From a bacterium (GTDB lineage Bacteria; Cyanobacteriota; Vampirovibrionia; Gastranaerophilales; Gastranaerophilaceae): DNA of 44,460 nt. Position 1 is the stretch's first letter; each line of letters begins with the position of its first letter. Under the pieces are notes generated by a model. That model did no database searches and was not told where the DNA came from. It worked only from the letters and a program-made list of their open reading frames with translations. Position numbers and translations under genes: made by a program. Shown one piece after another: positions 1 through 44,460 of the stretch. The DNA is taken from NCBI GenBank assembly GCA_017403285.1, contig JAFQOI010000036.1, forward strand, positions 1-44,460, given 5' to 3'.

Positions 1-150
1 AGTATTCTTTTCAATGAAATTTTCAATAACATCATTAGGAACAAAGTTATTTAAAATTGGAGGAAGAGCATATAAATAAGCGCACTCTAAAACAATAAGT
101 ACAATGGCTATTTTAAATATCTTATTTAAAAATTTATTCTTAACGTACAT
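1..150 (-). CDS. N-terminal fragment of an exported or membrane-anchored protein (partial)
   Basis: The minus strand is open from the window edge up to an ATG at 150, giving 50 residues. The start MYVKNKFLNK is followed by a hydrophobic stretch (about residues 11-34, including IVLIVLECAYLYALPP), which fits a signal peptide or a single N-terminal membrane anchor. The rest lies outside the window, so no function can be assigned; large AsmA/TamB-like envelope proteins often begin this way, but that is only a guess. A stop codon lies in frame two codons before the ATG, so the start cannot be much further upstream. A well-spaced promoter (184-212) reads into the gene and diverges from pgpH. Confidence 0.6.
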   Translation of the reverse strand, partial: MYVKNKFLNKIFKIAIVLIVLECAYLYALPPILNNFVPNDVIENFIEKNT

Positions 151-183
151 TCTTTAATGTTTGATACTATCTTCCTTAGGATA

Positions 184-212
184 ATTATATATTCTATATA
201 TTAAAAGTTCAA
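184..212 (-). promoter_or_regulatory. Predicted sigma-70-type promoter for the partial gene at 1-150
   Basis: Read on the minus strand, a TTGAAC box at 212-207 and a perfect TATAAT box at 189-184 are separated by 17 nt. The predicted start of transcription near 177 leaves a leader of about 27 nt before the ATG at 150. Confidence 0.55.
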
Positions 213-227
213 ACTATTACGCTCGAT

Positions 228-255
228 TTGCAAAAAGTATGAATTGTTGTAAAAT
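228..255 (+). promoter_or_regulatory. Predicted promoter for pgpH-ybeY-dgkA
   Basis: TTGCAA (228-233) and TAAAAT (250-255) are separated by 16 nt. Transcription would start near 262, about 27 nt before the pgpH ATG at 289. Only a weak AAGTGA motif stands in for a ribosome binding site. Confidence 0.4.
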
Positions 256-288
256 TAAGATAATTTATTAATAATAAGTGATTAAAAT

Positions 289-2397
289 ATGAGAAAAATT
301 AATATAAATAGGCTTCTTGAATTTTTTAAGTCTCCAAATATGGTCATAAATTCGTTGTTAATTGCCGGATTTATTCTTTTATTTACAGGAATTATTGTTT
401 CTAAGTATTTTTTCTTTCAGACAATAGTTGACTCTGATAACATAAGTAAAGTAACTGTTGTTGCGCCAAAAGATATTGAAATTGTAGATAGTATTAAGAC
501 AGAAAAAAGAAGAAGAGAAGTAGCAAGAAAAGTCAGTCTTGTATATGCTCCAGCAGATGATACATATATTAAAAATAATTTAAATGAAATAATAAATTTA
601 ATTATTGAAATTAGAAATAGAGATGTTTCTACGAAAGATAAACAAAAAGAATTAGAGTCTATATTTGATATATCAGATAATCAAAATAAAGTATTTACAA
701 TTTCATTTTTGTTAAATTCAAATGAAGAAATATTGAATCAAGTTTTTCGTGCTTCTGAAAAAACGCTTGTTGCAGTTTTAAATGAGGGTGTTACAGAACA
801 AGATTTTGAAGAAAGTACTTTGCCTGCAATGATTAGAAGAAATGTAGAGGTAAGTACTACAAAAAATCAAATAAGCGTTATAACAGCACTATTAGAACAA
901 GTCATTGTTCCAAATATGATAATAGATGAGGTGGCGACAGATCTTGCTAGAAAAAATGCAAGAGAGATGGTTTCTCCAATAATGGTTAAATATAGCAAAG
1001 GAGATACCATTGTAAAAATAGGTGAGCCTGTTACTCAAATAAAAAAAGAAGCTTTAAGCCAAGCAGGATATAATATTTTAAGAATAAATTTCAAAGGTAT
1101 TTTAGGCATTTTCTGTTTGGTTTGTATTGGTGTTTCAACCGTGTTCTTTTATTTAAAATATTTTGAACCGAAGTTTTTAAACAAAAAACATCTTTCAATT
1201 GTGGGTGTGTTAGCAATATTTATGGCGATTTTATCAGTTTTATTGCCACCATCTTGGTCTGTATTTATACTTCCATTCCCATTTTTTGCAATAATTCTTT
1301 CTGTATTTTTAAATGCAAGAACATCATTTTTTATAACTGTTACTTTGCTTACAATTATAACTTTATCATTGCAGTTTTCTGCTTTGGCTATGTCAGTGTT
1401 TATTCTTTCTGTTATTGTTTCAACAATTGGGGTAACGACTGTTAAGTATTCAAGGAGATTTGATATTGTTAAGGTTGGTGCATTTACAGCTGTTTCTATG
1501 GCTGTAATCATTATCTGTGTTTACTATGATTTGGGTATAGATAGACTTTTAAAAGATATATTAACTGGTATTCTAAATGGATTTGTATCTGGAATTTTTG
1601 CTCTTGGTATGATCCCAATATTTGAAAATGTATTTAAAGTTATAACTGAATTTGGATTGGCTGAACTTGGTGATTACAATCAACCATTGCTCAAAAAATT
1701 GCACGAAACTGCTCCTGGTACATTTGAACATAGTTTAAGAGTTTCAAATTTAGCAGAATCCGCGGCTGAAGCAATTGGTGCAGATCCAATACTTGCAAGA
1801 GTTGGTGCGTTATATCATGATGTTGGAAAAATTGTAAGACCACTCTTTTTTGTAGAAAATCAAACATATAGTGGTATTGAAAATCCTCATGAAAAATTAA
1901 CCCCACGTTCTAGTAAAATGGTTATCACTTCACATACAAAAGATGGTATTGCTCTTGCAAAAGAATATCATATTCCTGTTATAATACAAGATTTTATTAT
2001 TCAGCACCATGGTGATTCTTTGGCAAGTTATTTTTATAATCAAGCAGTTCAGCAAGAAGGTATTGAAAACGTAAAAGAAGAGCAATTTAGATATACAGGT
2101 CCTAAACCGAATACAAAAGAAACGGCAATTCTTATGATTGCTGATGCTGTCGAATCCGCATCAAGAACATTAAAAGACCATTCACAAGAAGAATTGGATG
2201 CTCTTATAAATAAAATCATTCGAGATAGACTTGATGATAATCAATTGTCTGATAGTCCATTAACGTTGAAAGACATAAAGATCATTGCGGCGACTCTTTC
2301 AAGGGTTCTTCGTTCAGTTTTTCATAAAAGAATTAAATATCAACAAACGATTGATGATATAAAAGAAAAAGAAAATAACTCTCAGGAGAATGCATGA
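289..2397 (+). CDS. pgpH: 7TM-HD family cyclic-dinucleotide phosphodiesterase (PgpH-like)
   Basis: This 702-residue membrane protein has the PgpH/YqfF layout: one membrane segment near residues 20-42, an extracytoplasmic 7TMR-HDED region (about 50-260), a bundle of seven predicted membrane helices (about 265-460) and a C-terminal cytoplasmic HD domain. The HD domain shows H481 in HSLRVSNLAE and the metal-binding pair H510-D511 in YHDVGK, with further histidines in IQHHGD. Characterised members hydrolyse the second messenger c-di-AMP; that activity is inferred here from the family. The gene overlaps ybeY by 4 nt (ATGA), an order (HD phosphohydrolase, ybeY, dgkA) common in Gram-positive and cyanobacterial-type genomes. 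Length is normal and the catalytic residues are present. Confidence 0.93.
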   Translation: MRKININRLLEFFKSPNMVINSLLIAGFILLFTGIIVSKYFFFQTIVDSDNISKVTVVAPKDIEIVDSIKTEKRRREVARKVSLVYAPADDTYIKNNLNEIINLIIEIRNRDVSTKDKQKELESIFDISDNQNKVFTISFLLNSNEEILNQVFRASEKTLVAVLNEGVTEQDFEESTLPAMIRRNVEVSTTKNQISVITALLEQVIVPNMIIDEVATDLARKNAREMVSPIMVKYSKGDTIVKIGEPVTQIKKEALSQAGYNILRINFKGILGIFCLVCIGVSTVFFYLKYFEPKFLNKKHLSIVGVLAIFMAILSVLLPPSWSVFILPFPFFAIILSVFLNARTSFFITVTLLTIITLSLQFSALAMSVFILSVIVSTIGVTTVKYSRRFDIVKVGAFTAVSMAVIIICVYYDLGIDRLLKDILTGILNGFVSGIFALGMIPIFENVFKVITEFGLAELGDYNQPLLKKLHETAPGTFEHSLRVSNLAESAAEAIGADPILARVGALYHDVGKIVRPLFFVENQTYSGIENPHEKLTPRSSKMVITSHTKDGIALAKEYHIPVIIQDFIIQHHGDSLASYFYNQAVQQEGIENVKEEQFRYTGPKPNTKETAILMIADAVESASRTLKDHSQEELDALINKIIRDRLDDNQLSDSPLTLKDIKIIAATLSRVLRSVFHKRIKYQQTIDDIKEKENNSQENA

Positions 2398-2894
2398 CAA
2401 CAATAAATGCCTTTGTTGAAAATACTTATACTGATTTTGATATTGATGAAGTAAAAGTGTTTAATGATACAATTAAAATTACTGCGCATTTGCTTGAAGA
2501 TGTTGATGTTTTTTCAAAATCTTGTTTGAAAGATTATAAATTTAGTATAATTTCATTTGATATTGTCTTATGCAATAACGAAGAAATTCATAGGATTAAT
2601 AAAGAATATAGGGATAAAGATAGTGCAACTGATGTTATTACATTTGCATTGTTTGCAGATTCTGAGCCAGATGAAAGATTTATTTTTGATGATGAGATAA
2701 ATCTTGGTGAAATTGTTGTTTCTCTTGATAAAATAAAAGAGCAATCAATTGAAAATAATGTTACTTTTGATTCAGAATTGTATTATCTTATAAGTCATGG
2801 AATATTGCATCTTCTTGGATTTGATCACCAAAATCAAGTTGAATATGATTATATGGTTGAAAAACAAAATAACGCAAAGGCTGTTGTTCTATGA
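2394..2894 (+). CDS. ybeY: Endoribonuclease YbeY (rRNA maturation factor)
   Basis: This is a 166-residue member of the UPF0054/YbeY family, a zinc-dependent endoribonuclease involved in 16S rRNA 3'-end maturation and ribosome quality control. The diagnostic zinc motif HGILHLLGFDH is present, with H135, H139 and H145 in the expected H-x3-H-x5-H spacing, and the upstream region with DSATDVITFA is typical. The ATG overlaps the pgpH stop by 4 nt and the stop overlaps dgkA by 4 nt, so the three genes are probably translationally coupled. The N-terminal 30 or so residues are the least conserved part. Confidence 0.95.
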   Translation: MTTINAFVENTYTDFDIDEVKVFNDTIKITAHLLEDVDVFSKSCLKDYKFSIISFDIVLCNNEEIHRINKEYRDKDSATDVITFALFADSEPDERFIFDDEINLGEIVVSLDKIKEQSIENNVTFDSELYYLISHGILHLLGFDHQNQVEYDYMVEKQNNAKAVVL

Positions 2895-3268
2895 CTAAGT
2901 TCAAATCATCAAGTGTTAAAAAAAGTTTTTCAAATGCAATAAGAGGTCTAAAACTTGCTTTATTTTCCCAAAGAAATTTTAGAATAGAAGTTATAATTGC
3001 TTTTATTGTAGTCATTGCTGCTCTTTGTTTAAAAGTTTCTCATTCTGATTTGTGTATTTTGATAATAATGATTGCAATTGTTCTTATATGTGAGCTTTTA
3101 AATTCAATAATTGAATTTACTTTAGATGCGGTTTATAGAAATCATTATTCAAAACTTGTTGAAATGGCAAAAGATATGTCTGCAGGAATGGTTTTATTTG
3201 TATCAATGATAAGTGTTGTTATAGGCTTAATTGTGTTTGTTCCATACATAAAAGAACTTTTTACATAA
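2891..3268 (+). CDS. dgkA: Diacylglycerol/undecaprenol kinase family protein
   Basis: The 125-residue protein has three predicted membrane helices (about residues 32-52, 54-75 and 97-121) and the family signature ELLNSIIEFTLDAV, whose acidic and asparagine residues bind Mg-ATP. Enzymes of this family phosphorylate diacylglycerol in Gram-negatives and undecaprenol in many others; location after pgpH and ybeY favours the undecaprenol-kinase type, but the sequence alone does not decide it. It would act in the cytoplasmic membrane to recycle lipid carriers for wall and glycan synthesis. It overlaps ybeY by 4 nt and is the last gene of the operon. Confidence 0.9.
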   Translation: MTKFKSSSVKKSFSNAIRGLKLALFSQRNFRIEVIIAFIVVIAALCLKVSHSDLCILIIMIAIVLICELLNSIIEFTLDAVYRNHYSKLVEMAKDMSAGMVLFVSMISVVIGLIVFVPYIKELFT

Positions 3269-3291
3269 AAAAAAGACCGAAAAATTCGGTC
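3267..3291 (-). terminator. Hairpin with a U-tract on the minus strand
   Basis: A 7-bp stem (GACCGAA / TTCGGTC, 3275-3291, loop AAA) directly follows dgkA. The run of eight A residues lies before the stem on the plus strand, so the run of Us needed for intrinsic termination follows it only on the minus strand. It may work weakly for dgkA, but its polarity points to a transcript coming from the right. Confidence 0.6.
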
Positions 3292-3487
3292 AAACAGTTT
3301 ACGAGTGAGAGTGGAATATGTATAGCATTATAATAAGTGTTCAGATATAAAGAACATATTAACCAAATGTCCATTTTTTAGACTGATGTTCAAATGTGAA
3401 TTGGGATAATCATTTTTTTGTATGAGATGCTTTTAGTACCGAAATGATATAATTTTGTTGGATTATAGTGACAAAATAGGTGTAAAC

Positions 3488-6400
3488 ATGCTTCAAGAAG
3501 CCACAAAAATATTAAATTCAGCATTTCACAATAGTTTTATAAAAAAATTAAGTCTTTATTTGCACGATTGCGTTCGTGAAGAGGTGCAAAGTTCGACTTT
3601 TAGAAATTTGAAGCAAGATAAGGATAATAAGTGGATTTTTCTTGAAACACAGAATAATAAAAAAACTGATCATCCTACACTTCTTGATAAAGAAAGAATG
3701 TTTACAGAATTTCCTCAGCCATTGAAACTAGATGGGGCAGATTCGTATTTAACGGAATTAATGTTATTAAGCGAAAATAGCCAAAAAGATAAATATTTAA
3801 TATATGGTTATTTGTTCTTAGTTGGCAAAAATGCTAAAACCAAGAGAAAAAATGAGTTTCTTACACCGCTTTTGTATTCTGCTTGTAAATTGGAAAGAAA
3901 CGGAGTGAACATTGAGTGTTCGTTATTGGAAGAAGGTTTGTCCTTAAATACTGCGGCATTAACAAGTTTAATGAATTTGTCTGGCGAAGAAGATGAAATT
4001 GATAATATGTTAGATGGCTTATTGGATGTTGTTCCAAAATTGCCATTAAAAGAAGAAGATTTAAATGTATTTTTGACTACATTGAAGTCTTTAATCCCTG
4101 ATTTGGAAATAGAACTTTCTGATGAAGAAACACTTGAAAATAATGTTGAAAAGGATGCGGCAAGTTTTTATGAAGATAGAAAAATCAATTATGAAAACTT
4201 AGAAGAAACTATAGAAGATATACAAAGTGGTGAAAAGCCAAAACAAAGTTTAAAAGCGGATAAAGTTGTTTTAACAAATAAAAATGCGATTATTCTTACA
4301 AAGCGTCCTTTAGTTACAGCAGGTGTATTGTATGAATTAACACAGATTGCAGAACAGCCATCGGGAATTATTAGAGAAACAGCATTAAATGTTGTAAATG
4401 AAGAATATTTGCAAGGCAAAGGAAAAATGGCTGCAAAGCCAATCAAAGATACAAATCTAAAAGATTTTGTAGCTGTAACGCCACTGTCTTTGAGTGATTC
4501 GCAAGAAGATGTTATAAAAAATCTTGAAGATAATAGTATTTTGGCGGTATATGGACCTCCAGGAACAGGTAAATCCCAAACAATAGTTAACCTTATTTGC
4601 CACCTTGTTTCTACTGGAAAAACAGTTTTAGTTGCTTCAAGAATGGATAAAGCGACTGATGTTGTTGCAGATAGAGTAAATGGTTTTGGCGCTCCATATC
4701 TTGCGTTAAGAGCAGGTAGAGCAAATTATCAAAAGCAATTATCATTTGACCTTCAAGATTTAATTTCTAACAAGGTGGATTTAGATACAAATTTTGAAAA
4801 TTCACTGCTTGTAGATGTTGAAGATATGCAGAAATTAGTTTTATCTATTAGAGATAAAGAAAATAAATGTGAACAAATTATTAAACTTGAAAATGAATGG
4901 CATGATGTAATAAAAGAACACGACGATAAAGTAAAACAAATTGGGGAATTACAGTTTTTAACTGGAAAACTCACAATGCAAGAAGTTGATGATATCGAAA
5001 ATGCTGTTAAAAATTTAGAAAAAAACTTTGAGAAAAAAGGTTTCTTTGTTGATATTTCTGTAAAATTTGCTAATCATCAATTGAAAAAGATTATACAAAA
5101 TAAAAATTTCAGACCTGATATTGAAAATATAGATAGATTAAAAGTCGAATTAACGACTGCAAGGTTGGCTGCAAAAGCACGTCATATTGAAATGCAGATT
5201 ATAAAAATTGGTAATATTCATTCATTGTTAGATGAAATAAAAAGACTTAAACGTAAACAAAAAACTCTTGCGATTGATATTTTAAAAGGAAAAAGAAGAA
5301 ATTCATTAAAGAATTTACTTCGCGATCAAATAAAAAGACAAAGGTTAATTGTACATACAAAAGCGTTAGTTACAAGAAAGAAAAACCTTCAAATAAGATT
5401 ATTAGAAGATGAAGATTTTAGACCATTAATGGAAGCGTTTCCTTGTTGGTGTGTAACTACTTATGCTGTTTCTGATTCATTGCCATTAAAACCTGCAATG
5501 TTTGATGTTGCGATTATTGATGAGGCTTCACAATGCGATATTGCTAGTTGTTTGCCAATTTTATATAGATGTAAAAAAGCGGTGATAGTGGGGGATGATA
5601 AACAACTTCCTCATCTTTCTTTCCTTGAAAAATCGAAAGAACAGTCTTTTATGAGCCAGTATGAAATTCCAGATAAATACCAATTAATGTGGAGATTTAG
5701 AACAAATTCAATGTTTGATTTGGCAAATTATTATTCAACAAAACCTGTTCTTTTAGATGAGCACTTTAGAAGTTATGCACCTATCATTGATTTTAGTAAT
5801 AAAGAGTTTTATGGTGATAGAATTAGAATAATGTCTCAATGTAATAGTGACAATGTTTTAGAGTTTATTGAAGTGCCAGATGGCAAAGTGGATTTTGATG
5901 TTACTCGCAACATGCCTGAAGTTGAAGCGATTATGCAAAAATTGCAAGAAATTATTCAGGAAGATGAACGAATAACAGATGAAAATCATGAGCCAATAAC
6001 TGTTGGTATTATATCCCCATTTAGAGGGCAAGTTGAATTAATTAAAAAAGCAATTGCTCAAATATTTACTGAGTCAATGATAAGAAAACACAGACTAGAA
6101 GTTGGTACTGCTCATACATTCCAAGGTGATGAAAGAGATATTATGATGTTGTCTTGGGCTGTTGCAAATAATAGTTTTAATCAAAGTTTAACGTTCTTGC
6201 AAATACCTAATTTATTCAATGTTGCAATTACTCGTGCAAGGAAAAAACAAATAATATTTCTTTCTAAAGATCCAAAAACGTTACCAGCAGGTTTATTAAA
6301 GGATTATATTGAATTTGTTCAAGCATACGTTGCTCGTAATAAATTAAAAGAAGAAATGAAAATTGACGAAAATGTTTATAAAAATTCTTTTGAAAAAGAA

Positions 6401-6679
6401 GTGGCTAATTTCTTGAGAGCAGAAGGTTTTGAAGTTATAGCAGGGGTAACTCTTGCTGGATTAAGTAGTGATTTAACAGTTAAAGACCCAACAGGTAGAA
6501 CAATTGTTGTTGAATGTGATGGAGTGGAAGATAATATTAAATCCAACAAAACTCAAATTAAAAAACAAACCTTGATGGAAAGAACAGGTGCTCTTGTTGA
6601 AAGAATATCATATAGAGAATGGTCTCATTCTCAACAAGGTTGTGTTGAAAGAATTAAAAATATATTCACAGAAATATAA
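3488..6679 (+). CDS. SF1 helicase with C-terminal restriction-endonuclease-like domain
   Basis: I choose the ATG at 3488 (1063 residues) because AGGTG lies 5 nt before it; a TTG at 3455 is open but has no such site. The N-terminal 340 residues are unassigned. Walker A is GPPGTGKS (356-363) and Walker B IIDEASQ (D678, E679), followed by VGDDKQLP, DEHFRSY, TAHTFQGDERD and NVAITRARK, the SF1 (AAA_11/AAA_12, Upf1-like) motifs. A lysine/arginine-rich coiled region fills residues 430-640 between the two halves. The last 80 residues (FEKEVANFLR, DLTV, VVECDG with E1009, then RISYREW) match the MTES_1575-type nuclease fold often fused to these helicases. Such fusions are found in genome-defence loci and as stand-alone genes; the biological role here is unknown. 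Confidence 0.85.
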   Translation: MLQEATKILNSAFHNSFIKKLSLYLHDCVREEVQSSTFRNLKQDKDNKWIFLETQNNKKTDHPTLLDKERMFTEFPQPLKLDGADSYLTELMLLSENSQKDKYLIYGYLFLVGKNAKTKRKNEFLTPLLYSACKLERNGVNIECSLLEEGLSLNTAALTSLMNLSGEEDEIDNMLDGLLDVVPKLPLKEEDLNVFLTTLKSLIPDLEIELSDEETLENNVEKDAASFYEDRKINYENLEETIEDIQSGEKPKQSLKADKVVLTNKNAIILTKRPLVTAGVLYELTQIAEQPSGIIRETALNVVNEEYLQGKGKMAAKPIKDTNLKDFVAVTPLSLSDSQEDVIKNLEDNSILAVYGPPGTGKSQTIVNLICHLVSTGKTVLVASRMDKATDVVADRVNGFGAPYLALRAGRANYQKQLSFDLQDLISNKVDLDTNFENSLLVDVEDMQKLVLSIRDKENKCEQIIKLENEWHDVIKEHDDKVKQIGELQFLTGKLTMQEVDDIENAVKNLEKNFEKKGFFVDISVKFANHQLKKIIQNKNFRPDIENIDRLKVELTTARLAAKARHIEMQIIKIGNIHSLLDEIKRLKRKQKTLAIDILKGKRRNSLKNLLRDQIKRQRLIVHTKALVTRKKNLQIRLLEDEDFRPLMEAFPCWCVTTYAVSDSLPLKPAMFDVAIIDEASQCDIASCLPILYRCKKAVIVGDDKQLPHLSFLEKSKEQSFMSQYEIPDKYQLMWRFRTNSMFDLANYYSTKPVLLDEHFRSYAPIIDFSNKEFYGDRIRIMSQCNSDNVLEFIEVPDGKVDFDVTRNMPEVEAIMQKLQEIIQEDERITDENHEPITVGIISPFRGQVELIKKAIAQIFTESMIRKHRLEVGTAHTFQGDERDIMMLSWAVANNSFNQSLTFLQIPNLFNVAITRARKKQIIFLSKDPKTLPAGLLKDYIEFVQAYVARNKLKEEMKIDENVYKNSFEKEVANFLRAEGFEVIAGVTLAGLSSDLTVKDPTGRTIVVECDGVEDNIKSNKTQIKKQTLMERTGALVERISYREWSHSQQGCVERIKNIFTEI

Positions 6680-6703
6680 AGTGGAAAAATAAATTTTCAC
6701 TTT
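6678..6703. terminator. Convergent hairpin between helicase gene and LOG gene
   Basis: AAAGTGGAAA (6678-6687) pairs with TTTCACTTT on the other side of a 6-nt A/T loop, giving about ten pairs between two converging genes. A/T runs on both flanks of the stem allow function in both directions, but neither is a long U-tract. Confidence 0.5.
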
Positions 6704-6728
6704 GTAAGATGCTAGATTAAAAATGTAA

Positions 6729-7304
6729 TTACCATTTTAATGCTATTTCAACAGGTTTGTATGATTTTAAATATTCATACATTTCATCAATACTTGAGGT
6801 TATGAAATATAAATTTTTCATTTCTTCTTTTGCGAAATTGTTAGAATAAACGCTTTCAAACATCTTGAACATATTGTCATAGTATCCGTCAAAATTAAAG
6901 AAAATAATGGGTTTATTATGATATCCTAATTGTTTTGCAACAAGGATTTCAAAAACTTCTTCAAAGGTTCCAAATCCACCTGGGAGTGTGATAAAAGCAT
7001 CTGCATGTTTTTCCATTGTTGCTTTACGCTCCCTCATATCTTTTGTAATTATAACCTTTGCTAAGTCTGGATGTTTTAATCCAAAACTTGCTATTCTCTC
7101 GGGGATAACACCGATTACCTCGGCACCATTTTTCAATGCGTTATTAGCGATAACTCCCATCATCCCAACAGTCGTTCCGCCATATACCATATTGTAACCA
7201 TTTTCACCAATTTTTTTCCCAAATTCTTCTGCAAAAATATAAAATTTTTCATCTAAAAAATTACTTGATGAACAATAAACGCACAATGTTTCTTTTCTTT
7301 GCAT
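6729..7304 (-). CDS. LOG family nucleoside 5'-monophosphate phosphoribohydrolase
   Basis: The 191-residue protein carries the LOG/TIGR00730 signature PGGFGTFEE (residues 108-116) and the preceding MRERK element (90-94), with a Rossmann-type start (CVYCSSS) and YGGTTVGMMG. Family members cleave the base from nucleoside 5'-monophosphates, including AMP and, in some bacteria and plants, cytokinin ribotides. Many bacterial members are annotated as lysine decarboxylases in error. It lies 13 nt after the response-regulator gene with AAGGGAT upstream of the ATG, so it is the third gene of the 9703-6729 operon. A signalling link is possible but not shown. Confidence 0.9.
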   Translation of the reverse strand: MQRKETLCVYCSSSNFLDEKFYIFAEEFGKKIGENGYNMVYGGTTVGMMGVIANNALKNGAEVIGVIPERIASFGLKHPDLAKVIITKDMRERKATMEKHADAFITLPGGFGTFEEVFEILVAKQLGYHNKPIIFFNFDGYYDNMFKMFESVYSNNFAKEEMKNLYFITSSIDEMYEYLKSYKPVEIALKW

Positions 7305-7317
7305 TGTATAATCCCTT

Positions 7318-7965
7318 CTATCCTTTGGAGAAATGTTTAAATGCTTTAACTACAACTTGGGTTCTGTCTTCTACGGCAAGTTTTTGAATTATGCTACTGA
7401 CGTGAACTTTAACAGTATTTACGCTAACATCTAGTAGTTTTGATATTTCACTATTTGTTAAACCTTCGCATAAATATTCAATTACATCTTTTTCTCTGTC
7501 TGTAAGGTTGTAGTTGTTCATATTTTCGCTATTTAAAACTTTTTTGTTACTTGAAAGCATATTTGTTACGATATCTGCTACTTTTGGGTCAAACCACAGA
7601 GCACCTTTTAGAACAGTTAATACTATATTTGCAAGTGATTCAGGGTTTATATCTTTTGAACAATATGCTCTAGCCCCTGCTTTTATTGAGTTTAAGACTT
7701 CTTCTTCTGTTATATGGGAGGTTAAAATAATAACTTTGATATTTTCGTTAATTTCTTTTACGGCTTGAGTTGCTTCTATTCCATTCATAAAAGGAAGCCC
7801 TAAGTCCATAATAACTGCATCAATGTGTTCTTTTTTAATGATATCAACTGCCTCTTCGCCGCTCGAAGTTTCATATATATTTTCAATGAAATCTTTTGTT
7901 TCAAACGCGGTTTTAAGCCCAAATCGTATAAGTGCGTGGTCTTCCACAATCAATATGTTATACAT
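7318..7965 (-). CDS. NarL/LuxR-family response regulator
   Basis: Residues 1-120 form a receiver domain with E8-D9, the phospho-acceptor D54 in IMDLGLP, T82 and K104; the C-terminal 60 residues (LTDREKDVIEYL, then VSVNTVKVHV) form a LuxR-type helix-turn-helix. All phosphorylation residues are present, so it should be a phosphorylation-controlled transcription regulator. Its ATG lies inside the last codons of the upstream HD-GYP gene (8-nt overlap), which implies tight co-expression. No sensor kinase is encoded beside it, so its partner must be elsewhere. A small-molecule or orphan mode of control cannot be excluded. Confidence 0.92.
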   Translation of the reverse strand: MYNILIVEDHALIRFGLKTAFETKDFIENIYETSSGEEAVDIIKKEHIDAVIMDLGLPFMNGIEATQAVKEINENIKVIILTSHITEEEVLNSIKAGARAYCSKDINPESLANIVLTVLKGALWFDPKVADIVTNMLSSNKKVLNSENMNNYNLTDREKDVIEYLCEGLTNSEISKLLDVSVNTVKVHVSSIIQKLAVEDRTQVVVKAFKHFSKG

Positions 7966-9703
7966 TTATAACTTCCTGTTTTTTTCTTACATAGTATTTG
8001 TTGAATGTATTTATTATGTTTTGTTCAGATTTTATTGGATTTTCTTTATTTAATATTTCTACAAATTGATTGAGAGGAAGTTTAGATAATAATTTTTTAT
8101 CTTTCTGGGAAATAATCATTTTATATTCTGAAACTAAAATATCAGTTATTTTATCGCAAGTAATTTCTAAAAAGGCATTAACAATTTTTGCGTCAAAATG
8201 TTCATTTTTGCCGTTAACAATAATATTTAATGCATCTTTAATTGGCATTCTGTCACGATAGTGACGAACTGAAGTAATAGCATCAAAAACATCACTAACT
8301 GCCAAAATCCTTCCACCTAGAGGAATTTCTTCTCCTTTTAGCCCTCTAAAATAACCTGTTCCGTTATATTTTTCATGGTGAGATGAAGCAATTTCAGTTA
8401 TCTCTTTAAATTTTGCATTAATATTTGTTCTGCAAAGTATGTCATAAGTAATTTTTACATGCTCTTTAATATGTTCATATTCTTCTTTTGTAAGTGCTCC
8501 TTGTTTTTGTAAAATTGCATCTTTAGTTCCAATTTTTCCAATATCGTGGAGCATTGCTGCTTTTGAAATGATATTTATATCATTTGTATCAAGCCCCATT
8601 TGTTCTGCTATTAACTCGGAATATAATCTTACTCTTGCTGAATGACCGAGTGTTAAACTGTCTTTAGCATCTATTGAAACGGCAAGCGCATCCATAAGGC
8701 TTTCAAACATCTGAGTTTGTTCTTCTAACATATTTTGTTGGATATTTAATAGAAGATTATTTTCAATAGCAATACCAGCATTTGTGCCTATTGCAAAAAG
8801 TATGTCTTCATCAGAATCTGTGAAATTACCACTTTTTTTATTTAATACTTGGAATACCCCAATAATTTCATATTTGATGTTGTGAATAGGCATACAAAGC
8901 ATGTTGTATGTTTTATATCCGGTTATTTTATCAATATCAGGATTAAATCTTTTATCACGATAAGCATCTTTAATTCTTACTGTCTTGCCTTTTTTAACAA
9001 CGGCTCCAGCAATACCTTTGTCTGCGCAAAAACGAATTTCGCTACTTTCAAGACCTAATGCTACTTTTGACCATAATTCATTTTTTTCTTTGTCATATAG
9101 AAAGACGGTACATCTGTCAGCGTTTAGTACAAATTTTGTTTGTTCGGCAATTGTTATAAGTAATTTATCAATATTAGTTTCAGCATTTACGGCTCTTGCA
9201 ATATTTGAAAGGGCTAAAACCAAAGTTGTATCAAGTTGGCTTTTATTTTTTTGAGTTTTTTGTGGTTTATTATTTATTGTTTCAATTAATTCTGTCGCTC
9301 TTGCTTTTAGTATTGGAAAATCGTTTAGTTCTTTTTCTATGTTTGTTAAATATAAAAGAGCATCACTATACTTTTTTTCGTAGTAGTAAACTTCTGCAAA
9401 AGCAAAACGATTTATAATACTATCTTCTCTGTTTTCGGCATTATCTGAAAGGAATTTTGCATCTTCAAGTAGCATGAGAGAATTATAATAACCTTCAGAT
9501 TTGCTCAAATATTTAATAAGTGCAGTTAAAGAAAGACAAATTGAGACGTAGTCTATTTTCTTATGAGCCAAAAAGACTTTATATGCTAATGATAAATCAG
9601 TTAAAGCATTTTTCCACTTCTTTTTGCTATAGGATTCAATTGATTTATTTAATAAAACGTGAGCGTTTTCAATGTTTTCTTGCATATTTTGTTTTGTCGG
9701 CAT
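7958..9703 (-). CDS. TPR-like/GAF/HD-GYP signalling protein
   Basis: This soluble 581-residue protein has an all-helical TPR-like N-terminus (about 1-145), a GAF domain (about 165-315; RCTVFLYD, DKGIAGAVV, NMLCMPI) and an HD-GYP domain (about 335-520). H354, the metal pair H386-D387 (LHDIGKIG), H411, H442-H443 and D471 are kept. The namesake GYP is GYF (residues 450-452) and the usual DG before it is NG. Active HD-GYP enzymes degrade c-di-GMP; the metal ligands suggest this one could, but the altered motif leaves activity or partner binding uncertain. It is the first gene of the operon with the NarL regulator and the LOG protein. AAGGAT lies 6 nt before the ATG. Confidence 0.88.
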   Translation of the reverse strand: MPTKQNMQENIENAHVLLNKSIESYSKKKWKNALTDLSLAYKVFLAHKKIDYVSICLSLTALIKYLSKSEGYYNSLMLLEDAKFLSDNAENREDSIINRFAFAEVYYYEKKYSDALLYLTNIEKELNDFPILKARATELIETINNKPQKTQKNKSQLDTTLVLALSNIARAVNAETNIDKLLITIAEQTKFVLNADRCTVFLYDKEKNELWSKVALGLESSEIRFCADKGIAGAVVKKGKTVRIKDAYRDKRFNPDIDKITGYKTYNMLCMPIHNIKYEIIGVFQVLNKKSGNFTDSDEDILFAIGTNAGIAIENNLLLNIQQNMLEEQTQMFESLMDALAVSIDAKDSLTLGHSARVRLYSELIAEQMGLDTNDINIISKAAMLHDIGKIGTKDAILQKQGALTKEEYEHIKEHVKITYDILCRTNINAKFKEITEIASSHHEKYNGTGYFRGLKGEEIPLGGRILAVSDVFDAITSVRHYRDRMPIKDALNIIVNGKNEHFDAKIVNAFLEITCDKITDILVSEYKMIISQKDKKLLSKLPLNQFVEILNKENPIKSEQNIINTFNKYYVRKKQEVINV

Positions 9704-9785
9704 ATCAAATCCTTAACAAATTAACAAACTCTTTATTTCATTATACAATATATTTCAGGGTTTTAGTACATTAATTGGCAAAAAA

Positions 9786-10478
9786 ATGAAAAAGGTTAGT
9801 ATAATAGTTCCCATTTATAATGAAAAAGACACTTTGTTATCAATATTGGAAAAAATTGAGCAGGCAAATTTTTCTGGACTTGAAAAAGAAATGATTTTAG
9901 TTGATGATGCGTCTTCTGATGGAACAAGAGAAATTTTAAATGGACTAACAGAAAAGTATAGGGTTTTATTTCACGAAAAAAATCAAGGAAAAGGTGCTGC
10001 AATAAGAACAGCACTTAAAGAGGTTAGTGGTGATTTTGTTGTTATACAAGATGCTGATTTAGAATATTTGCCAGACGATTATGATAAACTTCTTCCTTTA
10101 TTAATTAATGATGAAGCCGATGTTGTATATGGGTCAAGATTTGCTAATCCTGAAAATAGCAAGAAATTTATACTCAAAAATAAGATTGCGAATAAATTTT
10201 TGACAATTTTAAATAATCTTCTTTATGGAACTCAAATAACAGATATGGAAACTTGTTATAAGGCATTTAAAAGAGAATATATTCAAAGAATTACAATAAA
10301 ATCTAATCGTTTTGATTTTGAACCAGAAATAACTGCTAAGATGGTAAAACAAAAGGCACGTTTTAAAGAAGTTCCTATAAGTTATAATGGTAGAGGTCAT
10401 TCAGAAGGAAAGAAAATCAACTGGAAAGATGGTGTGCAGGCTATTTTTACTATTATAAAGTATCGTTTTTTTGATTAA
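9786..10478 (+). CDS. Family 2 glycosyltransferase, polyprenyl-phosphate sugar transferase-like
   Basis: The 230-residue protein is a GT-A fold transferase with VSIIVPIYNE at the start, D40-D41 (LVDDASSDGT) and the metal-binding D89-A-D91 (IQDADLEY). The order, length and GRGHSEGKKINWKDG element near the end resemble DPM1-type enzymes, which move a sugar from a nucleotide donor to a polyprenyl phosphate at the cytoplasmic face. There is no C-terminal membrane segment, so it is the short, soluble or peripheral form. Donor and acceptor are not predictable. It diverges from the HD-GYP gene, with an 82-nt gap holding both start regions, and has no clear Shine-Dalgarno motif. Confidence 0.85.
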   Translation: MKKVSIIVPIYNEKDTLLSILEKIEQANFSGLEKEMILVDDASSDGTREILNGLTEKYRVLFHEKNQGKGAAIRTALKEVSGDFVVIQDADLEYLPDDYDKLLPLLINDEADVVYGSRFANPENSKKFILKNKIANKFLTILNNLLYGTQITDMETCYKAFKREYIQRITIKSNRFDFEPEITAKMVKQKARFKEVPISYNGRGHSEGKKINWKDGVQAIFTIIKYRFFD

Positions 10479-10498
10479 ATTCAAAAAAGTTATATAAT
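10471..10498 (+). promoter_or_regulatory. Predicted promoter placing transcription start at the kinase ATG
   Basis: TTGATT (10471-10476), a 16-nt spacer and TATAAT (10493-10498) are followed by only 6 nt (ATTTTT) before the ATG at 10505. Transcription from this promoter would start at or within 1-2 nt of the start codon, giving a leaderless mRNA; there is no Shine-Dalgarno motif. Confidence 0.5.
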
Positions 10499-10504
10499 AT
10501 TTTT

Positions 10505-11260
10505 ATGGTTGATATTAGTGAAGACAAGTTAAATGAATTAGAACAGGCTCATTTGGATTTCATATCCACTGTAAGTCACGAAATAAGAACTCCTTTAACC
10601 AGTATAAGAGGATTTGCGGATACTCTTTTAATGTCTTATGATAAACTTTCTGAAGAGCAGAGAGAAAAATTTTTGCATATTATAAAAGACCAGTCTAATA
10701 GACTTATAAAACTTGTAGAAAATCTTTTGACTGTATCTAAAATGCAATCAAACAAGGAACTTTTAGTATATAAAGCCGTTGATGTTGCATCAATTGTTGA
10801 GAGTTGTATTCAGATAATCAAACTTCAATATAAAACTCATAAATATGAATGTAATTATGAAAAAAATCTGCCTAAAATACTTGTTGATGCTGATAAATTC
10901 CAGCAAATACTTATTAATTTAATAGATAATGCTTCAAAATATTCCTTTGAAAATACAACTGTTTATGTTGATGTTTTTCAAAATTTTAAAGAAAATACAG
11001 TTTGCATTGCTATAAAAGATGAGGGAGCAGGAATTACAGAAGAAAATATAGAGAAAATCTTTAAGAAATTTTCTCGAATAGATTCCCCATTAACAAGGAA
11101 AATTCAGGGTAATGGTCTTGGATTATATATTACAAAAACACTTGTTGAGAAGATGGATGGAAAAATAAGTGTCGAAAGTAGTGAAAAAGGAAGTATTTTT
11201 ACAGTTTCATTTAAAATTGCAAATGTTGAAGACGAAGTTTTAAAGAAAATAAAAGAGTAA
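10505..11260 (+). CDS. Soluble sensor histidine kinase without a sensor domain
   Basis: The 251 residues are almost only catalytic core: HisKA with phospho-acceptor H25 (VSHEIRTPL) and HATPase with the N box (N138, N142 in LINLIDNASKYS), G1 DEGAG (172-176), an F-box-like KIFKKFSRID and G2 GNGLGL (202-207). No membrane segment, PAS, GAF or HAMP domain precedes it, so input must come from a partner protein or from the 15 N-terminal residues. It is followed after 2 nt by a two-receiver regulator gene, the likely phosphotransfer partner. A promoter sits immediately before the ATG (10471-10498), suggesting a leaderless transcript. Confidence 0.93.
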   Translation: MVDISEDKLNELEQAHLDFISTVSHEIRTPLTSIRGFADTLLMSYDKLSEEQREKFLHIIKDQSNRLIKLVENLLTVSKMQSNKELLVYKAVDVASIVESCIQIIKLQYKTHKYECNYEKNLPKILVDADKFQQILINLIDNASKYSFENTTVYVDVFQNFKENTVCIAIKDEGAGITEENIEKIFKKFSRIDSPLTRKIQGNGLGLYITKTLVEKMDGKISVESSEKGSIFTVSFKIANVEDEVLKKIKE

Positions 11261-11262
11261 TT

Positions 11263-12576
11263 ATGTTAGTTAAAGTAGTTTTGTTGATAGATAAAAGGAT
11301 AGAACAGTCAACTAAGTATAAAAAAATACTTGAGGGTGCAGAAATAACGGTGTTTGTTGCGCCTGATTTTTCTTCTGCATTCAATATAATGAATTCTTTC
11401 GAGCCTGATTTAATACTTATTTCTGATAGTTTGAAAATTGATATTAAAAAGGCAATAGAGCAAATAAAAGTACTTACATATAATACAAAACCAATTATTG
11501 CAGTTTTATCAAAATCAAATCATATTCAAGATAAAATTGAAATTTTAGATGCTGGTGCGGATGACTTTTTAAGTGAACCGATGAATAGCGAAGAGTTTAA
11601 AGCAAGAATATGTGCTCATTTAAGACGAAACTTTGAAACATATTTTTCAGAAAAGACAATGCTTTTTAATTCAAAAATTTCTTATAAGATGATAAAAAGA
11701 GCAATTCACGAAGAAAAGCAATGGGCTGTTATGCTCATAGATGTTGATAATCTTGAATTTTATAAAGAAATATATGGGGAACTAGCAACTGACAAACTTT
11801 TACAAACATATTCTGCAATTATTCAATCATCTATTGAGAAAACAGACTATCTTGGACAACTTTCACCTGATGATTTTATAGTAATTACTCATCCTGATAG
11901 AGCAGAAAAAATAGTAAATTATTTGATTTATGCGTTCAATACAGTTGTTTCCAAATTTTATTCAGAAGCAGATGCGCAAAGAGGTTATGTCTTTATGCGT
12001 GGAGATGATGAAGTAGAAGATAAAGTTAATCTAGTATCTACAAGTATAGGGGTTGTAACAAACCAATACAAGAAATATTCTGATATTAAAGAGGTTGTAG
12101 GTTCATTAATAAATACGCATAAACTTGCAAAATACAAATCAGGCTCTAATTATGTTGTAGAACGTCCTAAAATTAGCGCTGATAATGCAGTTGTTGAAAA
12201 AGAAATCAATAAAAATATTCTTATTATCGAACCTGATGAGGCACTTTCAATTTTGCTTGAAGCAACCGCACTAATGCAGGGATATAAAGTTAAAATTGTC
12301 AATGAATTTGAAAAAATATATGGCGCTATAAATGAGTTTGAACCTGCTGTCATTATTCTTGATGCAGGTGATGCAGAATCTTTAAAAGGGCTTGAAATTT
12401 GTAAAAAACTTAAATTTGAGACCGCAAATTTTCCTGCAAATATTATTTTTACAACAACGGTACATGATAAAGAAATGGTTTTGGATGCAGGGGCAGATTT
12501 ATATTTGCCAAAACCTTATGAATTGTCAGTGTTGTTTGGTTGGATAAAGAAGTTTTACGAAAATTACAATAAATAA
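11263..12576 (+). CDS. Response regulator with receiver, degenerate GGDEF and receiver domains
   Basis: The 437-residue protein has an N-terminal receiver-like domain (1-120), a diguanylate-cyclase-like middle (about 140-300) and a second receiver (about 316-437). In the first receiver the acceptor position reads ISDS (S54-D55), one residue out of register. The middle domain keeps LIDVDNLEFYKEIYG, but GGDEF is replaced by SPDDF (201-205), so c-di-GMP synthesis is unlikely. The second receiver has E323, D325, D367 in IILDAGD and K417 in LPKPYE and looks able to accept phosphate. PleD-like proteins share parts of this layout in a different order. It follows the kinase gene by 2 nt, so it is probably a protein-interaction output or phosphorelay element. 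Confidence 0.85.
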   Translation: MLVKVVLLIDKRIEQSTKYKKILEGAEITVFVAPDFSSAFNIMNSFEPDLILISDSLKIDIKKAIEQIKVLTYNTKPIIAVLSKSNHIQDKIEILDAGADDFLSEPMNSEEFKARICAHLRRNFETYFSEKTMLFNSKISYKMIKRAIHEEKQWAVMLIDVDNLEFYKEIYGELATDKLLQTYSAIIQSSIEKTDYLGQLSPDDFIVITHPDRAEKIVNYLIYAFNTVVSKFYSEADAQRGYVFMRGDDEVEDKVNLVSTSIGVVTNQYKKYSDIKEVVGSLINTHKLAKYKSGSNYVVERPKISADNAVVEKEINKNILIIEPDEALSILLEATALMQGYKVKIVNEFEKIYGAINEFEPAVIILDAGDAESLKGLEICKKLKFETANFPANIIFTTTVHDKEMVLDAGADLYLPKPYELSVLFGWIKKFYENYNK

Positions 12577-12586
12577 GGAGTTATAA

Positions 12587-14065
12587 ATGAAAGTAAAAGT
12601 TGAAAAGAAGTCAATTCTTGATATAGAAGCAGATGCTATAGTTGTAAATCTTTTCGAGGGAGTGAAAAATCCTGCTGGGGTCACTGGTATTGTTGATAAA
12701 GCATATAAAAAAATAATTAGTGATTATGTCATCAAACAAGAAAAATTTGAAGGAAAATATGGAGAAATATACGTTCTTCCTTTGGTTAAAGAAAATAAAA
12801 AAATATATGTTCTTGGGCTTGGCAAATCAGATGAATTTGATTTTGTAAAAATTAGAAATTTGAATGCAAAATTAATAAAACAGTTAAATTCAAAGAAAAA
12901 TATAAAGAAAGTAGTATCAATATTGCATGGTGCAGGTATTGCAGGGCTTTGTCCCGAAAATTGTGCTCAAATGATTACAGAAGGGATAATTAGTGGCTTA
13001 TATTGTTTTGATAAATATAAATCTGAAAAGAAAGAAATTAATGTAAAAGAATTTGTTATTGCAGAAATTGATGATGATAAATTTAAAAAAGCAAAAAAAG
13101 GTGTTGAAAAAGGTTTAATTGTTGCCAAATCTGTAAATGGGGCAAGAGATTTAATTAATGAATCAGCACAATATTTATATCCTGAAACCTTGGCAGATTA
13201 TGCTGTGAAAAATTCAGGCGTAAAAACAACTGTTTATAATAAAAATCAAATAAAAAAAATGGGGATGAATGCATTTCTTGCTGTTGGGCAAGGCAGTGTT
13301 CATGAGCCTAAATTAATACACATGGAATATATTCCAGAAAAAAAGGCAAAGAAAAAAATTGCTATTGTTGGCAAAGGTATAACATTTGATTCGGGCGGTT
13401 TAGATTTAAAACCACCGGCTTCAATGCTTACAATGAAAGATGATATGTCTGGTGCTGCTGCTGTAATTGAAACAATGAAGGCAATTTCTCAGTTAAAGCC
13501 AAATGTTGAAGTTCATGCTATTGTTGCAACGTGTGAAAATATGCCATCTGGTAGTTCATATAAACCAGGTGATGTTATAGTTGCGAAAACTGGTAGAACT
13601 ATTGAGATAGATAATACAGATGCCGAAGGTAGAGTTACTTTAGCAGATGCATTAGCGTATGCTGAAGAATTGGGTGTTGATGAAATAATAGATATTGCAA
13701 CTTTAACCGGTGCTTGTATGGTTGCTTTAGGTACGGTAGCAAGTGGCATTATGGGTAATGATGATGGAAAAATAAAAGAATTTATAAGTATTGCAAAACA
13801 GGCAGGTGAAAAATTCTGGCAACTTCCAATGGATGAAGAATATGGTAATTCTCTAAAAAGTGATATTGCAGATACCAAAAATACAGGTGGAAGGATGGGC
13901 GGAGCATCTGCGGCAGGTATTTTCCTTTCAAAATTTATTGCTAAAACTCCGTGGATACATATTGACATTGCTGGAACTGCTTATCTTGATAAAGCAAATG
14001 CTGAAGGAATTAAAAATGCCTCAGGTGTTGGAGTTAGAAGCCTTATTAAATATATTGCAGGATAA
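12587..14065 (+). CDS. pepA: Leucyl aminopeptidase (M17, PepA-like)
   Basis: The 492-residue protein is a full-length M17 cytosolic aminopeptidase, a two-metal hexameric enzyme that removes N-terminal residues from peptides. The metal and catalytic residues are visible: K263 and D268 in VGKGITFDSGG, K275, D286, and NTDAEGRV (343-350) with D345, E347 and R349. The N-terminal 180 residues are the variable macrodomain-like part. AAGGAG precedes the ATG by 6 nt and the gene starts 10 nt after the regulator gene, so it is the last gene of that operon; a strong intrinsic terminator follows. Some PepA proteins also bind DNA, which cannot be judged here. Confidence 0.95.
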   Translation: MKVKVEKKSILDIEADAIVVNLFEGVKNPAGVTGIVDKAYKKIISDYVIKQEKFEGKYGEIYVLPLVKENKKIYVLGLGKSDEFDFVKIRNLNAKLIKQLNSKKNIKKVVSILHGAGIAGLCPENCAQMITEGIISGLYCFDKYKSEKKEINVKEFVIAEIDDDKFKKAKKGVEKGLIVAKSVNGARDLINESAQYLYPETLADYAVKNSGVKTTVYNKNQIKKMGMNAFLAVGQGSVHEPKLIHMEYIPEKKAKKKIAIVGKGITFDSGGLDLKPPASMLTMKDDMSGAAAVIETMKAISQLKPNVEVHAIVATCENMPSGSSYKPGDVIVAKTGRTIEIDNTDAEGRVTLADALAYAEELGVDEIIDIATLTGACMVALGTVASGIMGNDDGKIKEFISIAKQAGEKFWQLPMDEEYGNSLKSDIADTKNTGGRMGGASAAGIFLSKFIAKTPWIHIDIAGTAYLDKANAEGIKNASGVGVRSLIKYIAG

Positions 14066-14080
14066 AATTTTATGTTTATA

Positions 14081-14115
14081 AAAAGGGGAGTATTGTTACA
14101 ATATTCCCCTTTTTT
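14081..14115 (+). terminator. Intrinsic terminator after pepA
   Basis: A long stem (14081-14095 with 14099-14113, one G-U pair, loop TTA) contains GGGGA against TCCCC and is followed by a run of T residues to 14115. The T-run is on the plus strand and ends the kinase-regulator-pepA transcript. Confidence 0.88.
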
Positions 14116-14153
14116 CTGTTGAGTTTTATAATTCGAGATGAATAGGAGATTTT

Positions 14154-14567
14154 ATGAAGTTTCATACAAAATATTTATGGTTTAATACTCAAAAACAACG
14201 AGAATATATCAATATTACGAGAGAAGTTGAAGAAGCACTTGAGGAAAGTGGCATAAAAGAAGGTATGATTTTAGTAAGCGCAATGCATATAACGGCAGGT
14301 GTTTATGTCAATGATGCCGAATCAGGTTTAATTTCAGATATTGATAAATGGCTTGAAGAACTTGCTCCTTTTGATATTAATTATAATCATCATTATACGG
14401 GTGAAACTAATGGAGATAGCCATTTGAAAAGTCTTTTAATTGGGCATGAAGTAATCGTTCCTGTAACAAATGGAAGATTGGATTTTGGACCTTGGCAACA
14501 AGTTTATTATGCAGAGTTTGATGGTCAACGTAGAAAAAGAGTGTTGATAAAAGTGATGGGTGAGTGA
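14154..14567 (+). CDS. YjbQ/UPF0047 family protein (secondary thiamine-phosphate synthase-like)
   Basis: The 137-residue protein matches the small UPF0047/YjbQ family. The conserved pieces are [11 protein letters not shown], the histidine-rich [26 protein letters not shown] and [21 protein letters not shown]. Family members form compact trimers and some complement thiamine-phosphate synthase mutants weakly; the native role is unknown. ATAGGAG lies about 6 nt before the ATG. The stop overlaps the next start (TGATG), so the peptidase-like gene is probably co-translated. A TATAAT box lies at about 14129, between the preceding terminator and the ribosome binding site. Confidence 0.9.
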
Positions 14568-15211
14568 TGTTCAATACTGTCAAAACTGCAAAAACTATTA
14601 ATAATAATAAAATAGAATTAATTGAAACCAAAAATGATAAATTTGATAAGACAATTCTTATTGTTGGTGTTTTTCATGGAGAAGAGCCTCAAGGTAAATA
14701 TTTGATAAATAAGTTTTTAAAAACAGATTTATCTACAGTAAAAAATAAGTTGCTTTTTATTCCGTGCTTAAATCCTGATGGAATGTCAAAAAATCAACGA
14801 CAAAATGCAAATGGAATTGATTTGAATAGAAATTTTCCAACAAAAAATTGGGCAATAACCACAAAAAAAGAATATTTCGGTGGAAATCAAGCAGGAAGTG
14901 AAATTGAAACTCAATTTATGATTGATGTTTTAAATGATTATAAAATAGATGCAATACTCTCAATTCACGCACCATTTGAAATAGTTAACTATGATGGGCC
15001 AGCAAAAGAATTAGCGTTAAAAATATCTGAAATAACGTCATATCCTGTGCAAGCGGATATTGGTTATCCTACACCAGGGAGTTTCGGAACATATGCTGGA
15101 GTTGAAAGAAATATTTCTACGATAACGCTTGAACTTCCCGAAAATGTTGCACTTGAAGAATTATGGCTTGTTAATAAACCTGTTTTTGAATATTTGGCAA
15201 CAAAATATTAA
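14567..15211 (+). CDS. M14-type zinc carboxypeptidase or murein peptide amidase-like protein
   Basis: I use the ATG at 14567 (214 residues); a GTG one codon upstream is equally open. The zinc site of M14 peptidases is visible: H37 and E40 in FHGEE, and the later H in SIHAP; NANGIDLNRNFP supplies substrate-binding Asn and Arg, and the general-base Glu is in ITLELPE. The short length and DLNRNFP context resemble MpaA, the murein tripeptide amidase that cuts gamma-D-Glu-diaminopimelate, but activity on other peptides is possible. No signal peptide is seen, so it should act in the cytoplasm on recycled wall peptides. It overlaps the YjbQ stop by 1 nt. Confidence 0.85.
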   Translation: MFNTVKTAKTINNNKIELIETKNDKFDKTILIVGVFHGEEPQGKYLINKFLKTDLSTVKNKLLFIPCLNPDGMSKNQRQNANGIDLNRNFPTKNWAITTKKEYFGGNQAGSEIETQFMIDVLNDYKIDAILSIHAPFEIVNYDGPAKELALKISEITSYPVQADIGYPTPGSFGTYAGVERNISTITLELPENVALEELWLVNKPVFEYLATKY

Positions 15212-15231
15212 AGTGCTTGTTACAGTGCTTG
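15212..15231. repeat. Two copies of AGTGCTTG upstream of efp
   Basis: AGTGCTTG occurs at 15212-15219 and again at 15224-15231, 12 nt apart, just after the M14 gene stop and about 80 nt before efp. The spacing is near one helical turn. It could be an operator, but two 8-mers can also arise by chance in AT-rich DNA. Confidence 0.35.
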
Positions 15232-15310
15232 AGCAACAAACTATGAAATTTTAAAAGTTTATGTTATATTTGAAACTGAAAATAGTGCATCTTAGAAAAA
15301 GGAAGAATGA

Positions 15311-15868
15311 ATGATATCAGTAAATGATTTAAAAACAGGTTTAACACTTGAAATAGACGGCGGTCTTTGGAATGTTGTAGAATTTATGCACGTAAAACCA
15401 GGAAAAGGCGCTGCTTTTGTAAGAACAAAATTAAAAAATGCTGAAACTGGAAACGTTATTGAAAAAACATTCAGAGCAGGCGAAAAAGTTGCGAAGGCAA
15501 CTCTTGATAAACGTGATATGCAATACCTTTACAAAGAAGGTAATGACTTTGTAATGATGGATTTAGAAAGTTATGAACAACTTGGTGTTTCTGCTGATAA
15601 AATTGGAGATGGCGTGAAATACCTTAAAGAAAATATGAATGTAGCTATCTTATTCCATGGTACAAATATTATCGGTATTGATATTCCAAACTTTGTAGAA
15701 CTTGAAGTAGTTGATACACCTCCTGCGGAAAAGGGAAATACTGCACAAGGTGGTACAAAACCAGCAACTCTTGAAACTGGTGCAGTTGTTAACGTTCCAT
15801 TCTTTGTTACAAATGGAACAATTATTAGAGTTGATACTAGAACAAATGAGTATTTAGACAGGGTCTAG
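15311..15868 (+). CDS. efp: Translation elongation factor P
   Basis: The 185-residue protein is full-length EF-P, which enters the ribosomal E site and rescues stalling at proline runs. It begins MISVNDLKTGLTLEIDG, has the domain I loop with K32 at the tip (KPGKGAAFVR) and ends in the OB-fold signature GTIIRVDTRTNEYLDRV. K32 is the residue modified by lysylation, rhamnosylation (Arg) or other means in various bacteria; no modification gene lies nearby. AGGAAG lies 5 nt before the ATG. accB follows after 9 nt, the same efp-accB order seen in cyanobacteria, which supports the proposed lineage. Confidence 0.97.
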   Translation: MISVNDLKTGLTLEIDGGLWNVVEFMHVKPGKGAAFVRTKLKNAETGNVIEKTFRAGEKVAKATLDKRDMQYLYKEGNDFVMMDLESYEQLGVSADKIGDGVKYLKENMNVAILFHGTNIIGIDIPNFVELEVVDTPPAEKGNTAQGGTKPATLETGAVVNVPFFVTNGTIIRVDTRTNEYLDRV

Positions 15869-15877
15869 GAAAAATCA

Positions 15878-16333
15878 ATGAAATTTAACTTGGAATATTT
15901 AGAAAAACTTGCAAACATTGTATATGATAATGATTTATCAGAAATAACATTAGAAGATGACGAGCAAGCAATTTCAATAAAAAGGGAAAAACCTCAACAA
16001 GCATCAGTGGCACCAGTAGTTATGCCTGCAACTGTTACTTCGCATGTTGTAGCACCTCAGCCAAAATCTGCCGAACAAGAAAAAGCAGAAGTTCATAAAG
16101 GTAAACCTATAACAGCGCCTATGGTTGGTACTTTTTATGCTGCACCATCTCCTGATGATGCTCCGTTTGTAAAAGTTGGTGATAATATTGCAATCGGTCA
16201 GGTTGTTTGTATTATTGAAGCAATGAAACTCATGAATGAGATAGAAGCCGAAGCATCTGGACAAATTACTGAAATTTGCGTTAAAAATGGCGAAAGCGTG
16301 GAATTCGGTCAGGTCCTTATGTATGTTGAATAA
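15878..16333 (+). CDS. accB: Biotin carboxyl carrier protein of acetyl-CoA carboxylase (copy 1)
   Basis: The 151-residue protein carries the biotin prosthetic group of acetyl-CoA carboxylase, the first step of fatty-acid synthesis. An N-terminal helical segment (1-36) is followed by a proline/alanine-rich linker (37-75) and the lipoyl/biotinyl domain (76-151). The canonical EAMKLM motif places biotin on K117. AGGAAA precedes the ATG and the gene sits 9 nt after efp. A second carrier gene is found beside accC at 23187; the two have the same length and align without gaps around the biotin site. A bidirectional terminator follows. Confidence 0.95.
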
Positions 16334-16347
16334 TTAATTCAAATAAA

Positions 16348-16384
16348 AATGAAAGACGGTAAGTTTTGCTTACCGTCTTTCATT
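16348..16384. terminator. Bidirectional terminator between accB and dnaA
   Basis: A 16-bp perfect stem (16348-16363 with 16369-16384, containing AGACGGTAAG) encloses the loop TTTTG between two converging genes. It is the strongest hairpin in the window. A/T-rich flanks on both sides fit termination in both directions. Confidence 0.85.
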
Positions 16385-16396
16385 GTATTAAAGGTA

Positions 16397-17812
16397 TTAT
16401 GCATTAATTTTTTCTGTTAATAATTTTATGTCTTCTGCTAAATGTCTATCTGTTTTTATATCTGCTTTAACTTTGCTATGAGAATACATAATTGTTGTGT
16501 GTTTACGGTTGAAGCAATCACCTATGTATGGAAAACTTTCATTTGTCATTTCTTTTGCGAGGTATATGGCAGTTTGTCTAGCGTATGCGGTTTTTGCAGC
16601 ACGATTTGTACTTTTTATGTCGTCTGTTGAAACGTTATAAAATCCAGCAACAATGTCAATTATGCCGTCAACTGTAACATTTTTACGCTTTTCACTATAG
16701 CCAATAATCTTTTTAACGTTTTCTATAGTAATTGGAACTTCGTTTATTGAAGAAAATGCAGTTACTGTGTTAAAAGCACCTTCAAGTTCTCTTATATTCT
16801 TATTGTATACAGAGGCAAGAAACTCAACTACATCTACTGAAATATTGATATTATTATCATTTGAAAGTTTAGTTAAAATTGCCATTCTTGTTTCGATATC
16901 TGGAACTTGAATATCTGCAAGTAATCCCATTTGAAATCTTGTTTTTAATCTATCAGGAGTATTTTCAAATTTGTCAGGTGATCTATCAGAAGTGAATACA
17001 ATTTGTTTCCCAGAATTGTGTAAGCTTTCAAAAGTATTAAACAATTCTTCTTCTGTTCTTGCTTTACCTTCAATCAATTGAACATCATCAATTAAAAGGA
17101 CATCAACAGACCTATATTTGTTTCTGAATTCATTCATTTTTTTATTTTTATCGCCTGCCTTATCCATTCCTTTTGCAAGAGAATTTACAAGGTCGTTAAC
17201 AAATTCTTCTGCTTTGACATATTTTACTTTTAATTTAGGTTTATTAAAAAGAATATCATGCCCGATTGCTTGCAATAAGTGTGTTTTCCCAAGCCCAGAG
17301 CCACCATAAATAAATAAAGGATTATATTGTTTCCCAGGGTCTTTTGCAACAGCAACAGCAACAGCGTGTGCAAATTTGTTGTTTGCACCAACTACAAAAT
17401 TGTCGAACTTATATTTAAGATTCAAATTACAATCAGATCGCATTTGCTTTAGTCCATCATAACGAGAAGATGTTATACGATTTTCAAGGTTTTTAATGAA
17501 CTCTTTTTGTTCTTCTTTTTTTGCTTTTTGTTTTTCTTTTTCAAGTTGTTTATGCAATTCTTCATCATAAACAACTTTGAAATTCACCTCTTGCTTACAT
17601 ATATCAGAAAGTGCTTTAGAAATTTGTTTATGGTGTTTTTGTATAATTTGAACTGCTAAATTCTGTCCTGATAATACGCAAAAACAGTTATCTTCAAATG
17701 AATGTGGAACTAATGGCACAATCCACGTGTCATATGTTGTTTTGATAATGGTGTTCTCTAATATAGGAAGAACATCATTCCATATTTGTTGAATTAATGA
17801 GTTTTTTTCCAT
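16397..17812 (-). CDS. dnaA: Chromosomal replication initiator DnaA
   Basis: The 471-residue protein has the four DnaA domains: DnaB-contacting domain I (1-80), a charged linker (82-115), the AAA+ domain with Walker A GGSGLGKT (170-177) and Walker B LLIDDVQ, and the C-terminal DNA-binding domain with the signature FNRKHTTIMYSHSKV. It unwinds the origin by binding DnaA boxes in ATP form. It lies 13 nt after aspS on the same strand and probably shares its transcript; this is not the usual dnaA-dnaN arrangement. I found no cluster of TTATCCACA-type boxes near it, so the origin is not evident here. Confidence 0.97.
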   Translation of the reverse strand: MEKNSLIQQIWNDVLPILENTIIKTTYDTWIVPLVPHSFEDNCFCVLSGQNLAVQIIQKHHKQISKALSDICKQEVNFKVVYDEELHKQLEKEKQKAKKEEQKEFIKNLENRITSSRYDGLKQMRSDCNLNLKYKFDNFVVGANNKFAHAVAVAVAKDPGKQYNPLFIYGGSGLGKTHLLQAIGHDILFNKPKLKVKYVKAEEFVNDLVNSLAKGMDKAGDKNKKMNEFRNKYRSVDVLLIDDVQLIEGKARTEEELFNTFESLHNSGKQIVFTSDRSPDKFENTPDRLKTRFQMGLLADIQVPDIETRMAILTKLSNDNNINISVDVVEFLASVYNKNIRELEGAFNTVTAFSSINEVPITIENVKKIIGYSEKRKNVTVDGIIDIVAGFYNVSTDDIKSTNRAAKTAYARQTAIYLAKEMTNESFPYIGDCFNRKHTTIMYSHSKVKADIKTDRHLAEDIKLLTEKINA

Positions 17813-17825
17813 CTCTTTTTTATGA

Positions 17826-19604
17826 TTAATTAATTTTCGTTGTTAATCTTAAATGAAGTTCTCTTAACTGAGTTTCAGAAGCAACTGCTGGAGCATCAGT
17901 CATGAGACATTTTGCGTTAGAGTTTTTAGGGAACGCAATTACATCTCTAATTGATGGAGTTTTTGCCAACAATGCAACAACTCTATCTAAACCAAGAGCA
18001 AGACCTGCATGAGGAGGTGTTCCATATTTAAACGCATTAATCATAAATTCAAATTTTTCTTGAATTTCTTCTTCTGATAAGCCAAGAGCTTTAAATACTC
18101 TTTCTTGGATTTCAGGGGAGTGGATTCTAACGCTACCACCGCCTAATTCTGTGCCGTTGTATACGATGTCATAAGCAATTGAACGGCAATTCGCAGGATC
18201 TGTTTCCATTTTATCAATGTCTTCAAGGTTTGGCATTGTAAATGGATGGTGAACAGATACATATCTTTGATCTTCTTCTGAATATTCGAACATTGGGAAG
18301 TCCACAACCCATAAAAGTGAATGGGCATCAGGGTTTATTAAACCAAGTTTTTCACCGAAGTAAAGTCTAAATCTGCCCATAACATCATATGTAACTTTTG
18401 GTTTATCTGCTACAAAGAAAATTATATCGCCTGCTTGAGCGCCAGCTCTTTGTTTAATTGCTTCTGCTTGTTCTTCTGTCAAGAATTTAAGAACAGGTGA
18501 TTTCGCAGTTCCATCTTCTAAGTATATGATGTTAGCAAGTGCTTTTGCTCCAAAAGAAATAGCAAGTTTTGTTAAATCATCTAATTCTTTTCTTGAATAT
18601 CCGGCAATTCCAGGAATTTTAATAGCTCTTACTATTCCGCCTGCTTTTAATGTGTCTTTAATTATTTCAAAATTAGATTCCATAAGGATATCTGCTATAT
18701 CAAATAATTCTAAACCGAAACGTAAATCAGGGCGATCAGAACCATATTTATCCATTGCTTCTTTGTATGTGATTACAGGAAGTTTGTCTGGAGTTGTATA
18801 TCCAACTAGTTTGAATACTTCTCTTAATAAGCCTTCAACCATATCCATAATATCTTGTTGTTCAACGAAAGACATTTCCATATCTACTTGAGTAAATTCT
18901 GGTTGTCTGTCTGCTCTTAAATCTTCATCACGGAAGCATTTTGCAATTTGATAATATCTTTCAATACCACCAACCATTAATAATTGTTTGAAAATTTGTG
19001 GTGACTGTGGAAGTGCAAAGAATTTTCCTGGGTGAACACGACTTGGTACTAAGTAATCTCTAGCACCTTCTGGCGTTGTTTTGATTAATATTGGTGTTTC
19101 AACTTCTAAAAATTTTTGGTTATTTAAATAGTTTCTAATTGTTGTAACGATTTCATGTCTTAATTTTAAATTATTAAGAACTTTTTCTTGTCTAATATCT
19201 AAATAACGATATTTTAATCTTATATCTTCCTTAACATCATCATCATTTAATGGAAATGGAAGAACTTGTGCAGTTGAAAGGATTTCAAGTGAAGTTGGAT
19301 AAATTTCTATTTCTCCTGTAGGAAGTTTTGAATTATAAGTTTCTTCTGGGCGAATAGTTACCTTACCAGTTGCTTTTATAACAAACTCATCTCTTAATTT
19401 TTGAAAAACATCATATACTTCAGGATTTTTTTGAGGGTCAGAAACTAATTGGAACAATCCAGATCTATCTCTAACTTCAACAAATATAATACCACCCAAG
19501 TCACGAACGGCAGATACCCAACCTGCAATTGTAACTTCTTGTCCTACTTCATTTTTTGTTATTTCTCCACAGCCGTGAGTTTTCATTGATGTTTTTGTTA
19601 ACAT
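17826..19604 (-). CDS. aspS: Aspartyl-tRNA synthetase
   Basis: The 592-residue enzyme is the long bacterial form: N-terminal OB-fold anticodon-binding domain, class II catalytic core (motif 2 FRDEDLRADRQPEF; motif 3 GLALGLDRVVALL) and the bacterial GAD insertion (about 290-420). It charges tRNA-Asp in the cytoplasm. The anticodon-domain loop reads VRDLGG, with the Leu typical of discriminating enzymes rather than the His found in some non-discriminating ones; this is only a hint that it does not mischarge tRNA-Asn. CAGGGAAA precedes the ATG. dnaA follows after 13 nt. Length and motifs are complete. Confidence 0.97.
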   Translation of the reverse strand: MLTKTSMKTHGCGEITKNEVGQEVTIAGWVSAVRDLGGIIFVEVRDRSGLFQLVSDPQKNPEVYDVFQKLRDEFVIKATGKVTIRPEETYNSKLPTGEIEIYPTSLEILSTAQVLPFPLNDDDVKEDIRLKYRYLDIRQEKVLNNLKLRHEIVTTIRNYLNNQKFLEVETPILIKTTPEGARDYLVPSRVHPGKFFALPQSPQIFKQLLMVGGIERYYQIAKCFRDEDLRADRQPEFTQVDMEMSFVEQQDIMDMVEGLLREVFKLVGYTTPDKLPVITYKEAMDKYGSDRPDLRFGLELFDIADILMESNFEIIKDTLKAGGIVRAIKIPGIAGYSRKELDDLTKLAISFGAKALANIIYLEDGTAKSPVLKFLTEEQAEAIKQRAGAQAGDIIFFVADKPKVTYDVMGRFRLYFGEKLGLINPDAHSLLWVVDFPMFEYSEEDQRYVSVHHPFTMPNLEDIDKMETDPANCRSIAYDIVYNGTELGGGSVRIHSPEIQERVFKALGLSEEEIQEKFEFMINAFKYGTPPHAGLALGLDRVVALLAKTPSIRDVIAFPKNSNAKCLMTDAPAVASETQLRELHLRLTTKIN

Positions 19605-19678
19605 TTTATTTCCCTGTATTCTTACTAATAATTATTAATTTTAATCTAACTCAAATATATAATTTTTTAAAGTCTTTA

Positions 19679-20527
19679 TTATATTTTTCTCTTTTTTATA
19701 CGAACACCTTCAACTTCGTATACATTTTCAATCGCAATAAATGCTCTTGGGTCAATGTTTTTAGCGATTTCTTTAAGTTTTTGAATTTGGAGTCTTGAAA
19801 TAACGCAGTAAACAATTCTTTTTTTTGCGCCAGAATAACCACCTTCTGCATCAATGTATGTTACACTAACATCCATTTTTTGCATAATATCTCTACCTAT
19901 TTCATCTGAATAATCAGTTATGATAAAAACGGCTTTAGATTCATTTAAGCCTTCAATTACAACGTCCATGGTTTTATATGCGACAAAATATGCGACTATT
20001 GAATATAGAGCATGCTGCCAATCGTAGACAAATCCTGCAATTGTGAATATAAAAAGGTTAATGAATATAATTATTTCACCAACTGAAAATGGAATTCTTT
20101 TTGTTGCATATATTGCCAAAACTTCTGTTCCATCAAGAGAAGATCCATTTCTTATAACAAGTCCTACACCGCCTCCTAGTATTAATCCTCCAAATATAGA
20201 AACTAAAAATAGTTCTAAATTAGGAATTAACCCAACAGGGAACTTTGCTGCGAAAAAGGTAACTCCAAGTGCAAATACAATAATTGAATAAAAAGTTGCG
20301 AAGACAAATTTCAAGCCTAATTTCTTTAAGGCAAGAATAACAAATGGCAAGTTAATTCCAATGATAAAAAGCCCTAGTGCATGACCTGTAATGGTATTTA
20401 AAATCATTGAAATTCCAGTTACTCCACCGTCAATTATTCCATTTGGGACAAAAAATCCTTCAATTGCAAATGCATAAATTAACGCCCCTATTGTTAAAAA
20501 GATGTAATCTTTTATATAACTTCTCAT
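19679..20527 (-). CDS. YitT family membrane protein (DUF161/DUF2179)
   Basis: The 282-residue protein has five to six predicted membrane helices in its first 200 residues (starting YIFLTIGALIYAFAIEGFF) with the repeated glycine-rich element GGVTGISM / GGGVGLVIRNGSSLDGTE, followed by a soluble C-terminal DUF2179 domain (about 203-275; VTYIDAEGGYSGAKKRIVYCVI). This is the usual YitT/YvjA layout; the function of the family is unknown, with transport suggested. AGAGGAAG and a TATAAT box (about 25 nt upstream) precede the ATG. It is followed by aspS in the same direction after 74 nt and diverges from the DUF1796 gene. Confidence 0.9.
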   Translation of the reverse strand: MRSYIKDYIFLTIGALIYAFAIEGFFVPNGIIDGGVTGISMILNTITGHALGLFIIGINLPFVILALKKLGLKFVFATFYSIIVFALGVTFFAAKFPVGLIPNLELFLVSIFGGLILGGGVGLVIRNGSSLDGTEVLAIYATKRIPFSVGEIIIFINLFIFTIAGFVYDWQHALYSIVAYFVAYKTMDVVIEGLNESKAVFIITDYSDEIGRDIMQKMDVSVTYIDAEGGYSGAKKRIVYCVISRLQIQKLKEIAKNIDPRAFIAIENVYEVEGVRIKKRKI

Positions 20528-20616
20528 ATACTTCCTCTGTGTAAATTATACAATAAAACAGTCGTTTTAATAAACTAAAATTGATAAAAATAGAAAAATT
20601 AATTATTATAAAATGT

Positions 20617-21249
20617 ATGAAAAAAGATCAATCTCATAAAGTTGAAATAATTGCATTAGGTCAAAATTGTATGCCTCGTACAATTTTGACAAGATGGGGG
20701 ATAAAACCAAAAAAAATATTTGGTGAACTGTCTTATCCTTTTGATTTTGCAGTTTTTGAAACACGAGAAATTACTCGTTCGATAAAAACTGATTTTGAAG
20801 AATTTTTATTTAATTTAAATTATTGTAAAGACAAGAAAGTTTGGACTAAAGAGCCAGATTGTATTGAATTTGTTCATGAAACAAATTTTAAAGAAAATGA
20901 CAAAGAAAAATTAGTAAATAAATATTTAAAGCGTATAGAAAATTTCAAAACTACAATGAAAAATCCAAATCCAATTATTTTTGTTCAGATATTGGGTGAT
21001 TGTTCAGATATTGAGAATTTGTACAATGAATTGAAAAATAAAAGAAAAGGTTATCCCTTTAAATTAATAGTTGTAGACACGCAAAATATAACAAAGCCAA
21101 TTGTGGGTATAAATGTGTTGAAATTACCATTTCCGTCTGTCGAATATAAGCAAAATTGGTGGAAAAAGAAATATTATTCTTCTCGTGAAGGAAAAATTTT
21201 TGAAAAACAGATATGTGATTTTGTATCTGATGTAATTAAATCTGTTTAG
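20617..21249 (+). CDS. DUF1796 family putative papain-like cysteine peptidase
   Basis: The protein is 210 residues from the ATG at 20617; a TTG at 20581 is also open, but nothing supports it. IIALGQNCMPRTI with the conserved Cys, ELSYPFDFAV, IEFVHETNF and the following helical region match DUF1796, predicted to be a papain-like fold. Members are often found near glycan or lipopolysaccharide genes and their substrate is unknown. A TATAAA box ends 4 nt before the ATG, so the message may be leaderless, although the best -35 match is badly spaced. The last 14 nt overlap the end of atpC on the other strand. No other glycan gene is adjacent. Confidence 0.75.
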   Translation: MKKDQSHKVEIIALGQNCMPRTILTRWGIKPKKIFGELSYPFDFAVFETREITRSIKTDFEEFLFNLNYCKDKKVWTKEPDCIEFVHETNFKENDKEKLVNKYLKRIENFKTTMKNPNPIIFVQILGDCSDIENLYNELKNKRKGYPFKLIVVDTQNITKPIVGINVLKLPFPSVEYKQNWWKKKYYSSREGKIFEKQICDFVSDVIKSV

Positions 21250-21643
21250 ACGCGGCTTTCAATCTTGCCATTGCTTTTGCAAGTGCTGCATTCGCTAATT
21301 TTATATCTTTTTGGGTTTCTGCTGAGCCAAGCTTTGCTTCTGCACGTTCTTTTGCGAGTTTTGCTCTTGCGGTATCAATATCTTTGCCATTTTCGGCAAC
21401 TTCTGTCAAGATAATTGCTTCGTTATTTTTAAATTGAAGAGCGCCACCCATTACAGAAAATATGATATCTTCTCCATTTTTTACAACTTTTGCTGTATCT
21501 ACTGCTAGTGTAGACATAAAGTCGATATGATTCGGAAGAATACCAAAACTCCCTTTGACTCCTTGAGCGTATATTGCTTCAACATCATCTTCAAAGACAA
21601 TTTTTTCTGGTGTTATAAGTTTAAAATGTATGGTTTTGACCAT
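21236..21643 (-). CDS. atpC: F-type ATP synthase epsilon subunit
   Basis: The 135-residue protein is the epsilon subunit of F1, which links the rotor to the catalytic head and restrains ATP hydrolysis. The N-terminal beta sandwich (VKTIHFKLITPEKIVFEDDVEAIYAQGVKGSFGILPNH) is typical, followed by the two-helix C-terminal arm (about 88-135), rich in Ala and Lys. It lies 9 nt after atpD. The pair is separate from genes for the other subunits, as in cyanobacteria. Its stop overlaps the convergent DUF1796 gene by 14 nt. Confidence 0.95.
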   Translation of the reverse strand: MVKTIHFKLITPEKIVFEDDVEAIYAQGVKGSFGILPNHIDFMSTLAVDTAKVVKNGEDIIFSVMGGALQFKNNEAIILTEVAENGKDIDTARAKLAKERAEAKLGSAETQKDIKLANAALAKAMARLKAASKQI

Positions 21644-21652
21644 TTATTTTTC

Positions 21653-23077
<1,425 letters not shown>

Positions 23078-23092
23078 CTATCCAATGCGTTC

Positions 23093-23121
23093 ATTATACT
23101 ATCAAATCAACGAAATGTATA
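23093..23121 (-). promoter_or_regulatory. Predicted atpD-atpC promoter
   Basis: On the minus strand a perfect TATAAT (23098-23093) lies 17 nt after a weak TATACA (23121-23116). Transcription would start near 23086, about 27 nt before the atpD ATG at 23059. Confidence 0.45.
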
Positions 23122-23126
23122 CTTTC

Positions 23127-23155
23127 TTGACTCAAAATCATTTAGCGAATAAAAT
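23127..23155 (+). promoter_or_regulatory. Predicted accB2-accC promoter
   Basis: TTGACT (23127-23132) and TAAAAT (23150-23155) are 17 nt apart, close to the sigma-70 consensus. The start near 23162 gives a 25-nt leader with AAGGGAT before the ATG at 23187. It is back to back with the atpD promoter. Confidence 0.65.
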
Positions 23156-23186
23156 AATTGGAGTCCAAAAAGAAAAAAGGGATATT

Positions 23187-23645
23187 ATGAAAGAAGTATC
23201 AACGGATTACATTGAAAAAGTAATCAATATAATGAGAGATAATGAACTTACAGAAGTTGCTATTGAAGATGGCGAAAGAGCACTTGTTATAAAAAGTAGT
23301 GACTTTAAACCAGTTGTTACAAAAAAAGAAGAGGAAATATTAGACGAAGCTGAAGTACAAGTTGAAGAACTTGTTGAAGAAGAAATTCCTCAAGAAGAAA
23401 AAAAGGAACTAGTTCCAATCGTTTCTAATATGATTGGTATGTATTATTCAAAACCATCACCAGACGAAGAACCTTTTGTTCAAGTTGGTGATATTGTTGA
23501 AGAAGGACAAGTTGTTTGTATTATTGAAACAATAAAACTTGTTAATAAAATAACATCTGATGTAACAGGTAAAATTGTTGAAATTTGTATTGAAAATGGG
23601 AAACCTGTTGAATATGGTCAGATTATTATGTATGTAGAAAAATAG
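23187..23645 (+). CDS. accB: Divergent biotin carboxyl carrier protein (copy 2)
   Basis: The ATG at 23187 follows AAGGGAT; an earlier ATG (22935) would run antisense through atpD and is rejected. The 152-residue protein has the same layout as copy 1: helical N-terminus (1-37), an acidic linker very rich in Glu (45-74) and a biotinyl domain (75-152). The biotin motif reads ETIKLVN, with the lysine (K117) kept but the usual Ala-Met before it replaced by Thr-Ile. SPDEEPFVQVGD and GQVVCIIE align directly with copy 1. Because it lies 9 nt before accC, it is probably a carrier for that carboxylase; whether it is efficiently biotinylated is open. Confidence 0.88.
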   Translation: MKEVSTDYIEKVINIMRDNELTEVAIEDGERALVIKSSDFKPVVTKKEEEILDEAEVQVEELVEEEIPQEEKKELVPIVSNMIGMYYSKPSPDEEPFVQVGDIVEEGQVVCIIETIKLVNKITSDVTGKIVEICIENGKPVEYGQIIMYVEK

Positions 23646-23654
23646 AGTAAGGTT

Positions 23655-25001
23655 ATGTTTAAAAAAGTTTTAATAGCCAATAGAGGTGAAGTTGCAGTTA
23701 GAATAATAAGAGCTTGTAGAGAAATGGCAATTCCAACAGTTGCAGTATACTCTAAAGCAGATGAAGATTCTTTACATGTAAGTTTAGCAACAGAAGCATA
23801 TTGTATTGGGCCTAATGAAAGTTCAGGGAGTTATTTGAATATTCCTGCCATTATTTCGGCAGCAATTGTTTCAGGAGCAGATGCAATTCATCCTGGATAT
23901 GGGTTTATGTCTGAAAGAGCGGACTTTGCAGAAATATGCGCTGAACACAATATTAAATTTATTGGTCCATCACCAGAGTCTATGCAGTTAATGGGAGATA
24001 AGGCGACTGCAAGAAAGACAATGGCTGCAAATGGTGTTCCTATTACTCCAGGAACAGGCATTATTAAAGATATTGAAGAAGCAAAATTGGCCGCTAATAA
24101 ATTTGGTTATCCTGTTATTGTTAAAGCAACAGCAGGTGGTGGCGGTAAAGGTATGAGAGTTGCGAATAATGATGCTGAACTTGAACAAAATATAGTTCTT
24201 TGTCGTCAAGAAGCAGAAAAATTTTTTGGTAATCCTGATGTTTATATTGAAAAATTCCTTGTTAATCCAAGACATATTGAAGTTCAAATTATTGCCGATA
24301 AATTCGGGAATGTTATTCACTTGGGTGAAAGAGATTGTTCTATACAAAGACGTCATCAAAAATTAGTTGAAGAAGCACCATCTCCTGCTGTTTCAAATGA
24401 AATTAGAAGAAAACTTGGTGAAGCGGCAGTAAAAGCAGCAAAAGCAGCAAATTATGAGGGTGTTGGAACAATTGAATTTTTACTTGATAAAGATAAAAAT
24501 TTCTATTTTATGGAAATGAATACTCGTCTTCAAGTAGAGCATGGCATAACAGAAATGATTTCAAATATAGATATTGTTAGAGAACAAATAAATATTGCTG
24601 CTGGTAATCCTTTATCTGTTAAACAAGAAGATATTAAACTTTATGGACATGCTATTGAATGTCGTATAAATGCAGAAGATCCAGATAGAAATTTCTTACC
24701 TGCACCAGGAGAAATAAGTGGGTATATAACACCTGGGGGTTTTGGAGTGAGAGTTGATTCTCATGTTTATTCTGGCTATAAAATTCCGCCATATTATGAT
24801 TCTTTGATAAGTAAAGTAATGTGCTGGGCTCCAACCAGAGAAGAAGCAAGAAGAAGAATGTATCGTGCTTTAAAAGAGTATGTTATAACAGGCGTAAAAA
24901 CAACGCTTCCTTTCTATCAAGAACTCATTGAAGACCCTGTGTTTATTAGTGGAGAATTTGATACAGGATTTATGAATACATACAAGCAAAATAAGGATTA
25001 A
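23655..25001 (+). CDS. accC: Biotin carboxylase subunit of acetyl-CoA carboxylase
   Basis: The 448-residue ATP-grasp enzyme carboxylates biotin on the AccB carrier using ATP and bicarbonate. Visible elements are FKKVLIANRGEVAVRIIRA at the start, HPGYGFMSERADFA, the glycine-rich lid KATAGGGGKGMR, HLGERDCSIQRRHQK and the catalytic EMNTRLQVEH. Length matches the family. It lies 9 nt after accB2 and shares its promoter. Its stop codon and that of the convergent GNAT-like gene share the palindrome TTAA (24998-25001), leaving no room for a terminator between them. Confidence 0.98.
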   Translation: MFKKVLIANRGEVAVRIIRACREMAIPTVAVYSKADEDSLHVSLATEAYCIGPNESSGSYLNIPAIISAAIVSGADAIHPGYGFMSERADFAEICAEHNIKFIGPSPESMQLMGDKATARKTMAANGVPITPGTGIIKDIEEAKLAANKFGYPVIVKATAGGGGKGMRVANNDAELEQNIVLCRQEAEKFFGNPDVYIEKFLVNPRHIEVQIIADKFGNVIHLGERDCSIQRRHQKLVEEAPSPAVSNEIRRKLGEAAVKAAKAANYEGVGTIEFLLDKDKNFYFMEMNTRLQVEHGITEMISNIDIVREQINIAAGNPLSVKQEDIKLYGHAIECRINAEDPDRNFLPAPGEISGYITPGGFGVRVDSHVYSGYKIPPYYDSLISKVMCWAPTREEARRRMYRALKEYVITGVKTTLPFYQELIEDPVFISGEFDTGFMNTYKQNKD

Positions 25002-25597
25002 CTTACTATATTAATTCCGCCATTTGTTTTTTGTTCTGTAATTCCAATCAAACTAGAGAAATTATCTTTTGTAAGTTCTAGTTCACGGTTTGGAATTGGT
25101 TGAAAACCACATTTTTGTGTATAAAAATCAATAGCGGTTAGTGCTGGAACTTTTACGCATATACTTTCGGTTTGTTCATCTTTTTTTGTTTGGCAAAGTG
25201 CTGCTAACATAGATTGTCCAACGTATTTGTATTCTGATTTTGTATCACTTTGTAATCTATCAATAACAATGGTTTTTTTACCATTTCTGTCTACAGCATT
25301 ATATGTGTATAAAATACCAAGAATTCTTCCATCTTCATTCTTTAATGAATAAAAGTTTTTATTGTCTATTCCACCCCAATGGACAGTTTTTACATATTTG
25401 TACATCATTCTATCTATAACGTGATCTTTATAGTAAAAAATTTCGGGAAGAGATTTTATTTCGTTTATATCTTCATCTTTGTCCAAACAGTCATATTCAT
25501 ATAAGATTGCGGATTCGGTTTTGTTTGTATTTTTGTTGAAAATATGACAATTTGCAACAGGTATGGCTTTCCCAAAGGATACGTTATTAGTGTTCAT
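24998..25597 (-). CDS. GNAT-like putative acetyltransferase
   Basis: The 199-residue protein is not a named family I can identify. Its C-terminal half looks like a GNAT fold: a strand-rich segment (GRILGILYTYNAV), then YKYVGQSMLAALCQ in the place of the acetyl-CoA loop and helix, and ALTAIDFYTQKCGFQPI, a typical GNAT ending. The usual R/Q-x-x-G-x-G/A loop is weak, so binding of acetyl-CoA is not certain. The N-terminus reads NVSFGKAIPV. AAGGTC lies before the ATG. It is downstream of galE by 86 nt on the same strand and convergent with accC. Confidence 0.6.
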   Translation of the reverse strand: MNTNNVSFGKAIPVANCHIFNKNTNKTESAILYEYDCLDKDEDINEIKSLPEIFYYKDHVIDRMMYKYVKTVHWGGIDNKNFYSLKNEDGRILGILYTYNAVDRNGKKTIVIDRLQSDTKSEYKYVGQSMLAALCQTKKDEQTESICVKVPALTAIDFYTQKCGFQPIPNRELELTKDNFSSLIGITEQKTNGGINIVS

Positions 25598-25683
25598 AAA
25601 AAGACCTTCATTTGGTATTTTTATAAACTCTTGAGAATAATTTTTTTGTTAGTTGATTGATTTTAATTTATTATAATACCGAA

Positions 25684-26667
25684 TTAAAATTGAGATTTCT
25701 CCCAATTGTATGCAGATTTTATACTTTCTTCAAGTGATTTTTCGCACTTCCAATTTAATAGTTTTTTTGCTTTTGTTGTGTCTGCATATAAAATAGCAGG
25801 ATCGCCAGCACGTCTTTGTGTTATTTCGTAATTTATTTTTTCGCCAGTTACATTTTCCGCAGTATTAAAGACTTCTTTTACACTGCTACCTTTTTCTGTT
25901 CCTAAATTAAAACAATCTGATTTATTATTTTCTTTTAAAAATAAATATGCTAGATGGTGAGCTTGGGCTAAATCTTCAACATTTATATAATCTCTTATGC
26001 AAGTTCCGTCTGGAGTATCGTAATCAGTACCAAAAATTTTAAAAGTTCTTTCCTTTTTAAATATTGATTTAATGATATTGGGAATTAAATGAATTTCTGG
26101 TTCATGACATTCTCCAATTCGTGATAACGAATCTGCGCCAGCAGCATTAAAATATCTTAGGCAAATTGATTTTATACCATAGGCATTATCATAATCTTCT
26201 AATATTTTTTCAATAATTAATTTTGTTTTTCCGTATGGGTTAACTGGATTTTTGGGATGATTTTCATCAATTGGTGTATATTTTGCTTCCCCATAAACAG
26301 CGCAAGTCGATGAAAAAACAATATGTTTAACATTATTTTTTATCATTCCGTCAAGAAGATTTAATGTTCCAATAATATTGTTTTGATAATATTTTGCTGG
26401 ATTTTTAACGCTTTCTTCAACTTCAAGATATCCAGCAAAATGTATAACAGCATCTATTTTGTTTTCTTTAAAAACATTGTTAATTTCTTCTGCATTCTTA
26501 AGATCACCTTGTATAAATTTAACATTGCCAATTTTTTTTAAAGAATTGACTGTTTCAATACGCCCATTTACAAGGTTGTCAAAAATAACTAGTTCATAGC
26601 CTGCATTTAAGAAATTAATAGCACAATGACTGCCAATATATCCTGCTCCACCTGTAATTAAAATCAT
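25684..26667 (-). CDS. galE: UDP-glucose 4-epimerase
   Basis: The 327-residue protein is an extended short-chain dehydrogenase/reductase with the NAD-binding GGAGYIGSH (6-14), the catalytic SSTCAVYG (119-126) and YGKTK (Y145, K149), and LRYFNAAGAD. It interconverts UDP-glucose and UDP-galactose for surface glycans or galactose use. Its ATG overlaps the mscS stop by 1 nt, making it the last gene of the four-gene set that starts at 28835. No other Leloir gene is next to it, so a glycan role is more likely than galactose catabolism. Confidence 0.95.
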   Translation of the reverse strand: MILITGGAGYIGSHCAINFLNAGYELVIFDNLVNGRIETVNSLKKIGNVKFIQGDLKNAEEINNVFKENKIDAVIHFAGYLEVEESVKNPAKYYQNNIIGTLNLLDGMIKNNVKHIVFSSTCAVYGEAKYTPIDENHPKNPVNPYGKTKLIIEKILEDYDNAYGIKSICLRYFNAAGADSLSRIGECHEPEIHLIPNIIKSIFKKERTFKIFGTDYDTPDGTCIRDYINVEDLAQAHHLAYLFLKENNKSDCFNLGTEKGSSVKEVFNTAENVTGEKINYEITQRRAGDPAILYADTTKAKKLLNWKCEKSLEESIKSAYNWEKSQF

Positions 26668-27524
26668 TAAGCTTTTTCCTCTGCTTTATTAACAACAACT
26701 TGTGGAAATGGAATTTCTATATTTTCTCTATCGAATGCTTCTTTTACCATTTGGTTAAATCTTCTCTTTATCATCCATTGTTCTTGAGGTGTTGTTTTTA
26801 TTCTACATTGAATAACTATGGCAGAATCTTGAAATTCGTTTAAACCAAGTACTTCGATATCAGAAAGTACGTATTTACCATATTCTTGAGATTCTTTTAA
26901 CTCTTTGCCTACTTCTCTTAGTACTCTCATAACATGAACAACATCTGTTTTGTAAGAAACGCCAATATTAAATACTGGAAATGAAAAGTCTTTTGTTTGG
27001 TTTATAACTGTGTCAATTTGACCATTTCTTAGATAATGAACATCTCCATTAAAAGCTCTTATAACACACATTGTTAAAGTTAATTTTTCAACTGTTCCTG
27101 TTGAAGAATTAACGGTTACATAATCTCCAACTCTCAATTGTCCAGTGAGAATTATCGAAAGACCAGTAAAAAGGTCTTCTACTATTTTTTTTCCACCAAA
27201 ACCTATAGCAACACCAAGAACTCCGGCTGTGGCAAGTATCGCTTTTGTATCAATTCCAAAATTTCCGAGAATATTGGTTACAAAAAATAGTACAATAATT
27301 GTATTTATAACATATATTCCAAGTTGTCTTAATGTATAGTAGTTTTTCTTTAATTCATTGTCATTAATTCTAGAAATGATTTTATCAAAAAATATATGTA
27401 ACCCTTTGTTTACTAACTTCATTACTAAAACAAATAGAAAGATTTCTAAAATTGTTTTGCCAATTAAAAATATATCAATTTTTTCGGCGTGTTTTACAAT
27501 CATGTCATAGATAATTTGATCCAT
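26667..27524 (-). CDS. MscS-type small-conductance mechanosensitive channel
   Basis: The 285-residue protein has three predicted membrane helices (about 20-42, 65-86, 94-125), the third being the glycine/alanine-rich pore helix TAGVLGVAIGFGGKKIVEDL, then the beta domain start GLSIILTGQLRVGDYVTV and a mixed C-terminal domain. This is the standard MscS core, opening under membrane tension after osmotic downshock. AGGAG precedes the ATG. The gene lies 8 nt after an exported-protein gene and overlaps galE by 1 nt. Confidence 0.93.
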   Translation of the reverse strand: MDQIIYDMIVKHAEKIDIFLIGKTILEIFLFVLVMKLVNKGLHIFFDKIISRINDNELKKNYYTLRQLGIYVINTIIVLFFVTNILGNFGIDTKAILATAGVLGVAIGFGGKKIVEDLFTGLSIILTGQLRVGDYVTVNSSTGTVEKLTLTMCVIRAFNGDVHYLRNGQIDTVINQTKDFSFPVFNIGVSYKTDVVHVMRVLREVGKELKESQEYGKYVLSDIEVLGLNEFQDSAIVIQCRIKTTPQEQWMIKRRFNQMVKEAFDRENIEIPFPQVVVNKAEEKA

Positions 27525-27532
27525 AATTTCTC

Positions 27533-28114
27533 CTAAATTTTTTCTGTCCAGTTTGGATAATAATAAAGAACAACTGTATCTTTGGATGAAATTTTACCAT
27601 GTCCACCAATCATCAGATTTGTTATAGAACCAACAAATGGAATTGGAGTCAATACTGCTTTTATCGGAAAAATCCAAGCAGTTGCATCAAAACCACGTTT
27701 AATGTAAGTACTCTTTAGTTTATTAGAGTCAATTCCTTTTATTTCAAAGTCGTCAACAAGAATTTGACCAGGAATACCAGCCCAACCTCTTGTTGTATAG
27801 GATTTTATTCTTGCCGTCGCAGTTGTTCCTTTTAATATAATTACTTCATTATTAACTTTTACATTTTGTTTAACTGTAAAAGTTAAAATATCTCCTTTTT
27901 GTATATATTTTTTTGTGCTTACTATTTCTTTTGGAGTAAGTTTTATTACTACTCTTTCGGTGTTTTCATAATTATAATTTGTATTTGTTTTAACTTTATC
28001 AAAAACTTTATCTTTTAGTGTTTGATCGACAAATTCATCATTTATAATCTCACCAAAAGCATAATTAATACTGAAAAACAAAGAAAAAATAAATATAAAA
28101 ATTTTTTTATTCAT
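27533..28114 (-). CDS. Exported protein of unknown function
   Basis: I do not recognise this 193-residue protein. It has a clear signal peptide (KKIFIFIFSLFFSINYAFG, likely cut after residue 21). The mature part is strand-rich: VVIKLTPKEI, GDILTFTVKQNVKVNNEVIILKGTTATARIKS, then a segment with glycines and a hydrophobic stretch (about 150-172). The pattern of 'raise the value of an export-dependent property' domains in other bacteria (DUF-type beta proteins near M48-like genes) is similar, but no family name can be given. Its start overlaps the upstream exported gene by 8 nt, so the two are surely co-expressed. Confidence 0.7.
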   Translation of the reverse strand: MNKKIFIFIFSLFFSINYAFGEIINDEFVDQTLKDKVFDKVKTNTNYNYENTERVVIKLTPKEIVSTKKYIQKGDILTFTVKQNVKVNNEVIILKGTTATARIKSYTTRGWAGIPGQILVDDFEIKGIDSNKLKSTYIKRGFDATAWIFPIKAVLTPIPFVGSITNLMIGGHGKISSKDTVVLYYYPNWTEKI

Positions 28115-28835
28115 ATTCTACTTTTTCCTTAGAACCAGTTTTTATTTTTTCTTGTAATTTTCTTCTATTTTCAATTGAAGATAAAAGAAAATGTTGATAT
28201 GCTTCATTTTCTAGATATTCATTGTTTGCAAGAAAAGATGGGTATTGGAAATAAATATATTCATAAATATTTGCGAGTCGTTTTGATGTAAGGTTATGCG
28301 TTGAAATTTTATCATAGCGTTTTTGAGGGTATGACTTATTTATAAAAGTAATAAGAGCCAATGGGTTGTAACCTGCTTTTACTAGGTAGTCAACTGCTCT
28401 TTCATCAAAAAAGATTTCATATTTTTTAGGTGCACATTTTACTTGAGTAGCGCCAATAATTCCTTTCAAAGTGCCGGCATATGATTCTGCTGTTTTACAT
28501 ATTTCTCTTGCTAAAAAAGCGGCAATTTCAGCGTCATCTGCTGCAAATTGAATCAAGTCTTTATACACGACAATTTGTCTATCTGTCAATGATTTTTCGG
28601 ATATTAGTTTCTTGTTTTTCTTGTCATATATAAATGCCATTCTTACATCGATTTTATTGGCATTTAAAAGCTTAAATCCAATATTGCTAATTTTATTTTG
28701 AATTTGCATATCGTTCAAAATTATTTCTGCTTCACTTTGTAAAATTGCATTTTCATCAGTAGGTGTTTTTGTTTTTGCAGTTGCCATATTCGAGAATATC
28801 AAAAAACATAATAAAATAAGTAAAATCTTCTTCAT
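28107..28835 (-). CDS. Exported M48 peptidase-like protein without the zinc motif
   Basis: The 242-residue protein has a signal peptide (KKILLILLCFLIFSNMATA, about 1-20). The body resembles the M48 peptidase fold: DDAEIAAFLAREICKTAES matches the helix that normally carries HExxH, followed by ERAVDYLVKAGYNPLALITFI, the M48 segment with the third ligand, and a final ISTHNLTSKRLANI. The HExxH motif reads REICK, so zinc binding by the standard site is lost. It is therefore probably a pseudo-peptidase with a structural or binding role in the periplasm. It overlaps the next exported gene by 8 nt and leads the operon ending with galE. Confidence 0.65.
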   Translation of the reverse strand: MKKILLILLCFLIFSNMATAKTKTPTDENAILQSEAEIILNDMQIQNKISNIGFKLLNANKIDVRMAFIYDKKNKKLISEKSLTDRQIVVYKDLIQFAADDAEIAAFLAREICKTAESYAGTLKGIIGATQVKCAPKKYEIFFDERAVDYLVKAGYNPLALITFINKSYPQKRYDKISTHNLTSKRLANIYEYIYFQYPSFLANNEYLENEAYQHFLLSSIENRRKLQEKIKTGSKEKVEYE

Positions 28836-28861
28836 AATAACTCTCTATTCCGTTGGTTATA

Positions 28862-28891
28862 ATTATAAACTATAAACAAGAAATATTCCAA
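28862..28891 (-). promoter_or_regulatory. Predicted promoter for the 28835-25684 operon
   Basis: On the minus strand TTGGAA (28891-28886) and TATAAT (28867-28862) are 18 nt apart, giving a start near 28855 and a leader of about 20 nt with AGAGAG before the ATG at 28835. Confidence 0.5.
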
Positions 28892-28900
28892 TTTTATATA

Positions 28901-28929
28901 AAAAAGGATTGCCTTAAGCAATCCTTTTT
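28901..28929 (-). terminator. Intrinsic terminator after the cupin gene
   Basis: A 12-bp perfect stem (28901-28912 with 28918-28929, core GGATTGC) with a 5-nt loop follows the cupin stop on the minus strand and ends in a run of T residues on that strand. It separates the cupin gene from the operon promoter at 28862-28891. Confidence 0.85.
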
Positions 28930-28931
28930 GT

Positions 28932-29300
28932 TCATATTTTAATTAATAAAAAAGTTGAATCTTTTAATGCTTTAATTGAATGTAGTACATTTTTTTCAAA
29001 TAAGAAAAATTGTTCTTTTTTTACCACATATTTTTTGCTGCTATCATTATCTTTATCTTGTATATCACAATCACAAGGTGAACAATCACAGTTTGATTCT
29101 GAAAGAAATTTTATTTCAATTTTTCCCTCTGTTACAAAAATGCAGACATCGGACTGTGATATGTGTGTTGGAATTTGTGCATGTTTTTTTAATGCAACTA
29201 ATTTTAAATGAGAATTATTATTTTCCATTAAATCAATCATTTGTTGTTCGGTATCTTTATCTTCAATTAATTCATCAATTTCTATAGTTCTATACAACAT
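28932..29300 (-). CDS. Small cupin-fold protein with a cysteine-rich loop
   Basis: The 122-residue protein has a short cupin-like core: LVALKKHAQIPTHISQSDV, CIFVTEGKIEIKF, then KKEQFFLFEKNVLHSIKALK and FLLIKI, i.e. two halves with the usual strand pattern. Only single histidines stand in for the metal-binding cupin motifs. Between the halves there is an insert of about 25 residues, very acidic and with four cysteines in CDCSPCDCD (about residues 70-78), which could bind a metal ion. The function is unknown. AAGGAG lies 6 nt before the ATG and a strong terminator follows, so it is a single-gene unit, divergent from tilS. Confidence 0.6.
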   Translation of the reverse strand: MLYRTIEIDELIEDKDTEQQMIDLMENNNSHLKLVALKKHAQIPTHISQSDVCIFVTEGKIEIKFLSESNCDCSPCDCDIQDKDNDSSKKYVVKKEQFFLFEKNVLHSIKALKDSTFLLIKI

Positions 29301-29412
29301 AAAAATCTCCTTTTCTACACAGTAAATTTTAAATTGTTTTTGAGTAAAAATTATCAGTTAATTGTCTATATTCTTGAAATTTACATTGGATTAAAAACTG
29401 TTGAATAGGTGG

Positions 29413-29440
29413 TTAAAAATATTAAAAAATCTGTTATAAT
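29413..29440 (+). promoter_or_regulatory. Predicted tilS promoter with the start codon at +1
   Basis: TTAAAA (29413-29418), 16 nt, and a perfect TATAAT (29435-29440) lie before the ATG at 29448. Only 7 nt separate the -10 box and the ATG, so the message is likely leaderless. AAGG at 29442-29445 is too close to the ATG to serve as a Shine-Dalgarno site. Confidence 0.45.
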
Positions 29441-29447
29441 TAAGGTG

Positions 29448-30821
29448 ATGAAAGAAACTGTAAAAAATATTATTCAAAAATATGTTAATATTTCCTGTGA
29501 AAGTACTTTTATTGTAGGTTTTTCAGGCGGCTGGGATTCTATGTGTCTGTTGGACATAATGAATAAACTTTCAAAAGAGTATGGATTTTTATTAGTAGCC
29601 GCACATTTAAATCATAATTGGCGTGGTAAAGAATCGGAACTCGAAAAAGAGCGTTGTTTGGGATTTTGTGAAGACAATGATATTACTTTTATTTCAGATA
29701 CTCTTCAAGAAGGAATTAAGGCGTCGGAGTTAGTTGCTCGAGAGATGCGATATGATTTTTTCAAAAAATGTGCTGAAGAATTTGAAGCAGATGCTATTTT
29801 AACAGCGCATACTAAAAGTGATAATGCAGAAACAATTTTATATCGTGTTATTAAAGGAACTGGCTTAAATGGTCTAGAAGGGATTAGAGAAGTTCGTGAT
29901 TTGGGCGGTTTTAAAGTAATTCGTCCTATTTTAAATTTTTCAAGAAAAAGTATTGAAGAATATTGTATAAAAAATGAACTATATCCTAATAATGATTCAA
30001 GCAATAATAATACAAAATACGCAAGAAACAATATTAGACACAATATAATGCCTGCAATTAAGGTAATTAATCCAAATATTGAACATTCACTTATAACTCT
30101 TGCTGAAATTGCCGCAGGTAATAATAAAATTATTAATGAGTTAATGGAAAATATTGAAAAACAAATTACTGTTGGTGATAAATGGTTAACTCAAAATTTT
30201 CTAATCCTTAATGCTGCTATAAAACAACATTTTGTGTATAAACTTCTTGTAAACAATGGTTTAGAACCAAGTTTTGGCAAAATTCAAGAGATAATCAATT
30301 TTATAAGCGAAAATCAAAAATCTAAAACAGGAAAAACACTTTCTGTAACTAATGACAAGTGGCTTTTTGTTTCTAATAAATATACATATTTTGTTCATTC
30401 AGATAGTTATACAAAAATTGAAGAAGAACTGGTTATAAATAAAGCCGGAGTTTATGAATTTGCTGGTCAATATAAAATTAAAATACTTGAAAATACAGAA
30501 AAAGTTGAAAAATATCCAAAGGGAATAAGTAATTTTGCATATGCAAATTTGGATAATGTTAAATTCCCAATAGTTGTTAGAACTAGAAGAAATGGTGATA
30601 TCATTAATCCTTTCGGTATGCAAGGCAAAATGAAACTAAAAAAATATTTTATAAATAAAAATATTCCTGAACATGATAGAGATAAAATAGTATTATTATG
30701 TAATGATAAAGAAGTTTTGTGGGCAGTTGGTGCTGGTGTAAGTGAAAAATTTAGACATAATGGTAGCACTCCGCCTTATAAACTTGAAGTGGAGAAAATA
30801 GCCGATGATAACACTAGATAA
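29448..30821 (+). CDS. tilS: tRNA(Ile)-lysidine synthase
   Basis: I choose the ATG at 29448 (457 residues); an open GTG at 29409 would put the promoter inside the gene. The N-type ATP pyrophosphatase motif SGGWDS (26-31) and AAHLNHNWRGKESE, LTAHTKSDNAETILYRVIKGTGLNGLEGI, then the C-terminal TilS domain (RRNGDIINPFG, KKYFINKNIP) are present. It modifies C34 of the CAU tRNA-Ile to lysidine so that it reads AUA, a common codon in this AT-rich genome. Its end overlaps hpt by 17 nt, the classical tilS-hpt order. Confidence 0.95.
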   Translation: MKETVKNIIQKYVNISCESTFIVGFSGGWDSMCLLDIMNKLSKEYGFLLVAAHLNHNWRGKESELEKERCLGFCEDNDITFISDTLQEGIKASELVAREMRYDFFKKCAEEFEADAILTAHTKSDNAETILYRVIKGTGLNGLEGIREVRDLGGFKVIRPILNFSRKSIEEYCIKNELYPNNDSSNNNTKYARNNIRHNIMPAIKVINPNIEHSLITLAEIAAGNNKIINELMENIEKQITVGDKWLTQNFLILNAAIKQHFVYKLLVNNGLEPSFGKIQEIINFISENQKSKTGKTLSVTNDKWLFVSNKYTYFVHSDSYTKIEEELVINKAGVYEFAGQYKIKILENTEKVEKYPKGISNFAYANLDNVKFPIVVRTRRNGDIINPFGMQGKMKLKKYFINKNIPEHDRDKIVLLCNDKEVLWAVGAGVSEKFRHNGSTPPYKLEVEKIADDNTR

Positions 30822-31350
30822 AGATATAAAAGATTTGAAAATTCTTATATCAGAAGATGAAATTCAAAAAAGATTAACTGATTTGGCCGAAAATATTGAA
30901 AAAGAATTTAGTTCTGAAGAAGATTTATACGTAATTTGTGTTTTAAAAGGTTCTGTTATGTTTTATACAGACTTGGTTAAACATCTTAAGCACAATGTGC
31001 AAATGGAGTTTATTAGAATTTCTAGTTACGGACATGAAACTAAATCTACAAATAATTTACAAGCCATAGATTTAACCTTGCCTAATTTGAATGGCAAAAA
31101 TGTTTTAATTGTTGAAGATATAATTGATACAGGCTTAACGGCTAATTTTTTAGTGGATTTGTTTAGGATACAGCACCATCCTAAAAAACTCGTTTTTGCT
31201 GCATTATTGAATAAAAAATGTGCAAGACAAAATAATATGGAACCAGATTTTTATGGATTTGAAATAGACGATAAATTTGTAGTTGGATATGGTTTAGACT
31301 ATAAAGGATATTTTAGAAATCTCCCATATATTGGTTATTTTCCAAACTAG
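30805..31350 (+). CDS. hpt: Hypoxanthine phosphoribosyltransferase
   Basis: The 181-residue purine-salvage enzyme has the PRPP-binding motif VLIVEDIIDTGLT (100-112; E105-D106) and the early CVLKGSVMFYTDL loop, plus PDFYGFEIDDKFVVGYGLDY, all typical of type I phosphoribosyltransferases of the HPRT family. It converts hypoxanthine or guanine and PRPP to the nucleotide. A GGAG motif inside the end of tilS precedes its ATG, and the 17-nt overlap with tilS makes coupled translation likely. Confidence 0.95.
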   Translation: MITLDKDIKDLKILISEDEIQKRLTDLAENIEKEFSSEEDLYVICVLKGSVMFYTDLVKHLKHNVQMEFIRISSYGHETKSTNNLQAIDLTLPNLNGKNVLIVEDIIDTGLTANFLVDLFRIQHHPKKLVFAALLNKKCARQNNMEPDFYGFEIDDKFVVGYGLDYKGYFRNLPYIGYFPN

Positions 31351-31380
31351 TATGTGCTTAAATAATTAAAATTACAAATA

Positions 31381-31401
31381 GATGAGAAAATTTTTCTCAT
31401 C
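31381..31401. terminator. Hairpin between hpt and a small convergent gene
   Basis: GATGAGAAA (31381-31389) pairs perfectly with TTTCTCATC (31393-31401) around ATT. It lies 30 nt after hpt and covers the stop codon of the small minus-strand gene. There is no U-tract beyond the stem, so it may be a weak bidirectional terminator. Confidence 0.5.
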
Positions 31402-31612
31402 GTTCGGTACAATATCTATTCAAAAAACAATAAACAGTGCGTTTTAAGAAAATACTCTTAAATTGAACGAAAACAAAGTTTTTTCTGATGTTGTATTTTT
31501 TGTCAAAAGTTGCAAACTTGATTTTTGTTTTATCAAAAACACAAGTACAAGAACTTATCAGATTTTTTACATATTGAATATCTAGTTCAAGTTCTAAATC
31601 TTTTTCAACCAT
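31397..31612 (-). CDS. Small basic protein of unknown function
   Basis: The minus strand holds an open frame of 71 codons with AGGGTG 4 nt before its ATG at 31612. The protein is rich in Lys, Phe and Tyr, with two Cys pairs (SSCTCVF and CFLNRYC) and alternate hydrophobic strands (KIKFATFDKKYNIRK, NFVFVQFKSIF). I cannot assign a family. The stop overlaps a hairpin. Support is the ribosome binding site, the lack of any other gene in this 354-nt gap and a TATAAG box about 30 nt upstream; a chance frame in AT-rich DNA is possible. Confidence 0.5.
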   Translation of the reverse strand: MVEKDLELELDIQYVKNLISSCTCVFDKTKIKFATFDKKYNIRKNFVFVQFKSIFLKRTVYCFLNRYCTER

Positions 31613-31704
31613 ACACACCCTAAAAACACTTACTCTTATATAAAGTATTTTTCCCTGTTTTTATTTACATTAAACATGAAATTTGTTACAAAGTTTACAA
31701 TGCT

Positions 31705-32535
31705 TTATACTGGAACGTCTTCGTCAATAGCGATGCGTTTTAATTTTTTTTCAAGTTTACGATTCCAAGGTAAATCTTGCCTGAAAACATATTCATATCC
31801 TGTAACATCTCCAACGGAAAAGGATTTTAGTTGTTCATCACAAAGTTGAGTGAATTCTTCTTCTATTTTTTTAGTAAATTCACGTCTATCGAAATTACAA
31901 TTATCTTTTGTTAAGATGATTGGTTCTCCAAGAACAGCAAGACATTCTGGTCTATCTTCACGTAAAAATGTGTAATTTACAGCAACTGGTACAATGTTAA
32001 TACCGCCATGTTTTTTAGCTACATTTTGTCCAACGTAAGTTAAACCAGTTTGGAATTCTATAGGTCTATAGTTTGGTGGTTTTACGATGCCTTGAGGAAA
32101 AATCCACATTGCCATATCAGGGGATTTTAAATCTTCAACAATATATTTTAACGATTTCATTGCCTCTTGAGCAGATGCTTTATTCACAGGAAATGCTCCT
32201 GCATAAGAAAATAGAGGAAATCTATTCATTTCTTCAACCATCATTCTTATGCGTTTTATTTTAAAAGTACGTCGCATAAGGTTATAGCCAACAATTCCGT
32301 CCCACCAGTTCATATGAGGCGCATAAAACATTGTTGGGTAGTTTTTATTGATTTTTTCATAAAGTTCTAAGTTTTTGACACGAAGTGCATAAAATCTATG
32401 GCTAAGCATTCTAAAAAATACTCTATCTGCAAGCCAAACAAAAAAAGGAACATTTTTTGCTTTTCTAAACTTTTCTTTTCTGTTTCTTATTTTTGTTGGT
32501 GCAACATCAGAATATAATTTTTCATTTGTTGTCAT
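31705..32535 (-). CDS. PlsC-type lysophospholipid acyltransferase family protein
   Basis: The ATG at 32535 is chosen because GGGGAAG lies 1-7 nt before it; an upstream ATG at 32586 would overlap mgtC. The 276-residue protein keeps the acyltransferase motif H-x4-D as HMNWWD (H74, D79) and the second motif as FPQG (146-149) in place of FPEG, followed by PVAVNYTFLRED and LGEP. These are features of the 1-acylglycerol-3-phosphate acyltransferase superfamily, but many members act on other lipids, so the substrate is open. It is the last gene of the permease-mgtC-plsC run. Confidence 0.85.
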   Translation of the reverse strand: MTTNEKLYSDVAPTKIRNRKEKFRKAKNVPFFVWLADRVFFRMLSHRFYALRVKNLELYEKINKNYPTMFYAPHMNWWDGIVGYNLMRRTFKIKRIRMMVEEMNRFPLFSYAGAFPVNKASAQEAMKSLKYIVEDLKSPDMAMWIFPQGIVKPPNYRPIEFQTGLTYVGQNVAKKHGGINIVPVAVNYTFLREDRPECLAVLGEPIILTKDNCNFDRREFTKKIEEEFTQLCDEQLKSFSVGDVTGYEYVFRQDLPWNRKLEKKLKRIAIDEDVPV

Positions 32536-32578
32536 ACTTCCCCCATGAGCCAATACTATTCTAGCATTTTTCCGTATA

Positions 32579-33292
32579 TTATTCAAAGATTTCTTTTACG
32601 CTTAATGATTGCAGATTTTTAATATCGTCTAATTGTTTATATATTTGGATTACAGGATTTGTATCATTTGAGTATACTTTTGCATTTATTCTCATTTTTT
32701 CCGCATCTTCATCAGCAGTTTTGTGATTGTAGTCTATAATGTCTGGACATATATCAATTAATTTTTTATATACATCATCATATTCTTCATATTTGCAAAG
32801 GAAAGATATTTTAATTTTTTTGCGATGTTTTGAATTATGACGTATCATTCTAAATTCAAATATTCTTATGAGAACAAGAATACATACTGCTAGGATTGTT
32901 GAAACTGTTGCTATTCCAATTTTGCCGCATCCACAAGCCATACCGATAGCAGCAACAATCCATAATGTTGAAGCAGTTGTAAGACCGGTTACGGTTATTC
33001 CTTGTCTAAGAACGGTACCTGCGCCGATAAAACCGATACCAGTGATTATTTGTGCCGCAACCCTTGAAGGATCGCCAATTGGATAAATGCTAACTGCTGT
33101 TGAAAATCCGTAGATAGATAAGATTGTAAAAATACAAGCGCCTAAGCAAACCATTATTTGGGTTCTTAATCCAGCAGATTTGTTTGTAAGTTCTCTTTCA
33201 AGTCCTATAATTGAACCTAATACAATGGAAAATACTATTCTTATCAAGATATCTGAATCTTGAACTTGAAAATATTGCATTAAATCTGGCAT
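32579..33292 (-). CDS. MgtC/SapB family membrane protein
   Basis: The ATG at 33292 (237 residues) sits 1 nt after the stop of the permease gene and follows AAGGAAAG. The N-terminal half has about five membrane helices with the family signature VLGSIIGLERELTNKSAGLRT, then GIGFIGAGTVLRQG and VTGLTTASTLWIVAAIGMACG; the C-terminal 80 residues form a soluble ACT-like domain. MgtC proteins support growth in low magnesium and modulate ATP synthase in pathogens; homologues outside pathogens have unclear roles. The tight coupling with peptide permeases may only reflect operon convenience. Confidence 0.92.
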   Translation of the reverse strand: MPDLMQYFQVQDSDILIRIVFSIVLGSIIGLERELTNKSAGLRTQIMVCLGACIFTILSIYGFSTAVSIYPIGDPSRVAAQIITGIGFIGAGTVLRQGITVTGLTTASTLWIVAAIGMACGCGKIGIATVSTILAVCILVLIRIFEFRMIRHNSKHRKKIKISFLCKYEEYDDVYKKLIDICPDIIDYNHKTADEDAEKMRINAKVYSNDTNPVIQIYKQLDDIKNLQSLSVKEIFE

Positions 33293-33293
33293 T

Positions 33294-34367
33294 TCATCTT
33301 TCCTTACTGTTTGGATCAACCGCATCTCTAATTGTATCACCAATTAGGTTAAAAGATAAAACTGCAACAAAAATTAAAAAACCTGGGGTTAATAACCAAG
33401 GACGAGAAACAATATTTATAAATTCTTGTGCTTCTTTAAGCATATTTCCCCAACTTGCATCTGGTTGTTGAATACCTAAACCTAAGAAACTTAAGCCAGA
33501 CTCAGAGAGGATAAATGATGGTACACTCAGGGTTATTGCAACAATCACATAACTAAGAGTTTGAGGAAGTATATGTTTTGTAATTGTTCTAAAATTTGAA
33601 GAACCTAATGCTTCAGATGCAATAACGAATTCTCTTTTTTTGATTGAAAGAACCATTCCTCTTACCACACGAGAAAACCCAGCCCAGCCTATAAGGGCAA
33701 GTATTACAACAATTAGACTAAATCTTTGGACGCTCGACATGTTTGCTGGTAGTATTGATGCTAGAATTATCAAGAGATAAAAACTTGGTATAGACATTAT
33801 TGCTTCTGCAATTCGCATCATTATAAAGTCGGTTTTTCCGCCTAAATATCCTGAAATTCCACCATAAATCATTCCGAGAGGAAAAGAAATAAGAAGGGCT
33901 AAAAATCCGATTGTCAGAGAGATTTGACCACCATATAATAATCTTGAAAAATTATCACGACCATTAATGTCTGTACCTAAAAGGTATAATTCTCCACCCT
34001 TTTCAACGTCGTAAAAATGCCTCTTTCCATTTTCATCTTTAGAAAAATATTTTACTTTGTATTTTTGAGTTCTATCTTCTATATATTTTGTAGAAAAATT
34101 CTCTTTGTCAAAAAATCGTTTATAATTGTATGTGTATGGTAGTGAAAGTTTGCCTTGTTCATTTATTACATATATTTTTGATGGTGGGCAATATGCTTTG
34201 TCCCTGTTTGAGTACTCTTTCGCATAGGGGCTAATGAAAGAAGCTAAAAATACTACAAGATACATTATTACAAGAATAAAGAACGCCCAGCGTGCAAATT
34301 TATCTCTTAAAATTGCTTTTAGAACATTTTCTCCTTGAACAGCGTGAAAATCGGGAAGTTTTGCCAT
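33294..34367 (-). CDS. Oligopeptide/nickel-type ABC transporter permease (OppC-like)
   Basis: The ATG at 34367 lies 1 nt after the upstream permease stop and gives 357 residues. The protein has the OppC layout: an N-terminal helix (about 25-45), a long extracytoplasmic region (about 46-140), then five helices with the inner-membrane-permease EAA-like loop (SEALGSSNFRTITKHILPQ). The extracytoplasmic insert is longer than in most OppC proteins and is rich in Lys, Tyr and Asp. It ends in YLLGTDINGRDNFSRLLYGG, the usual OppC junction. Only permeases are encoded here; the ATPases and binding protein are not in the window. Confidence 0.93.
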   Translation of the reverse strand: MAKLPDFHAVQGENVLKAILRDKFARWAFFILVIMYLVVFLASFISPYAKEYSNRDKAYCPPSKIYVINEQGKLSLPYTYNYKRFFDKENFSTKYIEDRTQKYKVKYFSKDENGKRHFYDVEKGGELYLLGTDINGRDNFSRLLYGGQISLTIGFLALLISFPLGMIYGGISGYLGGKTDFIMMRIAEAIMSIPSFYLLIILASILPANMSSVQRFSLIVVILALIGWAGFSRVVRGMVLSIKKREFVIASEALGSSNFRTITKHILPQTLSYVIVAITLSVPSFILSESGLSFLGLGIQQPDASWGNMLKEAQEFINIVSRPWLLTPGFLIFVAVLSFNLIGDTIRDAVDPNSKER

Positions 34368-34368
34368 A

Positions 34369-35337
34369 TTAAGCAACCTCCACTCTAGGATCAACAACTT
34401 TTAGAAGAATATCTGCTAATAAGTTGCCTATGACTAGCATAATTGTACCAATCATTAAAGAAGCCATAACAAGATTTATGTCAGATTTCATAACGGCTTC
34501 AAGGATTAATCTACCTAGTCCTGGATATTGGAATACATACTCTGTTAAAGCGGCTCCACTAAGTAGTGATGCAAATTCAAACCCTAAAAGGGTAATCATT
34601 GGATTGATTGCGTTAGAAAGGGCATGTTTATATATGACTTTATTTTCGCTTAATCCTTTTGCTCGTGCGAATTTAACATAATCAGATTCAAGAACATCCA
34701 AAAGATTTCCTCTCATTTGTCTTTGAAGACCTGAAAGAGAAATTGTAAATAGAACAATAACTGGTAATACTAAGTGATGAAGAATATCTAGAATTTTACT
34801 TATTGTTGTTAGTTCTGAATGATTATAACTTGTGAGTCCACCAGTTGGAAACCAGCCTGTTTTTACTGCAAAAATTAATAATAATAATGCAAAAAAGAAT
34901 GATGGTATTGCCATTCCTATACTCGATAGTATGGTTAAAATTCTATCTATAGGCTTTCGCCAATGTAAGGCAGCGACAATTCCTAGTGGTATTCCGACAG
35001 CCCAAGTAAAGAATATAACAAAGCCAGTTAATAAAAGGGTATTTGGGATTCTTTCCATTAATTTATCGGCAACTTTTTCGCCTGTTGTGCAATAACCTAA
35101 ATCGCCTTGTACAAAACTTTTTAGCCACAAACCATATTGAACAATTATTGGTTTATCAAGTCCCATCCTTTTGACTTCATAGTCTAAGGTTTCTTGTGTA
35201 ATAGATGGGTTTAATTTGAGTTCTGCCAAAGGGTCAACAGGTGCAAGCCTGATAAGAAAGAAACTTATAATAGATACCAAAAACAGAAGTGGTATCGTTT
35301 GCCAAATTCTTTTAAAAATGTACCCTAATAAATTCAT
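34369..35337 (-). CDS. Oligopeptide/nickel-type ABC transporter permease (OppB-like)
   Basis: The 322-residue protein has the six-helix OppB layout, from IFKRIWQTIPLLFLVSIISFFLIRLAPVDP at the start to the final helix, with the periplasmic loop between helices 1 and 2 and the EAA-like loop RAKGLSENKVIYKHALSNAI that contacts an ATPase. It is followed after 1 nt by the OppC-like gene; together they form the membrane channel of a peptide or nickel importer. The ATG has no Shine-Dalgarno motif; a promoter (35344-35372) ends 6 nt before it, implying a leaderless message. Confidence 0.94.
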   Translation of the reverse strand: MNLLGYIFKRIWQTIPLLFLVSIISFFLIRLAPVDPLAELKLNPSITQETLDYEVKRMGLDKPIIVQYGLWLKSFVQGDLGYCTTGEKVADKLMERIPNTLLLTGFVIFFTWAVGIPLGIVAALHWRKPIDRILTILSSIGMAIPSFFFALLLLIFAVKTGWFPTGGLTSYNHSELTTISKILDILHHLVLPVIVLFTISLSGLQRQMRGNLLDVLESDYVKFARAKGLSENKVIYKHALSNAINPMITLLGFEFASLLSGAALTEYVFQYPGLGRLILEAVMKSDINLVMASLMIGTIMLVIGNLLADILLKVVDPRVEVA

Positions 35338-35343
35338 ACGCTA

Positions 35344-35372
35344 ATTTTAGAATATATGTCAAAATTTGGCAA
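35344..35372 (-). promoter_or_regulatory. Predicted promoter with the OppB start codon at about +1
   Basis: On the minus strand TTGCCA (35372-35367), a 17-nt spacer and TAAAAT (35349-35344) are followed by TAGCGT and then the ATG at 35337. Transcription would begin at or next to the ATG. No Shine-Dalgarno site can fit. Confidence 0.6.
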
Positions 35373-35501
35373 TTAGCCCCTTGGCAATAGTTATCCCTTA
35401 TAATGTTGATTATAAGCATATTTTAAATATATGAATTCTAGTTGCGTATTGATTTGTACTCAAAATTACCAAAAATCTCATATCTGGAGTATATATTTTT
35501 G

Positions 35502-35530
35502 TTTACATGTCTTGAAAAATATTGTAAAAT
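35502..35530 (+). promoter_or_regulatory. Predicted nrdD-nrdG promoter
   Basis: TTTACA (35502-35507) and TAAAAT (35525-35530) are 17 nt apart. A start near 35537 leaves about 200 nt of leader before the nrdD ATG at 35739, far longer than other leaders in the window. Confidence 0.55.
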
Positions 35531-35536
35531 ATTATA

Positions 35537-35738
35537 ACAACATTTGGAGATTTGGGAAAATTGAATATGGCCGAAATTGGCTAGAGACGTTACAGAATAG
35601 GTTTTGTAGGAATAATATAAACTGGTTAATACTTACAGTTACAATGGCAAACTATGACTAACGGGCAAAGCTATCTAAGGTATTAGTTCCTTTATGTCAG
35701 CATGTTGTATTGTGTACTAATTAAAGTGAGAGGTTATT
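35537..35738 (+). ncRNA. Candidate structured leader of nrdD
   Basis: In the 401-nt gap between the OppB-like gene and nrdD, the part after the predicted promoter has no convincing protein frame. It can form small stems: TACAGAA with TTTTGTA (loop TAGG, near 35593-35610), AACTG with CAGTT (near 35618-35638), and ACTAA with TTAGT (near 35655-35690) enclosing CGGGCAAAGC. GAGAGG before the nrdD ATG is a normal ribosome binding site. GCAAAGC and CTAAGG recall pieces of the c-di-GMP-I riboswitch, but the required paired elements are not evident, so I do not assign a class. Confidence 0.35.
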
Positions 35739-37880
35739 ATGACAAATCAAGAAACAAAACCCCTTTACGTTATAAAAAAAGACGGAACTACTGAAAACTT
35801 TGATATAAGCAAAGTTGTTAATGCTGTTAAAAAATCAGCAGCTCGTGTTCTTATAGAGTTCACACAAGAAGACTTGGATAAAATTTGTTCTATTGTTGAA
35901 GAAAAAGTAGCACAAAATCCGAAAAATGAAGTTTATATTCACGAAATGCATAACATTGTCGAACAAGCCCTAGAGTCTGTTAATCGCAGTGTTAGTGAAA
36001 GTTATAGAAATTATCGTAACTACAAACAAGATTTTGTAAGAATGCTTGATAAAGTTTATCAAGAAAGCCAAAAAATTATGTATATCGGAGATAAAGAAAA
36101 CTCTAACTCTGATTCGGCTCTTGTTTCTACTAAGCGCTCTTTAATTTTTAATCAATTAAATAAAGAATTATACAAAAAATTCTTTTTAACTGTTGAAGAT
36201 TTGCAAGCAATTCGTGATGGATACATTTACATTCACGATATGTCTGCAAGACGTGATACTATGAACTGTTGTTTATTCAATGTTGGTGAAGTATTAAAAG
36301 GTGGTTTTGAAATGGGCAACCTTTGGTACAATGAACCAAAAACATTGGCGGTTGCTTTTGACGTTATAGGTGATATTGTTATGGCAGCAGCAAGCCAACA
36401 GTATGGCGGTTTTACAGTTGCAGAAGTTGATAAACTGCTTGCTCCTTATGCTGAAAAAACATATGAAAAACAATATGCTCGTTATATTTCTATGGGTTTA
36501 TCTTTTGAACAGGCTAGAAAAGAAGCGCTTAATGATGTTCAAACGGATTTTGAACAAGGTTTCCAAGGTTGGGAATATAAGTTTAACACCGTTGCTTCAT
36601 CTAGAGGTGATTATCCTTTCATTACAATTACTTTAGGTTTAAGTACTTGTGAATTTGGTAAAATGGCTTCAATTACTGCTTTGAAAATCAGACAAGGTGG
36701 TCAAGGCAAGAAAAATTGTAAAAAGCCTGTATTATTTCCTAAAATTGTATTCTTGTATGATAAAGATTTGCACGGAGCTGGTAAAGAACTTGAAGATGTT
36801 TTTGAAGCAGGTATTGATTGTTCACAACGTTCTATGTATCCAGACTGGTTGTCATTAACTGGCGAAGGATATGTTGCAAGTATGTATAAAAAGTACAAGA
36901 AAGTAATTTCACCTATGGGATGTCGTGCTTTCTTATCTCCTTGGTACGAAAGAGGCGGAATGAATCCTGCTGATGAAAATGATACCCCAATATTTGTGGG
37001 TAGATTTAACATTGGTGCGATAAGTCTTCACTTGCCTATGATTTATGCTAAGGCAAAGAAAGAAAGCAAAGATTTCTATGAAGTTTTAGATTACTACTTG
37101 CAATTAATCAGAAAAATTCATATTAGAACTTATGAATATCTTGGTGAAATGAGAGCGTCGACAAATCCGCTTGCTTACTGTGAAGGTGGTTTCTTGGGTG
37201 GTCATCTAAATATTCACGATAAGATTAAACCTTTATTAAAAGCCGCTACAGCGTCATTTGGTATTACAGCGCTTAATGAACTTCAAGAAATTCACAATGG
37301 CAAATCATTGGTTGAAGATGGTCAATTTGCTATTGAAGTTATGGAATATATTAATAAACGTGTTGCTGAGTTTAAAGAAGCTGATGGAAATCTTTACGCT
37401 CTATATGGAACACCTGCTGAAAGTCTTTGCGGACTTCAGGTTACTCAATTCCGTGAAAAATATGGTATTGTTCCAAATGTTTCAGACAGAGGATATATTT
37501 CTAATAGTTTCCACTGCCACGTTTCTGAAGATATAAGTCCTATCCAAAAACAGGATTTGGAAAATAGATTTTGGAATTTATTAAATGGCGGTAAAATCCA
37601 ATATGTTAAATATCCTATCTCTTATAATAGGGAAGCAGTTAAAACTTTGATTAACCGTGCAATGGATATGGGCTTCTATGAAGGAGTTAATCTTTCTTTA
37701 GCATATTGTGATGATTGTGGTCATCAAGAACTTAGTATGGATGTATGTCCAAAATGTGGAAGTAAAAATCTTACTAAAATAGATAGAATGAACGGATATC
37801 TTTCATATTCTAGGGTAAAAGGTGATACACGTCTTAATGAAGCAAAAATGGAAGAGATTAAAGACAGAATAAGTATGTAG
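35739..37880 (+). CDS. nrdD: Anaerobic (class III) ribonucleoside-triphosphate reductase
   Basis: The 713-residue glycyl-radical enzyme makes deoxyribonucleotides without oxygen. It has an N-terminal ATP-cone (about 7-95; YVIKKDGTTENFDISKVVNAVKKSA), the barrel with MNCCLFNVGE, and a C-terminal zinc site C657, C660, C670, C673 followed by the radical loop RMNGYLSY with G686. The ATP-cone implies dATP/ATP control of activity. nrdG, the activase, starts 2 nt after its stop. GAGAGG precedes the ATG, and a leader of about 200 nt suggests control at the RNA level. As no oxygen-dependent reductase is seen here, the gene supports an anaerobic lifestyle. Confidence 0.97.
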   Translation: MTNQETKPLYVIKKDGTTENFDISKVVNAVKKSAARVLIEFTQEDLDKICSIVEEKVAQNPKNEVYIHEMHNIVEQALESVNRSVSESYRNYRNYKQDFVRMLDKVYQESQKIMYIGDKENSNSDSALVSTKRSLIFNQLNKELYKKFFLTVEDLQAIRDGYIYIHDMSARRDTMNCCLFNVGEVLKGGFEMGNLWYNEPKTLAVAFDVIGDIVMAAASQQYGGFTVAEVDKLLAPYAEKTYEKQYARYISMGLSFEQARKEALNDVQTDFEQGFQGWEYKFNTVASSRGDYPFITITLGLSTCEFGKMASITALKIRQGGQGKKNCKKPVLFPKIVFLYDKDLHGAGKELEDVFEAGIDCSQRSMYPDWLSLTGEGYVASMYKKYKKVISPMGCRAFLSPWYERGGMNPADENDTPIFVGRFNIGAISLHLPMIYAKAKKESKDFYEVLDYYLQLIRKIHIRTYEYLGEMRASTNPLAYCEGGFLGGHLNIHDKIKPLLKAATASFGITALNELQEIHNGKSLVEDGQFAIEVMEYINKRVAEFKEADGNLYALYGTPAESLCGLQVTQFREKYGIVPNVSDRGYISNSFHCHVSEDISPIQKQDLENRFWNLLNGGKIQYVKYPISYNREAVKTLINRAMDMGFYEGVNLSLAYCDDCGHQELSMDVCPKCGSKNLTKIDRMNGYLSYSRVKGDTRLNEAKMEEIKDRISM

Positions 37881-37882
37881 TT

Positions 37883-38395
37883 ATGAATTATCACAATATA
37901 ACAAAAGATGACATGTTAAATGGTGACGGATTAAGGGTAGTCCTCTGGGTTGCTGGTTGTAACCACCAATGTGAGGACTGCCAAAATCCTATTACTTGGG
38001 ATATTACTGGCGGGTTGCCTTTTGATGAAGATGCTGAAAATGAGTTGTTTGAAGCACTAGCAAAGCCTCATATTTCTGGAATTACATTTTCAGGTGGGGA
38101 TCCTTTGCATCCTTTTAATCGTCAAGAAACTTTTAGATTGATGAGAAAATGCAAAGAATTGTATCCAGAAAAAACAGTTTGGGTTTATACGGGATTTCTT
38201 TTTGAAGAATTTTTGGAAAATCCCAAATTGAAATATATTGATGTTTTGGTAGATGGTAGATTTGTTAAAGCATTAAAGGACGAAAAGCTTTGCTGGTGTG
38301 GAAGTTCTAACCAAAGAATTATTGATGTTCAAAAAACATTGCAAACAGGACAAATTGTTTTGCATGTTGATAATTTAAATAATACTCACATTTAA
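37883..38395 (+). CDS. nrdG: Anaerobic ribonucleotide reductase activating protein (radical SAM)
   Basis: The 170-residue radical SAM protein places the glycyl radical on NrdD. The iron-sulphur cysteines C26, C30 and C33 are in CNHQCEDCQNP (C-x3-C-x2-C), followed by the SAM-binding ITFSGGDPLHP. The gene starts 2 nt after nrdD and is the last of that operon. Length is normal for the family. Confidence 0.96.
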   Translation: MNYHNITKDDMLNGDGLRVVLWVAGCNHQCEDCQNPITWDITGGLPFDEDAENELFEALAKPHISGITFSGGDPLHPFNRQETFRLMRKCKELYPEKTVWVYTGFLFEEFLENPKLKYIDVLVDGRFVKALKDEKLCWCGSSNQRIIDVQKTLQTGQIVLHVDNLNNTHI

Positions 38396-38446
38396 TTTGT
38401 TTGTTATAAAATTTAAGTATCAACGAGTAAGAAATTGGAGAGAATA

Positions 38447-39916
38447 ATGAGCGACATAAGGGTTAGAATTGCTCCGTCACCAAGCGGAAATTTACATATA
38501 GGTACTGCAAGAACTGCACTTTTTAATTATTTATTTGCTAAAAAAGTTGGCGGTAAATATGTTTTAAGAATTGAAGATACTGATGCAGAGCGTACAAGTC
38601 AGGCATATATTGATAACATTTTCGACAGTTTAAAAGCTTTAGGTTTAAACTGGGATGAAGGTCCAGATGTTGGTGGTGAATATGGTCCTTATACTCAGTC
38701 TGAAAGATTTGACATTTATCCTAAGTATGCTCAAATCTTGCTTGAAAAAGGATTTGCTTATGAGTGTTTTTGCACTCCTGAAGAGTTGGAAGCAGAAAAA
38801 GAAGAAGCTACAAAAAATAAACTTGCTTATGTTTATTCTAAAAAATGCGAAGAATTAACAGAAGAACAAAAAGCAAAATTGAGGGCTGAAGGTAGAAAAC
38901 CTGCCATTAGATTTTCTGTTTCAAAAGCACAAAAAGCATTTCATGAATCACCTATTGTTCATTTTGATGACCTTGTTAAAGGTGATTTACATCAAGATAC
39001 AGGGTTAATTGGTGATTTTGTTATTATGAAATCAAATGGAACACCTACATACAATTTTGCTGTTGTAGTTGATGATATGTTGATGAAAATATCTCACATT
39101 ATTCGTGGGGAAGACCATATTTCTAATACATTCAAACAAATTTTAATATATGAAGCATTGGGCGCTGAAGTTCCTAAATTTGGTCATTTGGGTATGATTT
39201 TAGCACCAGATAGAAGTAAACTTTCTAAAAGACATGGTGCGACTGCGGTTTCTGAGTTCGTTGAAAAAGGTTATTTGACAGAAGCTCTCATAAACTTTGT
39301 TGCTCTTCTTGGTTGGGCTCCATCTGATGGTGTTGAAATTAAAACTCTTGATGAAATTGCTCAAGATTTTAGAATTAATGAGGTTTCTTCTTCAAATTCC
39401 ATTTTTGAATATGACAAATTGAACTGGATGAATGGTCAATATATTAAAAAAATGGATATTAAAGAACTTACTGAAAAAGCAAAACCATTTTTATCTAAAT
39501 ATGATTTAACTGAACTTACTGAAGAAAAATTGGAAAAAGTTATTGCTGCTACTCGTGAACCGATTACTATTCTTTCTGACTTAGAAAAGGATGTTGAATA
39601 TTTCTTTGGTAAAGACATTGTTTATGATGAAGGTGTAAAAGAAGAAAATATTGATACTGAGCAGGCGCAAAATATTCTTAAATATTTTGCCTCTCAAATT
39701 GATAGTTATGATTTTGATAACGAAGAAAAACTTCATGAACAATTGGCTGAGTTTAGAACATACTTCAAAGAACAATTTGGAATAAAACCAAAAGTTACTA
39801 TGTGGACAATAAGAGCTGCTTTAACAGGAAGAACTCGTGGGGCAGATATGGGTGTTATTCTTGAAGTTTTGGGCAAGGAAAAAGTTAAATATCGTACTGA
39901 AAAAGCAATTGTATAA
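38447..39916 (+). CDS. gltX: Glutamyl-tRNA synthetase
   Basis: The ATG at 38447 follows GGAGAG; a TTG 12 nt upstream is rejected. The 489-residue class I enzyme has the HIGH-like HIGT (17-20) after RIAPSPSGNL, the KMSKS-like KLSKR (258-262) and an all-helical anticodon-binding C-terminus. It charges tRNA-Glu, and if the cell lacks GlnRS it also mischarges tRNA-Gln for GatCAB; this cannot be told from the window. The glycosyltransferase gene begins 1 nt after its stop. All motifs are complete. Confidence 0.97.
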   Translation: MSDIRVRIAPSPSGNLHIGTARTALFNYLFAKKVGGKYVLRIEDTDAERTSQAYIDNIFDSLKALGLNWDEGPDVGGEYGPYTQSERFDIYPKYAQILLEKGFAYECFCTPEELEAEKEEATKNKLAYVYSKKCEELTEEQKAKLRAEGRKPAIRFSVSKAQKAFHESPIVHFDDLVKGDLHQDTGLIGDFVIMKSNGTPTYNFAVVVDDMLMKISHIIRGEDHISNTFKQILIYEALGAEVPKFGHLGMILAPDRSKLSKRHGATAVSEFVEKGYLTEALINFVALLGWAPSDGVEIKTLDEIAQDFRINEVSSSNSIFEYDKLNWMNGQYIKKMDIKELTEKAKPFLSKYDLTELTEEKLEKVIAATREPITILSDLEKDVEYFFGKDIVYDEGVKEENIDTEQAQNILKYFASQIDSYDFDNEEKLHEQLAEFRTYFKEQFGIKPKVTMWTIRAALTGRTRGADMGVILEVLGKEKVKYRTEKAIV

Positions 39917-39917
39917 T

Positions 39918-40913
39918 ATGGAAGATTTTTTAAATTTACCAAAAGTTTCGTTTATAGTAATCACACACAATTTTGAAAAATTTGTGTGTGATTGTCTTAG
40001 AAGCATAAGGAATCAGACATATAAAAATTTTGAAATTATTGTCGTAGATGATGTTTCAAAAGATTCAACTGTTGAAAAAATTGAAAATTTTATAAATGAG
40101 AATAAAGATGTTGAAATAAAATTTATAAAAAATGAAAAAAATCTTGGACAATTAGCTTCTTTTATAAAAGGGATTGAAATTGCTCAAGGTCAATTTGTTT
40201 GTCAAATAGATGGTGATGATATTTTATTTCCTGAGTATTGTGCTATTCATATTGAAGCACATCTTAAAACTCCAGTTGCACTTACATCTTGTCAGGGATG
40301 TGAAATTGATGAAAATAATATTATTCACTGTCTTCTTTCCGCAGAGTCTTCTTGTGTAAAAAAAGAAAACATTGAAATCGAAAATAAAACATATGAAGAA
40401 TTTCAAGAATACAGACAAGCCTCTGGTTTGAATAATGTTGGAGCAAATGTTCGTATTTTAGATAACGACAAATTTAGTTTTGCTTCTTGGCATTGGGGAC
40501 CTGCGACTTCTGGTATGATGCGAAAAGCAGTTTGTGATTTGATTATGAATGTTCAAAATGCAAAAGGATTGAAAATAACCGCAGATAAGTTTTTGTTCTC
40601 CTTTTGTCATTTGATTGGTTCAAGTGCAATTATTGACAAGTCTTTATTTGCATACAGGCGTCATAATTCTAACTATTCTCTTGCAAATCCGCTTTATGGA
40701 AATAAAAAATATTATAAAGAAAAAACACAAAAAAATTACATTAGAAATAATAAGCGAATAAGAAGTGAGATGTTTTCCTTTCTTCGAGAAAATAAAGAAT
40801 ATTTTCAGGAAAAATTTAATCGTTCAAATATGTATTTGATTTATAAGCGCATATTTCTTTCATTTGATAAAAAGTTTTTTAAAGGTGTTATTCGTTCTTT
40901 ATTTATTAGGTGA
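39918..40913 (+). CDS. Family 2 glycosyltransferase
   Basis: The ATG at 39918 is 1 nt after the gltX stop; an earlier ATG (39837) lies inside gltX and is rejected. The 331-residue protein starts with the GT-A core VSFIVITHNFEKFV, DD at VVDDVSKDSTVE and the metal motif QIDGDDILFPEY, so it should transfer a sugar from a nucleotide donor to a surface glycan. The second half (residues 120-331), with conserved-looking SWHWGPATSGMMRK and RRHNSNYS, is not assigned. It is probably expressed with gltX. Its end overlaps bioC on the other strand by 15 nt. Confidence 0.88.
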   Translation: MEDFLNLPKVSFIVITHNFEKFVCDCLRSIRNQTYKNFEIIVVDDVSKDSTVEKIENFINENKDVEIKFIKNEKNLGQLASFIKGIEIAQGQFVCQIDGDDILFPEYCAIHIEAHLKTPVALTSCQGCEIDENNIIHCLLSAESSCVKKENIEIENKTYEEFQEYRQASGLNNVGANVRILDNDKFSFASWHWGPATSGMMRKAVCDLIMNVQNAKGLKITADKFLFSFCHLIGSSAIIDKSLFAYRRHNSNYSLANPLYGNKKYYKEKTQKNYIRNNKRIRSEMFSFLRENKEYFQEKFNRSNMYLIYKRIFLSFDKKFFKGVIRSLFIR

Positions 40914-41636
40914 AAGTATTATATATACAGGATTATAAGTTAAAATAACTTTGTCTTTTTTCGTATGTAATTTTCTGTAATTTTCTTCAAAACTTTCGAT
41001 TTTTGATTTTGTAAGTTTCATTTCCTTTACAGCATTAACCCCTGTTAGTTTTAAATGTTTTAATATTTCAAAAGGAGAGTTAAATTCTTGTGTAATAATT
41101 TCTTCTTCATAGTGTAAAATATTGTATTTACGGATAAATTCTTTGAATTTTGTTATTGAATAATTTTTGTTTTCGAGCCCGAATTCTTTGGTTATTTCTT
41201 CTAAATTTTTGTCACCAAAAATAGTCATTGCAATGATACCATTATCGGTCAATGAATTTACTAGTTTTTCTGTAGTCCTTTCAATATCATTGCACCATTG
41301 CAAACAAGCATTTGAAATAATTAAATCATATTTTTTATTTAGAAAAATTTCCTCAATATCTCCAGATAAAAAATCATTATATGGAATTATTTCATCAATA
41401 TATTGTTTTGCTTCTTTTACAAGGTCATTTGCATCAAAGCATTTAAAATTTAATGACTTTTGAATTTCTTTTGTTAGAATACCAGTTGCGCATCCAATTT
41501 CAAAAATAGAATTATATTCATTATTTTGTAGCAAAGAAATTAATTTTTTTGCAGTCTCTTTCTGAATAGTTGCATTTTCATCATAAGATTTTAGACTTTT
41601 TTTAAACCTTTTTTTTACAAGTGATTTATCTATCAT
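40899..41636 (-). CDS. bioC: Malonyl-ACP O-methyltransferase, biotin synthesis
   Basis: The 245-residue SAM-dependent methyltransferase has motif I FEIGCATGILT and the following IISNACLQWC region with DNGIIAMTIFG, typical of BioC. It methylates malonyl-ACP so that fatty-acid synthesis can extend it to pimeloyl-ACP methyl ester. Its start overlaps bioG by 4 nt and the order bioF-bioG-bioC puts it in the pathway despite the generic nature of the fold. Its stop overlaps the convergent glycosyltransferase gene by 15 nt. Confidence 0.9.
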   Translation of the reverse strand: MIDKSLVKKRFKKSLKSYDENATIQKETAKKLISLLQNNEYNSIFEIGCATGILTKEIQKSLNFKCFDANDLVKEAKQYIDEIIPYNDFLSGDIEEIFLNKKYDLIISNACLQWCNDIERTTEKLVNSLTDNGIIAMTIFGDKNLEEITKEFGLENKNYSITKFKEFIRKYNILHYEEEIITQEFNSPFEILKHLKLTGVNAVKEMKLTKSKIESFEENYRKLHTKKDKVILTYNPVYIILSPNK

Positions 41637-42262
41637 ATTAAATCACTCCAATTTGTATAGTTGTCAAAAATATAGTGGTGAGTATTTTCTAGTTGTTCAA
41701 TTAATTCACATCTATTCTGCCACCAATTTATTTGGTTTTTTGCGGGAATAATCCTATCTTTCAGAGAAATAATGGATTTATTGAATGTTAAAAAGTTTGA
41801 TATTTTTAAATTTTTAATAGAAATAAGTTCATTTTTTAAATCTTCAATTGTTCTTGTGCAATATTTATCAATAGATAGGTTAGGTGACATTTTTTTTATA
41901 AATTTTGAACAAGATAATTCATTAAAATTTTTAATAGTTAAATCATATATATTTTGCGAAATTCCGTAATTGTCATCAATTGGACTTTGCGTTCCATTTA
42001 TTGCGATTAATTTATCAAAATCTTTGAATGTTTCATAGTAATAGTTGCATACAAAAACGCCCATTGACCAAGCAATTAAATATTTTTTTGTGTAGTTTGA
42101 AAAATCAAAATTAATAGACTCAAATGTTTTATAATTAAATATTATTAAAATATCGAAATTATTGTGTTTGAGGTTCAAATTGATGTTTTTATCACTTCCC
42201 CATCCGCTAAAAAATACTATTAAGTTGGCATTATTTTGTTTGTTGCGCCATTCAAAATTCAT
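41633..42262 (-). CDS. bioG: Pimeloyl-ACP methyl ester esterase, BioG type
   Basis: The 209-residue protein is a short alpha/beta hydrolase with the oxyanion strand IVFFSGWGSD, the nucleophile elbow AWSMGV and a probable catalytic His in NTHHYIFDNY near the end. These are the marks of BioG (DUF452), which cleaves the methyl ester that BioC adds and is used in place of BioH in some bacteria. It lies between bioF and bioC with 4-nt overlaps on each side, which is the main support for the assignment. The family is divergent and the sequence alone would be less clear. Confidence 0.85.
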   Translation of the reverse strand: MNFEWRNKQNNANLIVFFSGWGSDKNINLNLKHNNFDILIIFNYKTFESINFDFSNYTKKYLIAWSMGVFVCNYYYETFKDFDKLIAINGTQSPIDDNYGISQNIYDLTIKNFNELSCSKFIKKMSPNLSIDKYCTRTIEDLKNELISIKNLKISNFLTFNKSIISLKDRIIPAKNQINWWQNRCELIEQLENTHHYIFDNYTNWSDLI

Positions 42263-43407
42263 TTTAGCACCTCATTTACTGTATCAATAATGCTTTTGAA
42301 TTCTTCAAAAGTTATGTCTGCTGTTAGTGAAAGTCTAAGCCTAGATGTATTAATAGGTACTGTTGGTGGTCTTACCGGAAGTACAAAAAATCCTTTTGCT
42401 TGTAGTTCTTCTGCAATATTTATTGTTTTTGAATTATCGCCGATTATTACTGGTATAATTTGCGTTGTAGTATTATCTTTTAAATATTTATGGGCATTAT
42501 TTATTAGGTTTTGAAGTTTTTGAGATTTTTCTTTTGCTAAATTGAAATTTTCTTCTATTAAAAAATTTGACCATATAATATTTGATGGTGGAAGTGCTGT
42601 TGAAAATATAAAAGAGTTTGTTTTGTTAACTAAATAGTTTATTATTGTTTTGCTAGAAACGCAAAATGCACCCATAGATGCAAAAGATTTGCCCAATGTT
42701 GCTGTTATTATATCTATGTCATCAAGAAGATTTTCCTTTTCACATATTCCGGTAAGATTATTACCAAAAATGCCAAAAGCATGGGCTTCATCTATCATTA
42801 ATAAACAATCATATTTTTTCTTTAATTCAACAAGTTTTTTTATATTTGCAATATCACCATCCATACTGAAAACTGATTCTGATATTATGATTGCTTTTTT
42901 GTAGTTTTTTCTATGTTTTTGTAGTAGTTCTTCTAAATTTTCATAATCAAAATGTTTGTATCTGTAAAATTCAGATGTCCCAAGTTTCATTCCATCAATG
43001 ATGCTTGCATGATTGAGTTTGTCAGAGAATACAACATCATCTCTATTTACTAGTGATGAAACAACACCTAGATTGCACTGATATCCAGTATTGAAAAGTA
43101 GGCAAGCTTCTTTTTTAAATAAATTAGCTATGTTATTTTCAAGTTGTTTATATACTCTTGATGTTCCGGTTAAAAGTCTTGATGATGCAGAGGAAAAAAT
43201 AAATTCGTTTGTATTTTTGTATTTTGTTAAAAAATTATCAATGAGAGTTCTATTAGTGCTTAAATTAAGATAATCATTAGATGAAAAATTTATCATCTTC
43301 TGTCCATTTACAGTAAGATATTTATCATATTTTTCTTCTATATTATGAATTTGCCTAAAATTATCTTTTTGGACAAGTTTTTTTATCTCTTCATCATAAA
43401 AATTCAT
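42259..43407 (-). CDS. bioF: 8-amino-7-oxononanoate synthase
   Basis: The ATG at 43407 gives 382 residues; a TTG 18 nt upstream would overlap the -10 box. This PLP enzyme of the alpha-oxoamine synthase family condenses pimeloyl-ACP and L-alanine. Visible are H133 (SDKLNHASIIDG), the D206-E207-A-H209 (IDEAHAFG) motif, and the Schiff-base lysine K240 in TATLGKSF. bioG follows with a 4-nt overlap. No Shine-Dalgarno motif precedes the start, and a -10 box ends 6 nt before it, suggesting a leaderless message. Confidence 0.95.
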   Translation of the reverse strand: MNFYDEEIKKLVQKDNFRQIHNIEEKYDKYLTVNGQKMINFSSNDYLNLSTNRTLIDNFLTKYKNTNEFIFSSASSRLLTGTSRVYKQLENNIANLFKKEACLLFNTGYQCNLGVVSSLVNRDDVVFSDKLNHASIIDGMKLGTSEFYRYKHFDYENLEELLQKHRKNYKKAIIISESVFSMDGDIANIKKLVELKKKYDCLLMIDEAHAFGIFGNNLTGICEKENLLDDIDIITATLGKSFASMGAFCVSSKTIINYLVNKTNSFIFSTALPPSNIIWSNFLIEENFNLAKEKSQKLQNLINNAHKYLKDNTTTQIIPVIIGDNSKTINIAEELQAKGFFVLPVRPPTVPINTSRLRLSLTADITFEEFKSIIDTVNEVLK

Positions 43408-43413
43408 AAATAA

Positions 43414-43442
43414 AGTATAATTCAAACGAAGTTGTCTTACAA
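43414..43442 (-). promoter_or_regulatory. Predicted bioF promoter with the start codon at about +1
   Basis: On the minus strand TTGTAA (43442-43437), 17 nt and TATACT (43419-43414) are followed by TTATTT and the ATG at 43407. Any transcript from here would begin at or beside the ATG. The box falls in the 45-nt gap after the YhaN-like gene. Confidence 0.5.
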
Positions 43443-43452
43443 ATGGACAATC

Positions 43453-44460
43453 TTATATTTCTATAATATTGACATTACCTTTAAAACCAATATCTTTTAA
43501 ATGAGATTTTATTGTTTGAGTGTGACAAGTAAAGAAAAGAATTTGATTTGTTTTTGAAAAATCAACCAAACATTTTAATGCGTTTTGAGTTCTTTGAGGG
43601 TCAAAATTGACGAATGCATCATCAATAATTAGTGGCAAATTGGGGCGTTTATTATCTTTTATTGAATAATTTGATGCATATCCAAGTCTTAAAGCAAGAT
43701 ATAACTGCTCTTTTGTGCCTCTTGATAATTCATCCCATTTTTTTATAACAGTTTGTTTCTCATCTGATATTTCTTGCATTTCAAGGTTTATTTTTGAATA
43801 TTTATTATCAGTAAGAATGCTCAAATATTTTTGGGCATTTACTAAATCTGGCTGAGTTTTATCAAAATTACTTTTTGCAATGTTTGTGATATTTTCTATC
43901 GCTCGTGCTGTCAGAATTTCTTCTGTAATTGTTCTTATTTCATTTATTTTTAAATTACGTTCATTTTTTAGGTTTACAAGACTTTCAACCTCTTCTAATC
44001 TACTTTTTTGAACTTCGGTTATGTGTTTTTGTTCTTGAAGTTCTTTCTTTTTCATTTTGTTTTCTTCTAGTATACATTCTAAATCAGATGTAACAGTTAT
44101 ATCTTCAAATACTTGCATTGTATCGGTTTTAACTTCTTTTATTTTAAGATTTTCAACCAATATTATAGACATATCGAGGTCTTTTTTTATTTCATTGTTG
44201 TTTTCTATGTATTTTGCAAGTTCTTCAAAATTTTCTTTAAGATTTGATGATAAAGTTATATTTATTTCATTTTCTTTCAAGAATGAATTAAATTTATCAA
44301 TTATGAAAGAGTTTTGTTCCGTAGTTCTTTGAAGTTCTTTTGTTGCAATTTGTTTGTTTTCAATTTCATTTTTCAGTTCTTTTATTATGTTTATTGCATC
44401 AAAATATGTTCTGATGTCAGAAGTTATATTTTTTTCTATAAGTTCTTTTATTTTATTTTC
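43453..44460 (-). CDS. C-terminal part of a YhaN-like coiled-coil AAA ATPase (partial)
   Basis: The minus strand is open from the window edge to 43453 (335 residues). The first 240 residues are Lys/Glu-rich coiled coil (for example MKKKELQEQKHITEVQKS); then the ABC-type signature LSRGTKEQLYLALRLGYA, Walker B LPLIIDDAFVNFD and the final helix with FFTCHTQ follow. This is the C-terminal half of SMC/SbcC-like ATPases of the YhaN type, which usually work with a metallophosphoesterase (YhaO) in DNA repair. The nuclease partner, if any, would lie beyond the window. A TTG at 44280 is only an internal codon. Confidence 0.85.
   Translation of the reverse strand, partial: ENKIKELIEKNITSDIRTYFDAINIIKELKNEIENKQIATKELQRTTEQNSFIIDKFNSFLKENEINITLSSNLKENFEELAKYIENNNEIKKDLDMSIILVENLKIKEVKTDTMQVFEDITVTSDLECILEENKMKKKELQEQKHITEVQKSRLEEVESLVNLKNERNLKINEIRTITEEILTARAIENITNIAKSNFDKTQPDLVNAQKYLSILTDNKYSKINLEMQEISDEKQTVIKKWDELSRGTKEQLYLALRLGYASNYSIKDNKRPNLPLIIDDAFVNFDPQRTQNALKCLVDFSKTNQILFFTCHTQTIKSHLKDIGFKGNVNIIEI

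Follow-up and report, generated by a model that had tools for sequence, protein, structure and literature searches.

A genus-wide AccB paralogue with an altered biotinylation motif, encoded beside accC in Candidatus Gastranaerophilales

The closest described system is AccB, the biotin carboxyl carrier protein (BCCP) of acetyl-CoA carboxylase (ACC), represented by profile TIGR00531 and by E. coli BCCP (4hr7, 1bdo). An organism usually has one biotin protein ligase (BPL) for its carriers, according to an excerpt of PMC3199775. Plants encode, in addition to BCCP, the BADC proteins. As described in portions of PMC11926652, BADC are non-biotinylated relatives of BCCP that are without AMKL and help biotin carboxylase (BC) and BCCP to assemble; in other studies they are inhibitory. 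Carriers with unusual target sites are also on record. Passages of PMC3048393 give ALKV as the target site of the Aquifex carrier and state that the lysine of the Sulfolobus AMKS site is not biotinylated by E. coli BirA; a variant motif can therefore matter. Cyanobacterial ACC is controlled by PII binding to its carrier, which makes a carrier paralogue a plausible place for control, judging from an excerpt of PMC5080355.

The locus described here lies in a window of 44,460 nucleotides, the whole stretch of DNA analysed, which forms contig C24 of an assembly of 2.23 Mb and 162 contigs. A sequence-only reading of the window had reported two carriers of almost the same length, and both are present on the forward strand. 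The first, accB1 (15878-16333, 151 aa), is a canonical AccB with the motif EAMKLMNE. It stands beside a gene at 15311-15868 on the same strand that we take, with that reading, to be efp; this ancestral upstream neighbour is kept beside accB in the compared loci. The second, accB2 (23187-23645, 152 aa plus stop), carries ETIKLVNK and is followed after nine bases by accC (23655-25001). Motifs and neighbours are thus as first described, EAMKLM beside efp and ETIKLV beside accC. The ATG at 23187 is the supported start of accB2 because M1 is common to all 35 copy-2 rows; a longer, TTG-started version of the reading frame runs into atpD.

AccB1 and AccB2 are 42% identical, and by Pfam both are clear biotinyl-domain proteins, AccB2 scoring 65.5 bits against PF00364 (cut-off 22.1). 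Against TIGR00531, the curated AccB equivalog (cut-off 115.2), AccB1 scores above the cut-off with 150.8 bits and AccB2 below it with 105.9. AccB2 is therefore named a divergent AccB paralogue and not a canonical equivalent. The neighbouring AccC reaches 725.4 bits against TIGR00514 (cut-off 626.5), and no other biotin carboxylase gene was found in the genome.

AccB2 resembles E. coli BCCP in length and in the order of its parts. The N-terminal region (residues 6-37; 23202-23297) aligns to 4hr7_B from query residue 8 and is predicted to form a helix (6-18) and a hairpin (strands 23-28 and 31-36); AccC would presumably be bound here. An acidic linker follows (residues 38-75; 23298-23411), and then a biotinyl domain (residues 76-151; 23412-23639; PF00364) whose thumb, aligned at SKPSPDEEPF, is retained in a 57-row alignment. 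The altered motif comprises codons E114-T115-I116-K117 (23526-23537), with K117 as the expected biotinyl-lysine. A model built from the 57-row alignment has a mean pLDDT of 79.1, with blocks averaging 92-97 from residue 81 onward and disorder in the linker (pLDDT below 50 in residues 40-71); an earlier model from 24 close rows had reached 55.3. The top solved match to the model is E. coli BCCP 4hr7_G (Z 16.9, with 77 residues superposed at 0.6 A), and 1bdo (E. coli BCCP) and 9a87 (Arabidopsis BCCP1) are also close. The alignments behind the models held planctomycete and canonical AccB rows, with rows partly like E. coli in neither, and so the model is not evidence of the fold independent of homology. 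Biotinyl domains rank first among the structures and lipoyl domains next; both share the fold. Lipoyl domains generally have no thumb, and Asp or Val precedes their lysine; the thumb is a bar to lipoylation. AccB2 differs from them in keeping the thumb and in having Ile before the lysine.

The linker sets the two copies apart across the genus. Its mean D+E fraction is 0.27 in copy 2, against 0.08 in copy 1 and 0.09 in other genera of the family, and its mean P+A fraction is 0.08, against 0.22 and 0.42. The replacement of a Pro/Ala linker by an acidic one, first remarked in the window, therefore holds genus-wide. The N-terminal region has diverged in both copies, whose identity to the family averages 0.45 and 0.43 (0.66 between genera of the family), and the biotinyl domain has diverged mainly in copy 2 (0.57, against 0.71 for copy 1 and 0.78 between genera). 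Such a pattern would fit two carriers adapted to share AccC.

The motif is uniform on both sides of the comparison. ETIK is found in 35/35 copy-2 rows read, from 35 of the 36 genomes with the copy; the copy of the remaining genome (G006) entered through a named locus (L230), probably the contig in question, and also has ETIK. EAMK is found in 36/36 copy-1 rows, from 36 of the 40 genomes with a match (G006, G012, G021 and G038 left out), in 66/66 AccB rows from other genera, which come from a subset of the order- and phylum-sample genomes, and in nine distant loci, altogether 111 of 111 other AccB rows. Of the 168 matching reading frames in the comparison set, 31 were set aside because they repeated one gene, belonged to the OadA-like protein or came from untabulated loci. 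AccB2 keeps the E and K of E-A-M-K and replaces the A and M in every row. The sequence-only reading had named beforehand a finding that would tell against it, namely that ETIK is common among ordinary AccB proteins of the lineage; with ETIK in 0/66 other-genus rows and 0/36 copy-1 rows, it is ruled out as a trait of ordinary AccB. The exchange of Met for Ile on which that reading dwelt is real, but it is not the sole change. AccB2 is marked by A115T, M116I, P81N, T85L/M/I, E121K and E123T. Position 81 is N in 31/35 copy-2 rows and Pro in all 66 other-genus and all 36 copy-1 rows; position 85 is L, M or I in 35/35 and Thr in 62/66 and 36/36; position 121 is K in 34/35 and Glu in 66/66 and 36/36. 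Copy 2 also has I83 in 34/35 rows, T123 in 32/35 and K139 in 33/35. Changes in both residues before the lysine together with a change of charge just after it occur in none of the other 111 rows.

The altered motif is under purifying selection. Codons for T115 vary across copy 2 among all four of Thr (ACT, ACA, ACC, ACG) and those for I116 among all three of Ile (ATT, ATA, ATC) while the amino acids are fixed, which shows selection on the motif. In 12/12 close pairs dN/dS of AccB2 is 0.037-0.141. For AccC it is 0.007-0.037 (10 close pairs) and for AccB1 0.019-0.138 in 9/11 pairs, the other two giving 0.55 with almost no synonymous change. An artefact, a frameshift or a pseudogene as the origin of accB2 is ruled out by its presence in 36/41 genomes, by dN/dS and by the varying synonymous codons. 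AccB2 also keeps all nine columns that are invariant over the 57 rows (L21, G84, P92, C111, E114, K117, N120, G128 and E142), an alignment that includes 17 copy-2 rows and reaches planctomycetes. E114 and E142 align with E119 and E147 of E. coli BCCP, which we take to be sites where lysine blocks BirA recognition; the substitutions E119K and E147K are reportedly the work of Chapman-Smith and others in 1999. As K117, E114 and E142 are invariant in the 57 rows, the sequence leans against a loss of biotinylation.

AccB2 marks one genus of Candidatus Gastranaerophilales. Copy 2 was found in 36 of the 41 genomes of the genus, in 36/36 immediately upstream of accC and in the same orientation (G026 is counted through locus L217, a contig of equal length on which the AccC start is visible). 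Copy 1 was found in 40/41, with a partial match in G038; the search of the 41 genomes gave no copy-1 match in G036. The five genomes without copy 2 (G002, G008, G022, G031, G037) are also without a full-length accC, having none (G002, G008, G037) or fragments (G022, G031). In G008, which is rated 98% complete, accB1 and the PF01039 carboxyltransferase genes were found and neither accC nor accB2 was; an assembly gap or a loss may account for this absence. As a landmark for accB2 in such genomes atpD was set aside. Among the 22 genus loci covered, each of 3-12 kb, it occurs besides the window only in L212, and it is therefore uninformative on the absence in G008.

The order sample of 155 genomes has one AccB match in 146, two in seven and none in two. 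Six of the seven belong to this genus, and the seventh, G169, to a different genus of the family. In the phylum sample of 292 genomes, 12 are without a match, and two AccB matches occur in the same seven only, among the matches listed. An AccB2 profile run over this sample scores the six AccB2 genes at 244-262 bits and others at no more than 165.6 among the matches listed. A separate pattern scan of named public records lists at least 31 loci, 22 with ETIK and nine distant ones, mostly from planctomycetes, with EAMK; that collection may contain further ETIK sites. Record titles of the ETIK loci indicate gut and rumen samples; 21 are titled 'Candidatus Gastranaerophilales', and one is 'Bacterium isolate RGIG4430' (roe deer omasum).

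Sister genera point to the ancestral arrangement. All nine intact sister-genus clusters read (L179, L186-L191, L197, L198) are efp-accB-accC with a single AccB. In this genus efp-accB1 is separate from accB2-accC, the two being about 7 kb apart in the window and in G018. One further genus of the family shows other layouts: G174 (L177) has efp-accB-accC with an accB-accC gap of about 1.2 kb and no second AccB, and G147 (L178, L199) has accC on a separate contig, with no AccB beside accC and no second AccB. In a tree of 104 of 137 rows (genus rows thinned; 148 columns, and weak at that length), each copy forms one clade (copy 1 100/98, copy 2 100/100), on stems of 0.35 for copy 1 and 1.85 for copy 2. 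Joining the two copies by constraint costs 0.31 log units (p-AU 0.495), so a common origin by duplication at the base of the genus would be allowed, not proved. In G169 a separate event has parted efp-accB from accB-accC (L160:2426-3432, L161:3001-4819), and two AccB are present; unlike the pair described here, both copies keep EAMK. Since this split arose independently with EAMK in both copies, the split is rejected as what drove the motif change; loss of the position next to efp is not enough to alter the motif.

A single AccC match was found in each of 38 of the 41 genus genomes and none in three, and a second AccC was not found in the 41 at the thresholds used. The order sample includes seven genomes of the genus; six have two PF01039 matches and the other has a single joined match, like most other genera, and no additional PF01039 carboxyltransferase was found in these seven. 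PF03099 ligases number two in 34/41 genomes and one in 7/41. In the source genome (G000) the two are BirA (250 aa; TIGR00121, above the cut-off) and an LplA-type protein, and a second BirA-type ligase was not found at the thresholds used. PF00364 has three matches in G000: AccB1, AccB2 and an OadA/PycB-like protein, which falls below the OadA and PycB cut-offs, adjoins BirA and an OadB, and has its own carrier domain with EAMK. This BirA need not be specialised, since AccB1 and the OadA-like protein, both with EAMK, must be modified by it too. GcvH is above its cut-off in 35/41 genus genomes, G000 included. With one AccC, one AccA/AccD set and an OadA/PycB-like protein that has its own carrier domain, AccB1 and AccB2 most likely both serve the same AccC in one acetyl-CoA carboxylase. 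The sequence-only reading had asked which copy serves AccC. The divergent copy does stand beside the sole accC found, and most likely both copies serve it. The specialised partner suggested in that reading gains support, as the paralogue occurs through the genus and goes with the one accC found; AccB2 is probably a specialised partner subunit.

Our preferred explanation, which we put slightly above even, is that AccB2 is a still biotinylated second carrier dedicated to AccC in a mixed complex. The ancestral efp-accB-accC cluster would have come apart with a doubling of accB, probably before the members of this one genus diverged. AccB2 would be made just ahead of AccC from the same operon, bind AccC through its N-terminal domain and, together with AccB1, form a mixed AccC-AccB1-AccB2 complex that supplies the single AccA/AccD carboxyltransferase. 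K117 would still be biotinylated by the one BirA. The changed face at the lysine (P81N, T85L, A115T, M116I, E121K, E123T) and the acidic linker may alter docking, with the putative result that AccB1 and AccB2 divide the labour and are not interchangeable. A biotinylated, AccC-bound carrier is favoured because the lysine and the presumed recognition residues are untouched and the rest of the face changed and then froze. The 36/36 adjacency to accC, the retained thumb, predicted biotinyl fold and K117, and the low dN/dS argue in the same direction. Counting against it are the score below the equivalog cut-off and a motif change unseen in the other 111 rows; the long AccB2 stem could also be compatible with a lost carrier role. 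Compared with E. coli-type AccB, AccB2 is alike in the N-terminal region, linker, thumbed biotinyl domain, lysine, nine invariant columns and adjacent partner gene. It is unlike in having ETIK for EAMK, N81 for P, K121 for E and an acidic linker, in being a second copy alongside a canonical one, and in its TIGR00531 score. The Aquifex and Sulfolobus carriers likewise depart from AMKM, ALKV being also without Met before the lysine; no second copy is given for them in the passages of PMC3048393 cited above, and ETIK differs in altering both residues before the lysine.

The main rival is serious, if rather unlikely. It holds that AccB2 is a bacterial counterpart of plant BADC, hardly or not biotinylated, which replaces some AccB1 on AccC as an assembly 'glue' or a brake. 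Like BADC as characterised in the portions of PMC11926652 cited, AccB2 is a BCCP paralogue beside a normal BCCP and one BC, with an altered motif. The genus has one AccC and one AccA/AccD set, the motif is conserved in its altered state, the AccB2 stem is long and AccB2 is encoded together with AccC, all of which suit this reading. Against it, K117 and the two glutamates are invariant where drift would be expected in a pure scaffold; BADC are non-biotinylated and without AMKL, whereas AccB2 has TIK for AMK and keeps the lysine. AccB2 is also 42% identical to AccB1, against 25-30% between BADC and BCCP in the same source, and a bacterial origin would be independent.

It is improbable that AccB2 is an ordinary redundant carrier, relaxed since duplication and swappable with AccB1. 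All nine invariant columns are kept, and G169, split with EAMK in both copies, indicates that a split needs no new function; several near-fixed changes in one domain at dN/dS of 0.037-0.141 are unlike relaxed drift. Less probable again is that AccB2 serves a different carboxyltransferase or decarboxylase instead of AccA/AccD. The changed face round its lysine would suit another enzyme, but no extra PF01039 carboxyltransferase is present in the seven genus genomes (the search covered that family, HMGL-type enzymes without a biotin domain lying outside it), and the OadA/PycB-like protein brings a biotin domain of its own. The least probable reading, a cofactor switch in which the LplA-type ligase attaches lipoyl or octanoyl to AccB2, draws on the presence of that ligase in G000, on ETIK, which we take to resemble the ETDK and ESVK sites of lipoyl domains and GcvH, and on the finding of no lipoyl E2 domain with PF00364 in G000 (three matches: AccB1, AccB2 and the OadA-like protein), and it is opposed by GcvH as an available target in G000 and most of the genus, by the kept thumb and by Ile, not Asp, before the lysine.

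Returning to the second carrier, its interest lies in where the change falls. Few positions in biotin enzymes are as uniform as those flanking the biotinyl-lysine, as the 111/111 EAMK count illustrates, and AccB2 has its own motif, uniform in every copy read, in one genus of uncultured gut bacteria. Because this motif changed and then stayed constant across 35 genomes, alongside a canonical copy, a single AccC and a single BirA, AccB2 is a natural experiment on the role of Ala and Met in BirA recognition, AccC docking or AccA/AccD docking. The literature matches listed, which cover few subscription journals, include no report of such an AccB pair in this group and none of a bacterial BADC-like protein. 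Should AccB2 turn out to be regulatory, bacteria would have a parallel to plant BADC at the step where fatty acid synthesis begins. Tentatively, the ACC of these bacteria may have two unlike carriers, of which AccB2, unmodified, slowly modified or otherwise modified, assembles or throttles AccC; this would be an independent BADC-like invention, fixed in one gut genus.

Two minor observations concern the partner genes. The AccC comparison covers 34 genomes of the genus and 25 others, namely those with a start that fits the search pattern. Of 14 diagnostic columns, five (residues 54, 254, 265, 392 and 421, numbered as in the window AccC) have one fixed residue in 34/34 genus AccC and a different one in 25/25 other AccC, and these five columns may be tied to the two-carrier arrangement. 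In the pairs G017/G011, G001/G010 and G010/G014, synonymous divergence is 0.01-0.02 for accB1, 0.34-0.41 for accC and 0.19-0.44 for accB2; a recent exchange of the efp-accB1 region is possible in these pairs.
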